From: Hymenobacter daecheongensis DSM 21074
GTDB lineage: Bacteria > Bacteroidota > Bacteroidia > Cytophagales > Hymenobacteraceae
Length of the DNA stretch: 64,000 nt
NCBI RefSeq assembly: GCF_900141805.1
Contig: NZ_FQYN01000007.1
Coordinates: 186,001 to 250,000, forward strand
Direction of reading: 5' to 3'
A program made the translations under genes and the position numbers. The notes below the pieces were generated by a model. It saw nothing but the letters and a program-made list of their open reading frames with translations, made no database searches and was not told the DNA's origin. Every line of letters begins with the position of its first letter. The first letter of the stretch is position 1. Shown here piece after piece: positions 1 to 64,000 of this stretch.

Positions 1-1
1 T

Positions 2-325
2 CCCTTCTTTGTGAAGAGCTACGCATTAGCTGATATTGTGTATGCACAGTTGCAAAACGAGGAACTAGTTGTACAAGGCTTAGTAGCAGAGTCGGGCAAT
101 AGTACTCTGCAAATTATCTTTTTCAAAGAAAAATTAATCCATCAGGTTCAGAATAAATTAGAGTCAATGGGGTGTGACTGGGAAGGAAGTCATCTGCCAG
201 ACTATTTCTCCGTCAACATACCCAAGCAACTTGTTTACAAACCAATCGAACGATATCTGCAGGAACTGGAAAAGCAGGAGGTACTAAGTTACCGGGAAGC
301 ATGTTTAGCGCATGGTTCTTCATAA
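2..325 (+). CDS. DUF4265 domain protein, 5' end cut by window edge
   Basis: The frame is open from the first bases and ends at TAA 323-325. The readable part (PFFVKSYALADIV..., then SGNST near the middle, EGSHLPD, and a C-terminal YREACL) matches my memory of DUF4265: a PFxV-K opening, GNST, GSHLP and an EACL ending. The family has no established biochemical role. The GTG at 11 could be called as a start, but PFF immediately before it belongs to the domain, so the true start probably lies left of the window. GC content is about 42% over the first 60 bases, lower than the neighbouring genes, which may indicate transfer. A bidirectional terminator follows. Domain call fairly sure; function unknown. 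Confidence 0.7.
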   Translation, partial: PFFVKSYALADIVYAQLQNEELVVQGLVAESGNSTLQIIFFKEKLIHQVQNKLESMGCDWEGSHLPDYFSVNIPKQLVYKPIERYLQELEKQEVLSYREACLAHGSS

Positions 326-350
326 ACTTTAGATTCGCTAGCTGTAACTA

Positions 351-392
351 AAAAGACTGCCCATTCTCACAGGGAAAATAGGCAGTCCTTTT
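351..392. terminator. Bidirectional Rho-independent terminator
   Basis: The arms AAAAGACTGCC (351-361) and GGCAGTCCTTTT (381-392) form a hairpin flanked by an A-run on one side and a T-run on the other. It sits between the converging DUF4265 gene and the 97-residue gene, so it can end transcription in both directions. Confidence 0.85.
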
Positions 393-426
393 AGTATATT
401 TCAATTGCTCGTTGAACGCCTTTTAC

Positions 427-720
427 CTACGCCAACACGCTTTCCTCCATCAACTCAGCCAGACTCACTTCCTCCACGTCCGGCACGGCCGCAAACCGGC
501 TTTCGTGAAAATTAGCCTCGGGAAAGCCCGGGGCCACGCCGGCGTTGCTGATTTCGGCCAGCGTGAGGCCGTAGCCGCGGGGCGTGTCATAGAGGCTGCG
601 CACGGTGTAGATGGGGCCGCGCTTGGGCGTTTGGATGGCCGGGTTCTGGGCCCGGAGCACGGTAAAGTCGTCGTTGGTGCAGACCACGGCCTGCCCGGGG
701 TGAAATAGCGGGGGATTCAT
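427..720 (-). CDS. Conserved-looking small protein of unknown function (97 aa)
   Basis: A 97-residue soluble protein opening MNPPLFHPGQAVVCTND, with KRGPIYTVRSLYD in the middle and an acidic C-terminus (PDVEEVSLAELMEE). The FxxGqaVVC...gxxYtVrsl pattern resembles small phage- or plasmid-like proteins with an SH3-like barrel, but I cannot name a family. There is no signal peptide or membrane segment. A perfect -7 box (TATCTTTG on the minus strand) ends six bases before the ATG, so the transcript should be essentially leaderless. This both supports the gene and fixes its start. The gene converges on the DUF4265 gene with a shared terminator between. Gene reality fairly sure; function unknown. 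Confidence 0.75.
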   Translation of the reverse strand: MNPPLFHPGQAVVCTNDDFTVLRAQNPAIQTPKRGPIYTVRSLYDTPRGYGLTLAEISNAGVAPGFPEANFHESRFAAVPDVEEVSLAELMEESVLA

Positions 721-725
721 GCCGG

Positions 726-733
726 CAAAGATA
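726..733 (-). promoter_or_regulatory. Bacteroidetes -7 box TATCTTTG, leaderless
   Basis: Minus-strand TATCTTTG is an exact match to TAnnTTTG and is followed by CCGGC and then the ATG at 720. Transcription from it would begin at or next to the start codon. I saw no clear -33 TTTG. Confidence 0.6.
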
Positions 734-756
734 CGGTGCTTCCTCGTGCCGGGCCA

Positions 757-1617
757 CTACTGCGTAGGGCCATTATCAACCCGCGCCTCTACCACCTGCT
801 GCACCGCCGGGCTCACGGCCGAAAGCAGATCGTAGCCGGTGGCGGCTTCCAGGGCATCTACGGTGGTGCGGTAGGGGCCCCAGGCGGTATCGAGGCCGTT
901 GTCGTTGGGCGTATCCACGGCAATGATGCGGGTGGCAGAACTCACGCGGGTGGCATCGGCGGTGCCCGTGGGCAGCACCACAATCACCTTCCAGATGCGG
1001 CTTGGCACCGTCACGCGGCCGTTGTCGAGGGTGGTTTTGGCCCCGGCCGAGCCCGTGCCGCCGCTGCCGTACTGGCCCTGAATGATGTATAGCTCATTGC
1101 CGGCAGCTACCAGGCTGCGGCAGTAGGTTTCGAGGCCGGCCCAGGTTTGCTGGTTGTTGCGCGGGGCCTGCGGCACCATGTTGGTCATCAGAAAGGTAGC
1201 CGAGTTGTCAGCCACGGTGGCGGTGCGGTCGGCGGAGGGGCAGTTGTGGCCGCGGTCGAAGCCCGAGCCCACGTAGCTGCTGGCCTGCACCTGGTACCAG
1301 CCAGTAGGCAAGTCCGCATCGGGCCGAAAATCATCCTGACGAGCGGCGCTGCCCAGCCAGGAAGCGGCCAGGTGCCAGCTCACCCAGTTCGGAATGCCTT
1401 TGTCGCGGTGGTAGGAGAGGATGTATTGGGGCTTGGTGAGCAGGTAGTTGGTGGGCGACGCCACGTCGGCCACGGCCCCGCTGGGGTTGCCCAGGGCCAA
1501 GTGGCCATCCACGGTGGGCGTGGGGGAAGGCGTGGGGGCCACCTGCTCATCGGAACAGGAAGTGGCCAGCAGGCCGGCAAGCAGCAATAGGGCAGGGCAG
1601 GAGGGCAGACGAAGCAT
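757..1617 (-). CDS. Secreted or periplasmic DNA/RNA non-specific endonuclease (NUC1 family lipoprotein)
   Basis: A 286-residue protein of the beta-beta-alpha metal endonuclease family that cleaves DNA and RNA without sequence specificity. The catalytic motif DRGHNCPSADR is present: the His is the general base, and a downstream Asn in the NNQQTW region fits the metal ligand. The N-terminus MLRLPSCPALLLLAGLLATSC is a lipoprotein signal with lipobox LATSC, followed by a Pro/Thr linker, so the enzyme is probably anchored outside the inner membrane. The frame stays open upstream to 1950, but that part overlaps thyA on the other strand. The ATG at 1615-1617 gives a proper signal peptide and has a near-consensus CACCTTTG box about 30 bases upstream. 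Role inferred: scavenging extracellular nucleic acid or attack on foreign DNA. Confidence 0.88.
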   Translation of the reverse strand: MLRLPSCPALLLLAGLLATSCSDEQVAPTPSPTPTVDGHLALGNPSGAVADVASPTNYLLTKPQYILSYHRDKGIPNWVSWHLAASWLGSAARQDDFRPDADLPTGWYQVQASSYVGSGFDRGHNCPSADRTATVADNSATFLMTNMVPQAPRNNQQTWAGLETYCRSLVAAGNELYIIQGQYGSGGTGSAGAKTTLDNGRVTVPSRIWKVIVVLPTGTADATRVSSATRIIAVDTPNDNGLDTAWGPYRTTVDALEAATGYDLLSAVSPAVQQVVEARVDNGPTQ

Positions 1618-1710
1618 ACGGACCAAGTAAATTCGGCTGCAAAGGTGCGACACAATAGCCAGCCACGCGGCCCAACCAGCCCTGGCCCTTGCCGGCCGGA
1701 GCCGGCTTAT

Positions 1711-1718
1711 TACCTTTG
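1711..1718 (+). promoter_or_regulatory. thyA promoter -7 box TACCTTTG
   Basis: TACCTTTG matches TAnnTTTG exactly, with TTG at 1689-1691 about 19 bases upstream as a possible -33 element. thyA starts 26 bases downstream. Confidence 0.65.
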
Positions 1719-1744
1719 AAGCTGCCCCCACTTGCTCCCGCCTT

Positions 1745-2539
1745 ATGCAGCAGTACCTCGACCTCGTCCGCCATATCCTAGACCACGGCACCCGCAAAAC
1801 CGACCGCACCGGCACCGGCACGCTCAGTATTTTCGGCCACCAGATGCGCTTCAATCTGCAGCAGGGCTTCCCCTTGGTTACTACCAAGAAAGTCCACCTG
1901 AAAAGCATCATCCACGAGTTGCTCTGGTTTCTGCGCGGCGATACCAACATTCAGTACCTGAAGGAAAACGGGGTGAAAATCTGGGACGAATGGGCTGATG
2001 CCAACGGCGAGCTGGGCCCGGTATACGGTTGGCAGTGGCGCAGCTGGCCCCGCCCCGACGGCACCCACATCGACCAGATTTCGGAGGTCATCCGCCAGCT
2101 CAAAACCACGCCCGACTCGCGCCGCATCCTCGTTTCGGCCTGGAACGTGGCCGAGCTGGACCAGATGCACCTGATGCCCTGCCACGCCCTGTTCCAGTTC
2201 TACGTGGCCGATGGCCGCCTGAGCTGCCAGCTCTACCAGCGCTCCGCCGACGTGTTTCTGGGCGTGCCCTTCAATATTGCCAGCTACGCCCTGCTCACGC
2301 TCATGGTGGCCCAGGTCACGGGTCTGCAACCCGGCGAATTCATCTGGACCGGCGGCGACACGCACCTGTACGTCAATCACTTGGAGCAGGCGCGCCTGCA
2401 GCTCACCCGCGTCCCGCATCCGCTGCCGCAGATGCAGCTGAATCTGGAAGTGAAAGATATTTTCGGCTTCCGCTACGAAGATTTTCAGCTCGAAAACTAC
2501 AATCCGCACCCCGCCATAAAAGCTCCGGTGGCTGTATAG
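1745..2539 (+). CDS. thyA: Thymidylate synthase
   Basis: Converts dUMP to dTMP with 5,10-methylene-tetrahydrofolate as both carbon donor and reductant; cytoplasmic and needed for DNA synthesis. The protein is 264 residues, the same length as the E. coli enzyme as I recall it. The active-site Cys is residue 146 in [12 protein letters not shown]. Also visible are RTGTGT near residue 21, GDTNIQYL, the dUMP-binding region [16 protein letters not shown], and the C-terminal [10 protein letters not shown]. The start at 1745 lies just downstream of a perfect -7 box, and the stop at 2537-2539 is followed by about 200 bp without a clear gene. No folA is visible next to it here. The nuclease gene diverges upstream. 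The identification is secure. Confidence 0.98.
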
Positions 2540-2750
2540 CGGGGCGGGCAGGTCTGGGATGGAGCGACCAGAGAGATTTGCAGGATGCTATGTTCTTAAA
2601 TCAGTGCAACTTTCTGGCGGGCGACTCCGTTAAACCATCGCCAAATCAGTACCTTCGGTCTGATTATGGCAATCGGGTGGCTGCTTTAAGGGCTGAAACC
2701 TGATTTTTATTTTAGGGCACAATTCAACTTTGCCCTGAAAATCCAATCTG

Positions 2751-2996
2751 ATGGCAGCCCTTCCGGCTGCTTTCACCCCCATCCGCCCCCTACCTTTGCA
2801 ACTCCGTACCCAAACCGCCGCCGCCGGCACCCCTCTGCCGAGGAAACACCGTGCCCTGGTGGCCCTCTACATGCTGGAGGACCCCCGCCAATCGCGCGAG
2901 GAAATCCTGCGCCTCAACAACGTTTCCGAAATTGATCTGGCTGAGTATGAAGAAGAATGGCTGCGGCTGCGCTGCCGCCATGTGGTAGCCGTTTAG
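2751..2996 (+). CDS. Small protein of unknown function; real start probably further in
   Basis: The open frame gives 81 residues. The first 35 look like chance Pro/Ala coding, while the rest (MLEDPRQSREEILRLNNVSE, then an acidic helix DLAEYEEEWLRLR) reads like a small helical protein. A perfect -7 box, TACCTTTG, lies at 2791-2798 inside the long version, so transcription from it would start after the first ATG. The likelier starts are GTG 2859 (purine-rich GAGGAAA ten or so bases upstream) or ATG 2871, giving 41-45 residues. The last four bases overlap the converging PLP-enzyme gene. I recognise no family. Reality of the gene moderately supported. Confidence 0.45.
   Translation: MAALPAAFTPIRPLPLQLRTQTAAAGTPLPRKHRALVALYMLEDPRQSREEILRLNNVSEIDLAEYEEEWLRLRCRHVVAV
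2791..2798 (+). promoter_or_regulatory. -7 box TACCTTTG inside the annotated small ORF
   Basis: An exact TAnnTTTG match 40 bases downstream of the ATG at 2751. It argues for a later translation start at 2859 or 2871. Confidence 0.45.
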
Positions 2997-3808
2997 GCCT
3001 GCTGGTCCCAGCCTGACAGCGCGTGCCACAGAGGCGGCAAAACTGGCGGCAGTGCCTGCTGGCCGATCCGGAGAACCGGACGAAGGGCCGCTACATTGGC
3101 CGTAAACACGGCTTCGGCTGCCAGCATATCGGAGGGAAGGTAGCGCCCTTCGTGGCACGGCACGCCCTGCGCCCGCGCCGCCCGCAGCAGATGTGCCCGC
3201 CGCACCCCCGCCACGCAGCCGGTTTGCAGCGCTGGTGTGAACAAAGCCCCTTCCCGAATCCAGAAAATAGCCGCCGCGCCTGCTTCGGCCACGTGTCCGG
3301 CCGCGTCGCACAGGATAATTTCGTCGAGTCCGCGCTGCCGCCGCTCGTGAGCGGCCCGCACATAGAGCCAGGCCTGGGGACCTTTGCAGAAGCTCAGAGG
3401 CGAGTATAGTGCGTGGCTATGCTGCGCGAAATCTGCCTGTTGTATAGCTGAGCTATCGGCTACGAATGGCTCCGCCGTAGCCAGCCACTCGGCCGCCGCC
3501 GTTGTTGGTGTGTAGCGTCCGCCGCCCGCCCGCCACACCTGCAGGCGCAGCCGGGCCTCGGATAAGCCAGCCGCAGTGGCCAGCCGGGTCAGCGTGGCCG
3601 TCAGGCGTTGCTCGGTGGCCAGGGCCGCAGGCAGCTCCAGATGGAGCGCCTGAGCGGCCTGCTGCATCCGGCTCAGGTGGTCGGCGGCGTAGCGCAGGCG
3701 GCCTTCCGCAAAAACTAGCGTTTCAAAAAAACCATCACCGAAGGCCAGTCCCCGATTGGGCAGCGGCAGCGCGGCGGTGGGCAGCAGGTGGTCGTTGAGC
3801 AGCAGCAT
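2993..3808 (-). CDS. Aminotransferase class IV (PabC/IlvE-type PLP enzyme)
   Basis: A 271-residue fold-type IV PLP enzyme. Members are branched-chain aminotransferases, D-amino acid aminotransferases or 4-amino-4-deoxychorismate lyase (PabC, folate pathway). The opening NRGLAFGDGFFETLVF is typical. The candidate PLP Lys lies in SPLSFCKGPQAW, and the Glu that contacts the cofactor ring nitrogen lies in HVAEAGAAAIFW. A conserved TGCVAGVRR follows. The short length and divergent Lys region fit a PabC-like lyase slightly better than IlvE; thyA nearby makes a folate role tempting but is weak evidence. The start at 3808 (MLLLND) is preferred over 3859 because a -7-like TACCTTGC ends just upstream, giving a leaderless mRNA. 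Class secure, substrate unknown. Confidence 0.85.
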   Translation of the reverse strand: MLLLNDHLLPTAALPLPNRGLAFGDGFFETLVFAEGRLRYAADHLSRMQQAAQALHLELPAALATEQRLTATLTRLATAAGLSEARLRLQVWRAGGGRYTPTTAAAEWLATAEPFVADSSAIQQADFAQHSHALYSPLSFCKGPQAWLYVRAAHERRQRGLDEIILCDAAGHVAEAGAAAIFWIREGALFTPALQTGCVAGVRRAHLLRAARAQGVPCHEGRYLPSDMLAAEAVFTANVAALRPVLRIGQQALPPVLPPLWHALSGWDQQA

Positions 3809-3846
3809 GGCCCGCAAGGTAGGGCCGCGGGGCTTCTTTTTTGCAC

Positions 3847-3875
3847 AAAAAAAGGGCAAGCCAGCCGGCTCACCC
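3847..3875 (-). terminator. Terminator of the delta-60 repeat gene
   Basis: On the minus strand GGGTGAGCC pairs with GGCTTGCCC (including G-U pairs) and is followed by seven T. It lies 27 bases after the stop of the 836-residue gene. Confidence 0.7.
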
Positions 3876-3901
3876 CTTTCGGTTGGGCTATGAAGGATAG
3901 A

Positions 3902-6412
3902 CTATTGCACTTGAATGCGGCGTACGACGGTGCCTTCAGTATAGTTCACGCGCAGCAGATACGTGCCGGCGGCCAGCTTGTCGAGGGGCAGCGTGGTGGC
4001 GGCGGCGCCCGTCAGGGCCTGGTGCCGCACCGGGCGCCCCAGGGCATCCAGCAGCTCCAGGGACTGGGCGTGGGCGGTGGCATCCGGGGCTACGTGCAGC
4101 GTGCCGTGAGCGGGCACGGGCCAGGCGGCGGTGCGCTCAGCCACGGCCCGCGGGGCGGCTATGTGCAGTACATTGGGGGCCGTGATACGGGCCAGGGCAC
4201 CAGTGGCCGTACCACTAATGGTGCCGAAAGAGCCGCCCACTACGATGGCCCCATCAGGCTGCACCAGCATGGAGCGCACTATATTGTTTGGCACTGCTGT
4301 GGCGGCGAAGGAAGCATCGGCAGCGCCGTTGGGTAGCACGCGGGCCAGGTTAGATGGCAGGCCAGCACCGGAAAATGAACCGCCTACCAGAATGCGGTTA
4401 TTAGGCTGCACCGTCAGGCTGTATAGCGTACCGGTTACAGTTGGCGGCGTGAAACCGGTATCCAATGTGCCATCGGCGTTCAGGCGGGCCAGGTTGGCGC
4501 GGGGCGTGCCATTCACGGCTTCGAAGTAACCACCAGCCACCAGCTTGCCATCAGGTTGCAGCGTGAGAGCATTCAGGCGCAGATTAGGGTTTGTGGTGCT
4601 TGAAGCGGAGGTAAAGGCAGGGCTGGTGAACGTCGGCTCGATGCCGCCAGTGGGCGTGTACCGGAACACGCGCAATACATTGCTCGAGCCGGAGCTTGGC
4701 CGGAAATAACCACCCACCAACAGTTGGCCATTGGGTTGCAATACCATATCGTGGAAACTGGCCAGCGAGTTAAGGCCGAACGTGCTGGGGACAAAAGTGG
4801 GGTCATACGCCCCCAAGGACGTCAGACGCACGATGCCCGCTGCCGGCGTGCCGTTGTATGAGGAAAAGCTGCCGCCCAGCAATATTTTGCCATCGGTCTG
4901 CACCAGCACCCGCGTGAGCGTCCCCGTGAGTGGGCTGATTGAGAAGGTATTGTCGGGTGCGCCCGTAGGCAGAAAGCGCCGGGCTACGGAACCCGCAGCA
5001 GCCAACACGCTGCCGTTGGGCTGCAGCGCCAGAGTACCCACATTCAGATCCAGGGAGGTGCTGGCGTTAAAGGAGGCATCCAGCGTGCCATCGGCGTTCA
5101 AGCGAGCCAGCCGGCGGACAGGCTGCCCATTGATTTCCGAAAAGGAGCCACCAATCAGCAGCTTACCATCCGGCTGCCGGGCCATTGCCAAAATACTGCC
5201 GCTGGCCTGCGCCACGGGCTGAAAGCTGGGATCAACGGTGCCGTTTTGGTTAAGCTGGAGCAGCGTCCGGTCGAGGGCTCCGCTGAAATTGGTGAAGAAG
5301 CCGGCCACGGCCAACTTGCCGTTGTTAAGCAGGGTGATGGAATACGGAGCGTAGTTGGCATCTCCGATGGAGGCGAACGAAGGATCTAAGGAGCCATTAG
5401 GGTTCAGGCGTACTACGGAAGAGGCTCGGGTATTAAGCTTAACGTAGATTTTGCCATCAGCCTGCACTTCCATAACCTGACCGTAGTAGCTATACACCTC
5501 GTAGGGGTTTGCCAGGGGGGTGGGGGCCGTAAAGGAGTTATCCAGCGCCCCATCTGGCTGCACGCGGACCATACTCACACCCATTGGATAGGCAGCCGAA
5601 ACGATGTTGCCGGCCAACAGGATTTTTCCATCGGGCTGCACTTTCAGGTTGATAATGTCTGAGGAGGGCAGCAGGCCGGCATTAAAGGAAGAATCAAAGG
5701 AGCCGTCGGCATTCAGGCGGGCGAGGCCATTGCAGGTAATGCCATTGTAGGTGGTGAAATAACCGCCAATCAGGAATTTGCCACCGGCTACCGGTACAAC
5801 AGATTCTACTTCATCGTCGGCACCTGCGCCTTGGTTGAAGGAGGCATCTACGCTGCCGTTAGCATTGAGCCGCACAATACTGTGGGCAGGAGTACCGCTG
5901 AACTCATCAAACTTACCTACCACCAGCGTCTGACCATTCGGCAGAGGCAGTGCATCATCCAGGTAGCTGCCAGTCGTCGACGCGCCGCCGCTGCCGACAT
6001 CGAAGCTGGTATCGCCCGTGCCGTCGGCATTCAAGCGGATCAGGCTTCCGGACCGTGTAATGCCACCAATTGATATAGCCCCAAAAGAGTAAGAGAGCAA
6101 CAGATATTTTCCATCACTTTGCAAATAGGCCCTAGCCATAAGCGAACTGTTGCCTACATTTTGGCTGAAGGCGGCATCGAGAGTGCCGTTGGCGTTGAGA
6201 CGAGCAACACGCGTTGCCATAGTGCCATTCAGGCGCAGGAAGGTGCCCAGCACTAGGCGTTTGCCATCCGGCTGCTCCGTCACGGAGGTGATGGCGGCAG
6301 GAGCGTACAGCGTAGGGCGCGTAAATGTCGGGTCGAGCGTTTGCGCGGCCACGGGCTGCCACAGCAGCGGCACCAGGCATAAGCCACTAATAAGGAGTTG
6401 AAGTTTTTTCAT
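3902..6412 (-). CDS. Secreted delta-60 repeat protein with T9SS C-terminal sorting domain
   Basis: An 836-residue protein with signal peptide [19 protein letters not shown]...AQT, then about fifteen delta-60-type repeats of roughly 50 residues. Each carries the pattern QPDGK-L-GG-F...NG.....[11 protein letters not shown], starting near residue 25. Such repeats form a beta-propeller-like array. The last 80 or so residues ([41 protein letters not shown]) are a type A T9SS sorting domain, so the protein should cross the outer membrane through the type IX system and be surface-attached or released. Function unknown; adhesion or binding is the usual guess. It is transcribed alone and followed by its own terminator. 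Identification of architecture is firm. Confidence 0.92.
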
Positions 6413-6471
6413 TGAAAAATTGATTGGGTAAAATGGAAAAGAAGAAAAATTAAAAGCTGCGCTTAACTCGG

Positions 6472-7599
6472 CTAAGGTAGCCGGAACTTCTTGCCCGGCA
6501 GCGCTTTCACCACCCCGCGAAACTCCAGCCCCAGCAGCAGCGAAGCCACCTGATGCACCGGCAGTTGGGTTTTCCAGCTCAGGTTGTCCAGCAGCTCCTC
6601 GCCGGCCGTGAGAACGGTCAGAATCTGGAACTCCTCGGCGGTGAAGTCGGCGGCATCGAGCGTAGGGGCGGAGCGGGGCTTGCCGGTGGGGTGCAAGGCC
6701 TCGTCCCAGTTCAACAGCTCCTCCAGGTCGCGGGGCTCGGAGTAAAGCGCAGCTTTGTTGTTGCGAATCAGCGCATTGCAGCCTTCGGAGGCGGGGCTGC
6801 CCAGGTTGCCGGGTATGGCCAGCACGTCGCGGTTGTAGCTCAGGGCAATTTCGGCCGTGATTAAGGCCCCGCCTTTTTTGGCCGCTTCTACCACCACCGT
6901 GCCATCGGAAAGACCGGCAATGATGCGGTTGCGGGCCGGGAAATTGTAGCGGTCGGGTGGGGTGCCGAAGGGGAATTCGGTGAGCAGGCCGCCCTGGGTG
7001 AGCATCTTTTCGGCGGTTTTGCGGTGGGCATGGGGATAAATCACGTCGAGGCCGGTGGCCATCACACCCACGGTTTCCAGGCCTTCGTGCAGGGCGGCGC
7101 GGTGGGCGACAATGTCAATGCCGTAGGCCAGGCCGCTGACCACCAGCGGCCGGTGCGGCAGCAGGCCCTGCACCAGCAATTCGGTTTGAGCGCGGCCGTA
7201 GTCGGTAGCCTGGCGCGTGCCCACGATGGCCAGAGTTTTGGATTGGTTCAAATCGGCGGTGCCCTGGTAGTAGAGCAGCGCCGGGGCATCGGGAATCTGC
7301 TTGAGGCGGCTGGGGTAGCGGCGGCTGGTATAGAACAGCAGCTCAATGCCTTCCGCGGCGGCTTTTTTCAGCGACGCTTCGGCCTGGTGCAGCGCGGCGG
7401 TGCGGGCCGCACCGGTCAGGGCCGCCACGGTGGCAGGGCCCACGCCCGGAATCTTGCGCAGCTTGCCCGGCGGGAGCATCAGCACGTTTTTGGCCGAGCC
7501 GCCGTAGCTCATCAATTGCCGCGTGAGCTGCGGCCCGACGCCGGGAAAGAGCGTGAGGGCGACTTCATGGAAGAGTAGTTCGTCGGTAGAAATGGACAT
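6472..7599 (-). CDS. dprA: DNA-processing protein DprA
   Basis: 375 residues. DprA binds incoming single-stranded DNA during natural transformation and loads RecA. Visible parts: an N-terminal helix-hairpin-helix region ([15 protein letters not shown], about residues 45-60), the Rossmann/SLOG domain ([10 protein letters not shown] near 128; [16 protein letters not shown] near 155; [32 protein letters not shown]) and a C-terminal winged helix ending [11 protein letters not shown]. All are diagnostic. The ATG at 7597-7599 is the only good start. A palindromic repeat lies 36 bp upstream, so the promoter must lie within or beyond that element. It shares no operon with competence genes here. Secure. 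Confidence 0.97.
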
Positions 7600-7634
7600 T
7601 CTATTTTATAGTTGGAATAAGGCTAAAAATTGTC

Positions 7635-7736
7635 TGTCATCCTGAGCAGAGCGAAGGACCTTATGCCAGTTGAACGACACTAGTAACAGCGACTCTTCTT
7701 TTGCGTGATAAGGTCCTTCGCAGGCTCAGGATGACA
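7635..7736. repeat. Palindromic intergenic element, family A copy 1
   Basis: Arms TGTCATCCTGAGC...GCGAAGGACCTTAT and ATAAGGTCCTTCGC...GCTCAGGATGACA face each other around a loop of about 45 bases. Further copies at 16665-16820 and 47795-47895 share both arm ends. The inner stretch next to the left arm here (GCCAGTTGAACGAC) recurs in inverted orientation in the 47795 copy. It lies between dprA and the MerR gene. Confidence 0.9.
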
Positions 7737-7751
7737 GGCGTTGGAAATATG

Positions 7752-8111
7752 CTACCCCTGGCTTTTCCCAATCACCTCCAGCTCCTTTTTCATCGTCACC
7801 AAAAATCCGCGCACTTTTTCCAGGCTCTGAATCACGTCGATTTTTTCCTTGAGCTGGGGGCCTTTCTGCTTGAGCAGGTCGCGGGCCCCGGGGATAGTGA
7901 AGCCGCGCTCCTTGACGAGGTGGTAGATGGTGCGGAAAATATCGATGTCCTGGGGCGTGTAGAGGCGGTTGCCCTTCTTGCTTTTGCGCGGACGCAGCTC
8001 CTCAAACTCGGTTTCCCAAAACCGGATCAGCGACGGGGCCACGTTGAACTGGGCCGCCACCTCGCCGATGGTGAAGTACTGCTTCTCGATTTCGCGGTCT
8101 TTGTAGGGCAT
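7752..8111 (-). CDS. MerR-family transcriptional regulator
   Basis: 119 residues. The N-terminal winged HTH is clear: QYFTIGEVAAQFNVAPSLIR, then FWETEFEELRPRKSKKGNRLYT (about residues 11-60), followed by the second helical pair DIDIFRTIYHLVKERGFTI and a coiled-coil dimerisation helix (QLKEKIDVIQSLEKVRGFL). The protein stops after the helix and has no effector-binding domain, the form common in Bacteroidetes where one such gene is often near housekeeping genes. It diverges from alaS across 271 bp that hold a perfect palindrome. I see no cysteines that would point to metal sensing. Targets unknown. Family secure. Confidence 0.93.
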   Translation of the reverse strand: MPYKDREIEKQYFTIGEVAAQFNVAPSLIRFWETEFEELRPRKSKKGNRLYTPQDIDIFRTIYHLVKERGFTIPGARDLLKQKGPQLKEKIDVIQSLEKVRGFLVTMKKELEVIGKSQG

Positions 8112-8139
8112 GGCTGGGGTAATGTCAAATCAAAAGAAC

Positions 8140-8232
8140 GTCATGCTGAGCTTGTCGAAGCATCTCGCGTGCTGACGTTGGATTACCAATCAGACGTCAG
8201 CACGCGAGATGCTTCGACAAGCTCAGCATGAC
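8140..8232. repeat. Perfect palindromic element, family B copy 1
   Basis: Two 38-bp arms (8140-8177 and 8195-8232) are exact reverse complements, from GTCATGCTGAGCTTGTCG inwards to GCTGACG, around the loop TTGGATTACCAATCAGA. A diverged copy lies at 15320-15411 with nearly the same loop. It sits between the divergent MerR and alaS genes. Confidence 0.92.
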
Positions 8233-8285
8233 AGGCGAAAAGGAGCAGTCCAAAGCAACCGTTTCGCTTTCCCGCGTAGGTCGGC

Positions 8286-8293
8286 TACATTTG
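8286..8293 (+). promoter_or_regulatory. alaS promoter -7 box TACATTTG
   Basis: TACATTTG matches TAnnTTTG exactly, 89 bases upstream of the alaS ATG. A second CTTTG lies at 8301-8305. Confidence 0.5.
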
Positions 8294-8382
8294 CCGGCGT
8301 CTTTGCAATTAATTCTAATTGCGAAAAGTAGCCAAAATCCCGGCCGCCGCCAACTTCTGCGCCCGTCGTCATCTATTCTGCC

Positions 8383-11070
8383 ATGTCCCTTCCTACCGCC
8401 AGCCACGTCCGCCAGCAGTTTCTCGACTTCTTCGCCTCCAAGGGCCACCACATCGTGCCCTCGGCCCCGATTGTAGTGAAGGACGACCCGACGCTGCTGT
8501 TCATCAACTCGGGCATGGCCCCGTTCAAGGATTACTTCCTGGGCAACAAGCCCGCGCCCTACAAGCGCATTGCCGACACCCAGAAGTGCCTGCGCGTGAG
8601 TGGTAAGCACAACGATTTGGAGGAAGTCGGCTACGACACCTACCACCACACCATGTTCGAGATGCTCGGCAACTGGTCATTTGGTGATTACTTCAAAACC
8701 GACGCCATTGCCTGGGCCTGGGAGCTACTCACCGACGTGTTCAAGCTGGAAAAGGACCGCCTCTACGTCACCTACTTCGAGGGCGACCAGGCCGACGGCA
8801 CCGCCGCCGACACCGAAACCCAGCGCCTGTGGCGGCAATACACCACCGACGACCGGATTTTGCCCGGCAACAAGAAGGACAACTTCTGGGAGATGGGCGA
8901 CACCGGTCCCTGCGGCCCCTGCACCGAAATTCACATCGACCTGCGCTCCGAGGAGGAGCGGGCCCAGAAGCCCGGCCGCGAGCTGGTGAATGCCGACCAC
9001 CCGCAGGTGGTCGAAATCTGGAACAACGTGTTTATGGAGTTCCAGCGCCTGGCCGACAAGTCGCTCGTCAAGCTGCCCGAGCAGAGCGTGGACACCGGCA
9101 TGGGCTTCGAGCGCCTGATGATGGCCGTGTCGGGCGTGAAGTCGAACTACGACACCGACGTTTTCCAGCCCCTCATCCAGTTCATTGCCAACGAGGCCGG
9201 CATCCAGTACCACGGCACCGCCCCGGCCACCGTGAACGACCAGCCAGCCACCGAAAACGAGAAAACGGATATTGCCATCCGCGTCATTGCCGACCACATT
9301 CGTACGATTTCCTTCGCCATTTCCGACGGACAGTTACCCTCGAATGTGAAGGCCGGCTACGTAATCCGGCGGATTCTGCGCCGGGCCGTGCGCTATGCGT
9401 TTTCGTCGCTGGGCTTCAAGCAGCCGTTTCTGTACAAGCTCGTGCCGGTGCTGGCCGACCAGATGGCCGGCATTTTCCCCGAGCTGAAGCAGCAGACCCA
9501 GTTTGTGCAGCGCGTGGTGGAAGAGGAGGAAATTGCCTTTCTCAAAACCCTCGAAAATGGCTTGCGCCGCCTCGATGCGCTGGAAGACGCGGCCCGCCAG
9601 AACGGTAACCGCATCGACGGCAAAACCGCCTTTGAGCTGAGCGACACCTTCGGCTTCCCGCTCGACCTCACCGCCCTCATTGCCCGCGAAAAGGGCCTGA
9701 CGGTGGACGAAGAAGGATTCAAAAAGGAGTTGGAGCAGCAGAAGAGTCGCTCGCGCAACGCCCAGGAAACCGAGCAGAGCGACTGGACCGTGGTGAGCCC
9801 CTCCGACGAGCAGCCCGCTTTCGTGGGCTACGACCTCGACGAGGCCCCGGCCAAAATTCTGCGCTACCGCAAAACCACCGCCAAGGGCAAAACCGAGTAC
9901 CAGGTGGTGCTCGATCAGACCCCGTTCTACGCCGAGTCGGGCGGGCAGATCGGCGACACGGGCTACCTGACCAGCCCGCTGAGCAAAGTGCGCGTGCTGG
10001 ATACGAAGAAGGAAAACGACCTAATCGTGCATACCGTGCTGGAGCTGCCTCAGGATCTGGACGCCGACTTCTCGGCCAAAATCGACCACGCCCGCCGTGA
10101 GCTGATCCGCAAAAACCATACGGCTACGCACCTGCTGCAGGCCACTTTGCGTGAGGTTATTGGCAGCCACGTACAGCAGAAAGGCTCTTTGGTCAACGAT
10201 AAGCTGCTGCGCTTCGACTTCTCGCACTTCACCAAAGTAACCGAGGACCAACTGCGTCAGATTGAGCGTCTGGTGAACCAGCGCATCCGCCAGCAGATTC
10301 CGCTCGATGAGCGCCGCAACGTGCCCATTGCCGAGGCCAAAAACCTGGGCGCCATGGCCCTGTTTGGCGAGAAATACGGCGAGTTCGTGCGCGTCATCAC
10401 CTTCGATAAGGAGTACTCCGTGGAGCTCTGCGGCGGCACCCACGTACGCGGCACCGGCGAAATCGGCTTCTTCAAAATCACCTCCGAAAGCGCCGTGGGA
10501 GCCGGCGTGCGCCGCATTGAGGCCGTGACGGGCGAAACCGCCGAAGCCTACGTGGATCAGCAGCTCGACCTGCTCAACCAAGTGCGCGAGGCCTTGGGCA
10601 ACCCCCAGCATTTGCTGCCCGGCATCCAGAAGCAGACCGAGGAAATTGCCGCCTTGCGCAAGCAATTGGAGCAGTTTGAGTTGCAAAGCCTGAGCCAGCA
10701 GAAAGACCAGCTGGCCGCTCAGGTCAAGCCGCTGAATGGCGTGAACTTCCTGGCTGCCCAGGTGCAGGTGAGCAGCGCCGACGGCTTGAAAACCCTGGCT
10801 TACCAGCTGCGCCAGACGGTAGAAAACCTCGTCCTCGTGCTCGGAGCCGACATTGAGGGCAAGCCCCAGCTGGCCGTGATGCTCGCCGACGAAATTGCCC
10901 AGGCCGGCAAGCTCAACGCCACCACGCTGGTGCGGGAGCTGGCCAAGGAAATTCAGGGCGGTGGCGGCGGACAGCCGTTTTTCGCCACGGCGGGAGGGAA
11001 GAACGTGGCGGGGCTGGGGGCGGCTATTGGGAAGGCCGAAGCGCTGGTAGAAAAGTCGATTTCGGCTTAA
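8383..11070 (+). CDS. alaS: Alanyl-tRNA synthetase
   Basis: An 895-residue class II synthetase that charges tRNA-Ala and edits Ser- and Gly-tRNA-Ala. The catalytic core opens FLDFFASKGHHIVPSAP and contains NSGMAPFKDYFLG and FEMLGNWSFGDYFK. The zinc-binding editing domain has H579 and H583 (NHTATHLLQATL) and C683 and H687 (CGGTHVRGTG). A long helical linker then leads to the C-terminal DHHA1/glycine-rich domain (QGGGGGQPFFATAGGKN), which aids tRNA binding and dimerisation. The length is normal for the family. ATG 8383 starts at the usual distance before the catalytic domain. It is monocistronic. Secure. Confidence 0.98.
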   Translation: MSLPTASHVRQQFLDFFASKGHHIVPSAPIVVKDDPTLLFINSGMAPFKDYFLGNKPAPYKRIADTQKCLRVSGKHNDLEEVGYDTYHHTMFEMLGNWSFGDYFKTDAIAWAWELLTDVFKLEKDRLYVTYFEGDQADGTAADTETQRLWRQYTTDDRILPGNKKDNFWEMGDTGPCGPCTEIHIDLRSEEERAQKPGRELVNADHPQVVEIWNNVFMEFQRLADKSLVKLPEQSVDTGMGFERLMMAVSGVKSNYDTDVFQPLIQFIANEAGIQYHGTAPATVNDQPATENEKTDIAIRVIADHIRTISFAISDGQLPSNVKAGYVIRRILRRAVRYAFSSLGFKQPFLYKLVPVLADQMAGIFPELKQQTQFVQRVVEEEEIAFLKTLENGLRRLDALEDAARQNGNRIDGKTAFELSDTFGFPLDLTALIAREKGLTVDEEGFKKELEQQKSRSRNAQETEQSDWTVVSPSDEQPAFVGYDLDEAPAKILRYRKTTAKGKTEYQVVLDQTPFYAESGGQIGDTGYLTSPLSKVRVLDTKKENDLIVHTVLELPQDLDADFSAKIDHARRELIRKNHTATHLLQATLREVIGSHVQQKGSLVNDKLLRFDFSHFTKVTEDQLRQIERLVNQRIRQQIPLDERRNVPIAEAKNLGAMALFGEKYGEFVRVITFDKEYSVELCGGTHVRGTGEIGFFKITSESAVGAGVRRIEAVTGETAEAYVDQQLDLLNQVREALGNPQHLLPGIQKQTEEIAALRKQLEQFELQSLSQQKDQLAAQVKPLNGVNFLAAQVQVSSADGLKTLAYQLRQTVENLVLVLGADIEGKPQLAVMLADEIAQAGKLNATTLVRELAKEIQGGGGGQPFFATAGGKNVAGLGAAIGKAEALVEKSISA

Positions 11071-11205
11071 CGCACGCCATTTGCCCGGCGCAACTGATTT
11101 GCCATCAATAGCTTAAATTTACGGGCATTGGGAGGTGCTGGCTTTGAGCCGGTCGCCTTTTGATGCCCGTCTTGTTATCCTTTTTATGTTCTCAGTTTGC
11201 CGATT

Positions 11206-11967
11206 ATGAGAGGCTTGCCTATTGTTCCAGTTTTGTTGCTGCTAGGGGGCGGTGCCGGGGCGCAGAATGTACCCGCTACCACTTCCACTATCTTTCAGAA
11301 CTTCTGGACAGAAGCCGTGGCACCGGCGGAGGCTTCGTTTCGCGTGCAGCGTCTGGAAGTGCCGGGCCGGAGCCGCCTGGACAGCGTGTTTTCTATGCCG
11401 TCGCGGCGATTGCTGCGCGTAGAAAACACAACCTGGCAGCCGACCGGCGACACGCTTACGACCACAACCCGCTGGCGGGCCAATGGGCAATTATTTACAG
11501 TTTTGACCACTATCGGCCGCAAGCAGCATGGCCCGCAGCTATACTATGATACCAGCGGCAAGCTGAAAAGGAAAGTAGTAGCGGAACGGGGCAACGAGGT
11601 GAAGGCTGAATGCTTCTCGGAAACAGGTGCCGCCATAGCCTGCGCCGGGGCGGTATACGTCGAGAAAATGCCGGTCTTTCCCGGGCGCGGTAAGGATGCC
11701 ATGCTGGACTACATTGGCCGTTCGGTCCGGTATCCGAAAGCCGCGTTGAAACAACGGCTGCAAGGCCTTGTGCTGATGCGGTTCGTGGTGTCGGAAACCG
11801 GCGAAATGCGCGATGTTCAGGTGCAAAAGGGCTTGTCGCCCGAACTGGATGCCGAGGCAACCCGCGTTATCAGTAGCATGAGCACGACGCGCTGGATGCC
11901 GGGTATGCAGGATGGCGAGCCGATGCCGGTCATGTACACGGTGCCCATTTCGTTTGCCATCAATTAA
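11206..11967 (+). CDS. Energy transducer TonB-like protein, paralogue 1
   Basis: 253 residues from the ATG at 11206; a TTG at 11197 is possible, but the ATG gives a standard signal sequence (MRGLPIVPVLLLLGGGAGAQ). The middle holds a weak MORN-like stretch (RKQHGPQLYYDTSGKLKRKVV), then a short disulfide-capable CFSETGAAIACAG. The last 90 residues (YPKAALKQRLQGLVLMRFVV to VPISFAIN) are a TonB C-terminal fold, with the usual YP-A...G-V...fvv--G-v pattern. There is no N-terminal transmembrane anchor separate from the signal peptide, so this is probably a secreted TonB-C domain protein rather than a true inner-membrane energy transducer. It is the first of three tandem paralogues. Role unknown. 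Confidence 0.8.
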   Translation: MRGLPIVPVLLLLGGGAGAQNVPATTSTIFQNFWTEAVAPAEASFRVQRLEVPGRSRLDSVFSMPSRRLLRVENTTWQPTGDTLTTTTRWRANGQLFTVLTTIGRKQHGPQLYYDTSGKLKRKVVAERGNEVKAECFSETGAAIACAGAVYVEKMPVFPGRGKDAMLDYIGRSVRYPKAALKQRLQGLVLMRFVVSETGEMRDVQVQKGLSPELDAEATRVISSMSTTRWMPGMQDGEPMPVMYTVPISFAIN

Positions 11968-12027
11968 AAATTAAATCAACTGGCCACGCTTAGGCATGAT
12001 ACGGCTGGTATTCAACAAAATATATTT

Positions 12028-12795
12028 GTGAAAGACTTTACAATCAGCAGGATACTCGTTGCAGCCGCCACCCTGCTGGCTGTAGTCGCTCCGGCGCTGG
12101 CCCAAACCGCGCCCCAGACCCTGAACGCCTACTTTAAAGCGCAGGTCAAAAACGATGACCTTGGTTTCGGCCCCGGCATCCTTTTTCGGACCGACACGGT
12201 GCGCACCACCGGCGCGGCGGGTGGCACGGTGACAAAATATTTCCCTTCGGGCAAAACGTACGAGGAAATCCCGTTTGCCAACCTACGCAAAAGCGAAGTG
12301 CAGGGTCGGCAGACGCGCTGGTTTGAGAGCGGGCAGGTGCAGGCCACCGAAGAATATGCCGCCGGCAAGCGCGAGGGCAACCTCCTGACGTTTTATCCGG
12401 ACGGCCGCGCCCGCCGCCGCGAAGAATATCGGAACGGCAGCAGCACCAAAAGCGCGTGTTTTGCTGCCGATGGTCAGCCCATGCCTTGCGCTGATTACGT
12501 GGTATTTCCGGAGTATCCGGGCGGAATTATGGCCCTCCTGACGCAGGTGCAGAGCCGCACCCGGTATCCGAAACCGCTGATCCGGCAGGGTGTACAGGGC
12601 AAGGTGCTGGTCGATTTCATTATTGATAAAACCGGTGCCGTGACCAATGCCCGCGTTAAGCAGAGCGGGGCGGCCCCGCTGGACGCGGAAGCCCTGCGCG
12701 TGGTGAACAGCCTGACCGGCTGGACGCCCGGCCAGCTGGATGGTGAAGCTGTAGACGTGCTGTTTACGCTGCCCGTCACCTTTGCCATTCGGTAG
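12028..12795 (+). CDS. TonB-C domain protein with MORN-like repeats, paralogue 2
   Basis: 255 residues, starting at GTG 12028. The signal peptide is MKDFTISRILVAAATLLAVV...ALAQ. The middle has three MORN-like antitoxin-type repeats (YFPSGKTYEEIPFAN, WFESGQVQATEEYAAGKREG, FYPDGRARRREEYRNGS), then a Cys pair (ACFAADGQPMPC). A TonB C-terminal domain runs from about residue 170 (TRYPKPLIRQGVQGKVLVDF to LPVTFAIR). The gene lies 60 bp after paralogue 1 and 58 bp before paralogue 3, all in the same direction, so they probably arose by tandem duplication and may be cotranscribed. Likely periplasmic or outer-membrane associated. Function unknown. Confidence 0.8.
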   Translation: MKDFTISRILVAAATLLAVVAPALAQTAPQTLNAYFKAQVKNDDLGFGPGILFRTDTVRTTGAAGGTVTKYFPSGKTYEEIPFANLRKSEVQGRQTRWFESGQVQATEEYAAGKREGNLLTFYPDGRARRREEYRNGSSTKSACFAADGQPMPCADYVVFPEYPGGIMALLTQVQSRTRYPKPLIRQGVQGKVLVDFIIDKTGAVTNARVKQSGAAPLDAEALRVVNSLTGWTPGQLDGEAVDVLFTLPVTFAIR

Positions 12796-12853
12796 CTGTA
12801 CTTTAGACCGCAAGCGCTGTTTTCCCAGCGTCTTAGCCCACTAGATAGAATAT

Positions 12854-13678
12854 ATGCGCTTGATCCTATCAACTATTGCTGTGGCTCTCCTGAGCCACGC
12901 TCATCCCGCAACGGCTCAGACTGCTGATACTGCCGCCACCGCTCCACTAATGGCTGTTCCTGCCAAAACGATAATCCATTACACTGCGGCCGGCATGAGG
13001 CTGCCTTCGGCCAAAAACGCTGATTACCGCGTGGAAACTATTTTTCGCGACAGCACGGCGGGAATGCGGCGCAGCTACTACGCCTCCGGCAAGCTCAAGG
13101 GAGTGTACCCTTATGCCCACATTCGCCGCGGCATTCTGCATGGCCCCAAAACTACCTGGTACGAAAACGGACAGCAGCATACCAAGCAGGATTATCTGGC
13201 CGGTGCCCGCCACGGCGACCTGCTGGTTTACTACCCCGATGGCCAGGTACGGCGCCATGACGTGTATGTGCGAGGGAAACGCACCCAGGGCGCTTGTTTT
13301 GGCCCCGATGGCCGGCCCGTGCCCTATGTCGAATACCTGCAGCCGCCCATTTATTCCCAGGGTGGGGGCGAGGTAAAGGCGTTGGTGCAGGACCTCACGC
13401 GCAATGCCCGATACCCTCACCGGGTGGCGCAGCTAGAAATGGATGCCCGGATTGTTGTGACTTTCATTGTGGATCGGCAGGGCAAAGTGCAGCAGGTGCG
13501 GGCGCTGGATGCCAAGCCGGGCACCACGGCGGCCCCCATCGTGGATGAGGCATTTCGGCTGTTGCAGCGCGAGGCAGAGTGGACGGTGCAGCACCTCAAG
13601 GCCTTTACTCCCGCCAAGGAAGACGGCGAGCCGGTGGAGTATGGCTATTCGGTGGTAGTGAATTTCAAGACCAGGTAG
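12854..13678 (+). CDS. TonB-C domain protein with MORN-like repeats, paralogue 3
   Basis: 274 residues from ATG 12854, with signal peptide MRLILSTIAVALLSHAHPATAQ. MORN-like repeats are at about residues 75-140 (YYASGKLKGVYPYAHIRRGI, WYENGQQHTKQDYLAGARHG, YYPDGQVRRHDVYVRGK). The TonB-C region is more diverged than in the other two: it reads NARYPHRVAQLEMDARIVV and carries an insertion around PGTTAAPIVDEAFRLLQ before the terminal VEYGYSVVVNF. It shares only the first of the two cysteines in the linker (ACFGPDGRPVPY), so any disulfide of paralogue 2 would be lost. Function unknown. gatB follows after 128 bp with its own -7-like box. Confidence 0.78.
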   Translation: MRLILSTIAVALLSHAHPATAQTADTAATAPLMAVPAKTIIHYTAAGMRLPSAKNADYRVETIFRDSTAGMRRSYYASGKLKGVYPYAHIRRGILHGPKTTWYENGQQHTKQDYLAGARHGDLLVYYPDGQVRRHDVYVRGKRTQGACFGPDGRPVPYVEYLQPPIYSQGGGEVKALVQDLTRNARYPHRVAQLEMDARIVVTFIVDRQGKVQQVRALDAKPGTTAAPIVDEAFRLLQREAEWTVQHLKAFTPAKEDGEPVEYGYSVVVNFKTR

Positions 13679-13751
13679 AATGTGAATGCACTACGGCCCA
13701 CGGGCCCGTGCGGCCCGGCTTTTTTGTCCGGCCGGGGCGGCGGATAGTTTT

Positions 13752-13759
13752 TATCTTGC
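13752..13759 (+). promoter_or_regulatory. Probable gatB -7 box TATCTTGC
   Basis: One change from TAnnTTTG; 47 bases upstream of the gatB ATG. Confidence 0.4.
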
Positions 13760-13806
13760 GGGCGCTTTGCGGCTCAATCTGCCCCACAAGCTCACTTTAG
13801 ATTGAT

Positions 13807-15264
13807 ATGGACGACGCAATAAAAGCCAAATACCAGCCCGTTATCGGCCTCGAAGTACACGCACAGCTGCTCACCCAGAGCAAGATGTACTCCGCCGACG
13901 AAAACGAATACGGCGCCCTGCCCAACAACAACCTGAGCGTGATTACGCTGGGCCACCCCGGCACGCTGCCCCGCGTGAACCGCACGGCCGTGGAGTTTGC
14001 CATGAAAATGGGCCTGGCCACCAACTGCCACATCACCCGCGACAACTTGTTTGCGCGCAAAAACTACTTCTACCCCGACCTGCCCAAGGGCTACCAGATT
14101 ACCCAGGACAAAACCCCGATCTGCACCCAGGGCCACGTCCCGATTCGCTTAGCCGACGGCTCGGTGAAGGAAATCGGCATCACGCGCATCCACATGGAGG
14201 AGGATGCGGGCAAAAGCATGCACCTGGCCGGCGAAACCGAGACGCTGGTGGATCTGAACCGCGCCGGCGTGCCGCTCATCGAAATCGTAAGTGAGCCGGA
14301 TATTCGCAATGCGGACGAAGCCTACGCTTACCTCTCCGAAATCAAGAAGCTGGTGGTGTACCTGGGCATCTGCGACGGCAACATGGAGGAAGGCTCTTTG
14401 CGCTGCGATGCCAACGTATCGGTGATGCTGCACGGGGCCGCCCAGTTCGGCGTGAAGGTGGAGGTGAAGAACATGAACTCCTTCCGCAACGTGCAGCGGG
14501 CCATTGAGTACGAGATTGAGCGCCAGATTGAAATTCTGGAAGCCGGCGGCGTGGTGGACAGCGAAACCCGCGGCTTCGACGCGGCCACCGGCACCACCAA
14601 CGCCCAGCGCAGCAAGGAAACCCTGAACGACTACCGCTACTTCCCCGAGCCCGACCTGCCGCCGCTCATCATCAGCGACGAGTGGCTGCACGAGGTGCAG
14701 GCTTCGCTGCCGGCGTTGCCGCAGCAGCTCTACGCCCGCTTCACCGGCGAGCTGGGCCTGTCCGACTACGATGCTTCGGTGCTGACCGATCAGAAGGAAA
14801 TTGCGCTGTTTTTCGACGAGATTTCGCGCCGCACGCCCAACGCCAAAGCGGCGGCCAACTGGGTGCAGGGCCCGGTGAAATCGTTCCTGAACGAGCGCGC
14901 CTTCACCCTGAGCGACTTCCCGCTCACCCCGCAGCACCTGGCCGACATCATCCAGCTCATCGACGACAACAAGGTGAGCCACTCAGTAGCGGCCAAGCAG
15001 CTGTTCCCATATCTGCTCGAAAACCCGGCCCAAACCGCCGCCGCCGCCGCCGAGGCCCAGGGGCTGCTGCAGCAGTCGGATGCCGGGGCGCTGGAGGCCA
15101 TGGTGCAGCAGGTGCTGGCTGCCAATCCGGCTAAGGTGGAGGAATACCGCGCCGGCAAAAAGAGCCTCACGGGCATGTTTATGGGCGAGCTGATGAAGCT
15201 CACCGGCGGCAAAGCTGACCCTAAGTTGGCCAATCAGCTCCTGCGCCAGCAGCTCGACGCTTGA
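13807..15264 (+). CDS. gatB: Asp-tRNA(Asn)/Glu-tRNA(Gln) amidotransferase subunit B
   Basis: 485 residues. GatB is the kinase and tRNA-binding subunit of GatCAB, which converts misacylated Glu-tRNA-Gln or Asp-tRNA-Asn to the correct amide form. Seen: the N-terminal YQPVIGLEVHAQLLTQSKMY, GHPGTLPRVNR, the RKNYFYPDLPKGYQITQ signature, RIHMEEDAGKS, DLNRAGVPLIEIVSEPD, and SLRCDANVSV. The C-terminal helical and YqeY-like domain ends LTGGKADPKLANQLL. Length is standard. No gatA or gatC is adjacent, which is common in this phylum. Secure. Confidence 0.98.
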   Translation: MDDAIKAKYQPVIGLEVHAQLLTQSKMYSADENEYGALPNNNLSVITLGHPGTLPRVNRTAVEFAMKMGLATNCHITRDNLFARKNYFYPDLPKGYQITQDKTPICTQGHVPIRLADGSVKEIGITRIHMEEDAGKSMHLAGETETLVDLNRAGVPLIEIVSEPDIRNADEAYAYLSEIKKLVVYLGICDGNMEEGSLRCDANVSVMLHGAAQFGVKVEVKNMNSFRNVQRAIEYEIERQIEILEAGGVVDSETRGFDAATGTTNAQRSKETLNDYRYFPEPDLPPLIISDEWLHEVQASLPALPQQLYARFTGELGLSDYDASVLTDQKEIALFFDEISRRTPNAKAAANWVQGPVKSFLNERAFTLSDFPLTPQHLADIIQLIDDNKVSHSVAAKQLFPYLLENPAQTAAAAAEAQGLLQQSDAGALEAMVQQVLAANPAKVEEYRAGKKSLTGMFMGELMKLTGGKADPKLANQLLRQQLDA

Positions 15265-15319
15265 TGCTTGGTGCAATGGAGAATGAGAAACGAAGCTGGG
15301 CAGCAAATCGAAAGAACGG

Positions 15320-15411
15320 GTCATGCTGAGCTTGCCGAAGCATCTCTACTGCTTCGTTGGATTACTAATCAAACAAAGCAGTGGAGATACTTCGGCTTCG
15401 CTCAGCATAAC
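15320..15411. repeat. Palindromic element, family B copy 2
   Basis: Arms begin GTCATGCTGAGCTTGCCGAAG and end in a diverged complement CTTCGGCTTCGCTCAGCATAAC. The loop TTGGATTACTAATCAAA is almost identical to the loop of the 8140-8232 copy, while the inner arm sequence differs (CTACTGCTTCG here, CGTGCTGACG there). Confidence 0.88.
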
Positions 15412-15491
15412 GTGCTAATAGCTCCAAATCGACTTCCTGCCAAGCTTCATTCTTCCTTGCTCATTAATTTCCTTCCCTTCCTCATCTGATT

Positions 15492-16643
15492 ATGAAACCA
15501 CGAAATATGAAGAGTCTGCTGCTGATAGGGAGTGTACTGGCGATGGCGAATTCCTGCAATAAGGGCGCTACACCTACTACCGGCACCGCCGCGGCTGCCG
15601 CGGGCTACCAGGTGAGCGGGCAGCTGACCAATGCGCCGGCCGGCACCAAGGTGTATCTGGCTGAGTTGGGCGACACGCAATTTGAGCCCCGCGACACGGC
15701 CACGCTGGATGCCCAGGGCAAATATGTGCTGCAAGGCACCACCACCGCGCCGGGCATGTATCAGCTGAAAGTGACCGATGCCAGCCAGGTGCTGCTGGTG
15801 CTAGATAACCAGAGCCGGGTGCAGCTCACCGGCGACGCCACCAAGCTCGGCGAAGGCTACACCGTGAAGGGCTCGAAGGACTCAGAATTGTGGCAGCGCC
15901 TAAATAGCAGCCTGCAGCAGTCCAAGCTGCGCATGGCGGCCGTGGAGCAGCGCTACGGCCAGAATGCCCAGGCCGGCCGCACCGACTCGCTGCAGCTGCT
16001 GAAGGACAAGTACCTGGCCGTGCAGGCCGGCACCACCGCCGCCATCAAGCGCGTGGTGCGCGAAAACCCGAAATCGGTGCTGTCGGCCTTCGTGGTGGGC
16101 AATCTGCTGAACCCGGATGAGCAGTTCGGCTTCGCCGATTCCATGGCCACGCAGTTCAAGCAGACCATGCCCGACTCGCGCTACACCAAGGCGCTGGTGG
16201 CGCGCCTCGAGCCGCTACGCTCTACGGCCCGCGGCGAAATGGCCCCCGAAATCAGCCTGCCCGCCCCGGACGGCAAAACGGTGGCCCTGAGCAGCCTGCG
16301 CGGCAAATACGTGCTCATCGACTTCTGGGCCTCGTGGTGCGGCCCCTGCCGCCAGGAAAACCCGAACGTGGTGAAAGCCTATAAGCGCTTCAAAAGCAAG
16401 GGCTTCGAAATCTACAGCGTCTCGTTTGATCAGGACCGGGGCAAGTGGCTCAAAGCCATCCAGGCCGACGGCCTGACCTGGACCCACGTTTCGGACCTGA
16501 AAGGCTGGGAAAGCGTCGCCGGCCAGACCTACGGCGTGAAATCCATTCCGCTGTCCATCCTGCTCGACCCCCAGGGCCGCATCATCGACAAAAACCTGCG
16601 CGGCGAAGCCCTGGAAGCCAAGCTGGCCTCGGTGTTGAAGTAG
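15492..16643 (+). CDS. TlpA-like thioredoxin lipoprotein with N-terminal DUF4369
   Basis: 383 residues from ATG 15492, or 378 from ATG 15507, which gives a cleaner lipoprotein signal (MKSLLLIGSVLAMANSC). After the lipobox Cys comes a DUF4369 beta domain (about residues 35-130, YQVSGQLTNAPAGTKVYLAEL...). A helical linker follows, then an AhpC/TSA-thioredoxin domain (from about 250) with active site WASWCGPCRQE and the cis-Pro region VKSIPLSILLDPQG. Such Bacteroidetes proteins face the periplasm and reduce disulfides, for example during cytochrome c maturation; the partner here is unknown. It is flanked on both sides by palindromic elements and has no operon partner. Family secure. Confidence 0.95.
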   Translation: MKPRNMKSLLLIGSVLAMANSCNKGATPTTGTAAAAAGYQVSGQLTNAPAGTKVYLAELGDTQFEPRDTATLDAQGKYVLQGTTTAPGMYQLKVTDASQVLLVLDNQSRVQLTGDATKLGEGYTVKGSKDSELWQRLNSSLQQSKLRMAAVEQRYGQNAQAGRTDSLQLLKDKYLAVQAGTTAAIKRVVRENPKSVLSAFVVGNLLNPDEQFGFADSMATQFKQTMPDSRYTKALVARLEPLRSTARGEMAPEISLPAPDGKTVALSSLRGKYVLIDFWASWCGPCRQENPNVVKAYKRFKSKGFEIYSVSFDQDRGKWLKAIQADGLTWTHVSDLKGWESVAGQTYGVKSIPLSILLDPQGRIIDKNLRGEALEAKLASVLK

Positions 16644-16664
16644 GAAGGTGGTTGGTTAGTCGCC

Positions 16665-16820
16665 TGTCATCCTGAGCTTGCGAAGGACCTTCCTCTTTTT
16701 ACATTGCAAAACGCTTTTCAACGCACAAAGCCCTTTACCACGCAAATGGTAGAGGGCTTTGTGCATTGAAAGAAGCTTCCTGCTTAACCGAGGAAGGTCC
16801 TTCGCAAGCTCAGGATGACA
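16665..16820. repeat. Palindromic element, family A copy 2, with nested hairpin
   Basis: The outer arms TGTCATCCTGAGC...GCGAAGGACCTTCCTC and GAGGAAGGTCCTTCGC...GCTCAGGATGACA match family A. The centre is different from the other copies and holds a second hairpin, GCACAAAGCCCTTTACCA (16723-16740) against TGGTAGAGGGCTTTGTGC (16747-16764), which would work as a terminator-like stem between the converging neighbours. Confidence 0.9.
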
Positions 16821-16851
16821 GATGAGTAACCAAGCTCCCAAGCCCCCAACT

Positions 16852-17658
16852 CTACGCCAGAAACATCCGCTGCATGGCTTGCCAGAGCAGCTTTTTGCGG
16901 CTGTTGTCTTCTTCCAGCAGCTCAATTTCGGCGGCGGGCAGGTAGGCTACATCATTCACCAGCAGCACTGGCTCGTAGAGCTGGGTTTTGTACACGGCCA
17001 CGTCGAGCAGGTTTTTGCCGAAGCCGATAACCTGCTTGGCGGCCAGCTTCCGGCGCAGCGTGCTCAGCGCCACCGGCAGGTGCGACTCCACGTTTATCAG
17101 CACCACATCCTCCATAATCAGCCGGATGGCCATGAGTAGCTTGTTGAGAAACACGTTTTTGGGCAGCCGCTGAAACCGGACCGCATCCATCCGTACCAAG
17201 ATTACTAAGCCGTTGGGGTTGCTGCCGAGCGTGGAATAAGGCGTTTCGGTGAGGGGCGGGGCCGTGCGCTGGGGCGGCGCGGCAGCTGGCACCGGAGCCA
17301 CGGGCGGCGCGGGTACCACCGGCGCGGCGGCGGGCGGTGTCATGGGCGGCGGCGCGGGAGCCGCTTTCAGCGGCAGGCTGGCCAGTGAAGGCAGCTTGCC
17401 CGGAATGGGAATAGGAGCGGCGGGCGGCGTAGCCGGTCGGGCCGGAGCCGGTGGCGGGCCGGCCGGAACGGCTACGGCTGCTGCCGGGGGAGCCAACGGC
17501 GGCAGGGGCGGGGCGGCAACCGGAGCCGCGGCCTCTGGCACCGCAACTGCCACCGGAACCGGCTGCGCATCCGGCAGCACCGCCCCAGGCTCCGCCACCA
17601 CGTACAGCGACACGTTGGTGTAGAAGTTCTGAAAGAAAGCCAGCGACGCCTGTTCCAT
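16852..17658 (-). CDS. Pro/Ala-rich linker protein of unknown function (268 aa)
   Basis: Three parts are visible. Residues 1-30 form a small ordered segment (MEQASLAFFQNFYTNVSLYV). About residues 30-140 are Pro/Ala/Val-rich with no other composition, likely a disordered spacer. A folded C-terminal half of about 120 residues reads NGLVILVRMDAVRFQRLPKN, VVLINVESHLPVALSTLRRK and YEPVLLVNDVAYLPAAEIEL, then a charged helix EEDNSRKKLLWQAMQRMFLA. There is no signal or membrane segment. I do not recognise the family. The ATG at 17656-17658 directly adjoins a palindromic AT-rich element, so the promoter must lie in or beyond that element. Probably a real gene; function unknown. Confidence 0.75.
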   Translation of the reverse strand: MEQASLAFFQNFYTNVSLYVVAEPGAVLPDAQPVPVAVAVPEAAAPVAAPPLPPLAPPAAAVAVPAGPPPAPARPATPPAAPIPIPGKLPSLASLPLKAAPAPPPMTPPAAAPVVPAPPVAPVPAAAPPQRTAPPLTETPYSTLGSNPNGLVILVRMDAVRFQRLPKNVFLNKLLMAIRLIMEDVVLINVESHLPVALSTLRRKLAAKQVIGFGKNLLDVAVYKTQLYEPVLLVNDVAYLPAAEIELLEEDNSRKKLLWQAMQRMFLA

Positions 17659-17663
17659 ATGGG

Positions 17664-17771
17664 TGAATTATGAATTATGAATTGACAATTAAAATGAAAG
17701 CGGGCAAACGGCCAGGAGCAAAGCTGCCGTGGATTTCAACTCATAATTCAACATTCAGAATTCATAATTAA
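17664..17771. repeat. AT-rich palindromic element, family D copy 1
   Basis: Arms built from repeats of TGAATTATGAATTA (left) and TTCAGAATTCATAATTA (right), around a GC-rich loop. It fills the whole gap between two minus-strand genes and supplies the TAA stop of the thioesterase (17768-17770). A related element lies inside the E1 dehydrogenase gene at 33082-33174. Confidence 0.85.
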
Positions 17772-18289
17772 CTCATCGCAAACAGCGACTTCAGCTCCGT
17801 GGCTTCCTGGGGCTGCATGCGGCCGCCCAGCACGAGGCGCAGCTGCCGACGGCGCAACGCCCCATCATACAGCCGGATTTCCTCTTCCGTTTCGGCTATG
17901 GCTTCGGGCACGTCTATCGGGCGGCCCGACTGATCGACGGCCACGAAGGTGAAAAAGGCTTCGTTCGATTTGATCTTGGTGCCGCTGGGAATGTCCTCGG
18001 CCCATACGTCGATGTGCACTTCCATGCTGGAGGCGAAGGCGCGGGTCACCTGGGCCTGCAGCGTGACGACGCTGCCCAGCCGGATGCCCTCGCGGAACGA
18101 CACGTTATCGACGGAGGCCGTCACGACGATGCGGTTGGAGTGCTTCTGGGCCGAAATGGCGGCGGCAATGTCCATCAGGTGCATCATGCGGCCGCCCATC
18201 AGGTTGTTGAGCGTGTTGGTATCGTTGGGCAGCACCAGCTCGGTCATAATCACGAACGAGTCTTTCACGGGCTTTTGTTTACGCATCAT
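17768..18289 (-). CDS. Acyl-CoA thioesterase (hotdog fold)
   Basis: 173 residues. Hydrolyses acyl-CoA esters; related to the YciA/BACH group. The hotdog motif is complete: LPNDTNTLNNLMGGRMMHLMD (Asn, Gly-Gly and Asp of the active site), then AAISAQKHSNRIVVTASVDN, FREGIRLGSVVTLQAQV, SSMEVHIDVWAED and NEAFFTFVAVDQSGRPI. The C-terminal 40 residues are charged and helical. The start (MMRKQK) is 33 bases after a perfect -7 box. The stop codon comes from the adjoining palindromic repeat, so the last residues could be altered by element insertion. Substrate range unknown. Family secure. Confidence 0.94.
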   Translation of the reverse strand: MMRKQKPVKDSFVIMTELVLPNDTNTLNNLMGGRMMHLMDIAAAISAQKHSNRIVVTASVDNVSFREGIRLGSVVTLQAQVTRAFASSMEVHIDVWAEDIPSGTKIKSNEAFFTFVAVDQSGRPIDVPEAIAETEEEIRLYDGALRRRQLRLVLGGRMQPQEATELKSLFAMS

Positions 18290-18321
18290 GCGGCGGGGGG
18301 CTTCGGGTAAGTAAGCAGCCG

Positions 18322-18329
18322 CAAAGATA
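18322..18329 (-). promoter_or_regulatory. Thioesterase promoter -7 box TATCTTTG
   Basis: Exact TAnnTTTG on the minus strand, 32 bases between it and the ATG at 18289. Confidence 0.6.
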
Positions 18330-18350
18330 GGGCGGCATTGGGGCTTTTAA

Positions 18351-18540
18351 GAGTTAAAGCTAAGGTTAGAGTTAAGCTCCCCTCCTTTTTTCAAGGAGGG
18401 GGTTGGGGGTGGTTGGCTAGGGCTAGAAGTCGCCTGACGAGTTTCTAGCTCTAACCTTAGCTCTAGCAATCGTTCAATGATTGAACCACCCCCAACCCCT
18501 CCTTGAAAAAAGGAGGGGAGCTAGCTTTAGCCTTAACTCC
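18351..18540. repeat. Long palindrome with purine-rich arms
   Basis: The left arm (AGCTCCCCTCCTTTTTTCAAGG, shortened here to its core CCCCTCCTTTTTTCAAGGAG, then GGTTGGGGGTGGTT) is complementary to the right arm (AACCACCCCCAACCCC, then CTCCTTGAAAAAAGGAGGGG). The outer parts carry GTTAAAGCTAAGG/CTTTAGCCTTAAC. It lies between the thioesterase and pcm genes. Confidence 0.85.
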
Positions 18541-18557
18541 TAGCTCCCAGCTCCTGC

Positions 18558-19214
18558 TTACAGCTTCGGCCAGCCGGCCTGGCCCAGCAGCGGGACGAAG
18601 CGGAAATCCTCGAACTCCTCGCGCACAAATTCCGCCTCACTCTCACGCGTCACGCGCATCATGCGCTGGGTGTGCTCATTGCCGACCGGAATCACTAGGG
18701 AGCCGCCGATGCGCAGCTGCTGGAGCAGCACCCGCGGGATGGTGGGCGAGCCGGCCGTGACCAGAATCCGGTCGAAGGGGGCGTGGGGGGGCAGGCCCAC
18801 CGAGCCGTCGCCGCAGAACAGGTGCGCGGCCTGGTGCAGGCCGGCCAGACGGCGGCGGGTGCGCTCAAACAGCACCGGATTGAACTCGATGCTGAAGATG
18901 TGGGGCGTGAGCTGCAGCAGCACCGCGCACTGGTAGCCCGAGCCCGTCCCAATTTCCAGCACCCGGTCCTGGGGGCGCGGATTGAGCAATGCCGTCTGGT
19001 AGGCCACGGTGTAGGGCTGCGAAATCGTCTGGCCCTCGCCGATGGGAAAGGCCTTGTCCTGGTAGGCATGTTCCTGAAAGGCAGGCTCGAAGAACAGGTG
19101 GCGCGGCACGGTGGCCAGCGCCAGCAGCACCCGCTCGTCGCGGATGCCCTTGCGGCGCAGCTCCTCCACGAGGGCGCGGCGCAGGCCACGGTGCCTGTAA
19201 CTATCAGCTTGCAT
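18558..19214 (-). CDS. pcm: Protein-L-isoaspartate O-methyltransferase
   Basis: 218 residues. Methylates damaged L-isoaspartyl residues with S-adenosylmethionine so that they can reset to aspartate; cytoplasmic. Typical motifs: LVEELRRKGIRDERVLLAL, VPRHLFFEPAF..AYQDKAFPIG, the substrate loop GQTISQPYTVAYQT, the SAM motif VLEIGTGSGYQCAVLL, then FDRILVTAGSPTIPRVLLQQ and GGSLVIPVGN. The length is normal. The start is the ATG at 19212-19214. Monocistronic, followed by the long palindrome at 18351-18540. Secure. Confidence 0.97.
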   Translation of the reverse strand: MQADSYRHRGLRRALVEELRRKGIRDERVLLALATVPRHLFFEPAFQEHAYQDKAFPIGEGQTISQPYTVAYQTALLNPRPQDRVLEIGTGSGYQCAVLLQLTPHIFSIEFNPVLFERTRRRLAGLHQAAHLFCGDGSVGLPPHAPFDRILVTAGSPTIPRVLLQQLRIGGSLVIPVGNEHTQRMMRVTRESEAEFVREEFEDFRFVPLLGQAGWPKL

Positions 19215-19278
19215 AAGGAAACGGAATGAGAGCGGGCCGGATGCGGGCGGCGGGGGCGGCGTTTCGGCTTTAATGCCC

Positions 19279-19286
19279 TACCTTTG
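19279..19286 (+). promoter_or_regulatory. -7 box TACCTTTG before the sugar transferase
   Basis: Exact TAnnTTTG on the plus strand. The first in-frame start of the following gene is 95 bases downstream; a short out-of-frame ORF of ten codons (ATG 19329) lies in the leader. Confidence 0.5.
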
Positions 19287-19381
19287 CGCGGCTCCAAAAA
19301 GGCACCAGCGGCCCCTTTGAAGCATTATATGTTGCCAAATTACGCCTTCAATCGCACATAACCATCTAGTATTGTCGTCCG

Positions 19382-20821
19382 TTGGGGCGGCCCCAAACCC
19401 ACTTGATTCGCACCGCACAAAAACTCAAGCTGATAGCCGCCGACTTCCTGGCCGCCCTGCTGGCCTGGATCTGCTTTTTCCTGCTGCGCAAATACCTGCT
19501 CAGCGAAATGACGCCGGGCTACCGCTTCAGCGAGGGCGCGCTGTTCACCCTCACCGGCGGGGCCGTCATGATTGCCGCCTTCTGGATGGTGCTCTACGCC
19601 CTGATCGGCGAATACCGCGACATTTTCCGCAAGTCGCGCCTGTCTGAAATCATCCGGCTGGCCCGCGTGTCCATTCTGGGGGCGCTCATTATCTTCTTTG
19701 CCTTTCTGCTCGATGATCAGGGGGTGAGCAACTACCGGCTTTATTATAAGACGATTACGGCCTACTTCCTGCTGCACTTCTTCATCACCGCCATTCTGCG
19801 CACCTGGGCCGTGACGAGCGTGCAGCGGCTGGTGCACAACGGTACGATTTCCTTCAACACGCTGCTGGTGGGCTCCAATGCCCTGGCCCACGAAACCTAC
19901 CACGAGCTGGCCCGCACCAGCCGCCACCTGGGCCTGAAGCTGGTGGGCTTCGCGCCGGTGGGCGACACCATCGATGAGGCCCTGGCCGCCGAGCTGCCCG
20001 CCCGCGGCTCCTACAAGCGCCTGCCGGCCCTGATTCGGGCCCTCAAAATTGAGCAGGTGGTCATTGCCATCGAGCCCTCGGAGCACCGCATGATTCAGGA
20101 TATTCTGACGCTGCTGGAAGGCACACCGGCCCGCGTGAGCATCCTGCCCGACCTGTACCAGATGCTGCTGGGCTCGGTAAAGGTGAACCACCTGTTTGGC
20201 ACGCCGCTCATCGAAATAAAGCACGATCTGCTGCCGCTGTGGCAGGAAGTGACCAAGCGCGGCCTCGATATTGGCGGCTCGCTGCTGTTTTTGCTGCTGG
20301 CCTGGCCGGTGTATGCCTTCACGGCCATCATGGTGCGCTCGTCGTCGCCGGGACCGGTGTTCTACTCGCAGGAGCGCGTGGGGCGGCTTGGGCAGCCGTT
20401 CCGCATCTACAAGTTTCGCTCGATGTATATCGATGCCGAGAAGCAGGGCCCATCCCTGTCGTCGGACCACGACCCGCGCATTACGTCCTGGGGGCGCTTC
20501 ATGCGCAAGGTGCGCCTTGATGAGCTGCCCCAATTCTGGAACGTGGTGAAGGGCGACATGAGCCTGGTGGGCCCGCGCCCCGAGCGGCAGTTCTACATCG
20601 ACCAGATTGTGAAAGTAGCCCCGCACTACCGCCACCTGCACCGCGTGCGGCCGGGCATCACCAGCCTGGGCCAGGTGAAGTACGGCTACGCCGAAACCGT
20701 GGCCCAGATGGTCGAGCGCCTCAAGTTCGACATCCTCTACATCGAAAACATGAGCCTGGCCATGGACTTCCGCGTGATGCTCTACACGCTCAAAATCATC
20801 GTGGAAGGACGAGGGAAATAA
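19382..20821 (+). CDS. Polyprenyl-phosphate sugar-1-phosphate transferase (WcaJ/WbaP type)
   Basis: 479 residues. Transfers a sugar phosphate to undecaprenyl phosphate to begin exopolysaccharide or O-antigen synthesis at the inner membrane. The N-terminal part has about four hydrophobic segments (for example LIAADFLAALLAWICFFLLR), then a Rossmann-like domain (FNTLLVGSNALAHETYHELA). A fifth segment, GGSLLFLLLAWPVYAFTAIM, precedes the catalytic domain with SSSPGPVFYSQERVGRLGQPF, YKFRSM, KVRLDELPQFWNVVKGDMS and LVGPRPERQFY. An in-frame stop at 19367 leaves TTG 19382 as the only early start; the first ATG is 42 codons further and would cut the first segment. No glycosyltransferase cluster surrounds it. 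Family secure. Confidence 0.93.
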   Translation: MGRPQTHLIRTAQKLKLIAADFLAALLAWICFFLLRKYLLSEMTPGYRFSEGALFTLTGGAVMIAAFWMVLYALIGEYRDIFRKSRLSEIIRLARVSILGALIIFFAFLLDDQGVSNYRLYYKTITAYFLLHFFITAILRTWAVTSVQRLVHNGTISFNTLLVGSNALAHETYHELARTSRHLGLKLVGFAPVGDTIDEALAAELPARGSYKRLPALIRALKIEQVVIAIEPSEHRMIQDILTLLEGTPARVSILPDLYQMLLGSVKVNHLFGTPLIEIKHDLLPLWQEVTKRGLDIGGSLLFLLLAWPVYAFTAIMVRSSSPGPVFYSQERVGRLGQPFRIYKFRSMYIDAEKQGPSLSSDHDPRITSWGRFMRKVRLDELPQFWNVVKGDMSLVGPRPERQFYIDQIVKVAPHYRHLHRVRPGITSLGQVKYGYAETVAQMVERLKFDILYIENMSLAMDFRVMLYTLKIIVEGRGK

Positions 20822-20913
20822 TGTGCTGATGTGAGAATGTGGGTAATATGCTAATGCCCGTTTCTTGCACTCTTCACATCAGCACATTACCCACATTCTC
20901 ACATCAGCACATT
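20820..20913. repeat. Palindromic element before ribE
   Basis: Left arm TGTGCTGATGTGAGAATGTG with GGTAATATGCT; right arm AGCACATTACC then CACATTCTCACATCAGCACA. It fills the gap between the sugar transferase stop and the ribE start and ends seven bases before the ribE ATG. Confidence 0.88.
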
Positions 20914-20919
20914 AAAAAG

Positions 20920-21510
20920 ATGTTTACCGGAATTGTAGAAGCCCTCGGCACCATCACCGCCGTGCAGACGGAAGGCACCAACCGTCATTTCACCGTGGCC
21001 ACGCCCTTCGCGGCGGAGCTGCAGATTGACCAGAGCGTGGCCCACGACGGCGTGTGCCTGACGGTGGTGGCCGTGGATGCCGCCGCCGGCACCCACGTCG
21101 TGACGGCCATTGACGAGACGCTGCAGAAGACCAACCTGGGCCAGTGGCAGCCCGGCCGGCAGGTAAACCTGGAGCGCTGCCTGGCCGCCAACGGCCGCTT
21201 CGACGGCCACATCGTGCAGGGCCATGTTGACTTGGCTGCCGTGTGCGAATCGGTGACGGACCAGAACGGCTCCTGGGTGTTCCGCTTCCGCCACGAGCCC
21301 GGCGCGGGCCGCGTGACGGTCGAGAAAGGCTCTATCTGCATCAACGGCACCAGCCTTACTTGCTTCGACAGCACCGATACGGGCTTCTCCGTGGCCATCA
21401 TTCCTTACACCTACGAGCACACCACGTTCCGGCACCTGCGCGCCGGCGACCCGGTCAATCTGGAGTTTGACATTGTGGGCAAGTACGTGGCCCGGCTGCT
21501 GGGGAAGTAG
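20920..21510 (+). CDS. ribE: Riboflavin synthase, alpha chain
   Basis: 196 residues. Dismutates two 6,7-dimethyl-8-ribityllumazine molecules to riboflavin and an amino-pyrimidine. The MFTGIVEALGTI start is diagnostic. Two lumazine-binding barrels follow: one to about residue 95 (DGVCLTVVAVDA, EtlqkTNLG, VNLERCLAANGRFDGHIVQGHVD) and one after it (VEKGSICINGTSLTCFD, IPYTYEHTTFRHLRAGDPVNLEFDIVGKYVARLL). I chose ATG 20920 over the longer frame opening at 20839 because it begins exactly at the family N-terminus. A palindrome sits just upstream, so the ribosome site is inside or beside it. I saw no FMN riboswitch. Secure. Confidence 0.98.
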   Translation: MFTGIVEALGTITAVQTEGTNRHFTVATPFAAELQIDQSVAHDGVCLTVVAVDAAAGTHVVTAIDETLQKTNLGQWQPGRQVNLERCLAANGRFDGHIVQGHVDLAAVCESVTDQNGSWVFRFRHEPGAGRVTVEKGSICINGTSLTCFDSTDTGFSVAIIPYTYEHTTFRHLRAGDPVNLEFDIVGKYVARLLGK

Positions 21511-21549
21511 CCGAATCGGGAGCCGTTAGCACTGTTTGTTGCCTGAAAT

Positions 21550-22296
21550 ATGCGTTTGCGCCAGCTACTGGTACTGATCGGGGTTGCGGTGCTGCTCGTT
21601 GGCGCGGGGCGGCTGCTTTTGACTCCGGCCCCAGTTCCGCCGGCCGCGCCGGTGGCCTACGTGCGCTACGAGGCCGACCCCCGGCGGCAGGCGCTGCGCC
21701 TGTATTGGCACGATGACCAGCATCAGCCGCTACGCAGTCTGGGCCGCCTGCGCCGGTGGCTGGCCGGGCGCGGGCAGCGCCTCGTGTTTGCCATGAATGC
21801 CGGCATGTTTACGCCCACCCACGCGCCGGTAGGGCTGTATATCGAAGACTTTCAAACCCGGGTGCCGCTCAATACGGGCACCGGGCGCGGCAACTTCTAC
21901 CTGAAGCCCAACGGCGTATTCTACCTGCTGGCCGACGGCCGGGCCGGGGTGTGCGAAACCAGCCGCTTCCGGCCCCGGCCCACCGTGCGCTACGCCACGC
22001 AGTCGGGGCCGCTGCTGGTGCTGGATGGGCAGATTCATCCGGCCTTCACGCCGGGCTCCCGCAACCTGAATATCCGCAACGGCGTGGGTGTGCTGCCCAA
22101 CGGCCACGTGCTGCTGGCCATGTCAAAGACCCCGGTGAGCCTCTACGACTTCGCCGCCTGGTTCCGGCGGCAGGGGTGCCGTCAGGCGCTTTACCTCGAC
22201 GGGGCCATTTCGCGCGCCTACCTGCCGGCCCAGGGCTGGGTGCAAACCGATGGCGACCTGGGTGTGCTGATTGGCGTAGCGGAGCCGGCCCGCTGA
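21550..22296 (+). CDS. Phosphodiester glycosidase family protein (NAGPA/DUF2233-like), membrane-anchored or secreted
   Basis: 248 residues. The N-terminus (LLVLIGVAVLLVGAGRLLL) is a signal anchor, so the enzyme faces the periplasm. The rest is a phosphodiester glycosidase domain, the family of the mammalian mannose-6-phosphate uncovering enzyme. Matching pieces are LVFAMNAGMFTPTHAPVGLYI, GNFYLKPNGVFYL, ATQSGPLLVLDGQIHPAF, SRNLNIRNGVGVLPNGHVLLAMS, and QALYLDGAISRAYLP. The natural substrate of bacterial members is usually unknown; trimming of sugar phosphodiesters in the envelope is a reasonable guess. It follows ribE by 39 bp in the same direction and may share its transcript. Family well supported. 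Confidence 0.88.
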   Translation: MRLRQLLVLIGVAVLLVGAGRLLLTPAPVPPAAPVAYVRYEADPRRQALRLYWHDDQHQPLRSLGRLRRWLAGRGQRLVFAMNAGMFTPTHAPVGLYIEDFQTRVPLNTGTGRGNFYLKPNGVFYLLADGRAGVCETSRFRPRPTVRYATQSGPLLVLDGQIHPAFTPGSRNLNIRNGVGVLPNGHVLLAMSKTPVSLYDFAAWFRRQGCRQALYLDGAISRAYLPAQGWVQTDGDLGVLIGVAEPAR

Positions 22297-22371
22297 GGAA
22301 AAATTCTGGGGGAAGCCGTACCCGCCCCGGCCGCCTGCGTAGAAGCCCGCAACCACCTTTCCCTTACTACT

Positions 22372-22572
22372 ATGGCCAAGCGAGAATTGATTGAGCCCAA
22401 CGAAGGCGACAAGCGCTACGTGCGCCGCAACGATGACGGCACGTTTAAAGAATCGGATGATTTGAACCGCTCCCTGTCGCAAGACGACCGGGAAAATGCC
22501 AAAACCACCGCCAAGCCCGGCCACGGCGACGAAGGCGACGGCCACACCGGCAAACGCAAGCCCGCCAAATAA
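22372..22572 (+). CDS. Small highly charged protein of unknown function (66 aa)
   Basis: 66 residues, MAKRELIEPNEGDKRYVRRN, then NDDGTFKESDDLNRSL and a terminal GDGHTGKRKPAK. More than half the residues are charged or polar and no hydrophobic core is visible, so it is probably disordered or binds nucleic acid. GDKRYVRRNDDGTFKES resembles small Bacteroidetes proteins that I remember without a function. It is followed closely by a strong terminator hairpin, supporting a real short transcript. Function unknown. Confidence 0.75.
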   Translation: MAKRELIEPNEGDKRYVRRNDDGTFKESDDLNRSLSQDDRENAKTTAKPGHGDEGDGHTGKRKPAK

Positions 22573-22586
22573 GCTGATAACTTTCC

Positions 22587-22627
22587 CGAAGCCCCGCTGT
22601 GCTGCCACAGCGGGGCTTCGGCATTTC
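22587..22627. terminator. Strong hairpin terminator
   Basis: CGAAGCCCCGCTGT (22587-22600) pairs perfectly with ACAGCGGGGCTTCG (22607-22620); a short T-rich stretch follows. It ends the small charged-protein transcript before icd. Confidence 0.8.
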
Positions 22628-22683
22628 TGGCCGGCGGCTTCGGGTAGTTTTGAGCCGGGTTAGGGCCGAAAACCCGAATGTGT

Positions 22684-22691
22684 TACTTTCG
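22684..22691 (+). promoter_or_regulatory. Probable icd -7 box TACTTTCG
   Basis: One change from TAnnTTTG, 64 bases upstream of the icd ATG. Confidence 0.35.
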
Positions 22692-22755
22692 CCTCTTCGC
22701 GCCCGCCGCAACGGCACGGCTGACGGACCCGCACATCCATCCCACCTTCCTTCTA

Positions 22756-23988
22756 ATGAACAAAATCAAAGTAGCAAACCCGGTCGTTGAGCTTGATGGC
22801 GACGAGATGACCCGCATCATCTGGAAGTTCATCAAGGACAAGCTGATAACGCCCTACCTGGAGCTGGACATCAAATACTATGACCTGGGCATCGAGTACC
22901 GCGACCAGACCAACGACCAGGTGACCGTGGACGCGGCCAACGCCATCCGCCAGTACGGCGTGGGCATCAAGTGCGCCACCATCACCCCGGACGAGGAGCG
23001 GGTGCAGGAGTTCGGGCTCAAGCAGATGTGGAAGTCGCCGAACGGCACCATCCGCAACATCCTGGACGGCACCGTGTTCCGCGAGCCGATTGTGATGAGC
23101 AACGTGCCCCGGCTGGTGCCCAACTGGACCGCACCCATCTGCATCGGCCGCCACGCCTTCGGCGACCAGTACCGCGCCACCGATTTCGTAACCAAAGGCA
23201 AGGGCAAGCTCACCATCAGCTTCCAGCCCGAGGATGGCGGCGCGGCCCAGTCGTTTGAGGTCTACAACTTCCAGGGCGACGGCGTGGCCCTGGCCATGTA
23301 CAACACCGACGAAAGCATCCGCGGCTTCGCCCACGCCTGCTTCAACCAGGCCCTGATGAAGGGCTGGCCGCTGTATCTGAGCACCAAAAACACCATCCTG
23401 AAGAAGTACGACGGCCGCTTCAAGGACATCTTCCAGGAAATCTACGAGCAGGACTACCTGGCCAAGTTCCAGGAGGCCGGCATCACCTACGAGCACCGCC
23501 TGATCGACGACATGGTGGCCTCGGCGCTGAAGTGGAACGGCAACTTCGTGTGGGCCTGCAAAAACTACGACGGCGACGTGCAGAGCGACACCGTGGCCCA
23601 AGGCTTCGGCTCGCTGGGCCTGATGACCTCCACGCTCGTCACGCCCGACGGCCAGACGATGGAGGCCGAAGCCGCCCACGGCACCGTGACGCGCCACTTC
23701 CGCGAGCATCAGAAAGGCAAGCCGACCAGCACCAACCCCATTGCCAGCATCTTCGCCTGGACCCGCGGCCTGGAGTTCCGCGGCAAGCTCGATGGCAACC
23801 AGGAGCTGATCGACTTCTGCCACGCCCTCGAAGCAGTATGCATCGAAACCGTGGAAAGCGGCAAGATGACCAAGGACCTGGCCGTCTGCATTCACGGCAA
23901 CAAAGTGGAGCACGGCCGCGACTACCTCTACACCGAGGAGTTCCTGGCCGCGCTGGACGAAAACCTGAAAGCCAAGCTGGGCCGGTAA
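22756..23988 (+). CDS. icd: NADP-dependent isocitrate dehydrogenase, eukaryotic type
   Basis: 410 residues. Oxidises isocitrate to 2-oxoglutarate in the TCA cycle with NADP. The sequence is of the homodimeric eukaryote-like subfamily, not the E. coli type: [116 protein letters not shown] and the NADP-side [17 protein letters not shown]. The start at ATG 22756 is the family N-terminus ([15 protein letters not shown]); the longer frame to 22678 is not needed. A long perfect hairpin ends the gene. Secure. Confidence 0.98.
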
Positions 23989-23997
23989 GCCGGTGCC

Positions 23998-24062
23998 GAT
24001 TGGTTCGACCACAAAAAAGCCTTCCCGACAATCGGGAAGGTTTTTTTGTGGTCGAACCAATC
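23998..24062. terminator. Long perfect hairpin after icd
   Basis: GATTGGTTCGACCACAAAAA (23998 on) pairs with TTTTTGTGGTCGAACCAATC, ending at 24062, with an inner GCCTTCCCGA/TCGGGAAGG stem containing the T-run. It is a terminator inside a larger palindrome of the type seen across this window. Confidence 0.85.
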
Positions 24063-24167
24063 GGCCCGGCGGGCAGCTGCCGCGGGCCCCGGCTCCTGCC
24101 CGCCCTTTCACTTTGCCGGCAACCTGCTACTTTGAGCGCCGGTTAGCTGCTAAACGCCCCCTTGACT

Positions 24168-25442
24168 ATGGAAGAACTGAACTCCCCGACGGCTGAGCCC
24201 GCGCTGCCCACCACGCCCGAGGCCCGGGCCGCCTACATCAAGGCGGCCCAGACCAAGCCCGACCTGGATGCCCTCCGCCGCCTGTTTGCGGCCGAGCTGA
24301 AGGCCCATCCCGCCCTGCCGGAAGCCCTGGCTCCCTACCACGCCCAGAGCACGTCGTCGGTGGTGAGTATGTATGCCAGCGCCAAAGCTGCCGCTTTCAT
24401 CAAAGGGCCGTATCTGGCGCAGCAGGCCGGGGCGCACTTCATCGAGGTGCGCGAGGCGGCGGCTCACGACCTGTGGGAGATTCAGCAGAAAAAGCTGTTC
24501 GACCTGCAGTGCCGCTGGCGGGCCGAGGAGATTACCCTTCCCGGCCTGCGCCACAGCGAGGAATTCCGGCAGTGGGAAAAGTATGTTGACCATTGCCCGT
24601 GGCTGCCGCCCGTCACGGCCGACGAGGTGGCCCTGTACGAGGCGTATCTGCGCTCCGACCACTACGAACCCAACCAGAACTGGGCCTGGCAGGACTACAG
24701 CCGGTTCCGGCGTACGGCCGAAGTAGGCGACCATGACCCCGACGACGACGACGAGGCGGAGGCCGCCGCCGATGACGACGGCTACGAGGCCGCCACCAAC
24801 CGGGCCTACCGCCGCCTGCCGGCCTGGTATCAGTACCACAACGAGGCCACCGGCCAAAACCTGCTGCTGACCCTGCCCGACGTGCGCGGCGAAAAAGAGG
24901 CCTACTACATCGGGCTGACCGAAGCCGACAAGGAGGAGAAGCTGGCCGCCCAGCGCGCCCGCGGCGACATGGCTGCCTCGCTGCCCTGGCACCCCCTGAT
25001 TGTGCACCGCGACGACCTGACCCCCTATTTCCGGCAGTTTGAGGAGGCCGCCGACCTGCCCCGCCTGCTGCGCTGGTACGCGGCCAGCCGCCAGGATGAG
25101 CGCCGCCGCCACGGCTATCTGTTTGAGGCCCGCCATTGGATGGAAAAGGCGCTGGAAGACCAGGCCGCCCCCTGGCCCATTGCCGCCCACGCCGACTGGC
25201 GGCAGGCGCTGATGGCGGCCGGCATGCGGGCCTGGGGCCACCAGCTGGCCGGCGTGCTGACCGACGTGTGGCAGGAGCAGGAGCAAAACCGCGCCCTGGG
25301 CCTGCCCGTCACGGGGCCGAAAACTTACGGCACCCGGCCCCCCTTTGCCGAAGTGAACTGGGCCGAGGAAGAAACCTACCACCCCAAGTTCATCCTGCGC
25401 GGCCGGGAGCTGGCCGGGGAGCCCCGCGACTTCAGCTTCTGA
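24168..25442 (+). CDS. Large acidic protein of unknown function (424 aa)
   Basis: 424 residues from ATG 24168. No signal peptide or membrane segment; likely cytoplasmic. Mostly helical and rich in Ala, Glu and Trp. A Asp/Glu run (HDPDDDDEAEAAADDDGYEA, near residue 190) divides it into two halves. The first half contains LWEIQQKKLFDLQCRWRAEE and the second WYQYHNEATGQNLLLTLPDV, FEARHWMEKALE and EVNWAEEETYHPKFILRGRE. I do not recognise a family. A TACTTTG close to the -7 consensus lies 33 bases before the ATG. It is a single gene bounded by the icd hairpin and a repeat-rich gap. Codon usage and GC fit the genome. Function unknown. Confidence 0.8.
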   Translation: MEELNSPTAEPALPTTPEARAAYIKAAQTKPDLDALRRLFAAELKAHPALPEALAPYHAQSTSSVVSMYASAKAAAFIKGPYLAQQAGAHFIEVREAAAHDLWEIQQKKLFDLQCRWRAEEITLPGLRHSEEFRQWEKYVDHCPWLPPVTADEVALYEAYLRSDHYEPNQNWAWQDYSRFRRTAEVGDHDPDDDDEAEAAADDDGYEAATNRAYRRLPAWYQYHNEATGQNLLLTLPDVRGEKEAYYIGLTEADKEEKLAAQRARGDMAASLPWHPLIVHRDDLTPYFRQFEEAADLPRLLRWYAASRQDERRRHGYLFEARHWMEKALEDQAAPWPIAAHADWRQALMAAGMRAWGHQLAGVLTDVWQEQEQNRALGLPVTGPKTYGTRPPFAEVNWAEEETYHPKFILRGRELAGEPRDFSF

Positions 25443-25506
25443 AGGGGCCGGCTTCACCCAACTTTTCTAAGCAGCTGTTTGCGTTAGTGCAAGCGGTGTC
25501 AAAACG

Positions 25507-25593
25507 GTGTAGAGACGCATACTTGCGTCTCGTCGTTGAACGACAGTCGTTGTGCCGGCGCGGCCGACGAGACGCAAGTATGCGTCTCTACAC
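25507..25593. repeat. Palindromic element, family C copy 1
   Basis: GTGTAGAGACGCATACTTGC with GTCTCGTCG on the left; CGACGAGACGCAAGTATGCG with TCTCTACAC on the right; loop TTGAACGACAGTCG and a GC-rich turn. A second copy is at 40747-40831, before the topoisomerase IB gene. Confidence 0.9.
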
Positions 25594-25680
25594 GGTTCAA
25601 CGGCCTGAAAAAGCAACGCAAACAACTTCTAAAGCGTCCCGGCGATAGGCTTATGACCTACGCAAAAGGTCGGTTTTCAA

Positions 25681-25837
25681 GCCCCAGCGGGGCGACATAT
25701 CGGTAGCAACGGCTTGCTTACAAGAACAAAAGCCCCAGCGGGGCGACACCAATCGTTGAGCGACGGTGTCGCCCCGCTGGGGCTTAAAATTCGCCTATCA
25801 GGTAATTACTACCGATATGCCACCCCGCTGGGGCTGC
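25681..25837. repeat. Nested GC-rich palindrome (GCCCCAGCGGGGCGACA units)
   Basis: The unit GCCCCAGCGGGGCGACA occurs twice directly (25681 and about 25732), and twice as its complement (TGTCGCCCCGCTGGGGC ending near 25783, and a variant GCCACCCCGCTGGGGC ending near 25835). Inner pair and outer pair form two concentric hairpins; the outer arms also share ATATCGGTAG/CTACCGATAT. Confidence 0.88.
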
Positions 25838-26049
25838 CTTTTGCCGCGTTTGCGTAAGTCCTAAAGCCGGAACGCTTTCTTTGTAGTGGTGCTGGTGTCT
25901 CCGAAAACAGAAGCTATGGCCCGGTTAGTGGCCACCGCTACTCTTGTAATGAAAACCACTGTTTTCTTGAACAGATTTCAACTGGCCTGGCCCCTACATT
26001 ACATCCAATTGGCCCTCTTTACCCGGGTGCCTTTTCTTGCTGTGACGCT

Positions 26050-26586
26050 ATGCTGAGAATCAAAGAGTTTTTTGCGCTCGACGACTTAATAACCGCTCGC
26101 TGGGGGCACCAAGCGTTCCGCTACGTGGACTATTGTGGTCTGCTACCCGTCAGACCCTTGGAAAACGGGGGCTATGAGTGTACGCCGACCAACACGCTCA
26201 GCTTCGCGCGCACGGGCGGCGACGGCGTGCACTTTAGCCTGCTGGACGCCCGCGACGAGACGGCTGACGGCCCCGTGGTCATGACCGTGCCCATGGCGGA
26301 GGCGAACCTGGTCGTAGCCGAAACCTTGTCCGAGTTCTTGGGCATTGGGTGCCAGACAGGCTGGTTTGAACTCGAACAACTGGCCTACGATGCCCCCGCA
26401 ACCCTGGCGTATTACGCGGCAGCGCCCGCACCGGTATCAGCCCAGGGGCAGGCCTTTCTCGACGTGGTCCGCACCGAGTTGCGCGTGGCCCCCGTTGCCC
26501 TGACGGCCGAACGCTTGGCGGACTTGGAACAACGCTTCGGGCCGCAGTTGCAGGTCCCGCCCTTTGAGGGTGCTGAAAGCATTTAA
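26050..26586 (+). CDS. Hypothetical protein (178 aa)
   Basis: 178 residues, soluble, no signal. It opens MLRIKEFFALDDLITARWG and contains GGYECTPTNTLSFARTGGDG and VHFSLLDARDETADGPVVMT, then a helical ETLSEFLGIGCQTGWFELEQ and a C-terminal helix LTAERLADLEQRFGPQL. The block of a central beta-rich segment followed by helices is reminiscent of SUKH/SMI1-type immunity-like proteins, but no motif settles this. It lies in an accessory region between repeats and next to a lipoprotein gene on the other strand. Coding potential is good (continuous high-GC third positions). Function unknown. Confidence 0.7.
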   Translation: MLRIKEFFALDDLITARWGHQAFRYVDYCGLLPVRPLENGGYECTPTNTLSFARTGGDGVHFSLLDARDETADGPVVMTVPMAEANLVVAETLSEFLGIGCQTGWFELEQLAYDAPATLAYYAAAPAPVSAQGQAFLDVVRTELRVAPVALTAERLADLEQRFGPQLQVPPFEGAESI

Positions 26587-26663
26587 AAACGCTCGTTTTG
26601 ATTTCCGATCGTTTGGCTGAACATGTGATTTTCTGAGCCTTCGCCCCGCGTGGTGGCTGCTTC

Positions 26664-27158
26664 TTAGCGGGAGAAATAAAAGCGCCAGACCCGGGTTAAG
26701 GAGCCATCGGGGTCGGTGGTGCTGTCGCACAGGACGAGTCGATGGCGGGTGAGAATGGTAATCAATTTGGTGTTAGGAACCCCATCGGCATTGCCGAGGT
26801 CTTCCGGACGCGCGTGGCCCCCGCGAACCAGGGCAGTGTCAACCACGCGGCGAACCCACAATGTATTTCCACTTCGGGAGTACGTGTGCTCTTCCCGCAC
26901 GCTTCCGGAGTAGGTCCAGCGCTGCGACCCGATGGTGAGCCATGCGCCCGGTGGGAGCGGGTTCATAAACCGGCTCAGATAGCGACCTTGGCTGTCGTAG
27001 AATGCGGCTCCGGCGGAATCGTAGTGCCAGCGTCCCACGAGGTCCGTACTCACGGAAGCAGGGCTATTAGCGGTGGGTTCGTGCGGCTCACAACCTACCA
27101 GCAGCCATAGCAGGCCCGCCTTGGTTACGGTAGTGAAGCAGGAGATAATCTTTTCCAT
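26664..27158 (-). CDS. Putative lipoprotein of unknown function (164 aa)
   Basis: 164 residues with a lipoprotein signal ending LLWLLVGCEPHE (lipobox LVGC). The mature part is beta-rich: LVGRWHYDSAGAAFYDSQGR, LTIGSQRWTYSGSVREEHTY, TLWVRRVVDTALV, and KLITILTRHRLVLCDSTTDP, then DGSLTRVWRFYFSR. The GRWhy...fy..g...i....w.y.g.....ysr.gn pattern looks like the small lipocalin-like or META-type folds common in Bacteroidetes lipoproteins, but I cannot name one. A -7-like TACCTTTC ends three bases before the ATG, so the mRNA is likely leaderless and the start is well fixed. Function unknown. Confidence 0.75.
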   Translation of the reverse strand: MEKIISCFTTVTKAGLLWLLVGCEPHEPTANSPASVSTDLVGRWHYDSAGAAFYDSQGRYLSRFMNPLPPGAWLTIGSQRWTYSGSVREEHTYSRSGNTLWVRRVVDTALVRGGHARPEDLGNADGVPNTKLITILTRHRLVLCDSTTDPDGSLTRVWRFYFSR

Positions 27159-27161
27159 AGG

Positions 27162-27169
27162 GAAAGGTA
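27162..27169 (-). promoter_or_regulatory. -7-like box TACCTTTC adjoining a start codon
   Basis: One change from TAnnTTTG on the minus strand, then CCT and ATG (27156-27158). Confidence 0.45.
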
Positions 27170-27414
27170 AGATAGCTGAGGCACTACTTAAACACCACTA
27201 GGTAGCCGTATCTAAAGAACGCTCCTTTTCCTAAACCACTACTCATGCACCTTCATTCACGTGGCAAAGTGGTCCTACGGCTCAGATTGAGTTCAGGAAA
27301 CTGGTTCACCTTGCAAAGTTCAGTTAACTCAGATTGGCGATGAGTTTCGTGAGCTGCTAGCTCTGCGGAAGATTTAGGTAAGGACCAGCCCAAGTGCCCT
27401 TGCCGGCAGGGTAT

Positions 27415-27493
27415 AAACAAATAAAAATAAATTTCTTCACACCCCACCACGCCCCTGAACCCTGGGTGTAATCGAAATTATTTTTATTTGTTT
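27415..27493. repeat. Inverted repeat upstream of an HTH gene
   Basis: AAACAAATAAAAATAA (27415-27430) is exactly complementary to TTATTTTTATTTGTTT (27478-27493). The arms continue inward with a few mismatches to CACCC/GGGTG. The right arm ends 21 bases before the HTH gene start, so it could be an operator, a hairpin terminator, or the remnant of an element end. Confidence 0.8.
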
Positions 27494-27514
27494 ACACCCA
27501 ACGCCCACCCGCTT

Positions 27515-28171
27515 ATGCCGCGCCGCGCCTCTCCTTCCTATACCCTGGCCGCCGCCGTGCGCCGGCACTTTGGCCTGACCCAGGCCGAGCTGGCCGCCTT
27601 CGTGGGCGTGAGCCAACAACAGCTGGCCCGCGTGGAGGCCGGCCGCAAGCAGCTCGGCCCCGGCCCCGACCAGCGCCTACAGGTGCTGGCCCGCCAGCTG
27701 CCCCCGCCCGACGGCCACGGCCCCGCGGCCCCCGATTTCACGGATGAGGCCCTACCCGCCGACCCGGCCGGGGCCGCCGAAACTCTTGCCGCCCTGCGCC
27801 AGCGCCTGGCCCGCTGCCAGTGGCGGCGCACCGACCTGGCCTACCAAGTGGGGCAGCAGCGCCAGCCCAACCAGCAGCGGCACCAGCGGCGGCGCTGGGC
27901 CGTGCGGGTGCTGGGGCCGCTGCTGGCCGCCCCCTTGCCCCGGCCCGACTGGCTGGCCCCCGGCGGCCCCGCGCTGCCGCTGCCGCCCTACCCGCTGGCC
28001 ACCCCCGATGCCCCCCGCGACACGCACTGGCTCCAGGGGCTGGCCCTGCGCCTGGCCGCCACCCCCGCGCCGCTCTCGTCCGCTGCCGCCGCCCTGGCCC
28101 GCGCCCGCCTGGCCGGCCTCGATGCGGAAATTCAGGCGCTTACGGCCGCGCTGGTTGAATTTCCGGCGTAG
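27515..28171 (+). CDS. Helix-turn-helix protein, XRE-like, with Pro-rich tail
   Basis: 218 residues from ATG 27515; TTG 27488 is possible but lies inside the inverted repeat. Residues about 7-55 are an XRE-type HTH: AAAVRRHFGLTQAELAAFVG, VSQQQLARVEAGRKQL, typical of Cro/CI-like DNA binders. The rest is low-complexity Pro/Ala/Arg/Leu sequence without a recognisable domain, containing a charged stretch RQRLARCQWRRTDLAYQVGQ and a terminal helix LARARLAGLDAEIQALTAAL. The GC content is very high, so the tail is strongly biased. The adjacent inverted repeat may be its operator (inference). Target unknown. HTH call fairly sure. Confidence 0.75.
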   Translation: MPRRASPSYTLAAAVRRHFGLTQAELAAFVGVSQQQLARVEAGRKQLGPGPDQRLQVLARQLPPPDGHGPAAPDFTDEALPADPAGAAETLAALRQRLARCQWRRTDLAYQVGQQRQPNQQRHQRRRWAVRVLGPLLAAPLPRPDWLAPGGPALPLPPYPLATPDAPRDTHWLQGLALRLAATPAPLSSAAAALARARLAGLDAEIQALTAALVEFPA

Positions 28172-28249
28172 TTTTCTAGCTTTAGCAGCCGGCGGGTACT
28201 CACGCCGCGCTATTGATTTTCTCTATCATTCTTTAACGCAATCTTTCTC

Positions 28250-28666
28250 ATGGATTACTCTCTGCAGTTGCTCACCACCCGCGCCCAGTGCGACGCCGTG
28301 CTGGCCTACGCCAACGCCAAGCTCAGCCTGCTGACTTACCACGATGCCCAGACCGGCCGCCGAACCGGCAACCTGACCACCTCGGCCACCAACGACACCG
28401 CCGAGCTGCTCAGCCTGAACTCCTACATCACGGCCATGACCCCCGTAGTTCCGACCCTGCTCCCCGGCAAGGACCGCGACAAGCAGGCCAGCGACCTGCG
28501 CCTCAAAACCGACCGCCGCGACACGCTGCTGGCCCGCCAGAACCAGCAGGGCCCCGAGGCCCTCATCGAAGCCGAGGCCGAGGGCGGCCTGGTCGATGTG
28601 CAGGTGCCGCTCATCGAAGACCTTATCACGCAGGTGACGGCGCACCGAGCCACCCTGTCGGCCTAG
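28250..28666 (+). CDS. Hypothetical helical protein (138 aa)
   Basis: 138 residues, soluble. It opens MDYSLQLLTTRAQCDAVLAY and runs as helices: ANAKLSLLTYHDAQTGRRTG, TNDTAELLSLNSYITAMTPV, then DKQASDLRLKTDRRDTLLAR and LIEDLITQVTAHRATLSA. The likely fold is a helical bundle. I do not recognise the family. It follows the HTH gene by 78 bp in the same direction and could share its transcript; a bidirectional terminator ends it. Function unknown. Confidence 0.72.
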   Translation: MDYSLQLLTTRAQCDAVLAYANAKLSLLTYHDAQTGRRTGNLTTSATNDTAELLSLNSYITAMTPVVPTLLPGKDRDKQASDLRLKTDRRDTLLARQNQQGPEALIEAEAEGGLVDVQVPLIEDLITQVTAHRATLSA

Positions 28667-28686
28667 CCGGCCCGCTGATACCCCCG

Positions 28687-28733
28687 CCACTAAAAAAGGC
28701 CGCCCCGGAGTGCCGGGGCGGCCTTTTTAGTGG
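28687..28733. terminator. Bidirectional terminator
   Basis: CCACTAAAAAAGGCCGCCCC pairs with GGGGCGGCCTTTTTAGTGG, loop GGAGTGCC. It lies between converging genes and has A- and T-runs on the two sides. Confidence 0.92.
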
Positions 28734-28755
28734 CGAGTGATACGTTCAGGACAAC

Positions 28756-29331
28756 TCAAATAGCGGCCGGCCACCACCGCGCGGCTCCGCGCTTATACAG
28801 CGTAGCGCAGCCCCAGGCCAGCAGGCTGCCCAGCAGCGCCCCGGCCACCACATCGGTGAGGTAGTGGGCGGCCAGGTAGATGCGGCTGTAGCTGAGCAGA
28901 ATGGCCCAAACCAGCGTGAGCCACTTGGCCAGCCAGTAGCGCCGGGGCAGCACCTGCCACAGAAACACCGTGAGGGCAAAGCTATTAGCCGCGTGCGACG
29001 ACATAAAGCCGAACTGCCCGCCGCAGCCGTGGGCCAGGTTCAGGGTGGCGGAAAGCTCAGGGTCGTGGCAGGGGCGCAGGCGGGCGAAGAAGGGCTTGAA
29101 GAAGCGGCTCGAAATGCTGTCGGCCAGGGCTACGCTGAACAGCAGCAGCGGCAGCAGCAGCCGGGCCCGCTGCCCAAACAGGTACACCAGCGCCATCAGC
29201 AGCACCAGATAAGCCGGAAACCACACGAAGCGCTCGGAGAAGAAAATCATCCACTTATCCAGCAGCGGCGAGTGTTGGTCGTTGGCGGCCAGCAGCAGCC
29301 GGCGGTCCAGAACTTGCAGCAGCTCGATCAA
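28756..29331 (-). CDS. PAP2-family membrane phosphatase
   Basis: 191 residues with about five membrane helices. The three phosphatase motifs are present: KPFFARLRPC (motif 1, Lys and Arg-Pro), SSHAAN (motif 2, Ser-His) and SRIYLAAHYLTDV (motif 3, Arg and catalytic His). Family members dephosphorylate undecaprenyl pyrophosphate, phosphatidic acid or lipid A at the membrane; the exact substrate cannot be told. Its ATG overlaps the hemF stop by four bases (ATGA), so it is translationally coupled to hemF. No function linking it to heme is known to me. Family secure. Confidence 0.94.
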   Translation of the reverse strand: MIELLQVLDRRLLLAANDQHSPLLDKWMIFFSERFVWFPAYLVLLMALVYLFGQRARLLLPLLLFSVALADSISSRFFKPFFARLRPCHDPELSATLNLAHGCGGQFGFMSSHAANSFALTVFLWQVLPRRYWLAKWLTLVWAILLSYSRIYLAAHYLTDVVAGALLGSLLAWGCATLYKRGAARWWPAAI

Positions 29332-30281
29332 AGCGCGGCGGTTTCAACCCACTGCACGCCTTTGCGCAGCCAGCTTTGGGTAACTTCTTCGGCCGAGCCG
29401 GGGGCGGGCACCAGGTTGTAGTGCCACTCGCAGCGCGGCGGCAAGCTCATCAGAATGCTTTCGGTGCGGCCGCCGGTTTCCAGGCCGAAGCGCGTGCCGC
29501 GGTCGATGGCCAGGTTGAACTCGGCGTAGCGGCCCCGGCGCACGAGCTGCCATTTTTCCTCGGCCTCGCCGTAGGGCAGGTCGCGGTTCTGGTGCATCAG
29601 CGTAGTGTAGGTGGGCCCGAAAACGTCGCCCACGGCCTGCACGAAGGCAAACAGCTCCTCCGCGGTGCCGTCTTTGCCCACGGTGAGGCGGTCGAAGAAG
29701 ATGCCGCCCACGCCGCGGGTTTCCTGGCGGTGGGTGATGAAGAAGTAGTCGTCGGCCCAGGCATGGAAGCGGGCGTAGTAGGCCGGGTTGTGCTGGTCGC
29801 AGACGGCCTTGAGCTGCTGGTGAAACCAGCGGGCCTGCGCCTCATCCACATAAATCGGGGTCAGGTCGATGCCGCCGCCGAACCAGGCCTCGCCGTTGCC
29901 GGCCTCGAAATAGCGCACGTTCATGTGCACGATGGGCACGCGCGGGCTGCGCGGGTGCTGCACCACGCTCACGCCGGTGGCGAAATACTCGGGGTTGGGC
30001 ATCAGCAGCACTTTGGCGGCCTGCTCGCTCATGATGCCCATCACGGCCGAGAAATTCACGCCGCCTTTTTCCAGCACGTCGCCTTCCGTGAGCACGCGGC
30101 TGCGGCCACCGCCGCAGCCGTGGTGCTGCCAGGCATCTTCCTGAAAGCGGCCCCGGCCGTCGGCGGCTTCGAGCTGCTGGCAGAGCCGGTCCTGAAAATC
30201 ACGCATCCAGGCTTCCACCTGGGCCCGAAAGGGCAGCGTGGCCACGGCAGCCGATGAGGAAAGGGGAGAAGGAAGGGACAT
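29328..30281 (-). CDS. hemF: Oxygen-dependent coproporphyrinogen III oxidase
   Basis: 317 residues. Decarboxylates coproporphyrinogen III to protoporphyrinogen IX with O2, in heme synthesis; cytoplasmic. Family features: AWMRDFQDRLCQQLEAADG, WQHHGCGGGRSRVLTEGDVL, EKGGVNFSAVMG, HMNVRYFEAGNGEAWFGGG, DLTPIYV, the HAWADDYFFITHRQETRGVG block with FFDRL, and the signature FNLAIDRGTRFGLETGGRTE with SILMSLPP. The start MSLPSPLSSSAAVATLPF adds a short non-conserved lead. It is the first gene of a two-gene operon with the PAP2 phosphatase, driven by a perfect -7 box 100 bases upstream. Secure. Confidence 0.98.
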   Translation of the reverse strand: MSLPSPLSSSAAVATLPFRAQVEAWMRDFQDRLCQQLEAADGRGRFQEDAWQHHGCGGGRSRVLTEGDVLEKGGVNFSAVMGIMSEQAAKVLLMPNPEYFATGVSVVQHPRSPRVPIVHMNVRYFEAGNGEAWFGGGIDLTPIYVDEAQARWFHQQLKAVCDQHNPAYYARFHAWADDYFFITHRQETRGVGGIFFDRLTVGKDGTAEELFAFVQAVGDVFGPTYTTLMHQNRDLPYGEAEEKWQLVRRGRYAEFNLAIDRGTRFGLETGGRTESILMSLPPRCEWHYNLVPAPGSAEEVTQSWLRKGVQWVETAAL

Positions 30282-30381
30282 AAGAAAACGACAGCCTGAA
30301 AAATGCCGCCCGGACGCTCGTAAGCCCGCCCCGGCACTGCAAACAAGTCCGACTCAGTTGAAAATTCAGTCAAACCAATTA

Positions 30382-30389
30382 CAAAGATA
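30382..30389 (-). promoter_or_regulatory. hemF promoter -7 box TATCTTTG
   Basis: Exact TAnnTTTG on the minus strand, 100 bases upstream of the hemF start. The leader has no evident hairpin. Confidence 0.5.
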
Positions 30390-30412
30390 AGCAGCCGCGG
30401 CTGGTACGGCCT

Positions 30413-30931
30413 TTAAGCCAGCGGCTTTTCCAGCACCAGCAATTCCAGCGGCTGCCGGGCCAGCCCGAAGCGTGGGTCGGTGGGGAAGGGCTCAACGGCG
30501 CCGGTGCGGTGGTAGCCGTGGCGCTCGTACCAGGCCAGCAGCTCGTGCCGAACCGAAATGACGGTGATGCGCATGGTGGGTAGTTGGTGCCGGCGGGCGT
30601 AGTCCTCGGCGGCCCGCAGCAGCTGCTTGCCAATGCCGTGGGCCTGCCAGGCCGGCGCCACCGACAGCATGCCCAGATACAGCGCAGCGGGCAGCCGCTG
30701 CAGGTATACCGAGCCCAGAAGGGCGCCTTCCGCATCGCGGCCGAGCAGAATGGTGGCGTTTTCGGGGGCCAGCAGGTCGCGCAGGGCGGCGGCATCGGTG
30801 CGCTGCCCGCCCAGCAGGTGCGCCTCCGTGGTCCAGCCTTTTTCCGATTCGGGGCCGCGGTAGGCGCTATTGACCAGGGCCACCAGCGCGGGAATATCGG
30901 CGGCCGTGGCCGGGATGATAGTGTGCAGCAT
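30413..30931 (-). CDS. GNAT-family N-acetyltransferase
   Basis: 172 residues from ATG 30929-30931. The acetyl-CoA fold is clear: MLHTIIPATAADIPALVALV, then NSAYRGPESEKGWTTEAHLL, LLGRDAEGALLGSVYLQ, LGMLSVAPAWQAHGIGKQLL (motif A, the Q-x-x-G-x-G CoA loop), RAAEDYARRH, and the C-terminal LAWYERHGYHRTGAVEPFP. Substrate unknown. The frame could begin at 31045, but a -7-like TACCTTCG ends five bases before this ATG, giving a leaderless mRNA, and the longer version would run through the terminator of the next gene. Family secure. Confidence 0.92.
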   Translation of the reverse strand: MLHTIIPATAADIPALVALVNSAYRGPESEKGWTTEAHLLGGQRTDAAALRDLLAPENATILLGRDAEGALLGSVYLQRLPAALYLGMLSVAPAWQAHGIGKQLLRAAEDYARRHQLPTMRITVISVRHELLAWYERHGYHRTGAVEPFPTDPRFGLARQPLELLVLEKPLA

Positions 30932-30935
30932 AGGG

Positions 30936-30943
30936 CGAAGGTA
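30936..30943 (-). promoter_or_regulatory. -7-like box TACCTTCG adjoining the GNAT start
   Basis: One change from TAnnTTTG; four bases (CCCT) separate it from the ATG, so transcription would start at about the start codon. Confidence 0.5.
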
Positions 30944-30979
30944 GGGCAGGCGAGAGGTGCCGGCAAAAACGGCTCCCGC

Positions 30980-31021
30980 AAAAAAAAACGGCAGCCCGCT
31001 TCCGATGGAAACGGGCTGCCG
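30980..31021 (-). terminator. Terminator of the curlin-repeat gene
   Basis: CGGCAGCCCG (30989-30998) pairs with CGGGCTGCCG (31012-31021). In the minus direction a run of nine T follows the stem. Confidence 0.88.
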
Positions 31022-31044
31022 GACTGCCTGCAGGGCAGCAAGCA

Positions 31045-32337
31045 CTACTGATTCTGCCGGACTACCGCCGTATTGTTGTTGCCGTATTGCAACACGTCGC
31101 TGGTGTTGTTGGCCGCGCCCTGGTAGGTGCGGGCATCATTGCTGTTGCCCGTCTGCGTTTGCCGGGCATAGTCGCTGCTGCCCTGCTGGCTGATGTAGGC
31201 CTTGTTGCCGGAGTTCACCACCCCAGGGGTGCGGGCCACGCCGCCCACGCGCTGATTCTGGATGGCGGTGTTGCCCGTGCCGGTCTGGTCGATGGTGGCC
31301 GTTTCAAAGGCTTCACGCTGGGTCTGGGTGGCCTGGTTTTCGTTGCCGCTCTGCGTGATGGCAGCGTTCTGGTAAGCCCCGGTTTCATAGTCCCCGTTGG
31401 TCTGAAGCTGGGTGGCGATGTTGGCATTGCCCGTCTGGGTTACCGTTGTCCGGCTTTGGGCCACCTTCTCCTGGGTCTGGGTGCTTAGGTTGCCGGTGCC
31501 GGTCTGGGTCAGAGTGGCTTCCACGTTGCCTATCACCGCATTCTGGAACTGCGTGCCGGTGTTGCTCAGGCCCGTCTGGGTGATGGTGGCCGCCGCCCGC
31601 TCGCCGGCCTGGGCGGAGGTGCCCAGCTGCCGCTGACTGGCCGTGTTGAAGCTACCCTGCTGGGTGATGGTCGCCGTTGAGCGCCCCCCGGACTGCTGCT
31701 GGGCGGCGCTATTGCTGTTGCCCGCCTGATACACCGTCGCACTATGACTGCCTGACAGGCTGCCTTCGCCTTGCTGTTGGGTCGAGGTATTGGCTTCCCC
31801 CAGTTGCGTGGCCGTAGCCGTGTTGTAGCTGCCCTGCGCCTGGGTGGCCCGGTTGCGGTTGCCCACGTCCTGCAGAATGGTAGCCGTGGAGCTGCGGCCG
31901 CTCTGGGTCTGGGTGGCGTAGTTGAGGCCGCTGAGCTGCTGAATGTCAGCGCTCAGGCTGAAGCCGCCCTGCCGCTGGCTGGCGTAGTTGCCGCTGCTGC
32001 CCGCCCGGACCGAGCCCTGGCGGATGGTGGCCCCAACGCCGCCTAGCTCCGACAGCTGCTCCTGCACGGCCTGCTGGTCGTTGCCCATCTGGTCCGTGCG
32101 GGCCGACTGGCGGTTTCCGGTCTGAGTTTGGGTCACTTGGTTGTTGTTGCCGCTGGCACTGCCCGGGTTCACGGCCGCATCGTTCTGGTAGGCCGTGGCG
32201 GTATTGCCCCTGCCGCCGATTTGCGTCACCGTAACCAGGTTGTTGTTGCCGTAGCTGGTGGAAATCTGGGTATTGTCCTGCGCCGCCGCCGTGCCGCCCC
32301 CGAGCAGGGCCACAAAAAGTAATTTGATTGGTTTCAT
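31045..32337 (-). CDS. Curlin-repeat protein (putative functional amyloid)
   Basis: 430 residues from ATG 32335-32337 (MKPIKLLFVALLGGGTAAAQ, a clear signal peptide). The mature protein is made of about seventeen curlin-like repeats of 20-25 residues with the pattern (G)-N-x-N-x-A-x-Q-x-Q-x-G, for example NNLVTVTQIGGRGNTATAYQ, and GNENQATQTQREAFETATID. Gln and Asn line up at fixed spacing, as in CsgA/CsgB, whose repeats stack into cross-beta fibres. The protein probably forms extracellular amyloid. It is unusually long for CsgA (about 150 residues) and has no csgD-G neighbours here, so its export route cannot be told from this window. A -7 box TAATTTTG lies about 90 bases upstream. Repeat call firm. 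Confidence 0.85.
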   Translation of the reverse strand: MKPIKLLFVALLGGGTAAAQDNTQISTSYGNNNLVTVTQIGGRGNTATAYQNDAAVNPGSASGNNNQVTQTQTGNRQSARTDQMGNDQQAVQEQLSELGGVGATIRQGSVRAGSSGNYASQRQGGFSLSADIQQLSGLNYATQTQSGRSSTATILQDVGNRNRATQAQGSYNTATATQLGEANTSTQQQGEGSLSGSHSATVYQAGNSNSAAQQQSGGRSTATITQQGSFNTASQRQLGTSAQAGERAAATITQTGLSNTGTQFQNAVIGNVEATLTQTGTGNLSTQTQEKVAQSRTTVTQTGNANIATQLQTNGDYETGAYQNAAITQSGNENQATQTQREAFETATIDQTGTGNTAIQNQRVGGVARTPGVVNSGNKAYISQQGSSDYARQTQTGNSNDARTYQGAANNTSDVLQYGNNNTAVVRQNQ

Positions 32338-32425
32338 GCTGAGAATAAAAAAGGTGAGGGAATAAGGCCCCTGCAGGGCAGTTATAACGCTCAAGTTATG
32401 TTAAAATATGGCTAATAAAAATAAA

Positions 32426-32433
32426 CAAAATTA
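32426..32433 (-). promoter_or_regulatory. -7 box TAATTTTG upstream of the curlin gene
   Basis: Exact TAnnTTTG on the minus strand in an AT-rich 264-bp gap between this gene and the divergent E1 gene. Confidence 0.45.
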
Positions 32434-32571
32434 TATTAAATGCAATGCGACACCCTGAGTGGGCCGGAGCTAGCTGCCATCTATAAGGTAAGTGAGTGCT
32501 AAATTCGATCAGCGTGGATGTGGGAGCAGCTGAAAGGGGCCTGGCGCGATGTTGCTGTCAGTTCGAAACCG

Positions 32572-32579
32572 TAATTTCG
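32572..32579 (+). promoter_or_regulatory. E1 gene -7-like box TAATTTCG
   Basis: One change from TAnnTTTG, with TTG at 32552-32554, 17 bases upstream. The E1 ATG is 23 bases downstream. Confidence 0.45.
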
Positions 32580-32601
32580 CTCTTTCAACCGCCGCTCCTT
32601 C

Positions 32602-34785
32602 ATGCCTACGCCAACCCTGCCCGCCCCGGAACTCCAGTTTATTGATTCGCACGCCGCCGTCGAGCCCGACGTAGCTACCCAGCTGCGGGCCTACCGGCTG
32701 ATGCGCACGGCCGACGAGCTGGCCCGCCTCTACGAGGAAAACAAGGCCGTGACGGCCAAATACGTGCACGCCACCGCCCGCGGCCACGAGGCCATTCAGC
32801 TGGCCGCCGCCTTCCACCTCAGCGCCGCCGACTACGCCGCGCCCTACTACCGCGACGATGCCATGCTGCTCGGCCTCGGCATCACGCCCTACGAACTGAT
32901 GCTGCAGCTGATGGCCAAGCGCGATGACCCGTTTTCGGGCGGGCGCACCTACTATTGCCACCCTTCGCTGCGCCGCGCCGGCTTCCCCGTCATTCCGCAC
33001 CAAAGCTCGGCCACCGGCATGCAGGCCATTCCGGCCACCGGCATGGCCCACGGCCTGAAATACCTGGAAAGCCAGGGGATTGTTAATTCTGAATTAGGAA
33101 TTCTGAATTCTGAATTGGAAACGCCGGTTTCCGAAAACCTAATTCAAAATTCAGAATTCAAAATTCAGAATTCCGTCGTCGTCTGCTCCATCGGGGATGG
33201 GGCCATGACGGAGGGCGAGGTGAGCGAAGCGCTGCAGATGGCCGTGCTGCATCAGCTGCCTATTATTTACTTAGTCCAGGATAATGAGTGGGGCATATCG
33301 GCCACCGGCCGCGAGATGCGGGCCATGGATGCCTACGAGTTTGCCGCCGGCTTCAAGGGCCTGCAGCGCCTGCGCGTGAACGGGGCCGACTTCGCCGACA
33401 GCTACGCCGGCCTGGCCGCCGCCTTCGAGTACGTGCGCCGCACCCGCGGCCCGATCCTGGTGCACGCCCGCTGCCCGCTGCTGGGCCACCACACCAGCGG
33501 CGTGCGCCGCGAGTGGTACCGCGGCGACGACCTGGCCGCCCACACCACCCTCGACCCCTTGCCCCGCCTGCACCAGCAGCTGCTGGACCTGGGCGTGAGC
33601 GAAGAGGAGCTGCAGCAGCTCGGCCAGGAGGCCCGCGCCCTGGTCGAGGCCGACTACCAACGCGCCCTGGCCGCCCCCAATCCCGACCCGGCCACCTTCG
33701 CCGACCACGAGTTTGCCCCGCCCGCCGTGACGGAGGAAGCCGGGGAGCGCAGCCCCGCCGGCGCCGACAAAGCCCTTCTGGTAGATGCCGCCCTGCACGC
33801 TGTAGACGACATTCTGCGCGAATTTCCGGAGGCGCTGTTCTATGGCCAGGATGTGGGCGGCGAGCTGGGCGGCGTGTTTCGCGAGGCGGCGCTGCTGGCC
33901 AAGAAGTACGGCGATGCCCGCGTGTTCAACACCCCGATTCAGGAGGCCTACATCGTGGGCAGCACGGCCGGTATGAGCGCCGTGGGGGCCAAGCCGATTG
34001 TGGAAATTCAGTTTGCCGACTATATCTGGCCCGCGCTCAACCAGCTGGTGGAAGAGCTGTCGAAATCGTGCTACCTCTCCAACGGGCAGTTTCCGGTGCA
34101 GGCGCTCATTCGGGTGCCCATCGGGGCCTACGGCGGCGGTGGGCCGTATCATTCGGGCTCCATCGAAAGCACGCTGCTCACCATTCGGGGAATTAAGGTG
34201 GTGTACCCATCCAACGCGGCCGACATGAAGGGCCTAATGCGGGCCGCCTTCCTCGACCCCAACCCGGTGGTGATGCTGGAGCATAAAGGCCTGTATTGGA
34301 GTAAAGTACCGGGCACCGAAGACGCCAAAACCGTGGAGCCGGCCGCCGGCTACGTCATTCCGCTGGGCCAGGCTGCCATTGCCCAATCTGCTGATGCTGA
34401 GAAGCTGCGTCAGGGCGAAACCTGCGCCGTAATTACCTACGGCATGGGCGTGCACTGGGCCAAAACCGCCAGCAAGCAGTTCCCCGGCCAAGTCGAAATT
34501 CTGGACCTGCGCACCCTGAACCCGCTCGACTTTGAGGCCGTGCAGGGCGCCGTGCGCCGCCACGGCAAAGCCCTGGTGCTTACCGAGGAGCCGCTCATGA
34601 ACTCCTTCGCCGAGAGCCTGGCCGGCCGCATCCAGCGCACCTGTTTCCAGCAGCTCGATGCCCCGGTCTTCACCCTCGGCGCCGCCAACCTGCCCGCCAT
34701 TGCCCTAAATGTGGAGCTGGAAAAGCAAATGCTCCCTAGTGCCGAAAAAGTAGCCGCCGCCCTGGCCGAGCTGCTGGGGTATTAA
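32602..34785 (+). CDS. Fused E1 alpha-beta subunit of branched-chain 2-oxoacid dehydrogenase
   Basis: 727 residues. Thiamine-diphosphate E1, decarboxylating 2-oxoisovalerate-type acids for the dehydrogenase complex. The alpha part (residues 1 to about 375) has ARGHEAIQLAAAFHLSAADY, DDAMLLGLGITPYELMLQLM, and the ThDP/Mg motif GDGAMTEGEV (GDG at 198-200) with YLVQDNEWGISA. The beta part (from about 390) has FPEALFYGQDVGGELGG, NTPIQEAYIVGSTAGMSAVG, KPIVEIQFADYIWPALNQLV, and PIGAYGGGGPYHS, then a transketolase C-terminal domain. Residues 161-191 are an unusual 31-residue insertion coded by a palindromic repeat and placed just before GDG. Fusion of both subunits in one chain is usual in Bacteroidetes. 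Substrate (branched-chain versus pyruvate) is inferred from the family. Confidence 0.92.
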   Translation: MPTPTLPAPELQFIDSHAAVEPDVATQLRAYRLMRTADELARLYEENKAVTAKYVHATARGHEAIQLAAAFHLSAADYAAPYYRDDAMLLGLGITPYELMLQLMAKRDDPFSGGRTYYCHPSLRRAGFPVIPHQSSATGMQAIPATGMAHGLKYLESQGIVNSELGILNSELETPVSENLIQNSEFKIQNSVVVCSIGDGAMTEGEVSEALQMAVLHQLPIIYLVQDNEWGISATGREMRAMDAYEFAAGFKGLQRLRVNGADFADSYAGLAAAFEYVRRTRGPILVHARCPLLGHHTSGVRREWYRGDDLAAHTTLDPLPRLHQQLLDLGVSEEELQQLGQEARALVEADYQRALAAPNPDPATFADHEFAPPAVTEEAGERSPAGADKALLVDAALHAVDDILREFPEALFYGQDVGGELGGVFREAALLAKKYGDARVFNTPIQEAYIVGSTAGMSAVGAKPIVEIQFADYIWPALNQLVEELSKSCYLSNGQFPVQALIRVPIGAYGGGGPYHSGSIESTLLTIRGIKVVYPSNAADMKGLMRAAFLDPNPVVMLEHKGLYWSKVPGTEDAKTVEPAAGYVIPLGQAAIAQSADAEKLRQGETCAVITYGMGVHWAKTASKQFPGQVEILDLRTLNPLDFEAVQGAVRRHGKALVLTEEPLMNSFAESLAGRIQRTCFQQLDAPVFTLGAANLPAIALNVELEKQMLPSAEKVAAALAELLGY
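33082..33174 (+). repeat. Palindromic repeat in frame inside the E1 gene, family D copy 2
   Basis: 93 bp, so exactly 31 codons, built from repeats of AATTCTGAATT on the left and AATTCAGAATTC on the right around a GC-rich turn. The composition is very AT-rich against a 60%+ GC gene. It relates to the intergenic element at 17664-17771. The encoded residues are rich in Asn, Ser and Glu (VNSELGILNSELE, then NLIQNSEFKIQNS). Confidence 0.88.
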
Positions 34786-34800
34786 GTGAGATAGTGAAAT

Positions 34801-34890
34801 GGTGAGATAGTGAGTTTGATGTTTTAGAGGCGCATTCCGCGCAAGTGGCGCAGCTGGCGCCTCTAAAACATCAAACTCACTATCTCACTA
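34801..34890. repeat. Palindromic element between converging genes
   Basis: AGATAGTGAGTTTGATGTTT with TAGAGGCGC on the left pairs with GCGCCTCTA then AAACATCAAACTCACTATCT on the right. It separates the E1 and tamL stops and can serve as a two-way terminator-like structure. Confidence 0.88.
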
Positions 34891-34891
34891 T

Positions 34892-37411
34892 TTAGAAAGG
34901 ATACCCGATACCGATGTTGAAAGCGGTTTGGTTGTCGCTGAGGCTGAAGCGGGAGATAACGAACTTGTTGCCCAGGGCCGTGGGGTCGTAGACTTTGGTG
35001 GCTACGTCGAGGCGGAGAATGAGGAAGGTGAAGTCGAAGCGCACGCCCACGCCGGAGCCTACGGCGAACTGGCGGTAGAAGCGGTTGGCCTGGAACTGGG
35101 CTCCGGGGCGCAGGTTGTCGTCGTTCAGCGTCCAGACATTGCCGAAATCGGTGAACAACGCGCCGTTGATGAAGCTGTACAGCGGAAACCGATATTCCAG
35201 GCTGCCCTCCATCAAAATTTCGCCGGGTTGCTCCAGGTCGAAATTCTGCACGGTTTCGCCGTTATCCGTTTTGGTAGAGGTGTAGGTGCCAGGCCCCAGG
35301 CGCCGCGGTCTCCAGGCCCGCACGCTGGACGCACCGCCGGCAAAAAAGTACTTGTCGTAGGGAATAACGTAGCGCCTCTGAATCACCGTTTCACTTTCGC
35401 CCGGAATGGTAGGACTGGGTATCACCACTTCAACGCTGCTCTTGGATAAGGCACTTACAATACCCGCATTGAGCCGGTACACCACAAACGACTTTGGCCC
35501 AATCTTGTAATAGCGGCGGTAGTCGGCGTTGAGCTTGGCGAAATTATACACATTCAGGCCCAGCTTGTCCTTCAGATACGTTTCATACAGACTCTTTGTG
35601 AGGCCGCCGGCTTCCGCAAACAGCCGCAGATAATAGGCGTTGCGGGTCTGGTTGAAATCGTTGGAGTTGTAAAGCGAGGTAGCGTTGAACGTAGGCACCA
35701 GCTGCCGGCTGAAGCTCTGCTTCAGCGGCGAGCCCCGGCGCGCCAGCGAGTTGAGCGTGTCGCGAAAGGCATCATCCAGGCGGGGCGTGTTTACCAGACT
35801 GATGGCCACCGGAGTCAGCACGTACTGGTGGAACGCCGAGCGCTGCCAGATATAATCGTAGGTGGCCTCCAGGTTGGTGCGGGTGTATTCGGGCCGGAGC
35901 ACGTAGTTGTAGGCCGCATTGATGCGGGTGCGCGGATTGTATTGGGTCAGGAAGCGGTTTGTGCGCCAGGGCACCAGAAACTGGGGCAGCACCAGGTTAG
36001 CATTGGCCCCCAACTGGGTGGTATACACGCTTTGCGCCGGCAGTCCTTCTACCTGCCCGGTGCGGGTGTACTGTCCCTCAAAACCGGCCCGCACGCCCAG
36101 TTCCAGCACTTCCGCCCCCCCAAATACGTTCCGGATTTTGAGCCGCTCATTCGCGAATGGACCTAGCAGCAGTGCCACGTAAGTAGCGCCGGCTTCGGTG
36201 GTTTCCTGGTATTTCTTGGCCGGTGAGGCGTTAATGACGGCATCCAGCTGCCGGCGGGTGGTGTCGCCGGTGGTCTGGTTGCGCACGCGCAGGTAGTTCA
36301 CGGTATTGAAGCGGAACACGTCCAGGTTGCTGAGCTGGCGCTGGGTGAGCAGCGTGCTACTCAGGCTGTACGTGTCGCCGGGGCGCACCGTGAGCTTGCG
36401 GTCTAGGGTTTTGGGGCTGATCTGGTGCTTGTAGGCCAGATAATACACCGAGTCCTGCACCAGCGTATCGCGGGTCTGGCCGAAGCGGGTGAGGCCGGCA
36501 TCGGCAATGAAGCGCACGCGCCGGATGGTGTACTGGTAGTGCCGCCGGCCCGCCGGATCGGCAATGAGGGTGCGCAGGCGCACGGTGGCGGGGGCAAAGC
36601 TGGTATCGGCTTCCAGGGTCACGTATTGCTGGCGAAAATCGAAGTAGCCCTGGTTTTTGAGCAGCGTTTCGAGCCGCGCCCGCTCGTTGCCGATTACTTC
36701 CTCGTCGTACTGGTCGCCTACGTGCAGCAGCGAGGCCGGCTGGCTGGCCACCACGCGCCGCGCAATGGCCGAGTCGGGAATGTCGAAATCGAGCTGGGAG
36801 TACTTGAAAGGCTGATTTTCGGTGATGCGGTACGTCACCGTCACGCGGCGGTTGTGCACCGTATCGGGCCCGCCCAGCAGGCGCCCGAGCGAAAAGCGCC
36901 GGTCAGCCACAGTGTCGGTGGCGGTTACTTTGCTGCGGAAAAAGCCCTTCGATTTCAGAAATATACCGATCTGCTCTACCGTCCGGCGCGTGAGGGCCGA
37001 GTCGTAAATCACCGGCGGCTCGCCGATGCGCATGATGGCGTTGCCCTTGTCGATGGTGCGCTGCAGGCGGCTGGTGCGCTTCTCGCGCCGCACCAGCAGC
37101 TTGCCCACCTTCACCGAGTCGGGCCGGGCCGCCTGCAGGCGCTCATCAAACTCTTTCTGGATGCGCGCAAGCTTGGTTTGCAGCCGCTCCTTATTGTACA
37201 CGGTGCGTCCCAGCTGATAGATTGCTAGCTTTGGCAGCGGAAAGCTTGTGTTGGGCTTTTGCTGATACAGGGCCGCAATCCGCTCGGCATCGGCCTGCTC
37301 CACGCCCACCAGCCGCACGCGGCTGAGCAGCTTCTGCTTCGGCCCGAGCAGGCGCAGCGGCGAGCAGCCCACCAGCAATAGCAGCAAGGCCCCGGTCAGC
37401 GCGGCGGGCAT
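34892..37411 (-). CDS. tamL: BamA/TamA-family outer membrane lipoprotein TamL
   Basis: 839 residues from ATG 37409-37411. The N-terminus MPAALTGALLLLLVGCSPLR is a lipoprotein signal (lipobox LVGC), the mark of the Bacteroidetes TamL variant. About residues 30-430 contain POTRA-like beta-alpha units (VRRVRFIADAGLTRFGQTRD, KLTVRPGDTYSLSSTLLTQR). The C-terminal half is a 16-strand barrel of the Omp85 type, with the lid-loop motif RAWRPRRLGPG, GEILMEGSLEYRFPLYSFIN, and a terminal FNIGIGYPF. Family members insert or assemble outer membrane proteins. The partner tamB is not adjacent here. It diverges from a TrmH-family gene with 47 bp between; the longer N-terminal frame to 37621 would overlap that gene, so it was not used. 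Well supported. Confidence 0.9.
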   Translation of the reverse strand: MPAALTGALLLLLVGCSPLRLLGPKQKLLSRVRLVGVEQADAERIAALYQQKPNTSFPLPKLAIYQLGRTVYNKERLQTKLARIQKEFDERLQAARPDSVKVGKLLVRREKRTSRLQRTIDKGNAIMRIGEPPVIYDSALTRRTVEQIGIFLKSKGFFRSKVTATDTVADRRFSLGRLLGGPDTVHNRRVTVTYRITENQPFKYSQLDFDIPDSAIARRVVASQPASLLHVGDQYDEEVIGNERARLETLLKNQGYFDFRQQYVTLEADTSFAPATVRLRTLIADPAGRRHYQYTIRRVRFIADAGLTRFGQTRDTLVQDSVYYLAYKHQISPKTLDRKLTVRPGDTYSLSSTLLTQRQLSNLDVFRFNTVNYLRVRNQTTGDTTRRQLDAVINASPAKKYQETTEAGATYVALLLGPFANERLKIRNVFGGAEVLELGVRAGFEGQYTRTGQVEGLPAQSVYTTQLGANANLVLPQFLVPWRTNRFLTQYNPRTRINAAYNYVLRPEYTRTNLEATYDYIWQRSAFHQYVLTPVAISLVNTPRLDDAFRDTLNSLARRGSPLKQSFSRQLVPTFNATSLYNSNDFNQTRNAYYLRLFAEAGGLTKSLYETYLKDKLGLNVYNFAKLNADYRRYYKIGPKSFVVYRLNAGIVSALSKSSVEVVIPSPTIPGESETVIQRRYVIPYDKYFFAGGASSVRAWRPRRLGPGTYTSTKTDNGETVQNFDLEQPGEILMEGSLEYRFPLYSFINGALFTDFGNVWTLNDDNLRPGAQFQANRFYRQFAVGSGVGVRFDFTFLILRLDVATKVYDPTALGNKFVISRFSLSDNQTAFNIGIGYPF

Positions 37412-37458
37412 TCTTCCGGTAAACACCGCCCGGCGAGGGGCAGTAGGCAACAGCGAAT

Positions 37459-38202
37459 ATGGTTTCAAAAGCAGTAGCGAAATATATCCACGCGCTGCAC
37501 CTGAAAAAGTACCGGCTTCGGCATGGCGCTTTTCTGGTGGAAGGCGGCAAAAGCGTACAGGAGCTGCTAAGCTCCGGACTTCTAACGGAGCGGGTGCTCC
37601 TGACGGCGGAGTACGCGGCAAAAATCCCGCCGTTGCCCGCGAAAGTACCGGTTGAAATTGTAACGGAGGCCGAACTGACCCAGCTGGGCACCCTGGCCAA
37701 CAACACCACCGCCCTGGCCATTGCCCGCCTGCCCGCCGAAACCGAGCTGCTGCCGGCCCCCAACCGCTTGCTGCTGGCCCTGGATCAGGTGCGCGACCCC
37801 GGCAACCTGGGCACCCTCATCCGCCTGGCCGACTGGTACGGCCTGCACGGCGTGGTGTGCTCCGATACCTGCGCCGACCCCTGGGCGCCCAAAACCATTG
37901 CCGCCACTATGGGTTCGTTCGCCCGCGTAGCCATCTGGCAGCGCGAATTGCCCGAGTGGCTCGATTCGCTGCCCGCCGCGCTGCCGCGCTACGGTGCCCA
38001 CCTCGAAGGCGACAACGTGCACCGCCTCGCGCTGCGCCCCGGCGGCGTGCTCATCATGGGCAGCGAGTCGCACGGGCCGCGGCCAGAGGTGCTGGCCCGG
38101 CTTACCCAGCGGCTTTACATTCCGGGGGCCGGCGGCGCCGAAAGCCTGAACGTGGCCGTGTCAGCGGCTATTCTGCTGGATAATTTTCATCGGGAGCTGT
38201 AG
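37459..38202 (+). CDS. TrmH-family (SpoU) RNA 2'-O-methyltransferase
   Basis: 247 residues. Methylates a ribose 2'-hydroxyl in tRNA or rRNA with S-adenosylmethionine. The N-terminal substrate-binding domain (LKKYRLRHGAFLVEGGKSVQ ELL) is followed by the SPOUT knot: LLALDQVRDPGNLGTLIRLA (motif 1), GVLIMGSESHGPRPEV (motif 2) and YIPGAGGAESLNVAVSAAIL (motif 3). These three are decisive. The target nucleotide is unknown; the domain order is that of RlmB/TrmH-like rRNA enzymes. It starts at ATG 37459, divergent from tamL. Family secure. Confidence 0.95.
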   Translation: MVSKAVAKYIHALHLKKYRLRHGAFLVEGGKSVQELLSSGLLTERVLLTAEYAAKIPPLPAKVPVEIVTEAELTQLGTLANNTTALAIARLPAETELLPAPNRLLLALDQVRDPGNLGTLIRLADWYGLHGVVCSDTCADPWAPKTIAATMGSFARVAIWQRELPEWLDSLPAALPRYGAHLEGDNVHRLALRPGGVLIMGSESHGPRPEVLARLTQRLYIPGAGGAESLNVAVSAAILLDNFHREL

Positions 38203-38244
38203 GAGAGGAGCCGGGGGTGAGGCCCGCGGGGCTGCTGGTAAAAC

Positions 38245-39387
38245 CTACGCTTCCTTCGCCGTCTCGTCTTTCTGCTTTTCGGCTTCCACGGCCGGAATGG
38301 CCTCGCGGAAAATCAGGCCACTCTGGGCGGCGTGCTCGGCGGCCTGCACGGTGTCCTGCACCAGCAGCATCTCCACTTTATCGGTGCGCAGCTCCTCCGA
38401 TACCTTCTCGACCAGCGCGGCGCGGTCGGGGCGGAGCACGTCGCGGATGTAGATGGCCAGGATGCGGCCGGGGTGGCGACGCACTACTTCGCGGTAAATG
38501 TTGGCGTCTTCCTGGCCGCTGTCGCCGATGAGCACGAAGGGCAGCAGCGGATAGGTAAGCAGCAGGTTGTCGATTTCGCGCAGCTTGTGGTCGTGGTGGC
38601 TGGAGGGCGCGTTGGCCTTGCGGCCCCCGATGCCGAAGTCGCGCAGCAGCAGCGGGCCGGGCGGAATCTCATTCAGCTCCAGGAAGTCTTCCAGCAGATC
38701 ATACAGGTTCCAGGGCGACGAGCTGACGTAGAAAAACGGGTTGTTGCGCTTGCCGTTGCGGCCCAGCTGCAGGGCGCGGTAGAATTCAGCCACGCCCTTG
38801 AAAGGTAACCGCGAGCGGGCATTGCGCAGCAGCACCGTGCGGGCCATACGCAACAGGTCAGTGGCCGAGGTCTGAATCACGGTATCGTCCAGGTCGCTAA
38901 TGATGCCGTATTCGGCGTCGGCGGGCGGAATCAGCACCGGGGCCATGGCCGACAGGCCCGCCGGCAGCGGCAGCGGGGCCGGCACCGCCTTCAGCAGTAC
39001 CTCCACCGGATACCACATAAAATCGATGGGCGTGGGCAATGATGTAGGCTCCAGGTTCAGGGTGAAATAGCCCTCGTCATCGGTCATAATGGGGTGCTCA
39101 GAGCCGTCGGCGGGGCGCACCAGCAGCTGGGCCCCGGCAATTTCGTTGCTCTCGAAGCGCCGGTACATATCGGCCAGGTTATGCCAGCGCGAATCGTTGG
39201 TGGTCGGTTCGCCCAGGCCCTTGTCCGTGAGCAGGCGGCCCTTCACGTAGAGGCGCGTGGGCGTGCCGTAGCTGCGGTAGGGCACTATCTGCAGGGGTTT
39301 GAGCAACCCGAGGCGGGCGCGGGCCCGCAGAATCAGGTCGTCGGCGTGCTCGGTCCAGTCGCCTAGTTTGTTGAGAAATGAGTTCAT
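38245..39387 (-). CDS. App1-family phosphatidate phosphatase-like protein (DUF2183)
   Basis: 380 residues from the ATG at 39385-39387. The catalytic DxDxT motif is seen in YGIISDLDDTVIQTSATDLL (about residue 170), and the App1 conserved block SSSPWNLYDLLEDFLELNEI, PPGPLLLRDFGIG, then HHDHKLREIDNLLLTYPLLP, FVLIGDSGQEDANIYREVVR, completes a HAD-like fold. The yeast homologue dephosphorylates phosphatidic acid at actin patches; the bacterial substrate is unknown. The N-terminal 120 residues have a beta-rich domain (GTPTRLYVKGRLLTDKG) typical of the family. It is cytoplasmic. A longer frame to 39420 exists but lacks the conserved start. Monocistronic. Family secure. Confidence 0.93.
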   Translation of the reverse strand: MNSFLNKLGDWTEHADDLILRARARLGLLKPLQIVPYRSYGTPTRLYVKGRLLTDKGLGEPTTNDSRWHNLADMYRRFESNEIAGAQLLVRPADGSEHPIMTDDEGYFTLNLEPTSLPTPIDFMWYPVEVLLKAVPAPLPLPAGLSAMAPVLIPPADAEYGIISDLDDTVIQTSATDLLRMARTVLLRNARSRLPFKGVAEFYRALQLGRNGKRNNPFFYVSSSPWNLYDLLEDFLELNEIPPGPLLLRDFGIGGRKANAPSSHHDHKLREIDNLLLTYPLLPFVLIGDSGQEDANIYREVVRRHPGRILAIYIRDVLRPDRAALVEKVSEELRTDKVEMLLVQDTVQAAEHAAQSGLIFREAIPAVEAEKQKDETAKEA

Positions 39388-39471
39388 AGCCGGTGCGTGG
39401 AAAGAATTCCTTACGCGCAAAGCCGGCCCGAATGTTACCGCCGGCCTGCCCGGAGCGGGCCCGCAGCCAAC

Positions 39472-39504
39472 AAAAAAAGGTCCGCTGCCGGAGCAGCGGA
39501 CCTT
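39472..39504 (-). terminator. Terminator of the M48 protease gene
   Basis: GGTCCGCTGC pairs with GCAGCGGACC (loop CGGA). In the minus direction it is followed by seven T. Confidence 0.88.
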
Positions 39505-39525
39505 TGCGAAGCTGTTAGCAGCAGC

Positions 39526-40350
39526 CTACAGCAGGCTTTTCAGCGCTTTCAGGTTCGTATCGTTCTGGGTCTTGCCCTGGCACTTCAGCTCCGCCGCTTT
39601 GGCCTGAATGGCCTGAATGCGGTTGTCGGGGTTGGGGTGAGTGCTCAGGAACTCGGGCTGGCTGGCCTCGCCCAGCTGCTGCGACTTAATGAAGAAGCCC
39701 GCCGTGCCATCGCAGGCATACTCGGTGCCGCTCAGGTACGTCACCGAATACATATCGGCCTCCCGCTCGAAGTCGCGGCTGAATTTGAGCTGCCCCAGGC
39801 CGGCTGCAATCTGGGCCAGCTGGCCAGGATTTTCGCCCAGCACCACGCTCAGCAGCAACCCAATGCCGTATTGCTGCTGCAGCTGCCGGGAGGTGTGGCG
39901 GCGGTCGGCGTGGGCAATTTCGTGGGCCAGCACGCCGGCCAGCTGGTCTTCGTGGTCGAGAAACTTAATCAGCCCCGAAAACACGTAAATGTGGCCGCCG
40001 GGCGAAGCAAAGGCGTTCAGCGTCTTGTCGTCCTTGATGATTTTTACGTCCCAGGGAAACTCGTTGCGGTATTGCAGCTGCCCGGAGCTGTTGTTAAGCA
40101 CCTTATCCACAATGATTTTCAGGTGGGCATAGGCCTGGTTGTTGCGCGAGTCTTTGGGGTCGAGCAGCTGGCCTTTGGCGCGGTAAGTGGAGTCGGTTTG
40201 GGCGGCTACTTTGTCGCCGAGGGCTTTGTCATCCTCAATGGAAAACAGCACCACCCCGTCGCCGCCGCCGTCTTTGGAGCAAGAAGAAATGCCGATGGAA
40301 GCGGTGGTCAGGGAAAGGAAAAGCAGAGATTTAGAAAGCAGCTGACGCAT
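39526..40350 (-). CDS. M48-family metalloprotease, lipoprotein
   Basis: 274 residues. Signal MRQLLSKSLLFLSLTTASIG with lipobox GISSC places it in the envelope (periplasmic face). The zinc site is LAGVLAHEIAHADRRHT (HExxH), with the third ligand Glu in FSRDFEREADMYSVTYL. The family also has FASPGGHIYVFSGLIKFLD upstream and FLSTHPNPDNRIQAI downstream. It resembles BepA/LoiP-type quality-control proteases of outer membrane proteins, by architecture only. ATG 40348-40350 was chosen because it begins at the signal; the frame to 40497 or beyond runs into a 21-bp repeat array. Terminated by its own hairpin. Secure at family level. Confidence 0.95.
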   Translation of the reverse strand: MRQLLSKSLLFLSLTTASIGISSCSKDGGGDGVVLFSIEDDKALGDKVAAQTDSTYRAKGQLLDPKDSRNNQAYAHLKIIVDKVLNNSSGQLQYRNEFPWDVKIIKDDKTLNAFASPGGHIYVFSGLIKFLDHEDQLAGVLAHEIAHADRRHTSRQLQQQYGIGLLLSVVLGENPGQLAQIAAGLGQLKFSRDFEREADMYSVTYLSGTEYACDGTAGFFIKSQQLGEASQPEFLSTHPNPDNRIQAIQAKAAELKCQGKTQNDTNLKALKSLL

Positions 40351-40523
40351 AGGTGGCAGTTGAAAAAAGTGAAACAAGGAGGGGTAGGGTAAGGGCGGCA
40401 AAGAAAAAACGGTGCCAAAAGTCTCCGGAACCCCATACGGCCCGCCCCCCAGGCCCGGTTGCCAAAATTTGAAGACACACGGTCGGGCCGCCACCAAGGG
40501 CCCGCCGTCCTACAGGGGCCGCC

Positions 40524-40725
40524 GCCGCTCCGAATGGTGTTTCCGTCGCTCCGAACTATGCCTCCGCCGCTCCGGGAGGTTCTTCCGCCCGCCCGAATGG
40601 TCTTTACGCCCGTTCTAGGGGCATTTACGTCGTTCCGAACGGTGTTTACGCCCGTCCGAGAGGTCTTTACGCCTGTCCGAACAGTCTTTACGCCGCTCCG
40701 AATGGTCTTTACGCCGGCGTAAGCC
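40524..40725. repeat. 21-bp tandem repeat array, nine units plus a partial
   Basis: The units start at 40524, 40545, 40566, 40587, 40608, 40629, 40650, 40671 and 40692, each near GCCGCTCCGAATGGTCTTTAC (written here one base over the core CCGCTCCGAATGGTCTTTAC). Central CCGAA and TTTAC positions are most conserved. A partial unit runs to 40725. Spacing is exactly 21 throughout, unlike CRISPR (no unique spacers). Confidence 0.9.
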
Positions 40726-40746
40726 TTCCTGGGAGCCGTTTGAACG

Positions 40747-40831
40747 GTGTAGAGACGCATACTTGCGTCTCGTCGTTGAACGACTCCGTTGAACGGCGCG
40801 GCCGACGAGACGCAAGTGTGCGCCTCTACAA
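40747..40831. repeat. Palindromic element, family C copy 2
   Basis: GTGTAGAGACGCATACTTGC with GTCTCGTCG facing CGACGAGACGCAAGTGTGCG with CCTCTACA. The loop again carries TTGAACGACTCCGTTGAACG. The arms differ from the 25507 copy at a few positions. Confidence 0.9.
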
Positions 40832-40952
40832 GGTTCTACTGGCCAAAAAATACCTGCGCGTGGCAGATGCTTCAGAGTTTCTCCTTTTCGCGGGCAATTG
40901 CGTACAGAATGCCCCGCCGGCCAACTTCAGCCGCCGTCCGCTGTTCCCCTCT

Positions 40953-42062
40953 ATGTCCGCTACCGCCCACCCCCGCCTGAAAGTCAAAAAGAAGAAGCTT
41001 GCCCCGCTCGAAGAAGCCCACGAGCTGTACAAGGACCCCGCTCGGCAGGCCCAGCTCGCTGGCCTGCGCTACGTGCCCGATACCCGCCCCGGCCTCACCC
41101 GCCAAACCGCCCCCGACGGCACTTTTTCCTACCTGACGGCCAAAGGCGAGCCGGTGACAGACGAGAAAACCCTGGCCCGCCTCCAGGCCTTCGTGATTCC
41201 GCCGGCCTGGACCGATGTGTGGATTTCGCCCACCGCCAACGCCCACCTGCAGGTGACGGGCCGCGACGCGAAGGGCCGCAAACAGTACATCTACCATCCC
41301 ACCTGGGATGTCACGCGCAGCCTCACCAAGTTCAGTCGCCTGCGGGCCTTTGGCGAAAAGCTGCCCGAGCTGCGCCAGCGCATCCAGCAGGACCTCAAGC
41401 GCCCCCAGCTGGATAAGCCCAAAGTGGTGGCCCTGGTGCTCACGCTCATGGACCAGTCGTTTATCCGCGTCGGCAACCGCGAATACGCCAAAAAGAACAA
41501 GAGCTACGGCCTCACCACCCTGCGCGACCGGCACGTGCAGGTGGCCGGCAGCGAGGTAAACTTTCGCTTCGTGGGTAAAAAAGGCGTGCCCCACGATGTG
41601 ACCCTGCACGACCGCCGCCTGGCTCGCCTGGTGCAGAAGTGCAAGGAGATTCCCGGCCAGCACCTGTTTCAATATTACACTCCCGACGGTCACCGCACCG
41701 AGCTGGAATCGGGCGACGTGAACGGGTATCTGCAGGAAGTAACGGGCCTGAGCCTTTCGGCCAAGGACTTTCGCACCTGGGGCGGTACCGTGAAAATGGT
41801 GGAATGCCTGGAAGCCGTGCTGCGCGAGGAGCCCGACTTGCCCAAGGAAAAAGTGCTGAAAAAGGCCGTGAAAGACGTAGCCGCCGGCCTGGGCAATACG
41901 CCCACCGTGTGCTCCAAATACTACATCCATCCCCAGGTAGTGGAGCTGTTTCACGCCGATAAGCTCATCGACTACCTCCGCAAGCACGACGCCGACCCCA
42001 CCGAAAACGACGTGCTAACCCCCACCGAGCACATGGTGCTGGATATGCTGGCGGAGGTGTAA
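40953..42062 (+). CDS. DNA topoisomerase IB (poxvirus-like type)
   Basis: 369 residues from ATG 40953. Relaxes supercoils by a transient 3'-phosphotyrosyl link. The bacterial poxvirus-like topoisomerase IB family is recognised by LKRPQLDKPKVVALVLTLMD, QSFIRVGNREYAKKNKSYGL, TTLRDRHVQV, the basic active-site block FVGKKGVPHDV, and SAKDFRTWGGTVKMVE. The catalytic Tyr is most likely Y324 in CSKYYIHPQVVELF. The Arg, Lys and His helpers lie in the matching blocks. The longer frame to 40740 begins inside a palindromic repeat and is rejected. Relation to stress or recombination is unknown. Secure at family level. Confidence 0.96.
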   Translation: MSATAHPRLKVKKKKLAPLEEAHELYKDPARQAQLAGLRYVPDTRPGLTRQTAPDGTFSYLTAKGEPVTDEKTLARLQAFVIPPAWTDVWISPTANAHLQVTGRDAKGRKQYIYHPTWDVTRSLTKFSRLRAFGEKLPELRQRIQQDLKRPQLDKPKVVALVLTLMDQSFIRVGNREYAKKNKSYGLTTLRDRHVQVAGSEVNFRFVGKKGVPHDVTLHDRRLARLVQKCKEIPGQHLFQYYTPDGHRTELESGDVNGYLQEVTGLSLSAKDFRTWGGTVKMVECLEAVLREEPDLPKEKVLKKAVKDVAAGLGNTPTVCSKYYIHPQVVELFHADKLIDYLRKHDADPTENDVLTPTEHMVLDMLAEV

Positions 42063-42066
42063 CGCC

Positions 42067-42307
42067 CTGTCATTGCGAGGAGGCACGACGAAGCAATCTG
42101 TCCTGCACAATGAGATAAACCTTGATTAAACAGAAAGCCTGTCGTCTGTCATTGCGAGCAACGCGAAGCAATCCGTCCTGGACAATGAGCCAAGCTTTAA
42201 TTAAACACAAAGCCCTGACGTGTGCATGCGTCAGGGCTTTGTGGTAAAAAGGAGTTTCGCACATTTCAGAGGACGGATTGCTTCGTCCTTCGTCCTCGCA
42301 ATGACAG
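42067..42307. repeat. Long composite palindromic element with nested hairpin
   Basis: Outer arms CTGTCATTGCGAGGA/TCCTCGCAATGACAG. A partial second CTGTCATTGCGAGCAACGCG lies within, so two related elements appear joined. Inside is the hairpin ACAAAGCCCTGACG (42207-42220) with CGTCAGGGCTTTGT (42229-42242). It lies between converging genes. Confidence 0.85.
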
Positions 42308-42314
42308 GGACGAA

Positions 42315-43904
42315 TCAATACCCTTCCCGGTCATACGCGTGCATCAGCACGCCTTTGCGGGTTTTGTCGCGCACTTCGGGGCCTTCCGAAACGCTGTTGC
42401 CGCGGTTGGTGTCATGGTACACGGTTTTCTTGCTGCCGTGCCGTACGCGGGAGGTGTCGGTGAGCTTGTCGGCCGCGGGGCCGCCGAAAATCTCGACCCG
42501 CAGGCCCCGCGCTACCTCACCGCTCACCTCAAATTCGTCCTCGCCATCGAGGCCGTGCAGGGTGAGCAGCTTGGTTTCGGCGTGGCGCAGCAGGCGGCGG
42601 TAGAGCAGCGAGTCGGCCAGCGGCTTTTCGTCGTTGTCAGGCAGGTGATACACGCTAACCAGGGTGGTCGAATCGGTAAGGCGCTGCACCACGAAACGCT
42701 CGGCCGCATCGGTGCCGGCCACCGTGACATGCCGGGCCAGCTGCTGGTAGAAAGTGCGGGCAGCGGCCGGCAGCGCGGCCCGGCGGGCCTGCAGCGTGGC
42801 GGCAGTATAGGCCCCTTCGCGGGCATACACGGGCAGCGGCAGCCGGCGCACCGCCCCCTGAATCACGCCGTCCGTCAGCCGCTGCTGCAGCTCGGTAGCC
42901 AGCTGCTGAAACTGCGCCCCAGTCACCTCCGACAGCCCCCGCTCATCAATGAAACGGGCATTTTTGACCAGCCCGCCGATGTCCTCATACTTGGGCCGGA
43001 AGGTGCGGAACTTGCGCACGCCCCAGCGGCGGCTGACCAGCCACGGAATCAGGCCGTCGTCGAAGCGGTAGAACACCTGGTCGCGGTCTTTGGGGATGGG
43101 GCGGTAGCGCGTGCGGCCCGCCTGCTGGTACACGGCCCACTGCCACTGGCCCTCGTGCCGGTCCCAGTCGCCCAGCCAGATATCGAGCAGGCGGGCGCGG
43201 GCAAAGGCCAGCTGGTCAATCTGGTGCGTGGGCTGCTGGTAGCGGGCCCGCAGCATCTGGTCGCTGTCTACCAGGTCTTCGGCGCTGCCGAAGGCCGGCG
43301 TGAGGTTTTCCTTGCCGTCAAATTTCTCCTCCAGCATCACCACTTTGCCCTGAAACAGGGGTGAGGACGCACCCAGGCCGGTTTCATCGGCGCGCACGTA
43401 GAATGGGCGCGGGTTGGTATGCGGCACGCCGGCCGCCTCGGCCAGTGGCGGCACCACGAAGGCCCCAAACGGGTTGGCCGCGCTGGTAGCATCGCGCACG
43501 ATGTTGAGCAGAAATGTCTTCTGCATCACCTTGGGCAGGGTTTTGTAGGGGTCCTTGTCGAGGGTGCGCAGGGCGTAGGTGCGGCCGTTGGCGCCGTTCA
43601 CCGTCATGCTGGTGCTCTGAAAGCCGCCGCCCATCTTGCCGGGCTGCAGGCCGCCGGGCACGGCCGTACGCAGGTTCAGTACCGGCAGCACTACGGGCGT
43701 GGCCCACACGGCGCGGTAGTGGGGGCCAAAAAACAGGTTCTGCACGGGGCCGCGCACATAGTGCCGGCCCGCCGTCACGCGGGCACTGTCGGCCAGCGGG
43801 CGGCCCGCGGCTTCCGACAGGCGGGCATCAGATTGAAAATAGTGCTGCCGAACGCAGCCGGCACTCAGCACGGAGAGCAGCAGGAGGGGTAAGCGAAGGG
43901 TCAT
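42315..43904 (-). CDS. Lipoprotein of unknown function with GDWDRH motif, paralogue A
   Basis: 529 residues from ATG 43902-43904. Signal MTLRLPLLLLSVLSAGCVRQ with Cys 17 in the lipobox SAGC. Features seen: PVLNLRTAVPGGLQPGKMGG, then ALRTLDKDPYKTLP (Lys 117 region), TNPRPFYVRADE, a central LLDIWLGDWDRHEGQWQWAV (D248-R249-H250) and YRPIPKDRDQVFYRFDDGL (D273, D275). The GDWDRH plus a downstream D resembles the catalytic loop of Fam20/HipA-like atypical kinases. This is my inference only; phosphotransfer has not been shown. Paralogue B is divergent 101 bp away and has lost DRH. Likely outer-membrane anchored. Family unnamed. Confidence 0.75.
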   Translation of the reverse strand: MTLRLPLLLLSVLSAGCVRQHYFQSDARLSEAAGRPLADSARVTAGRHYVRGPVQNLFFGPHYRAVWATPVVLPVLNLRTAVPGGLQPGKMGGGFQSTSMTVNGANGRTYALRTLDKDPYKTLPKVMQKTFLLNIVRDATSAANPFGAFVVPPLAEAAGVPHTNPRPFYVRADETGLGASSPLFQGKVVMLEEKFDGKENLTPAFGSAEDLVDSDQMLRARYQQPTHQIDQLAFARARLLDIWLGDWDRHEGQWQWAVYQQAGRTRYRPIPKDRDQVFYRFDDGLIPWLVSRRWGVRKFRTFRPKYEDIGGLVKNARFIDERGLSEVTGAQFQQLATELQQRLTDGVIQGAVRRLPLPVYAREGAYTAATLQARRAALPAAARTFYQQLARHVTVAGTDAAERFVVQRLTDSTTLVSVYHLPDNDEKPLADSLLYRRLLRHAETKLLTLHGLDGEDEFEVSGEVARGLRVEIFGGPAADKLTDTSRVRHGSKKTVYHDTNRGNSVSEGPEVRDKTRKGVLMHAYDREGY

Positions 43905-44005
43905 TGGGGGCAGAAAAACGCGGCTTGAGTCCTTGAACGCAGCCGGCCGGGAAAAGTGGGCGGCCGGCTGCCCAACGCCGGCCGGCACAACCGCTACTGG
44001 CCGGT

Positions 44006-45688
44006 TTGCGCTATAAGGCAACGCCGGCGCAGCTGCGCGGTCCTTTCAGCCGACTTATTTCCGCATTCGTGCTCTATCCGCTCCTTTTTTCGCGCCCGCG
44101 CTGCGTGGCCGCACTGTGCGCCGGTGGCCTGCTGCTGGTATCCTGCTCGGCCCCGGCCGCGCCACCCGCCATCCGCCCACCCGCCGCCATCGGCCCCGAT
44201 TCGATGGTGCGCGTGGCGGCCGGGCCGCAGTATATGCGCGGGGCGGTGCATCAGTTTTTCTGGGGCAAGCACTACCGCAAGCTGTGGGCCGTGCCGGTGC
44301 AGGCCCCGGTGCTGAACCTGCGTACGGTAGTGCCCGGCGGCCTCACGCCCACCGAGGCCGGCGGCAGCTTCCAGACCAAAAACCTGCGCTTGGTAGACCG
44401 CCGTGGCGTGCAGTTCGTGCTACGCTCCGTGGATAAAGACGCCACCAAAGCCCTGCCCGAGCGCCTGCGCAACGGCCCCATTGGGCGGCTGATGAAGGAC
44501 CAGACCAGCGTAATTAATCCGTACGGGGCCTACATTGTGCCGCATCTGGCCCAGGCGGCCGGCGTGTTTCATACCAATCCGCGGCTAGTGTATGTGGCTG
44601 ATGATCCGGCCCTGGGCGCGTTCCGGAAGGAGTTTGCCAATGCCCTGTATCTGCTGGAGGAGCGCCCCGAGGGCGACCAGAGCGGCGTAAGCAGCTTCGG
44701 CCGCTCGGCCCTGGTGGAAAGCTCGCGCAAGGTGTTCACCAATCTGGCGTTCAACCCCCAGGCCCGCGTGGATGCCCGCCAGTATTTGCGGGCCCGGCTG
44801 TTTGATATGTGGCTCGGCGACTGGAGCCGCCGCGAGGACCAGTGGCGCTGGGCCAGCTTCCGCGGCGCGGGCGGCGCTACCGTGTACCAGGCCATTCCGC
44901 GCGACCGGGACCACGCTTTTTTCAAATTCGACGATGGCCTGCTCACGCGGATTGTGAGCTGGGTGAAATCCAACTACCAGAGCTTCCACGAAAAGATAAA
45001 GCTGCGCGACGTGGAAGGCCTCAACCGCGCCGCCCGCCCCCTGGATAAGTCGCTGCTGGTGTATCTGACGGCCGACGACTTCCGGCAGGTGGCCGACTCA
45101 ATGCGCCTGGGCTTATCGGATAAAGTAATTAAGGAGGCGCTGGCCGTGTGGCCAAAGGAAGTGTATGCGCTGGCCGGGGCCGAGTTTGACCGCAAGCTGC
45201 GGGGCCGCCGCGAGCAGCTGCCCGCCGTGGCCGCCCGCTTCTACCAGCTGCTGGCCCAGGAAATCGAGATTCCCGGCACCGACCAGCCCGAGCGCTTCGT
45301 GCTGGAGCCCGCCGACACGGGGCAGCTGCGGGTGCAGGTGCTGCGCCTGCACGCCGGCCGCCCCGACAGCCTGATCAACCAGCGCACGTTTCTGGTGGGG
45401 CAGACGCGCTCCATCAAGCTGTTTGGCCTGGGCGGCAACGACGTGTTTGAGCTGCGCGGCCTGCCCGACCACCGCTTTGCCGTGGGCATATACGATGGGG
45501 CTGGCCAGGATGTAGTGGCGCTGAAAATGCCCGCTGGCGCGTCAAATCAGCCCACCAACGTGCTGGTGTACGACAGCGGCGACGGCAACACGCTGAAAGT
45601 GGCCAAGCCCATCAAAACCCAGGCCTACGTGCCAGCCGCCACCGAATTCGACGCGGCCGGCTGGCTACTGCGCCACCGGCTGTTCTGA
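44006..45688 (+). CDS. Lipoprotein of unknown function, paralogue B (altered GDWDRH)
   Basis: 560 residues starting at TTG 44006. Lipobox LLLVSCSAPAAPP gives a lipoprotein. It is clearly homologous to the divergent 529-residue paralogue: VLNLRTVVPGGLTPTEAGGS, VLRSVDKDATKALPERL, GVFHTNPRLVYVADDPALG, ARLFDMWLGDWSRREDQWRW and YQAIPRDRDHAFFKFDDGL. At the key position DRH has become S274-R275-R276, while the flanking GDW and EDQW are kept. If the motif is catalytic in paralogue A, this copy may be a pseudo-enzyme. The first 30 residues before the signal are odd, and a later start is possible, but I see no ATG before the hydrophobic segment. Function unknown. Confidence 0.72.
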   Translation: MRYKATPAQLRGPFSRLISAFVLYPLLFSRPRCVAALCAGGLLLVSCSAPAAPPAIRPPAAIGPDSMVRVAAGPQYMRGAVHQFFWGKHYRKLWAVPVQAPVLNLRTVVPGGLTPTEAGGSFQTKNLRLVDRRGVQFVLRSVDKDATKALPERLRNGPIGRLMKDQTSVINPYGAYIVPHLAQAAGVFHTNPRLVYVADDPALGAFRKEFANALYLLEERPEGDQSGVSSFGRSALVESSRKVFTNLAFNPQARVDARQYLRARLFDMWLGDWSRREDQWRWASFRGAGGATVYQAIPRDRDHAFFKFDDGLLTRIVSWVKSNYQSFHEKIKLRDVEGLNRAARPLDKSLLVYLTADDFRQVADSMRLGLSDKVIKEALAVWPKEVYALAGAEFDRKLRGRREQLPAVAARFYQLLAQEIEIPGTDQPERFVLEPADTGQLRVQVLRLHAGRPDSLINQRTFLVGQTRSIKLFGLGGNDVFELRGLPDHRFAVGIYDGAGQDVVALKMPAGASNQPTNVLVYDSGDGNTLKVAKPIKTQAYVPAATEFDAAGWLLRHRLF

Positions 45689-45738
45689 ACAAGTTCAGCG
45701 CTGGCAACCTTTTTTCGGGCGGGAAGCGTACCGGAATT

Positions 45739-46197
45739 ATGCGAATATCTAAACACGTAGACCAGCGCGACGGCAGCAGTTGCGAGCTTATTCTCGATGA
45801 AACCAACAAGTGGCTGCACGCCATCTGGCTGGGCTATATCGATCCGCAGGAAGCGTATAATGGTGCTTCCCGATTTCTAACCGCCATGCAGGAGCTGCAC
45901 TGCCCGTATCTGCTCAACGACAACAGCCAGCTCCAGGGTCCCTGGTTCGACTCGGTGGAGTGGCTGCGCACGGTATGGGGGCCGCAGGCCCAGCAGCTCG
46001 GCCTGCGCTGCATTGCCCACGTGGTGCAGCCCCAGGATTTGAGCGACGAAGCCACCCTCGCGCCCCTATCTTTTGGCCCCGAGCTGCAGCTGCAGCTGTT
46101 CGATGATGTGGTGTCGGCGCAGGATTGGCTGCGGGCCCAGCAGGCCGCCCAGGCTCCGGTAGCGGCTGCGCAACCGGGAAGCGCGACGGCTAATTAG
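45739..46197 (+). CDS. Hypothetical protein (152 aa), possibly STAS-like
   Basis: 152 residues, no signal. It opens MRISKHVDQRDGSSCELILD, with alternating strand and helix after it: KWLHAIWLGYIDPQEAYNGA, CPYLLNDNSQLQGPWFDSVE, GLRCIAHVVQPQDL, and QLFDDVVSAQDWLRAQQ. The strand-helix order and length resemble the SpoIIAA/STAS-like group common in Bacteroidetes, but the match is by eye and weak. The C-terminal 20 residues are Ala/Gln-rich and probably disordered. It follows paralogue B by 50 bp in the same direction and may be cotranscribed with it. Function unknown. Confidence 0.65.
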   Translation: MRISKHVDQRDGSSCELILDETNKWLHAIWLGYIDPQEAYNGASRFLTAMQELHCPYLLNDNSQLQGPWFDSVEWLRTVWGPQAQQLGLRCIAHVVQPQDLSDEATLAPLSFGPELQLQLFDDVVSAQDWLRAQQAAQAPVAAAQPGSATAN

Positions 46198-46208
46198 TGC
46201 CGCAAAGC

Positions 46209-47693
46209 TTACTTAAACACCTTCACCTTGTCTTTGTGCTTGGTGCGCAGGTAGCCGCGGATAATCTGCTGCACGTCCTTATTATCATTATACCGGGTAA
46301 TGACCTCCGTGAAATCCTTGAGCCGGCGGGCTGAAAAGGTTTCATCCACGTAGCCGAAGCCCAGGTAGCGGCCGTTTTCCACCACCACCACCGACTTTTC
46401 CTCGGCCCGGCGACCCGGCCCGATGATGACGAAGGAGCCGTGCTCGTAGGTGAAGCTCTCAATGGCCTCCTCCACGCGCTGGTTGTACTCTTCGGGCGGC
46501 TCCAGGCCCAGACAGGCGCCCTTGCAGCGGTGCACCTGGTAGTCGAAGCAGGAGCCGGGCGTTTTGTACAGGTCGCAGAGCTTCTGGCAGAGGTTGAATT
46601 TGCTGACCTTGTGGAACAGGAAGCCTTTGGCTTTGAATTGGTTGCCCAGGGCAATGAGCGGGTGCGACTCGGCGTGGTCGTCGGCTTTGCCGTAGTAGAG
46701 GCGCTTGTAGCCGTTTTCGTCGGTGCGCAGGAAGATGCCGGCCGGAAACACCGAGCGGCGCTGGGCCCGGTTATACAGCGGCTTCATGCGCTTTATTTCG
46801 TGCGACTCATACAGCAGCGCCACTAGTTCCGAGCCCGTCAGCTCCCAGGTGATATCGGCAATGGAGTTCTTGAACTCCAGGCTCTTGCGCGACTTGTAGT
46901 CAACGGCGAAGTGCTGCTGAATCCGCTTGTAAATGTTGATGCTCTTGCCCACATAAATCACCTCACCGGCCTCGTTGTGAAAGTAGTATACCCCGGCTTC
47001 CTGGGGCAGCGCGGCTACTTTTTCGGGCGTGATGTTAGGCGGGAGCAGCGCCGTGTTGATGGCCTGCTGCACGGCCGCTACCCGTTTGGGGCTGGGCTGC
47101 TTGGCAGTAGCCGGCCGGCGGCCGGCCGGAGCCACGGCATCCACGGCGGCCAGCGTATCGGCGGTGCTGACGGTGGGGTTTTGCAGGGCCTCATCCTGCT
47201 GGGTTATCTTCAGCAGGCGGTCGAACAGGATGGCGGTGGCGGCCGCGTCGCCGGCGGCGCGGTGGCGGCCTTCGAGCGGAATGCCGATGTTCTGGCAGAG
47301 CTTGCCCAGGCTGTAGCTGGGCTGGCCCGGCATCAAAGAGCGGCTCAGGCGCACCGTGCACAGGGTTTTGCGCGAGTAGTTATAGCCCAAATCGGCAAAT
47401 TCCTTCTTCAGAAAGGAGTAATCGAAGCGCACGTTGTGGGCCACGAACACGCAGCCTTCGGTCATCTCCACAATCTTGCGGGCCACCTCATGAAACTTCG
47501 GTGCGTCGCGCACCATGTCGTTGGTGATGCCCGTGAGCTGGCTGATAAACGTCGGGATGGGCCGCCCCGGGTTCAGCAGCGTATCAAACTGGTCCACGAC
47601 TTTCTCGCCGTCGTGAATAAAAATGGCAACTTCCGTGATGCGGTCCTGCGCAGGCTGTCCGCCGGTAGTTTCAAGGTCGATGATGGCGTACAA
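46209..47693 (-). CDS. DnaQ-like exonuclease fused to UvrC N-terminal (GIY-YIG) region
   Basis: 494 residues. Residues 1-165 are a DEDDh 3'-5' exonuclease: YAIIDLETTGG (D6, E8), FVAHNVRFDYSFLKKEF, HRAAGDAAATA. A Pro/Ala/Lys linker follows. From about 225 is a GIY-YIG nuclease: AGVYYFHNEAGEVIYVGKSI, NIYKRIQQHF. Then comes the UvrC-like Cys cluster CQKLCDLYKTPGSCFDYQVH-RCKGAC and about 80 residues of UvrC middle region. The UvrC C-terminal endonuclease and helix-hairpin-helix domains are missing, so it resembles the PolIII-epsilon/Cho-type fusions known from Mycobacterium and Bacteroidetes. Likely role: DNA repair incision and trimming. Promoter TATCTTTG lies upstream at 47739-47746. Architecture sure, role inferred. 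Confidence 0.9.
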   Translation of the reverse strand: MYAIIDLETTGGQPAQDRITEVAIFIHDGEKVVDQFDTLLNPGRPIPTFISQLTGITNDMVRDAPKFHEVARKIVEMTEGCVFVAHNVRFDYSFLKKEFADLGYNYSRKTLCTVRLSRSLMPGQPSYSLGKLCQNIGIPLEGRHRAAGDAAATAILFDRLLKITQQDEALQNPTVSTADTLAAVDAVAPAGRRPATAKQPSPKRVAAVQQAINTALLPPNITPEKVAALPQEAGVYYFHNEAGEVIYVGKSINIYKRIQQHFAVDYKSRKSLEFKNSIADITWELTGSELVALLYESHEIKRMKPLYNRAQRRSVFPAGIFLRTDENGYKRLYYGKADDHAESHPLIALGNQFKAKGFLFHKVSKFNLCQKLCDLYKTPGSCFDYQVHRCKGACLGLEPPEEYNQRVEEAIESFTYEHGSFVIIGPGRRAEEKSVVVVENGRYLGFGYVDETFSARRLKDFTEVITRYNDNKDVQQIIRGYLRTKHKDKVKVFK

Positions 47694-47738
47694 ATGCGGA
47701 GCGAAAACGGGTAAAGACTAAGCTAGTGGAATGGGTAA

Positions 47739-47746
47739 CAAAGATA
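47739..47746 (-). promoter_or_regulatory. Exonuclease-UvrC promoter -7 box TATCTTTG
   Basis: Exact TAnnTTTG on the minus strand, 45 bases upstream of the ATG at 47693. Confidence 0.55.
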
Positions 47747-47794
47747 CACCCCTGGAAAGTTGTGAGATTGGGAAAGGTGAAGTGGTGAGTGTTC

Positions 47795-47895
47795 TGTCAT
47801 CCTGAGCAGAGCGAAGGACCTTATCACGGCAGAACGGGTCGTTAATACGCTTGTCGTTCAACTGGCATAAGGTCCTTCGCAGGCTCAGGATGACA
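47795..47895. repeat. Palindromic element, family A copy 3
   Basis: Same outer arms as the 7635 copy (TGTCATCCTGAGCAGAGCGA and GCTCAGGATGACA). Its right inner segment GTCGTTCAACTGGCATAAGG is the complement of the left inner segment of the 7635 copy, so the whole unit appears inverted relative to that one. Confidence 0.9.
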
Positions 47896-47935
47896 GGCGA
47901 CTTTTCACCACTTCATCTTTCTCAACTTCACCATC

Positions 47936-48412
47936 TCACTGTGGCTGGCTGCGGCGGGCGGCGAAGCGGTTTTTGATCAGCTGAATTTCGCCTTGCTGGC
48001 GCTGCAGCAGCTCCCGCGCCTCACCGGTTATTTCCTCCGATTTCAGGGCCAGCTCGTAGCTGAGCAGCGCCGCCGCGTCGCCGTTTTCGCACTCGTGCAG
48101 GATGGTTTTGTCGTCCTGGTCCACCAGCGTGGATTTCAGACTGATCCAGCCGCGGTGCATGGCGGCCACGGCATCGGTCACGGCGCCTTCCACGGTGCTT
48201 TCCTGGCTGGGCGGCTCCACGCCAAAGGCCACGGCCTGGGCCTCCAGCTCGGCCGCAAACTGCGCCCGCTGCTGGCTGTAGCGCAGCAGCTCGACCTGCA
48301 GATCGGGGTGGTCGATGGCCTCGGCGGCCTCCTGATAGCCCTTCACGGCGGCTTTGTTTATCACAACCAAGTCGTTGTAGACGCGGGCGGTTTCTTCGGT
48401 AATGAGGGCCAT
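47936..48412 (-). CDS. PA2169-type four-helix-bundle protein (DUF2383)
   Basis: 158 residues. Four long amphipathic helices: LITEETARVYNDLVVINKAA, YQEAAEAIDHPDLQVELLRY, SQQRAQFAAELEAQAVAFGV, and a final ALLSYELALKSEEITGEARE. It belongs to DUF2383, a ferritin-like four-helix bundle, often stress-related and sometimes metal-binding in reports I remember; no substrate is known. It has no signal. Located between a palindrome and a perfect hairpin, on the minus strand after the AI-2E transporter gene. Family call good. Confidence 0.85.
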   Translation of the reverse strand: MALITEETARVYNDLVVINKAAVKGYQEAAEAIDHPDLQVELLRYSQQRAQFAAELEAQAVAFGVEPPSQESTVEGAVTDAVAAMHRGWISLKSTLVDQDDKTILHECENGDAAALLSYELALKSEEITGEARELLQRQQGEIQLIKNRFAARRSQPQ

Positions 48413-48517
48413 AGCGCAGGTGAATAGGAGTGGGAGGAAGCCCGGACGGGCGGAAGTGTTTCCTTATAGTATACCCGCTGCCGGTGAGGCAGGTTGTGGC
48501 CCCGCTTTCAAACGCCA

Positions 48518-48551
48518 GCAGGCCCCGCCGGACGAATCCGGCGGGGCCTGC
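48518..48551. terminator. Perfect GC-rich hairpin
   Basis: GCAGGCCCCGCCGGA (48518-48532) is exactly complementary to TCCGGCGGGGCCTGC (48537-48551), loop CGAA. It lies between the AI-2E transporter stop and the DUF2383 gene. There is no T-run, so its termination strength is uncertain. Confidence 0.7.
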
Positions 48552-48580
48552 ATGGTGGTTCGGGTGGAGGCGGGGCGGCG

Positions 48581-49762
48581 TCAGGCCTTGCCCAGCGCCC
48601 GCAGCCAGAGTCGTCGCATGAAGCCGGGGTGGCGGGTTTCGGGCTTCTTGGTCGAGTCTTCGCCCTCGGCCGTGTCGCCGAGCAGGAAGCCCCAGGGCTC
48701 GGTGGTTTTGCTGGCATCGAGCACCACCTTGAGCACGGCCACCAGCGGAATACTCAGAATCATGCCCGGCGTGCCCCACAGCTCGGCTCCCAACACCAGG
48801 GCCATAATGGCGGCCATCGGGTTGATACTCACCTGCGAGCCCGTAATCATGGGCGTAATGAAGTTGCCTTCCAGAAACTGCACGAACATGAACACGCCCA
48901 CCACCGCCGCCGCCCGCAACGGGGAGCCGGTTTCGACCAGCGTAATAATGGCCGGCACCAATGCCCCGATCATAATGCCGATATAAGGAATGACGGCCAG
49001 CACCGAGGCGAAAATGGCGAAGAACACCGCAAATTTCACTCCCAGCGCCAGCAGCCCGATGGCATTGAGCACTGCCACAATCACAATCACCTTCAGCAAA
49101 CCCGAAATGTAGGCCTGCACCACAGTCTGGATGCTGTCCACGGTGTGCAGCACGCTGGTGCGCTTGTCGGGGCTCACGAAGCGGAACATGAACTGGCGCA
49201 GATGGTCGCGGTAGAGCAGCAGACAGAAGATGTAGATGGGCACCTGAATCAGGTTGCTGATGACGGCCGTGGTGGTGTTCAGGGTGGTGCCCAGGTAGGT
49301 GCTGCCCGATTTTTTCAGCGACTTAATGGTGCTGTCCTTCAATTCCTCCTCGCTCATGGGGTCGATGCCGAAATGGCTGGCCGCCCATTCCTGGCCGTCG
49401 TGGAAAAACTGGAGCAGCTTGTCCTGCAGCTTAGGCAGCTCGTTCTTGAATTGGCCCAGCTGCGAGCCGAACCCGTAAATAATGCCCGCGAAAAGCCCTA
49501 CCAGCAGCAGCAAACACAGAATGATGGCCCACACCCGGCCCAGTCCGCGCCGCTCAAACCAGCGGCACACCGGCAGCAGCAGCAGCGCAAACAGCGCCGA
49601 AAACAGCAGCGGCAGCAGCACATCGTCGAGCTTGTGCAGCACAAACACCAGCAGCGACAGGCCCACGAGCAGGAACGTGTAGTGAATCACCGGTGACTGC
49701 CGCACCTCGGCCGGGGGCGTGGAGTGGTGCGGCAGGTTGATGGGGTTCGGTCTGGGGAGCAT
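48581..49762 (-). CDS. AI-2E family transporter (PerM-like)
   Basis: 393 residues, with about eight membrane helices (VIHYTFLLVGLSLLVFVLHK, VLLPLLFSALFALLLLPVCR, VWAIILCLLLLVGLFAGIIY, IPVAVLKVVLD near the end). The family is known for AI-2 export in E. coli (TqsA) and for PerM permeases, but most members have no tested substrate. A conserved GLLKVIVIVAVLNAIGLLAL, then GVFMFVQFLEGNFITPMITG and GAELWGTPGMILSIPLVAVL region fixes it. No luxS is visible here, so quorum signalling should not be assumed. Monocistronic. Family secure. Confidence 0.93.
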   Translation of the reverse strand: MLPRPNPINLPHHSTPPAEVRQSPVIHYTFLLVGLSLLVFVLHKLDDVLLPLLFSALFALLLLPVCRWFERRGLGRVWAIILCLLLLVGLFAGIIYGFGSQLGQFKNELPKLQDKLLQFFHDGQEWAASHFGIDPMSEEELKDSTIKSLKKSGSTYLGTTLNTTTAVISNLIQVPIYIFCLLLYRDHLRQFMFRFVSPDKRTSVLHTVDSIQTVVQAYISGLLKVIVIVAVLNAIGLLALGVKFAVFFAIFASVLAVIPYIGIMIGALVPAIITLVETGSPLRAAAVVGVFMFVQFLEGNFITPMITGSQVSINPMAAIMALVLGAELWGTPGMILSIPLVAVLKVVLDASKTTEPWGFLLGDTAEGEDSTKKPETRHPGFMRRLWLRALGKA

Positions 49763-49814
49763 AGGCTAAGAAATTTGGGAAAACGAGAGGAGGGGAGAAG
49801 CGCGGGAAAGCGCG

Positions 49815-49822
49815 TATATTTG
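49815..49822 (+). promoter_or_regulatory. Possible topoisomerase IV B promoter -7 box TATATTTG
   Basis: Exact TAnnTTTG, 176 bases upstream of the ATG at 49999; the leader is long, so another promoter may be nearer. Confidence 0.35.
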
Positions 49823-49998
49823 GTGGTGCGCCGGGAACGAAGCTTTTTTGCGCCTGGTTTTGCTAATTACATTCGCCAGGCGCGGGTGGCTGCCCGCAAG
49901 GGCCGCGCCGTCCGTCCATCATGCCCCGCCTTACGAACGAAGCCGGGAAATGGCCGATTTTCTGCGTTATTTTACCTCAAATTTAGCTTCCGCTTTCC

Positions 49999-51915
<1,917 letters not shown>

Positions 51916-52311
51916 GGCTCTTGCCCGTTGGCGGTATTCCTACGGTACCCCCGCAGCGCCCCGGTCCGCCAGTATTAGGGGCGCTGTGGTAGTAGGTAGC
52001 CGTGGAGGCCGGGCCTAATCGGGGGATCTGTTCTGGTGAAAAATATTCCGGTTCCTTGCTTGCTTCCTGGGCTTAGTATCACGCAAAAATTCCTTGTCAT
52101 AAGTTGGCAGGGGATTTTTGCGTGGTACTAAGCCCGGGAAGCAAGCCTGCTTTTGGGGTGAGCTGACAGAAGCGGGGTTTTGTCTTAATAAGCTAGCAGA
52201 ATTATCCGATTATATTAGCCCCTGGTACCGACGGCCCAAGGGTCCGCCGTCCGCCTCTTTGCTACCGGAGTACTGTTTTACTAGTTGTTGACCTAATTGC
52301 TTTTTCCATCT
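51916..52311. other. Gap of 396 bp
   Basis: Contains a short stem-loop (CAGCGCCCC 51954-51962 with GGGGCGCTG 51978-51986) just after parE and a long palindrome at 52058-52146. The part 52150-52311 is AT-richer and probably holds the promoter of the T9SS gene. Confidence 0.75.
52058..52146. repeat. Palindromic element after parE
   Basis: GCTTGCTTCCTGGGCTTAGT with ATCACGCAAAAATTCC on the left; GGGATTTTTGCGTGGTACT with AAGCCCGGGAAGCAAGC on the right, with a few mismatches. The loop is about 15 bases. Confidence 0.88.
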
Positions 52312-54879
52312 ATGCCACACGCCTACGCAACTACTACCTGGCGGCAACGGAGCCAGCAGGCTCGCTCGCTTTTTCTCCTTCTGCTGGCCCTTGTGCTGGC
52401 CTTGCCCCAACTGGGGCGGGCCCAGGCACCTGCTATCAGCACGGCCCTTAATGCCGATGGCACCCTGCGCGACGGCGCTCAGGGCTCCTTTGATGCCAAA
52501 GGCTACCAGCTCAGCTACGGTCAGAACGGCCAGCCCATATTGCGCCCCGGCGCTGCGAATTCGGAGTGGAGCCCCGTAGGTGGTGCCGCCCCGGGCCAGC
52601 AAAACGGTGCGATTAGCTTTGTTGATGCCGTAGCCGTGAATGGCAGCACGATATACGTGGGCGGCCGGTTCACCACCGTTGGCGGCGTGCCGGCCAACTA
52701 CGTAGCTCAGTGGGACGGAACGCAGTGGAGCGGCCTGGCCAATGGCGTGGGGGGCGTGGTAACCGCCCTGGCCGTGAGCGGCAACATCCTCTACGCGGGA
52801 GGCTACTTTACCTCCGCCGGCAACGTGCCGGCCAACTACGTAGCCCAGTGGGATGGTACGCAGTGGAGTAGTCTGGGTGCTGGGGCCGCCAACGGCGTCA
52901 ATAGCAACGTCTTCGCCCTGACTGCCAGCGGGGGCACGCTCTACGTGGGCGGGCAGTTTACCTCGGCTGGCGGTAGTACAGCCAACCGCGTGGCCAAGTG
53001 GAATGGCAGCACGTGGAGCAGCCTGGGCACGGGCCCGGCCAATGGAGTGGGGGGTATCGTCCAAGCTATTGCTGTGAGCAGTACCTCGCTCTACGTGGGC
53101 GGGCAGTTTACCTCGGCTGGCGGTAGTACAGCCAACCGCGTGGCCAAGTGGGACGGCACCAATTGGAGCAGCCTGGGTACGGGCCCGGCCAACGGCGTCA
53201 GTGATTGGGTTCATGCCCTGGCCGTGGACGGCAACACGGTTTACGTCGGCGGCGACTTTACCAAGGCCGGCGGGGCCGATGCCAGCCGGGTGGCCAAATG
53301 GGACGGCACGCAGTGGAGCAACCTGGGTGGCTACGGCGTCAACGATGGGGTGCGGGCCCTGGCCCTGGCCGGGAACCGACTCTTCGTGGGTGGTTTCTTC
53401 ACCGGCACCGGCGTAGCGGGCACCCAGCAGATTGCGCAGTGGGATGGTACCCAGTGGAGCAGCCTGAACACCGGCACGGCCAGCGCCCTCAATGGGCAAG
53501 TCACTTCCCTGGTCGTCAGCAACAATACGCTGGTAGCCGGGGGCTTGTTCACCACTGCCGGCGGGGCCATGGCCAACTACGTGGCCAAGTGGAACGGCAC
53601 GGCCTGGAGCAGCGTGGGACCCGGTATTCCGAATGGGGTAAACAGCAATGTTACTGCCCTGGCCGTGAGCGGTTCGAACGTGTACGTGGCCGGCAACTTC
53701 ACCCTGGCCGCTGGAGTCGTGGCCAACCGGGTAGCTAAGTGGGACGGCACTAGCTGGAGCAGCCTGGGCTCCGGCCTGAACTTGGGCGTCACTTCCTTGG
53801 CTGTGAGTGGTAATACCCTATATGCGGGCGGCTACTTTACCTCGGCAGGCGGTAGTACAGCCAACAGGGTGGCCAAGTGGGATGGCACCAGCTGGAGCAG
53901 CCTGGGCACGGGCCCGGCCAACGGCGTCGGCGGCTCGGTGTCCTCGCTGGCCCTGAGTGGCAGTACGCTCTACGTGGGCGGCCAGTTCGAGACGGCCGGC
54001 GGCCAAAACACTGCCTACTTAGCCAAATGGAATGGTACGCAGTGGAGCAGCGTGGGCAGTGGCATTGATGGGGTGGTAAGGGCCCTGGCCGTTAATGGCA
54101 CCGCTCTGTACGTGGGTGGCGACTTTACCAGGGCCGGTGGCCAGCCCGCCAGCCGAGTGGCCAAGTGGGACGGCACCAGCTGGAGCAGCCTGGGTACGGG
54201 CATTAGCGGTGTTGTGAATGCCCTGGCCGCCAGCGGCACGGGGGTGTACGTTGGTGGTTTCTTTACCACGGTTGGGACGTTGCCGGCGGCCAATGTGGCG
54301 CACTGGGACGGTACGCAGTGGAGTAGTCTGAGCACGGGCACCAGCGGCGGTAGCCTGGGTTCCGGGCCTGTATTTTCTTTGGCCGTAAGCGGCTCCAGCC
54401 TCTATGTGGGCGGCGACTTTGCCTCGGCGGGTGGCATCACGGCCAACAGGGTGGCCAAGTGGGACGGCACCAGCTGGAGCAGCCTGGGTACCGGCGCCAC
54501 CAACGGCACCAGCTATAAGGTTTCGGCTCTGGCCAGCAGCGGCAATACGGTGTACGCGGGCGGAGAATTCACCAGGGCCGGCGGAGTTGCCGCCAGCTAT
54601 ATAGCCAGCTACGTGCCGGCAGCTGTTCCCTTGGCCGTGGGCCGGCTCGCTCCCGTAGCCACGCTGTCCCTCTACCCCAACCCCGCCCGCACTGCCGCCA
54701 CTCTGGTCGGTACCCCGCCCCGGGCGCTGGTGCAGGTGCTCGACGGGCTGGGCCGCCCGGTGCTCACCGCCACTGCCGATGCCACGGGCAGGGCCCGGCT
54801 CACGCTGCCGGCCGGCCTGCGGGCCGGCGTCTACCTGGTGCGCAGCGGTGCCCAGACCACCCGCTTGGTCATCCAATAA
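52312..54879 (+). CDS. Secreted beta-propeller repeat protein with T9SS sorting domain
   Basis: 855 residues from ATG 52312 (TTG 52297 adds five residues). Signal: [20 protein letters not shown]. Some sixteen repeats of about 50 residues follow, each with YVGGxFTxAGGxxANRVAKW DGTxWSSLG in its core; the pattern resembles kelch/beta-propeller blades. The final 75 residues ([51 protein letters not shown]) are a type A T9SS sorting domain. Two adjacent repeats contain a 65-bp exact DNA repeat 150 bp apart (52937-53001 and 53087-53151), so length may vary by recombination. The role is unknown, probably binding at the cell surface. Terminated by a hairpin at 54907-54946. Confidence 0.92.
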
Positions 54880-54906
54880 GGGGCACCTTTCCTCTTTATT
54901 TCCGGC

Positions 54907-54946
54907 AAAAAACGCCCCACCCGGCTCCGGCCAGGTGGGGCGTTTT
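54907..54946. terminator. Hairpin terminator
   Basis: AACGCCCCACC (54911-54921) with GGTGGGGCGTT (from 54934), A-run before and T-run after; between converging genes. Confidence 0.9.
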
Positions 54947-54978
54947 AGGTTCAGCGGCGCACCGGCGGCGGTTTTTTT

Positions 54979-55683
54979 TTAGGCCGCGGCGGCCGGCTTG
55001 GTCGGCGCCGGGGCGACCGGGGCCGGCGGCGGGGTGTCATACAGCACGTAGTCCTGGTACTTGCTCACGTCAGTTTGCACGAAGGCGGTTTTGCCGGCCT
55101 CGCAGAGCGCCGCCAGCTCATCATACAGCGCGTTGCCGGCGGTCAGGCGCTGCTGGGTGGCGCCCGCCGCCCCCGATTCGGCGTCGTGCTGCTCGCCCAC
55201 GGTGGCGAGCAGGGCCGCGTTCTGGGTTTCGAGCAGGGTGAGGTCGGCGGCGGTGAGGCCCTTGGGGGCGTAGGTGGGCAGGTTGGCCCGGCCCACGCGC
55301 ACGGCCCGCACCAGGCCCAAGTACAGGTCGCCTTCCGAAGCCGAGTTCAGGCCGCTGGTGCCGAAAGCCTTGTACTGGGGCGTGCGGTCGTTGTGCAGCA
55401 GGCCCACCATCCCCATAATGTGCTGCATAGTGCCCAGGGCCGCGAGGCGGGCGGCGTCTTTGGCCTGGGTGGCCGTGGCGGCCTGCTGCACGCCTTCAGT
55501 TTCGGTGGGCAGGGCCACGAAGGCGGCCGTCAGGGCCTGCAGGCCGTCGAGGCGGGCCGGCGTCACGCCGTAGGTGGTTAGCGCGGCCACGTCGCGGCGC
55601 AGGTAGCCCAGCTTTTCGGTGGCCGTGGTCACCAGCGCGGCCTGCGACATCTTAAAGTGCGACTCTTCGGGTTTTTTCTTCAT
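54979..55683 (-). CDS. Hypothetical helical protein (234 aa)
   Basis: 234 residues from ATG 55681-55683. It opens MKKKPEESHFKMSQAALVTT and forms long helices: EKLGYLRRDVAALTTYGVTP, LDGLQALTAAFVALPTETEG, QKDAARLAALG-like and GATQQRLTAGNALYDELAAL. A few hydrophobic stretches (LGTMQHIMGMVGLLHNDRTP) are not long enough for membrane helices. The last 20 residues are Pro/Ala-rich. I recognise no family. The frame continues upstream to 56151 but only through a degenerate 21-bp repeat, so I reject the longer start. No close neighbour shares its function. Function unknown. Confidence 0.72.
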   Translation of the reverse strand: MKKKPEESHFKMSQAALVTTATEKLGYLRRDVAALTTYGVTPARLDGLQALTAAFVALPTETEGVQQAATATQAKDAARLAALGTMQHIMGMVGLLHNDRTPQYKAFGTSGLNSASEGDLYLGLVRAVRVGRANLPTYAPKGLTAADLTLLETQNAALLATVGEQHDAESGAAGATQQRLTAGNALYDELAALCEAGKTAFVQTDVSKYQDYVLYDTPPPAPVAPAPTKPAAAA

Positions 55684-55897
55684 GCTTGCTAATGAATTGG
55701 AAAGAGGATGAAATGGAAACGGATAGCCGGCTAACTCCGGGGCGTTTGCTACCGCCGGCCGGGGAAGCTGCATAATTATTTCAGCATATCCAACTGCGGC
55801 CGGCCCCAAGCGGGTAGGGGCCGCGCCCGGCCCCTGGCGAGCCTGCCCGCCGGCCTGGCCCGCCCCGCCTCGGGGCCGGCAAACGCCACCCCGCCCG

Positions 55898-55981
55898 GTA
55901 GCAGGCCCACCCGCCCCGGTAGGCGCCCCGCCAAGAAGTGTAGGAGCCCACGCGCGGCCGGTAGGAACCTCAGCGCGTGCA
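55898..55981. repeat. Degenerate 21-bp tandem repeat
   Basis: Four units with GTAGCAGGC, GTAGGCGCC, GTAGGAGCC and GTAGGAACC at 55898, 55919, 55940 and 55961. Same period as the 40524-40725 array but different sequence. Confidence 0.65.
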
Positions 55982-56080
55982 TTTGGCAGGGCCGGAAAGG
56001 CCCCTGGGGGCGGGTAGGAGGGGTTTTGGCGAAAACCGGAGGGCCGCGGCCCCAGCGGGCGGGCACTCAAGTTGAACCAG

Positions 56081-56088
56081 TATCTTTG
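56081..56088 (+). promoter_or_regulatory. ATPase cassette promoter -7 box TATCTTTG
   Basis: Exact TAnnTTTG; the ATG at 56105 is 16 bases downstream. It lies inside the longer frame that opens at TTG 56072, so the shorter start is correct. Confidence 0.65.
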
Positions 56089-56104
56089 GGCACTAGCCTC
56101 CGCC

Positions 56105-57295
56105 ATGCAAAACGACATCAAAACCCTGCGCATCCAGAATTTTAAGTCCATTAAGGACGTGACGATGACGCCCCGCCGCGTGAACCTGATTATCGGGATG
56201 CCGAACGTGGGGAAGAGTAATATTCTGGAGGCGATGAGTTTGTTGGGAGCTGGTCTTTATGACAAGAAAAAATTTATGGATGATGTACTTCGTTATGAGG
56301 TAATTCAAAATCTGTTTTATGACAATGATACTAGTCAACCTGTGATAGTTAATGCATCGACATGTATGGCAATTATAAAAGCAAATGATATATACAGTGA
56401 AAATTATAGAAGTGTGCATATATCCAAAGATTTATTAAATAGAGTTCAGTCTATTGTAGATGTAGAGTATTCGAAAAAAAATCCCGGATTTATGATTCCT
56501 GTAGAAGATGATATTACGCTTATTAATATCATCATTGATCAGGAGAGGTATATATCAGAAATTATAAAGGAGGATAGTATGGAAGGTGGTAAGTCTTTTG
56601 TTAAAACTTTGAATATTTATTCAAATGGTGATTCAAGTCAAGTGGGAAATTTTTATTATACGAATGTTAATATGATGCCAAAGAGTTATAACTATATACG
56701 TGGAGAGTCTCATGATAGTAGATATCAATTTAATTTTTTGAGGCCACCGCATGGATCTAATTTATCAAATGTTGTTCAACGCAACCAAAAATTACGTAAA
56801 GAAGTATCATCCTTATTCAAAGTATATGGCTTAAACCTCGTTCTCCGTGTAAGTGAACGCAAGTTTGAAATACAGAAACAAGTGGACGATCTTGTTTACA
56901 ATTACCCCTATTCCAGCATCGCTGATACCCTCCAACGCATCATCTTCTACTTCGCCGCCATTGAAAGTAACGACGACTCTGTAATCCTGCTAGAAGAGCC
57001 GGAGGCGCACTCGTACCCAATGTATGTGTCGATGCTTGGGAAGCGGATGGTGGAGAGCCGCAACAACCAATTTTTTGTGGCTACGCACAGCCCATACCTA
57101 ATAACAGAAGTATTGGAGCAGATGCTGCCCGATGAGGAGCAGGCGAAGGAGTTGGCCATTTTCGTGGCCTATTATGAGGACTACCAGACCAAAGTGAAGC
57201 AGCTCAGCGACGAGGAAGTGCGGGCCATCCGGGGCGACTCGGTGGACGTGTTCTACAACATGGCCCGCTACATTCCGCGCCCCGCCAATGGCTGA
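56105..57295 (+). CDS. OLD/AAA15-like ATPase of a putative defence cassette
   Basis: 396 residues from ATG 56105. An ABC-type ATPase of the RecF/SMC-like OLD family. Walker A is GMPNVGKS (residues 31-38) after FKSIKDVTM. The Walker B-D region is SVILLEEPEAHSYPMYVSML (E297-E298-P299), with the H-loop FVATHSPYL (His 328). There is no Toprim domain in this chain; the next gene, overlapping by eight bases, may supply it. The middle of the gene is about 30% GC (hand count 56281-56820) while both ends are high GC, so the dimerisation or specificity domain appears to be a foreign replacement. Systems of this layout (ATPase plus Toprim protein, such as PARIS) act against phages. I infer defence but did not verify it. 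Confidence 0.85.
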   Translation: MQNDIKTLRIQNFKSIKDVTMTPRRVNLIIGMPNVGKSNILEAMSLLGAGLYDKKKFMDDVLRYEVIQNLFYDNDTSQPVIVNASTCMAIIKANDIYSENYRSVHISKDLLNRVQSIVDVEYSKKNPGFMIPVEDDITLINIIIDQERYISEIIKEDSMEGGKSFVKTLNIYSNGDSSQVGNFYYTNVNMMPKSYNYIRGESHDSRYQFNFLRPPHGSNLSNVVQRNQKLRKEVSSLFKVYGLNLVLRVSERKFEIQKQVDDLVYNYPYSSIADTLQRIIFYFAAIESNDDSVILLEEPEAHSYPMYVSMLGKRMVESRNNQFFVATHSPYLITEVLEQMLPDEEQAKELAIFVAYYEDYQTKVKQLSDEEVRAIRGDSVDVFYNMARYIPRPANG

Positions 57296-57848
57296 GTACG
57301 CGCTGTTTGTGCCCGAGTGCAACGTGGATACTGCCCTGACGCTGTCATTGGTGGCGTATCGCTATACTTTTGTGAGCCACCGGCAGGGCATCGGGCAGGT
57401 GGCCCGCGTGCTGAAGGAGCAGGGCCCCGCCTCCCAGGCCGGGCGCGTGGTGGTGGGCATGGTCGATAGGGACAAGAAGTTTGCCCAGGCCCCCGAACTG
57501 GCCAAGTTCCGGCCCCTGGCCCGGCCGCGGCGGGGGCAGGAGGAGTTTCATGAGATTCTGCAGCACCCAGAGCTGCCCAACGAGTACCTCATCGTGCTGA
57601 ACCCGGCCTGCGACACCTGGCTGTTTCGAGCCGCCGCTGCCGCCGGCCTCGACTTGGCCGCCCTGGGCCTGCCCGCCGCGCTGCCCGCCTTTATTGATTT
57701 CTGCAAGCAGGAAAATGTGGAGGAGCACAAGCTTATGCGGCTGCTGCTACACGAGATTCAGCGGGCCCAGCCCATTGCCTACCGCGACCTAGCCGACTTT
57801 GTGGCCCAGGTGATGAACTTGAGCCCGGCGCAGCAGCGGCTAACTTGA
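57288..57848 (+). CDS. Toprim-like partner of the OLD-like ATPase
   Basis: 186 residues. The ATG lies within the stop of the ATPase gene (ATGGCTGA), so translation is coupled. Near the start, LFVPECNVDTAL has an acidic residue at the place of the Toprim Glu (E10, with D14 close by). Strand-like VVVGMVDRDKKF then has D60 and D62 in the DxD pattern of the Toprim fold, the nuclease/primase-like domain of OLD and of PARIS AriB. The rest is helical (EEFHEILQHPELPNEYLIVL, DLADFVAQVMNLSPAQQ). I did not run a structure search. High GC, like the ends of the ATPase gene. Role inferred as effector of the cassette; family unnamed. Confidence 0.7.
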   Translation: MAEYALFVPECNVDTALTLSLVAYRYTFVSHRQGIGQVARVLKEQGPASQAGRVVVGMVDRDKKFAQAPELAKFRPLARPRRGQEEFHEILQHPELPNEYLIVLNPACDTWLFRAAAAAGLDLAALGLPAALPAFIDFCKQENVEEHKLMRLLLHEIQRAQPIAYRDLADFVAQVMNLSPAQQRLT

Positions 57849-57856
57849 CCGAGCTA

Positions 57857-57878
57857 GCCGCTGATCCTAATCAGCGGC
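57857..57878 (+). terminator. Stem-loop after the ATPase cassette
   Basis: GCCGCTGAT (57857-57865) pairs perfectly with ATCAGCGGC (57870-57878), loop CCTA. No T-run, so a possible attenuating hairpin before the histidine kinase gene. Confidence 0.45.
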
Positions 57879-57885
57879 CCAGCCG

Positions 57886-57893
57886 TATCTTGC
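57886..57893 (+). promoter_or_regulatory. Probable histidine kinase -7 box TATCTTGC
   Basis: One change from TAnnTTTG, 18 bases before the ATG at 57912. Confidence 0.45.
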
Positions 57894-57911
57894 CCGGCCT
57901 ACTACCGCCTT

Positions 57912-60380
57912 ATGCCCGCTCCCAACACTCCGCCGCCTGCTACCCCCGAAGCCCTGCTTGAAACCCTGCTGGACGTTTCCCTCACGGGCATTATCCTGTT
58001 TCGGCCGGTGTACGCCGTCGATGGGGGCGGGGAAATAGTGGATCTGGCCTACGTGCGGCTCAACCTGGCGGCCCAGCGCATGCTGCAGCTGCCCGAGTGC
58101 CCGCCCGAAACCTTTCTCACGCGCTACCCTAACGCCACCGAAGCCGGCATCTTCGCCTTCTACCGCGACACGTTTCTGAGCGGCGCGCCCGGCCGCTACG
58201 ACGTGAACTACCAGCACGACGGCCTGGATAACTACTTCCGGCTGGCCGCTTACCGCTGCGAAACGCTGCTGGTGGTCAGCTTCACCGATACCGCCGACCA
58301 CGACCGCACCGCCGTGGAGCAGGCCCTGCGCGAAAGCCAGGCGCGCGAGCGGGCCAGCCGGGCCGAGGCCGAGGCCCAGCGCCAGCGGCTGCACGACATG
58401 ATTGCGCAGGCCCCCGCGCTCATTGCCAGCCTGGCGGGCCCAACGCACGTGGTGCAGCTGGCCAACAAGGGCTTCCGCCAGCTGTTCGACAACCGCGAAA
58501 TGGTGGGCAAAACGTACCGCGAAGCCGTGCCGGAGCTGCAGGATCAGGAATTTTTCGCGCTGCTGGACCGTGTATACGCCACCGGCGAAACCTATTACGG
58601 CAATGAGGTGCCGGCGTATCTGGACCAGCCTACCCATAGCCCGCGGGTGCCGCGCTACTTTAATTTCATCTACCAGGCCACCCGAGATGCCACGGGGGCG
58701 GTGGCCGGCGTGCTCATCTTTGCCTACGAAGTGACCGAGCAGGTACAGGCGCGTCGGCAGGTGCAGCGGCTCAATGAAGAGCTGGAGGCCCGCGTGCGGG
58801 AGCGGACCCAGCAGCTGGAAGCCGCCCTGCGCGGCGCCGAGCGGCAGGGTGAGCGGCTCAATACGCTATTTATGCAAGCGCCGGCCCCCATTGTCATTCT
58901 CGATGGTCCGACGCTTGTATATCAGCTGGTCAATCCGGCTTACCAGCAGATCTTTCCCGGTCGCGTGCTGCTGGGCCGGCCCCTGCTCGAAGCCCTGCCC
59001 GAGCTGGCGGGCACGCTCATTCCGAATCTGTTGCAGGAAGTATTTCAGACCGGCGAAACCCGCGTGGCCCAGGAGATGCCTGTACTTCTGGCCCGCCACG
59101 AGGGCGGCCCGCTGGAGGAAATCTACTGGACCTTCACCTGCCAGCCCCGCCGCGACGCGCAGGGCACCGTGGATGGGGTGCTGGCAATTGCCCACGAAGT
59201 GACCGACCAGGTTCGGGCGCGGCAGGTGGTGATGGAAAGCGAGCAAAACTTCCGCCGCATGGCCGACAGCGCCCCGGCCATGCTCTGGGTCACCGATCCG
59301 CAGGGCTACTGCACCTACCTCAACGCGCAGTGGTACGCCTTCACCGGCCAGAGCGAAGCCGAGGCGCTGGGTATCGGGTGGACGCGCGTGGTGCACCCCG
59401 ACGATGCGCCGGGAGCCGAGGCTGCCTTCCTCGATGCCTGCGCCCGCCGCATTCCGTTTCACTATCTCTACCGGCTGCGCCGCCACGATGGCGTGTACCG
59501 CTGGGCCGTCGATAGCGGCCTGCCGCGCTTCAGCGCCACGGGCGAGTACGAGGGCATCGTGGGCACGGTCATCGATATTCATGAGCAGAAGCTGGCCGAG
59601 CAGGCCCTGCAGAAGCTCACGCAGAAGCTGCGCCGGGCCCGCGACGAGGCTCAGGACCTCAACACCGAGCTGCAAACCACTAATCAGCACCTCACCCGCA
59701 CTAACGTAGACCTGGATAACTTTATCTATACCGCCTCGCACGACCTGAAAGCGCCCATCACCAACATTGAGGGGCTGCTGGCGGTGCTGAACGACCAGCT
59801 GGCCGAAATTTCGCTGGTATCGGCTGATGTGGCCCCGGTGCTGGGCATGATGTATGAGTCGGTGGCCCGCTTCCAGCGCACCATCGACCAACTCAGCGAC
59901 GTGACCAAGCTGCAGAAGGAGCACGGCCAGCCCACCACCGAGGTGCTGCTGGCCCCCGTGGTGCACGACGTGCGCCAGGATCTGCAGCCGCTGCTGCGCG
60001 AAACCGCCGCCCGGCTCGACGTGGAGCTGAACGACTGCGTCAGCGTGTCGTTTTCGGCCAAAAACCTGCGCTCCGTGCTGTTCAACCTGCTTAGCAACGC
60101 CCTCAAATACCGCCACCCCGACCGCGCCCCGCACATCCGTCTGCACTGCCACCTGGAGCCCGGCCACACGGTGCTCACGGTGCAGGACAACGGCCTGGGC
60201 CTGACTTCCGAGCAATTGCCCGAGCTGTTTGGCATGTTCCGCCGCCTGCACAGCCACATCGAGGGCTCCGGACTGGGGCTGTACATGGTGAAGCGCAGCG
60301 TAGAAAATGCCGGTGGTAAAGTAGTGGTAACTAGTAAAATAGGGGAAGGGTCTGCTTTTGCTGTGTACTTTCCGCGCTAA
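57912..60380 (+). CDS. Multi-PAS sensor histidine kinase
   Basis: 822 residues, no signal peptide or membrane segment, so it probably senses a cytoplasmic signal. Four PAS or PAS-like domains are suggested: about residues 14-130, 160-275, 315-440 and 440-560. The last is the clearest, with APAMLWVTDPQGYCTYLNAQ, WTRVVHPDDAPG and RHDGVYRWAVDSGLPRF. The dimerisation H-box is IYTASHDLKAPITNIEGLL (H610). The ATPase domain has NLLSNALKYRHP (N-box), VQDNGLGL (G1) and GSGLGLYMVKRSVENAGG (G2). No transmembrane helix; no ligand can be named. It is followed after 63 bp by a response regulator. Kinase call secure. Confidence 0.94.
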   Translation: MPAPNTPPPATPEALLETLLDVSLTGIILFRPVYAVDGGGEIVDLAYVRLNLAAQRMLQLPECPPETFLTRYPNATEAGIFAFYRDTFLSGAPGRYDVNYQHDGLDNYFRLAAYRCETLLVVSFTDTADHDRTAVEQALRESQARERASRAEAEAQRQRLHDMIAQAPALIASLAGPTHVVQLANKGFRQLFDNREMVGKTYREAVPELQDQEFFALLDRVYATGETYYGNEVPAYLDQPTHSPRVPRYFNFIYQATRDATGAVAGVLIFAYEVTEQVQARRQVQRLNEELEARVRERTQQLEAALRGAERQGERLNTLFMQAPAPIVILDGPTLVYQLVNPAYQQIFPGRVLLGRPLLEALPELAGTLIPNLLQEVFQTGETRVAQEMPVLLARHEGGPLEEIYWTFTCQPRRDAQGTVDGVLAIAHEVTDQVRARQVVMESEQNFRRMADSAPAMLWVTDPQGYCTYLNAQWYAFTGQSEAEALGIGWTRVVHPDDAPGAEAAFLDACARRIPFHYLYRLRRHDGVYRWAVDSGLPRFSATGEYEGIVGTVIDIHEQKLAEQALQKLTQKLRRARDEAQDLNTELQTTNQHLTRTNVDLDNFIYTASHDLKAPITNIEGLLAVLNDQLAEISLVSADVAPVLGMMYESVARFQRTIDQLSDVTKLQKEHGQPTTEVLLAPVVHDVRQDLQPLLRETAARLDVELNDCVSVSFSAKNLRSVLFNLLSNALKYRHPDRAPHIRLHCHLEPGHTVLTVQDNGLGLTSEQLPELFGMFRRLHSHIEGSGLGLYMVKRSVENAGGKVVVTSKIGEGSAFAVYFPR

Positions 60381-60443
60381 GTCCCGTACAGTGGAGTTTG
60401 CCGTGTTGTTGTCAACCCTGCCAGCCCGCCGCCCGCTCCGCTC

Positions 60444-60869
60444 ATGACCCCATTGCCCTGCATTTTATTGATCGACGACGACCAGACCAACAACTTCCTC
60501 AACCAGAATCTGCTCAATCGTCTCGGCGTGGCCGAGCGCCTGCTGGTGGCCCTGGACGGGCAGGAGGCCCTGGCGCAGCTCCGGGAGCACTGCGCGCCCC
60601 CCACGCCCACCTGCCCCACGCTTATTCTGCTCGATGTGAATATGCCCGGCATGAACGGCGTGCAGTTTCTGGAGGCCTACCAGCACCTGCCCCTGGCCCG
60701 GCAGCGCACCATCGTCATTCTCATGCTCACCACCTCCCTGCACCCCCGCGACGTGGAGCGGGTGGAGCAGCTGAACCTGGTAAACGGCTTCGTGAGTAAG
60801 CCCCTGACCGCCCAGAAAGTAGCAGAGCTGCTGCACACATATTTCGGCCAGGCCCTGCCGTCAGGCTAA
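60444..60869 (+). CDS. Single-domain response regulator
   Basis: 141 residues: a receiver domain without output domain. LLIDDDQTNNFLNQNLL holds D11-D12, the phospho-acceptor is D64 in LILLDVNMPGMNGVQFLE, then T96-T97 in ILMLTTSLHPRD, and K119 in GFVSKPLT. The partner is presumably the histidine kinase just upstream (63 bp apart, same direction). With no output domain it may act by protein interaction (CheY/Spo0F-like) or pass phosphate on. Located before topoisomerase IV A. Family secure. Confidence 0.95.
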   Translation: MTPLPCILLIDDDQTNNFLNQNLLNRLGVAERLLVALDGQEALAQLREHCAPPTPTCPTLILLDVNMPGMNGVQFLEAYQHLPLARQRTIVILMLTTSLHPRDVERVEQLNLVNGFVSKPLTAQKVAELLHTYFGQALPSG

Positions 60870-61206
60870 GCCTGGGCGTTGCGCCGCAGGCGGCAATTGC
60901 GCGGTTAGTGCATTATTAAGAAGTAAGACGAGCCACAAATAAGGTCCCGCGCCGCGGCGCACCCGTGGCCGCGTATTCCGGCGAAGCGTTAGGAGCGGGC
61001 ACCGCTAGAGCCAGGGCAGGAGCGAGGCTTTAGCTAATTATATTGGTATTGGAGGAGCCGGGTATTGGCTGGTGAAGTTTCGGGAAAGAGGTTTTTGAGG
61101 AAGTGTAATTTGGGGCCGGGCTTGCCTTTGGCTAATTAAATTAGGAACTTTATGCGTGCGCTTCGCCTTAGAAATATTGCGTTCTGCGCATCTAACGGTA
61201 CTTTTG
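60870..61206. other. Gap of 337 bp before parC
   Basis: No gene seen. The right half is AT-rich (61020-61160) and carries TTTG at 61127-61130 and a TAATTTG at 61107 that are weak matches to promoter elements. No palindromic element of the type found elsewhere. Confidence 0.55.
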
Positions 61207-64000
61207 ATGAACGCCCGCATTCCCCTTGCCGACCAATCCCCCAAACTCATGGTCAACCCTGACGCTCCTTTGGATGAAACGCCCCAGCCTGACCTGTTCG
61301 CCCCCGGCGATACGGTAAGCTTCGACAATGACGCTGCTCCGCCCACCCGGCCGGCCGCCGAAGGGGAGGAGCACCCCGAAGCCGACCCCAGCGAGCTGAC
61401 GCTGGCCGAATCGTCGGATGATGTGGAGGCCGTGACCGAGCCCGTGCCCATCACCGAGGAAACCGAGGAAGAGCCCAAATTTGCCCCCGGCGAGACCATT
61501 CACGACGTGGCCACCGTGGCCGGCATGTACCAGAACTGGTTTCTGGACTACGCCTCCTACGTGATTCTGGAGCGCGCCGTGCCCGCCATCGAAGACGGCC
61601 TGAAGCCCGTGCAGCGCCGCATCCTGCACGCCATGAAGGAGATGGACGACGGCCGCTTCAACAAGGTGGCCAACGTCATTGGCCAGACCATGCAGTACCA
61701 CCCCCACGGCGATGCCAGCATCGGCGACGCCATGGTGAATTTGGGACAGAAAGACCTGCTGATCGAAACCCAGGGCAACTGGGGCGACATCCGCACCGGC
61801 GACGGCGCGGCCGCCCCGCGCTACATCGAGGCCCGCCTGAGCAAGTTTGCCCTGGATGTGGTGTTCAACCCCGACATCACCGACTGGCAGATGAGCTACG
61901 ACGGCCGCAAGCGCGAACCTACCACGCTGCCGGTGAAGTTCCCCCTGCTGCTGGCCCAGGGCGTGGAGGGCATTGCCGTGGGCCTGAGCACGAAGATCAT
62001 GCCCCACAACTTCCGCGAGCTGTGCAAGGCCAGCATCGACGTGCTGCGGGGCCGGGAAATCCAGCTGTTTCCCGATTTCAGCACCGGCGGCCTCTGCGAC
62101 GTGACCAACTACAACGGCGGCCTGCGCGGGGCCAAAATCCGCCTGCGCGCCACCATCGAGAAGGCCGACAAGACCATGCTCGTCATTCGCGATATTCCCT
62201 ACGGCACCACCACCACGGCGCTGATGGAAAGCATCGTGAAGGCCTCGGAGGCGAATAAAATCAAGATCAAGAAGGTGGTCGATAACACGGCTGCCGACGT
62301 GGAAATTCAGGTGCATCTGCCGACCGGCGTGAGCCCCGACCTGACCATGGACGCGCTGTACGCCTTCACCGACTGCGAAATTTCGATTTCGCCGAACACC
62401 TGCGTCATCATTGAGGACAAGCCGCGCTTTGTGGGCGTGGAGGACATGCTGCGGCTGAGCACCCAGAAAACGGTGCGCCTGCTGGAGCGGGAGCTAGAAA
62501 TCCGGCAGGATGAGTTGCACGAAAAGTGGCATTCGGCCTCGCTGGAGAAGATTTTCATCGAAAACCGCATCTACCGTAAAATCGAGGAGTGCGAAACCTG
62601 GGCCGACATTCTCGACACCATCGAGAAGGGCCTGAGCAAGTTCGTGCGCATCGAGGGCCAGAAGGCCAAAGCCGACGACCAGCGCATCGTGCTGCGCCGC
62701 CCCATCACCGAGGACGACCTCACGCGCCTGACCGAAATCCGCATCAAGCGCATCAGCAAGTTCGACGGCTTCAAGGCCGACGAGTACATTCAGAAGCTGG
62801 AAGCCGAGCTGGCCGAGGTGGCCGACAACCTGGCCCACCTCACGCGCTACGCCATTGCCTACTTCGAAAACCTGCTGAAAAAGTACGGCGCCGGCCGGGA
62901 GCGCCGCACCCAGCTGCGCACCTTCGACGTGGTGACGGCCCAGAAAGTAGCCGTGGCCAACCAGAAGCTCTACGTCAACTACGCCGATGGTTTTGTGGGC
63001 TACGGCCTCAAAAAGGACGAAAGCGCGGTGACCATCTGCGACTGCTCCGACCTGGACGACATCATCGCCATCCGCCGCGATGGCACGTTTACGGTGTTCA
63101 AAATTGCGGAGAAAACCTTCGTGGGCAAGGACATTCTGCACGTGGGTGTCTACAACAAGAACGACGACCGGCTGGTGTATAACATGGTGTATCAGGACGG
63201 CCCCTCGGGCGTGGCCTACGCCAAGCGCTTCCTCGTCACGGGCATCACCCGCGACAAGGTGTACGACCTGACCAAAGGCGGCAAAAACTCCAAAGTGCTC
63301 TACCTCACCGCCAACCCCAACTCCGAGTCGGAGCTGGTGGGCGTGCAGCTCTCCGACAAGGCCCCGGCCCGCGTGAAGCAGTTCGACTTCGACTTTGCCG
63401 AGCTGGCCATTAAGGGCAAGGGCTCGATGGGCAACATCGTGACCAAGCAGCCCATCAAGAAAATAGTCCAGAAAAGCCTCGGCGACTCCACGCTGGGCGG
63501 GCGCGAGGTGTTTTTCGACAGCGTGGTGGGCCGCCTCAACACCGCCGGCCACGGCCGCTACCTGGGCACCTTCGACACCGACAACACGGTGCTGGTGGTG
63601 TACAAGGATGGCTCCTACGAGATGAAAGCCCCCGATCCGGGCCTGCACTTCGACGTACCCAACATCGTGCTGCTGCGCAAGCTCGAGCCCGATACCGTGC
63701 TCAGCGCGGTGTACGTGGACGGCGACACGAAAATTCACTACGTGAAGCGCTTCAAAATCGAAACCAGCACGCTGGAAAAGCGCTTTATCTTCATCTCCGA
63801 AACCAAAGGCTCGAAGCTGCTGGCGGCCACGGCCTTCGCCGAGCCGGTGGTGGAAGTGAAGCTGCAGCGTGACAAGAAATCGGATAAGGAAACCGAGAAG
63901 CTGCTGCTCCACGAGTTCATTGACGTGAAAGGCTGGAAGGCGATGGGCAACAAGCTCAACTACTTCCGCATTCACTCAGTGGCCCTGCTCACCGACGAAG
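61207..64000 (+). CDS. parC: DNA topoisomerase IV subunit A, 3' end beyond the window
   Basis: 931 codons visible, still open at the right edge. ATG 61207. Breaks and rejoins DNA with the ParE partner. The first 100 residues are an acidic, Pro-rich extension (AEGEEHPEADPSEL, ETEEEPKFAPGETIH). The core then starts GMYQNWFLDYASYVILERAV, GLKPVQRRILHAMKEM, GQTMQYHPHGDASIGDAM, and the catalytic Tyr lies in AAAPRYIEARLSKFA. Later LAQGVEGIAVGLSTKIMPHN and the CAP-like coil follow, and C-terminal propeller blades (FAELAIKGKGSMGNIVTKQP) are seen before the window ends. ParC rather than GyrA is inferred from partnership with parE and blade type. Secure as type IIA A-subunit. Confidence 0.94.
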   Translation, partial: MNARIPLADQSPKLMVNPDAPLDETPQPDLFAPGDTVSFDNDAAPPTRPAAEGEEHPEADPSELTLAESSDDVEAVTEPVPITEETEEEPKFAPGETIHDVATVAGMYQNWFLDYASYVILERAVPAIEDGLKPVQRRILHAMKEMDDGRFNKVANVIGQTMQYHPHGDASIGDAMVNLGQKDLLIETQGNWGDIRTGDGAAAPRYIEARLSKFALDVVFNPDITDWQMSYDGRKREPTTLPVKFPLLLAQGVEGIAVGLSTKIMPHNFRELCKASIDVLRGREIQLFPDFSTGGLCDVTNYNGGLRGAKIRLRATIEKADKTMLVIRDIPYGTTTTALMESIVKASEANKIKIKKVVDNTAADVEIQVHLPTGVSPDLTMDALYAFTDCEISISPNTCVIIEDKPRFVGVEDMLRLSTQKTVRLLERELEIRQDELHEKWHSASLEKIFIENRIYRKIEECETWADILDTIEKGLSKFVRIEGQKAKADDQRIVLRRPITEDDLTRLTEIRIKRISKFDGFKADEYIQKLEAELAEVADNLAHLTRYAIAYFENLLKKYGAGRERRTQLRTFDVVTAQKVAVANQKLYVNYADGFVGYGLKKDESAVTICDCSDLDDIIAIRRDGTFTVFKIAEKTFVGKDILHVGVYNKNDDRLVYNMVYQDGPSGVAYAKRFLVTGITRDKVYDLTKGGKNSKVLYLTANPNSESELVGVQLSDKAPARVKQFDFDFAELAIKGKGSMGNIVTKQPIKKIVQKSLGDSTLGGREVFFDSVVGRLNTAGHGRYLGTFDTDNTVLVVYKDGSYEMKAPDPGLHFDVPNIVLLRKLEPDTVLSAVYVDGDTKIHYVKRFKIETSTLEKRFIFISETKGSKLLAATAFAEPVVEVKLQRDKKSDKETEKLLLHEFIDVKGWKAMGNKLNYFRIHSVALLTDE

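Follow-up and report, generated by a model that had tools for sequence, protein, structure and literature searches.

A divergent pair of Hymenobacter lipoproteins with a predicted kinase-like fold: a putative extracytoplasmic kinase and a candidate pseudokinase partner

Two divergent lipoprotein genes

The window, i.e. the whole stretch of 64,000 nucleotides analysed here, carries two genes arranged head to head. Gene A (42315–43904, minus strand, ATG at 43904) encodes a 529-aa lipoprotein with a predicted kinase-like fold, in which the motifs GDWDRH and PKDRD are intact. Gene B (44006–45688, plus strand) encodes a paralogous lipoprotein of at most 560 aa, a predicted pseudokinase where the first motif reads GDWSRR. 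The start codon of B is uncertain, being either the TTG at 44006 or a later in-frame start, so that the 101 bp between the two starts (43905–44005) are only a minimum. A begins with a signal peptide and the lipobox LSAG-C17 (43854–43904, minus strand) and is probably lipidated; B likewise starts with a signal peptide, and its lipobox cysteine lies in LLVS-C47 (44144–44146, plus strand). Divergent orientation, gap and both lipoboxes agree, in coordinates and in sequence, with the initial annotation of this DNA. The shared intergenic region includes an 11-bp perfect inverted repeat (43939–43949 and 43961–43971, GCAGCCGGCCG / CGGCCGGCTGC), a candidate operator or hairpin. The two genes may be co-regulated. 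In most Hymenobacter the pair is flanked by a topoisomerase IB gene and an exonuclease/UvrC-like gene.

A and B share 38% identity over 479 aa (E 6e-102), far beyond chance, and at the sequence level they are paralogues, as had been proposed; the blocks LNLRT-VPGGL, LDKD/VDKD and IP-DRD pointed out at that time are present in both. A carries GDWDRHEGQWQW, containing D248-R249-H250, and B carries GDWSRREDQWRW, containing S274-R275-R276 (counting from the TTG at 44006), exactly the substitution initially described. The motif reads GDWDRH and not GNxDRH, the form initially quoted for Fam20-like kinases.

Several features of A, all on the minus strand, recall a kinase active site. Residues 83–97 (43614–43658) form a Gly-rich hairpin loop, GGL.....GGGFQ, with invariant G92 and G93, which is a candidate nucleotide-binding loop. 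R113-K117 (43554–43568) end the strand that follows this hairpin. The initial annotation had singled out the Lys near LDKD, K117. This residue is indeed conserved in 99% of 74 homologues. R113, which precedes it by four positions on the same strand, is near-invariant as well, and A thus has two candidates for the equivalent of the β3 Lys. The invariant E192 (43329–43331) lies on a strand at the hinge position. Residues 246–256, DWDRHEGQWQW (43137–43169), would be the equivalent of the catalytic loop, with D248 aligned to the Asp of CotH GNWD, and residues 271–275, PKDRD (43080–43094), that of the metal-binding Asp motif, aligned to CotH PYDYD. In B (plus strand), the catalytic loop D272-W-S274-R-R276-E277 (44819–44836) shows Asp-to-Ser and His-to-Arg changes, and the putative metal-site motif is kept as PRDRD (44897–44911). 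A ends with an all-β domain (residues 392–513, 42366–42731, minus strand), which may bind calcium: the GGxGxD-like turns of this domain in the family resemble RTX repeats (Pfam HemolysinCabind, E 0.03–0.08).

Predicted fold and relation to known kinases

Structures were predicted with confidence by AlphaFold2, at a mean pLDDT of 92.6 and a pTM of 0.92 for A (alignment of 77 rows) and 92.7 and 0.92 for B (69 rows). The model of A starts with the Gly-rich hairpin (86–104), a basic strand (109–114, with R113 and K117) and a helix (131–142, with the invariant D138). These are followed by the hinge-like strand carrying E192 (188–193), a helix (231–244), the DWDRH loop, a hairpin (254–271) and PKDRD, and then by a helical lobe and the β domain. 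In the model, this is the order of elements of an atypical kinase. Both sequence and model place D248, D273/D275, G92-G93, R113/K117, D138 and E192 in the order seen in the protein kinase-like (PKL) fold.

When A was compared to the PDB with Foldseek, CtkA came first (E 7.8e-6, probability 1.00), with further matches to PI4KII-alpha (1.00) and CotH (0.97–0.99), and Rio2, HipA, Fam20 and WaaP among the others listed. Matches of B include HipT, ADCK3, Rio2, CtkA, Fam20C and JAK2 JH2. PI3/4-kinase and CotH proteins are the matches among viral models. The TM-scores are modest, with a best value of 0.55 on the length of the target CtkA, partly because the kinase-like domain is only a part of each protein. 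Kinase-like folds nevertheless top both lists, so that A and B are both predicted to adopt the two-lobed PKL fold; the kinase resemblance on which the initial proposal depended is found in the two models.

Neither A nor B matched a Pfam or NCBIfam family or, by sequence, a solved PDB chain; GcrA (0.015) and metallo-beta-lactamase (0.28) came up in these searches as chance matches and were set aside. No convincing Pfam match was obtained with any of 77 family members. Profiles of CotH and HipA were then built from Bacteroidota genomes and aligned by hhalign with the kinase part of the A family. CotH scored 45.0. None of 60 column-permuted CotH controls exceeded 23.4, and none of eight unrelated families drawn from the same loci exceeded 17.9; HipA scored 27.6, where its null reached no more than 22.3. 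In the alignment with CotH, GDWDRH...YRPIPKDRD falls on GNWD...FVVIPYDYD. CotH phosphorylates proteins, and its Asp228 and Asp251 are essential (PMC7821199). Judged by motif and spacing, and from a profile rather than from the B. subtilis protein itself, D248 would correspond to D228, and D273 or D275 to D251, of B. subtilis CotH.

A and B are thus like CotH (PF08757) in the order and spacing of GxWD ... IPxDxD, in a profile similarity above controls and in their predicted extracytoplasmic function. They differ from it in having DRH..QW where CotH has a D...N motif, and their family is anchored by lipid or fused to a barrel, carries a β domain at the C-terminus and includes an altered paralogue. 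The CotH PF08757 model has no match above its curated cut-off in A, B or the 77 members, and none at all in the genome of the window. As for CtkA/HipA (PF07804), CtkA is the best fold match in the PDB and the HipA profile similarity is weak, above the null, but A and B are predicted extracytoplasmic lipoproteins; the PF07804 cut-off is reached neither by A or B nor by the 77 members, and the HipA_C family has no match in this genome.

The initial annotation had compared A to Fam20-like secreted kinases. Fam20 is among the fold matches, but by sequence the nearest relative identified is CotH and not Fam20C, and A, B and the 77 members show no sequence similarity to the Fam20 Pfam model or to solved chains. 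Fam20C is a secreted kinase whose activator, Fam20A, is a pseudokinase paralogue (PMC7948968). Common to the two systems are the DRH motif, the presence of Fam20C/A among the fold matches and the arrangement, predicted here, of a secreted kinase beside a pseudokinase paralogue; the fold match is only distant, and Fam20A lost a metal-binding Glu where B lost a catalytic-type Asp. A and B may therefore function like CotH or Fam20 but, by family models, are members of neither.

Conservation of the catalytic-type site and its loss in B

The family profile set, gathered partly via the motif, comprises 77 rows (26 A, 17 B and 34 fused proteins described below), and in it position 248 is occupied by Asp in all 26 A rows and in 33 of the 34 fused rows, i.e. 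59 of the 60 non-B rows, and by Ser in 17/17 B rows. An independent set, obtained by plain homology search, has Asp at this position in 92% of 74 homologues, B copies included. The proposal that D248 is catalytic, which frequent replacement of this residue among homologues would have weakened, thus stands. The position of H250 is Arg in 13 of the 17 B rows; G92, G93, R113, K117, D138, E192, D246, D273, R274 and D275 are unchanged throughout the 77.

In the tree, A and B form sister clades (support of 97 for B), which are confined to Hymenobacteraceae, save for one A-like sequence from a Cytophagaceae MAG. Together with the Ser found in all B, this points to a single duplication followed by loss of the Asp in B. 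Twenty further congeneric genomes, selected via their B gene, all carry the divergent pair, A reading GDWDRH and B GDWSRR. By count of rows, B was found in 57/61 congeners. In Pontibacter, A and B lie in tandem and B reads WSRH..NW. Five Hymenobacter loci (L101, L103, L104, L108 and L156) have an extra A-type copy, giving A, A' and B, with DRH intact in all A-type copies. The possibility that A and B are pieces of a broken fused protein was dropped, both being full-length, lipobox-bearing and conserved, in a clade of their own.

Compared to five congeners by the Nei-Gojobori method, dN/dS is about 0.14–0.42 for B and 0.16–0.45 for A, rough values given the high dS. B is under purifying selection and evolves no faster than A, which argues for a maintained protein and not for decay. 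B combines a predicted kinase fold with the fixed loss of a residue essential to catalysis, in a gene under selection. This is the signature of a pseudokinase, and by analogy B would be a maintained one, like Fam20A beside Fam20C. The view of B as the altered partner, put forward in the initial annotation, is strengthened since the Asp-to-Ser change is fixed across an entire clade that stays beside A.

Two points weigh against the reading of A as kinase and B as pseudokinase. Some kinase-fold proteins once labelled pseudokinases perform other transfers, and D246, invariant even in B, could be an alternative base. Alternatively, A and B might use a kinase-like fold for other chemistry, such as AMPylation, glutamylation or a different nucleotidyl or acyl transfer, B being possibly active without D248. 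Retention of D246, D273, D275, K117 and E192 in B without exception, its evolution under constraint and the precedent of AMPylation by SelO (cited in PMC7948968) are consistent with this, but A and the fused proteins retain D-R-H together with D-x-D, the full set that phosphoryl transfer typically shows, and we consider such chemistry quite improbable.

Fused relatives and proposed function

The kinase-like domain was found in 142 of 396 sampled Bacteroidota genomes. It occurs four times in the present genome: in A, in B and in the middle of two proteins of more than 1200 aa. In its commonest architecture (about 1200–1350 aa) it lies between a PF00149 phosphoesterase and an Omp85 barrel; other proteins consist of domain and barrel, with no phosphoesterase (about 860–960 aa), or of the stand-alone form (500–590 aa). 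The C-terminal part of the fused relatives matches PF01103 Omp85 or NF047779 Omp85_fam. In one of the two fused proteins of this genome (L003; G000:C18, match 56263–57684) PF00149 precedes the domain and the C-terminal stretch ends in a barrel-type terminal Phe. In this protein (L003 and L216), both the phosphoesterase and the kinase-like active sites are intact by motif, with a gene for an HD-domain protein with a PycTM C-terminus (HD-PycTM) upstream and the polyphosphate kinase gene PPK1 about 8 kb downstream. A 'Metallo' class of Omp85 proteins is known, in which PF00149 was called a metalloprotease and the kinase-like domain went unmentioned (Heinz and Lithgow 2014, PMC4104836). The fused relatives, like this subfamily, combine PF00149 with an Omp85 barrel; A and B have neither flanking domain. 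No description of the kinase-like domain was found in the open-licence literature.

Of the 54 fused proteins compared, 52 have an intact kinase-like site, whereas about a dozen show degeneration of the metal site in the phosphoesterase, which indicates that the kinase-like site is the more constrained. The second fused protein of this genome (L004, G000:C11) and one from Dyadobacter beijingensis (L161) have lost both the kinase Asp and the phosphoesterase site. These two are sisters in the tree, L004 lies near a PPK1 gene, and their line may consist of full-length pseudoenzymes. A domain that is mostly fused to barrels, and whose site is kept where that of the phosphoesterase degenerates, might not be an enzyme at all but a module for structure or ligand binding, such as an assembly factor or a sensor, once attached to Omp85-type barrels, its site sensing nucleotide or polyphosphate. 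We regard this as very improbable: what is kept is a catalytic set of residues, among them the presumed base D248, for which binding alone would give no reason, and their loss is limited to clade B and a small number of fused proteins.

The neighbourhood of the fused genes was recorded in a first set of 40 loci and in 18 further loci outside this genome. An HD-PycTM gene is present in 23/40 and 15/18, a phytase-like gene in 9/40 and 7/18, and PPK1 in 11/40 (mostly Hymenobacteraceae) and 0/18. In the genome of the window, PPK1 lies within 10 kb of both fused copies. A general linkage to polyphosphate kinase finds no support, since the PPK1 neighbours belong to Hymenobacteraceae and a few MAGs and were absent from the 18 loci sampled elsewhere in the phylum. 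The predicted membrane anchoring of A and B would also suit an active kinase-fold enzyme, with B as partner, whose substrate is an outer-membrane lipid, glycolipid or glycan and not a protein. PI4KII and WaaP among the fold matches point in the same direction, as does the fusion of the relatives to an outer-membrane barrel, with genes for phosphoesterases, phytase-like proteins and, in certain lineages, polyphosphate kinase around them. The closest sequence profile tested is nonetheless that of CotH, a protein phosphorylator (PMC7821199), and we find a lipid or glycan substrate unlikely.

We favour, with a probability of roughly 55%, a new kinase-like family in which A is an extracytoplasmic kinase and B its pseudokinase partner. 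This reading builds on the computed fold class, the conservation pattern, the clade-wide loss in B and the strict pairing of the genes. A and B would represent a stand-alone, lipid-anchored branch of a previously unnamed PKL-fold family in Bacteroidota, whose nearest kin would be CotH and the HipA/CtkA/PI4KII kinases. Located in the envelope, A would be a metal- and nucleotide-dependent phosphotransferase using an ATP-like donor, with D248 as catalytic base, the metal held by D273/D275 and the phosphates by the Gly-rich hairpin and R113/K117; as to its substrate, our guess would be an outer-membrane protein. B would have kept the nucleotide- and metal-type residues and lost the catalytic Asp, and would most likely bind A, or the substrate of A, and so tune the activity of A, as Fam20A does for Fam20C. 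The weakest point of the kinase reading is the supply of ATP outside the inner membrane. To our knowledge, no ATP supply to the periplasm or cell surface has been described. Polyphosphate as donor is a guess worth testing given the PPK1 genes near the fused genes of this genome.

More broadly, Bacteroidota might possess an unrecognised extracytoplasmic phosphorylation system, with phosphoesterase and kinase (eraser and writer) on one Omp85 barrel and, in Hymenobacteraceae, a lipid-anchored kinase under its own pseudokinase, possibly fed by polyphosphate. This extension is tentative, and we rather doubt it. If the kinase reading of the family is right, a large protein class would hold, in a domain for which there is no family model, a kinase domain facing the periplasm or the surface, the Fam20C/Fam20A kinase-pseudokinase pair would have a bacterial counterpart, and the phosphate donor outside the cytoplasm would become a testable question. 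The HD-domain protein with a PycTM (Pycsar effector) C-terminus recurs beside the fused gene phylum-wide (e.g. L130:1682–2920) and may be encoded by a housekeeping gene rather than by a defence gene.
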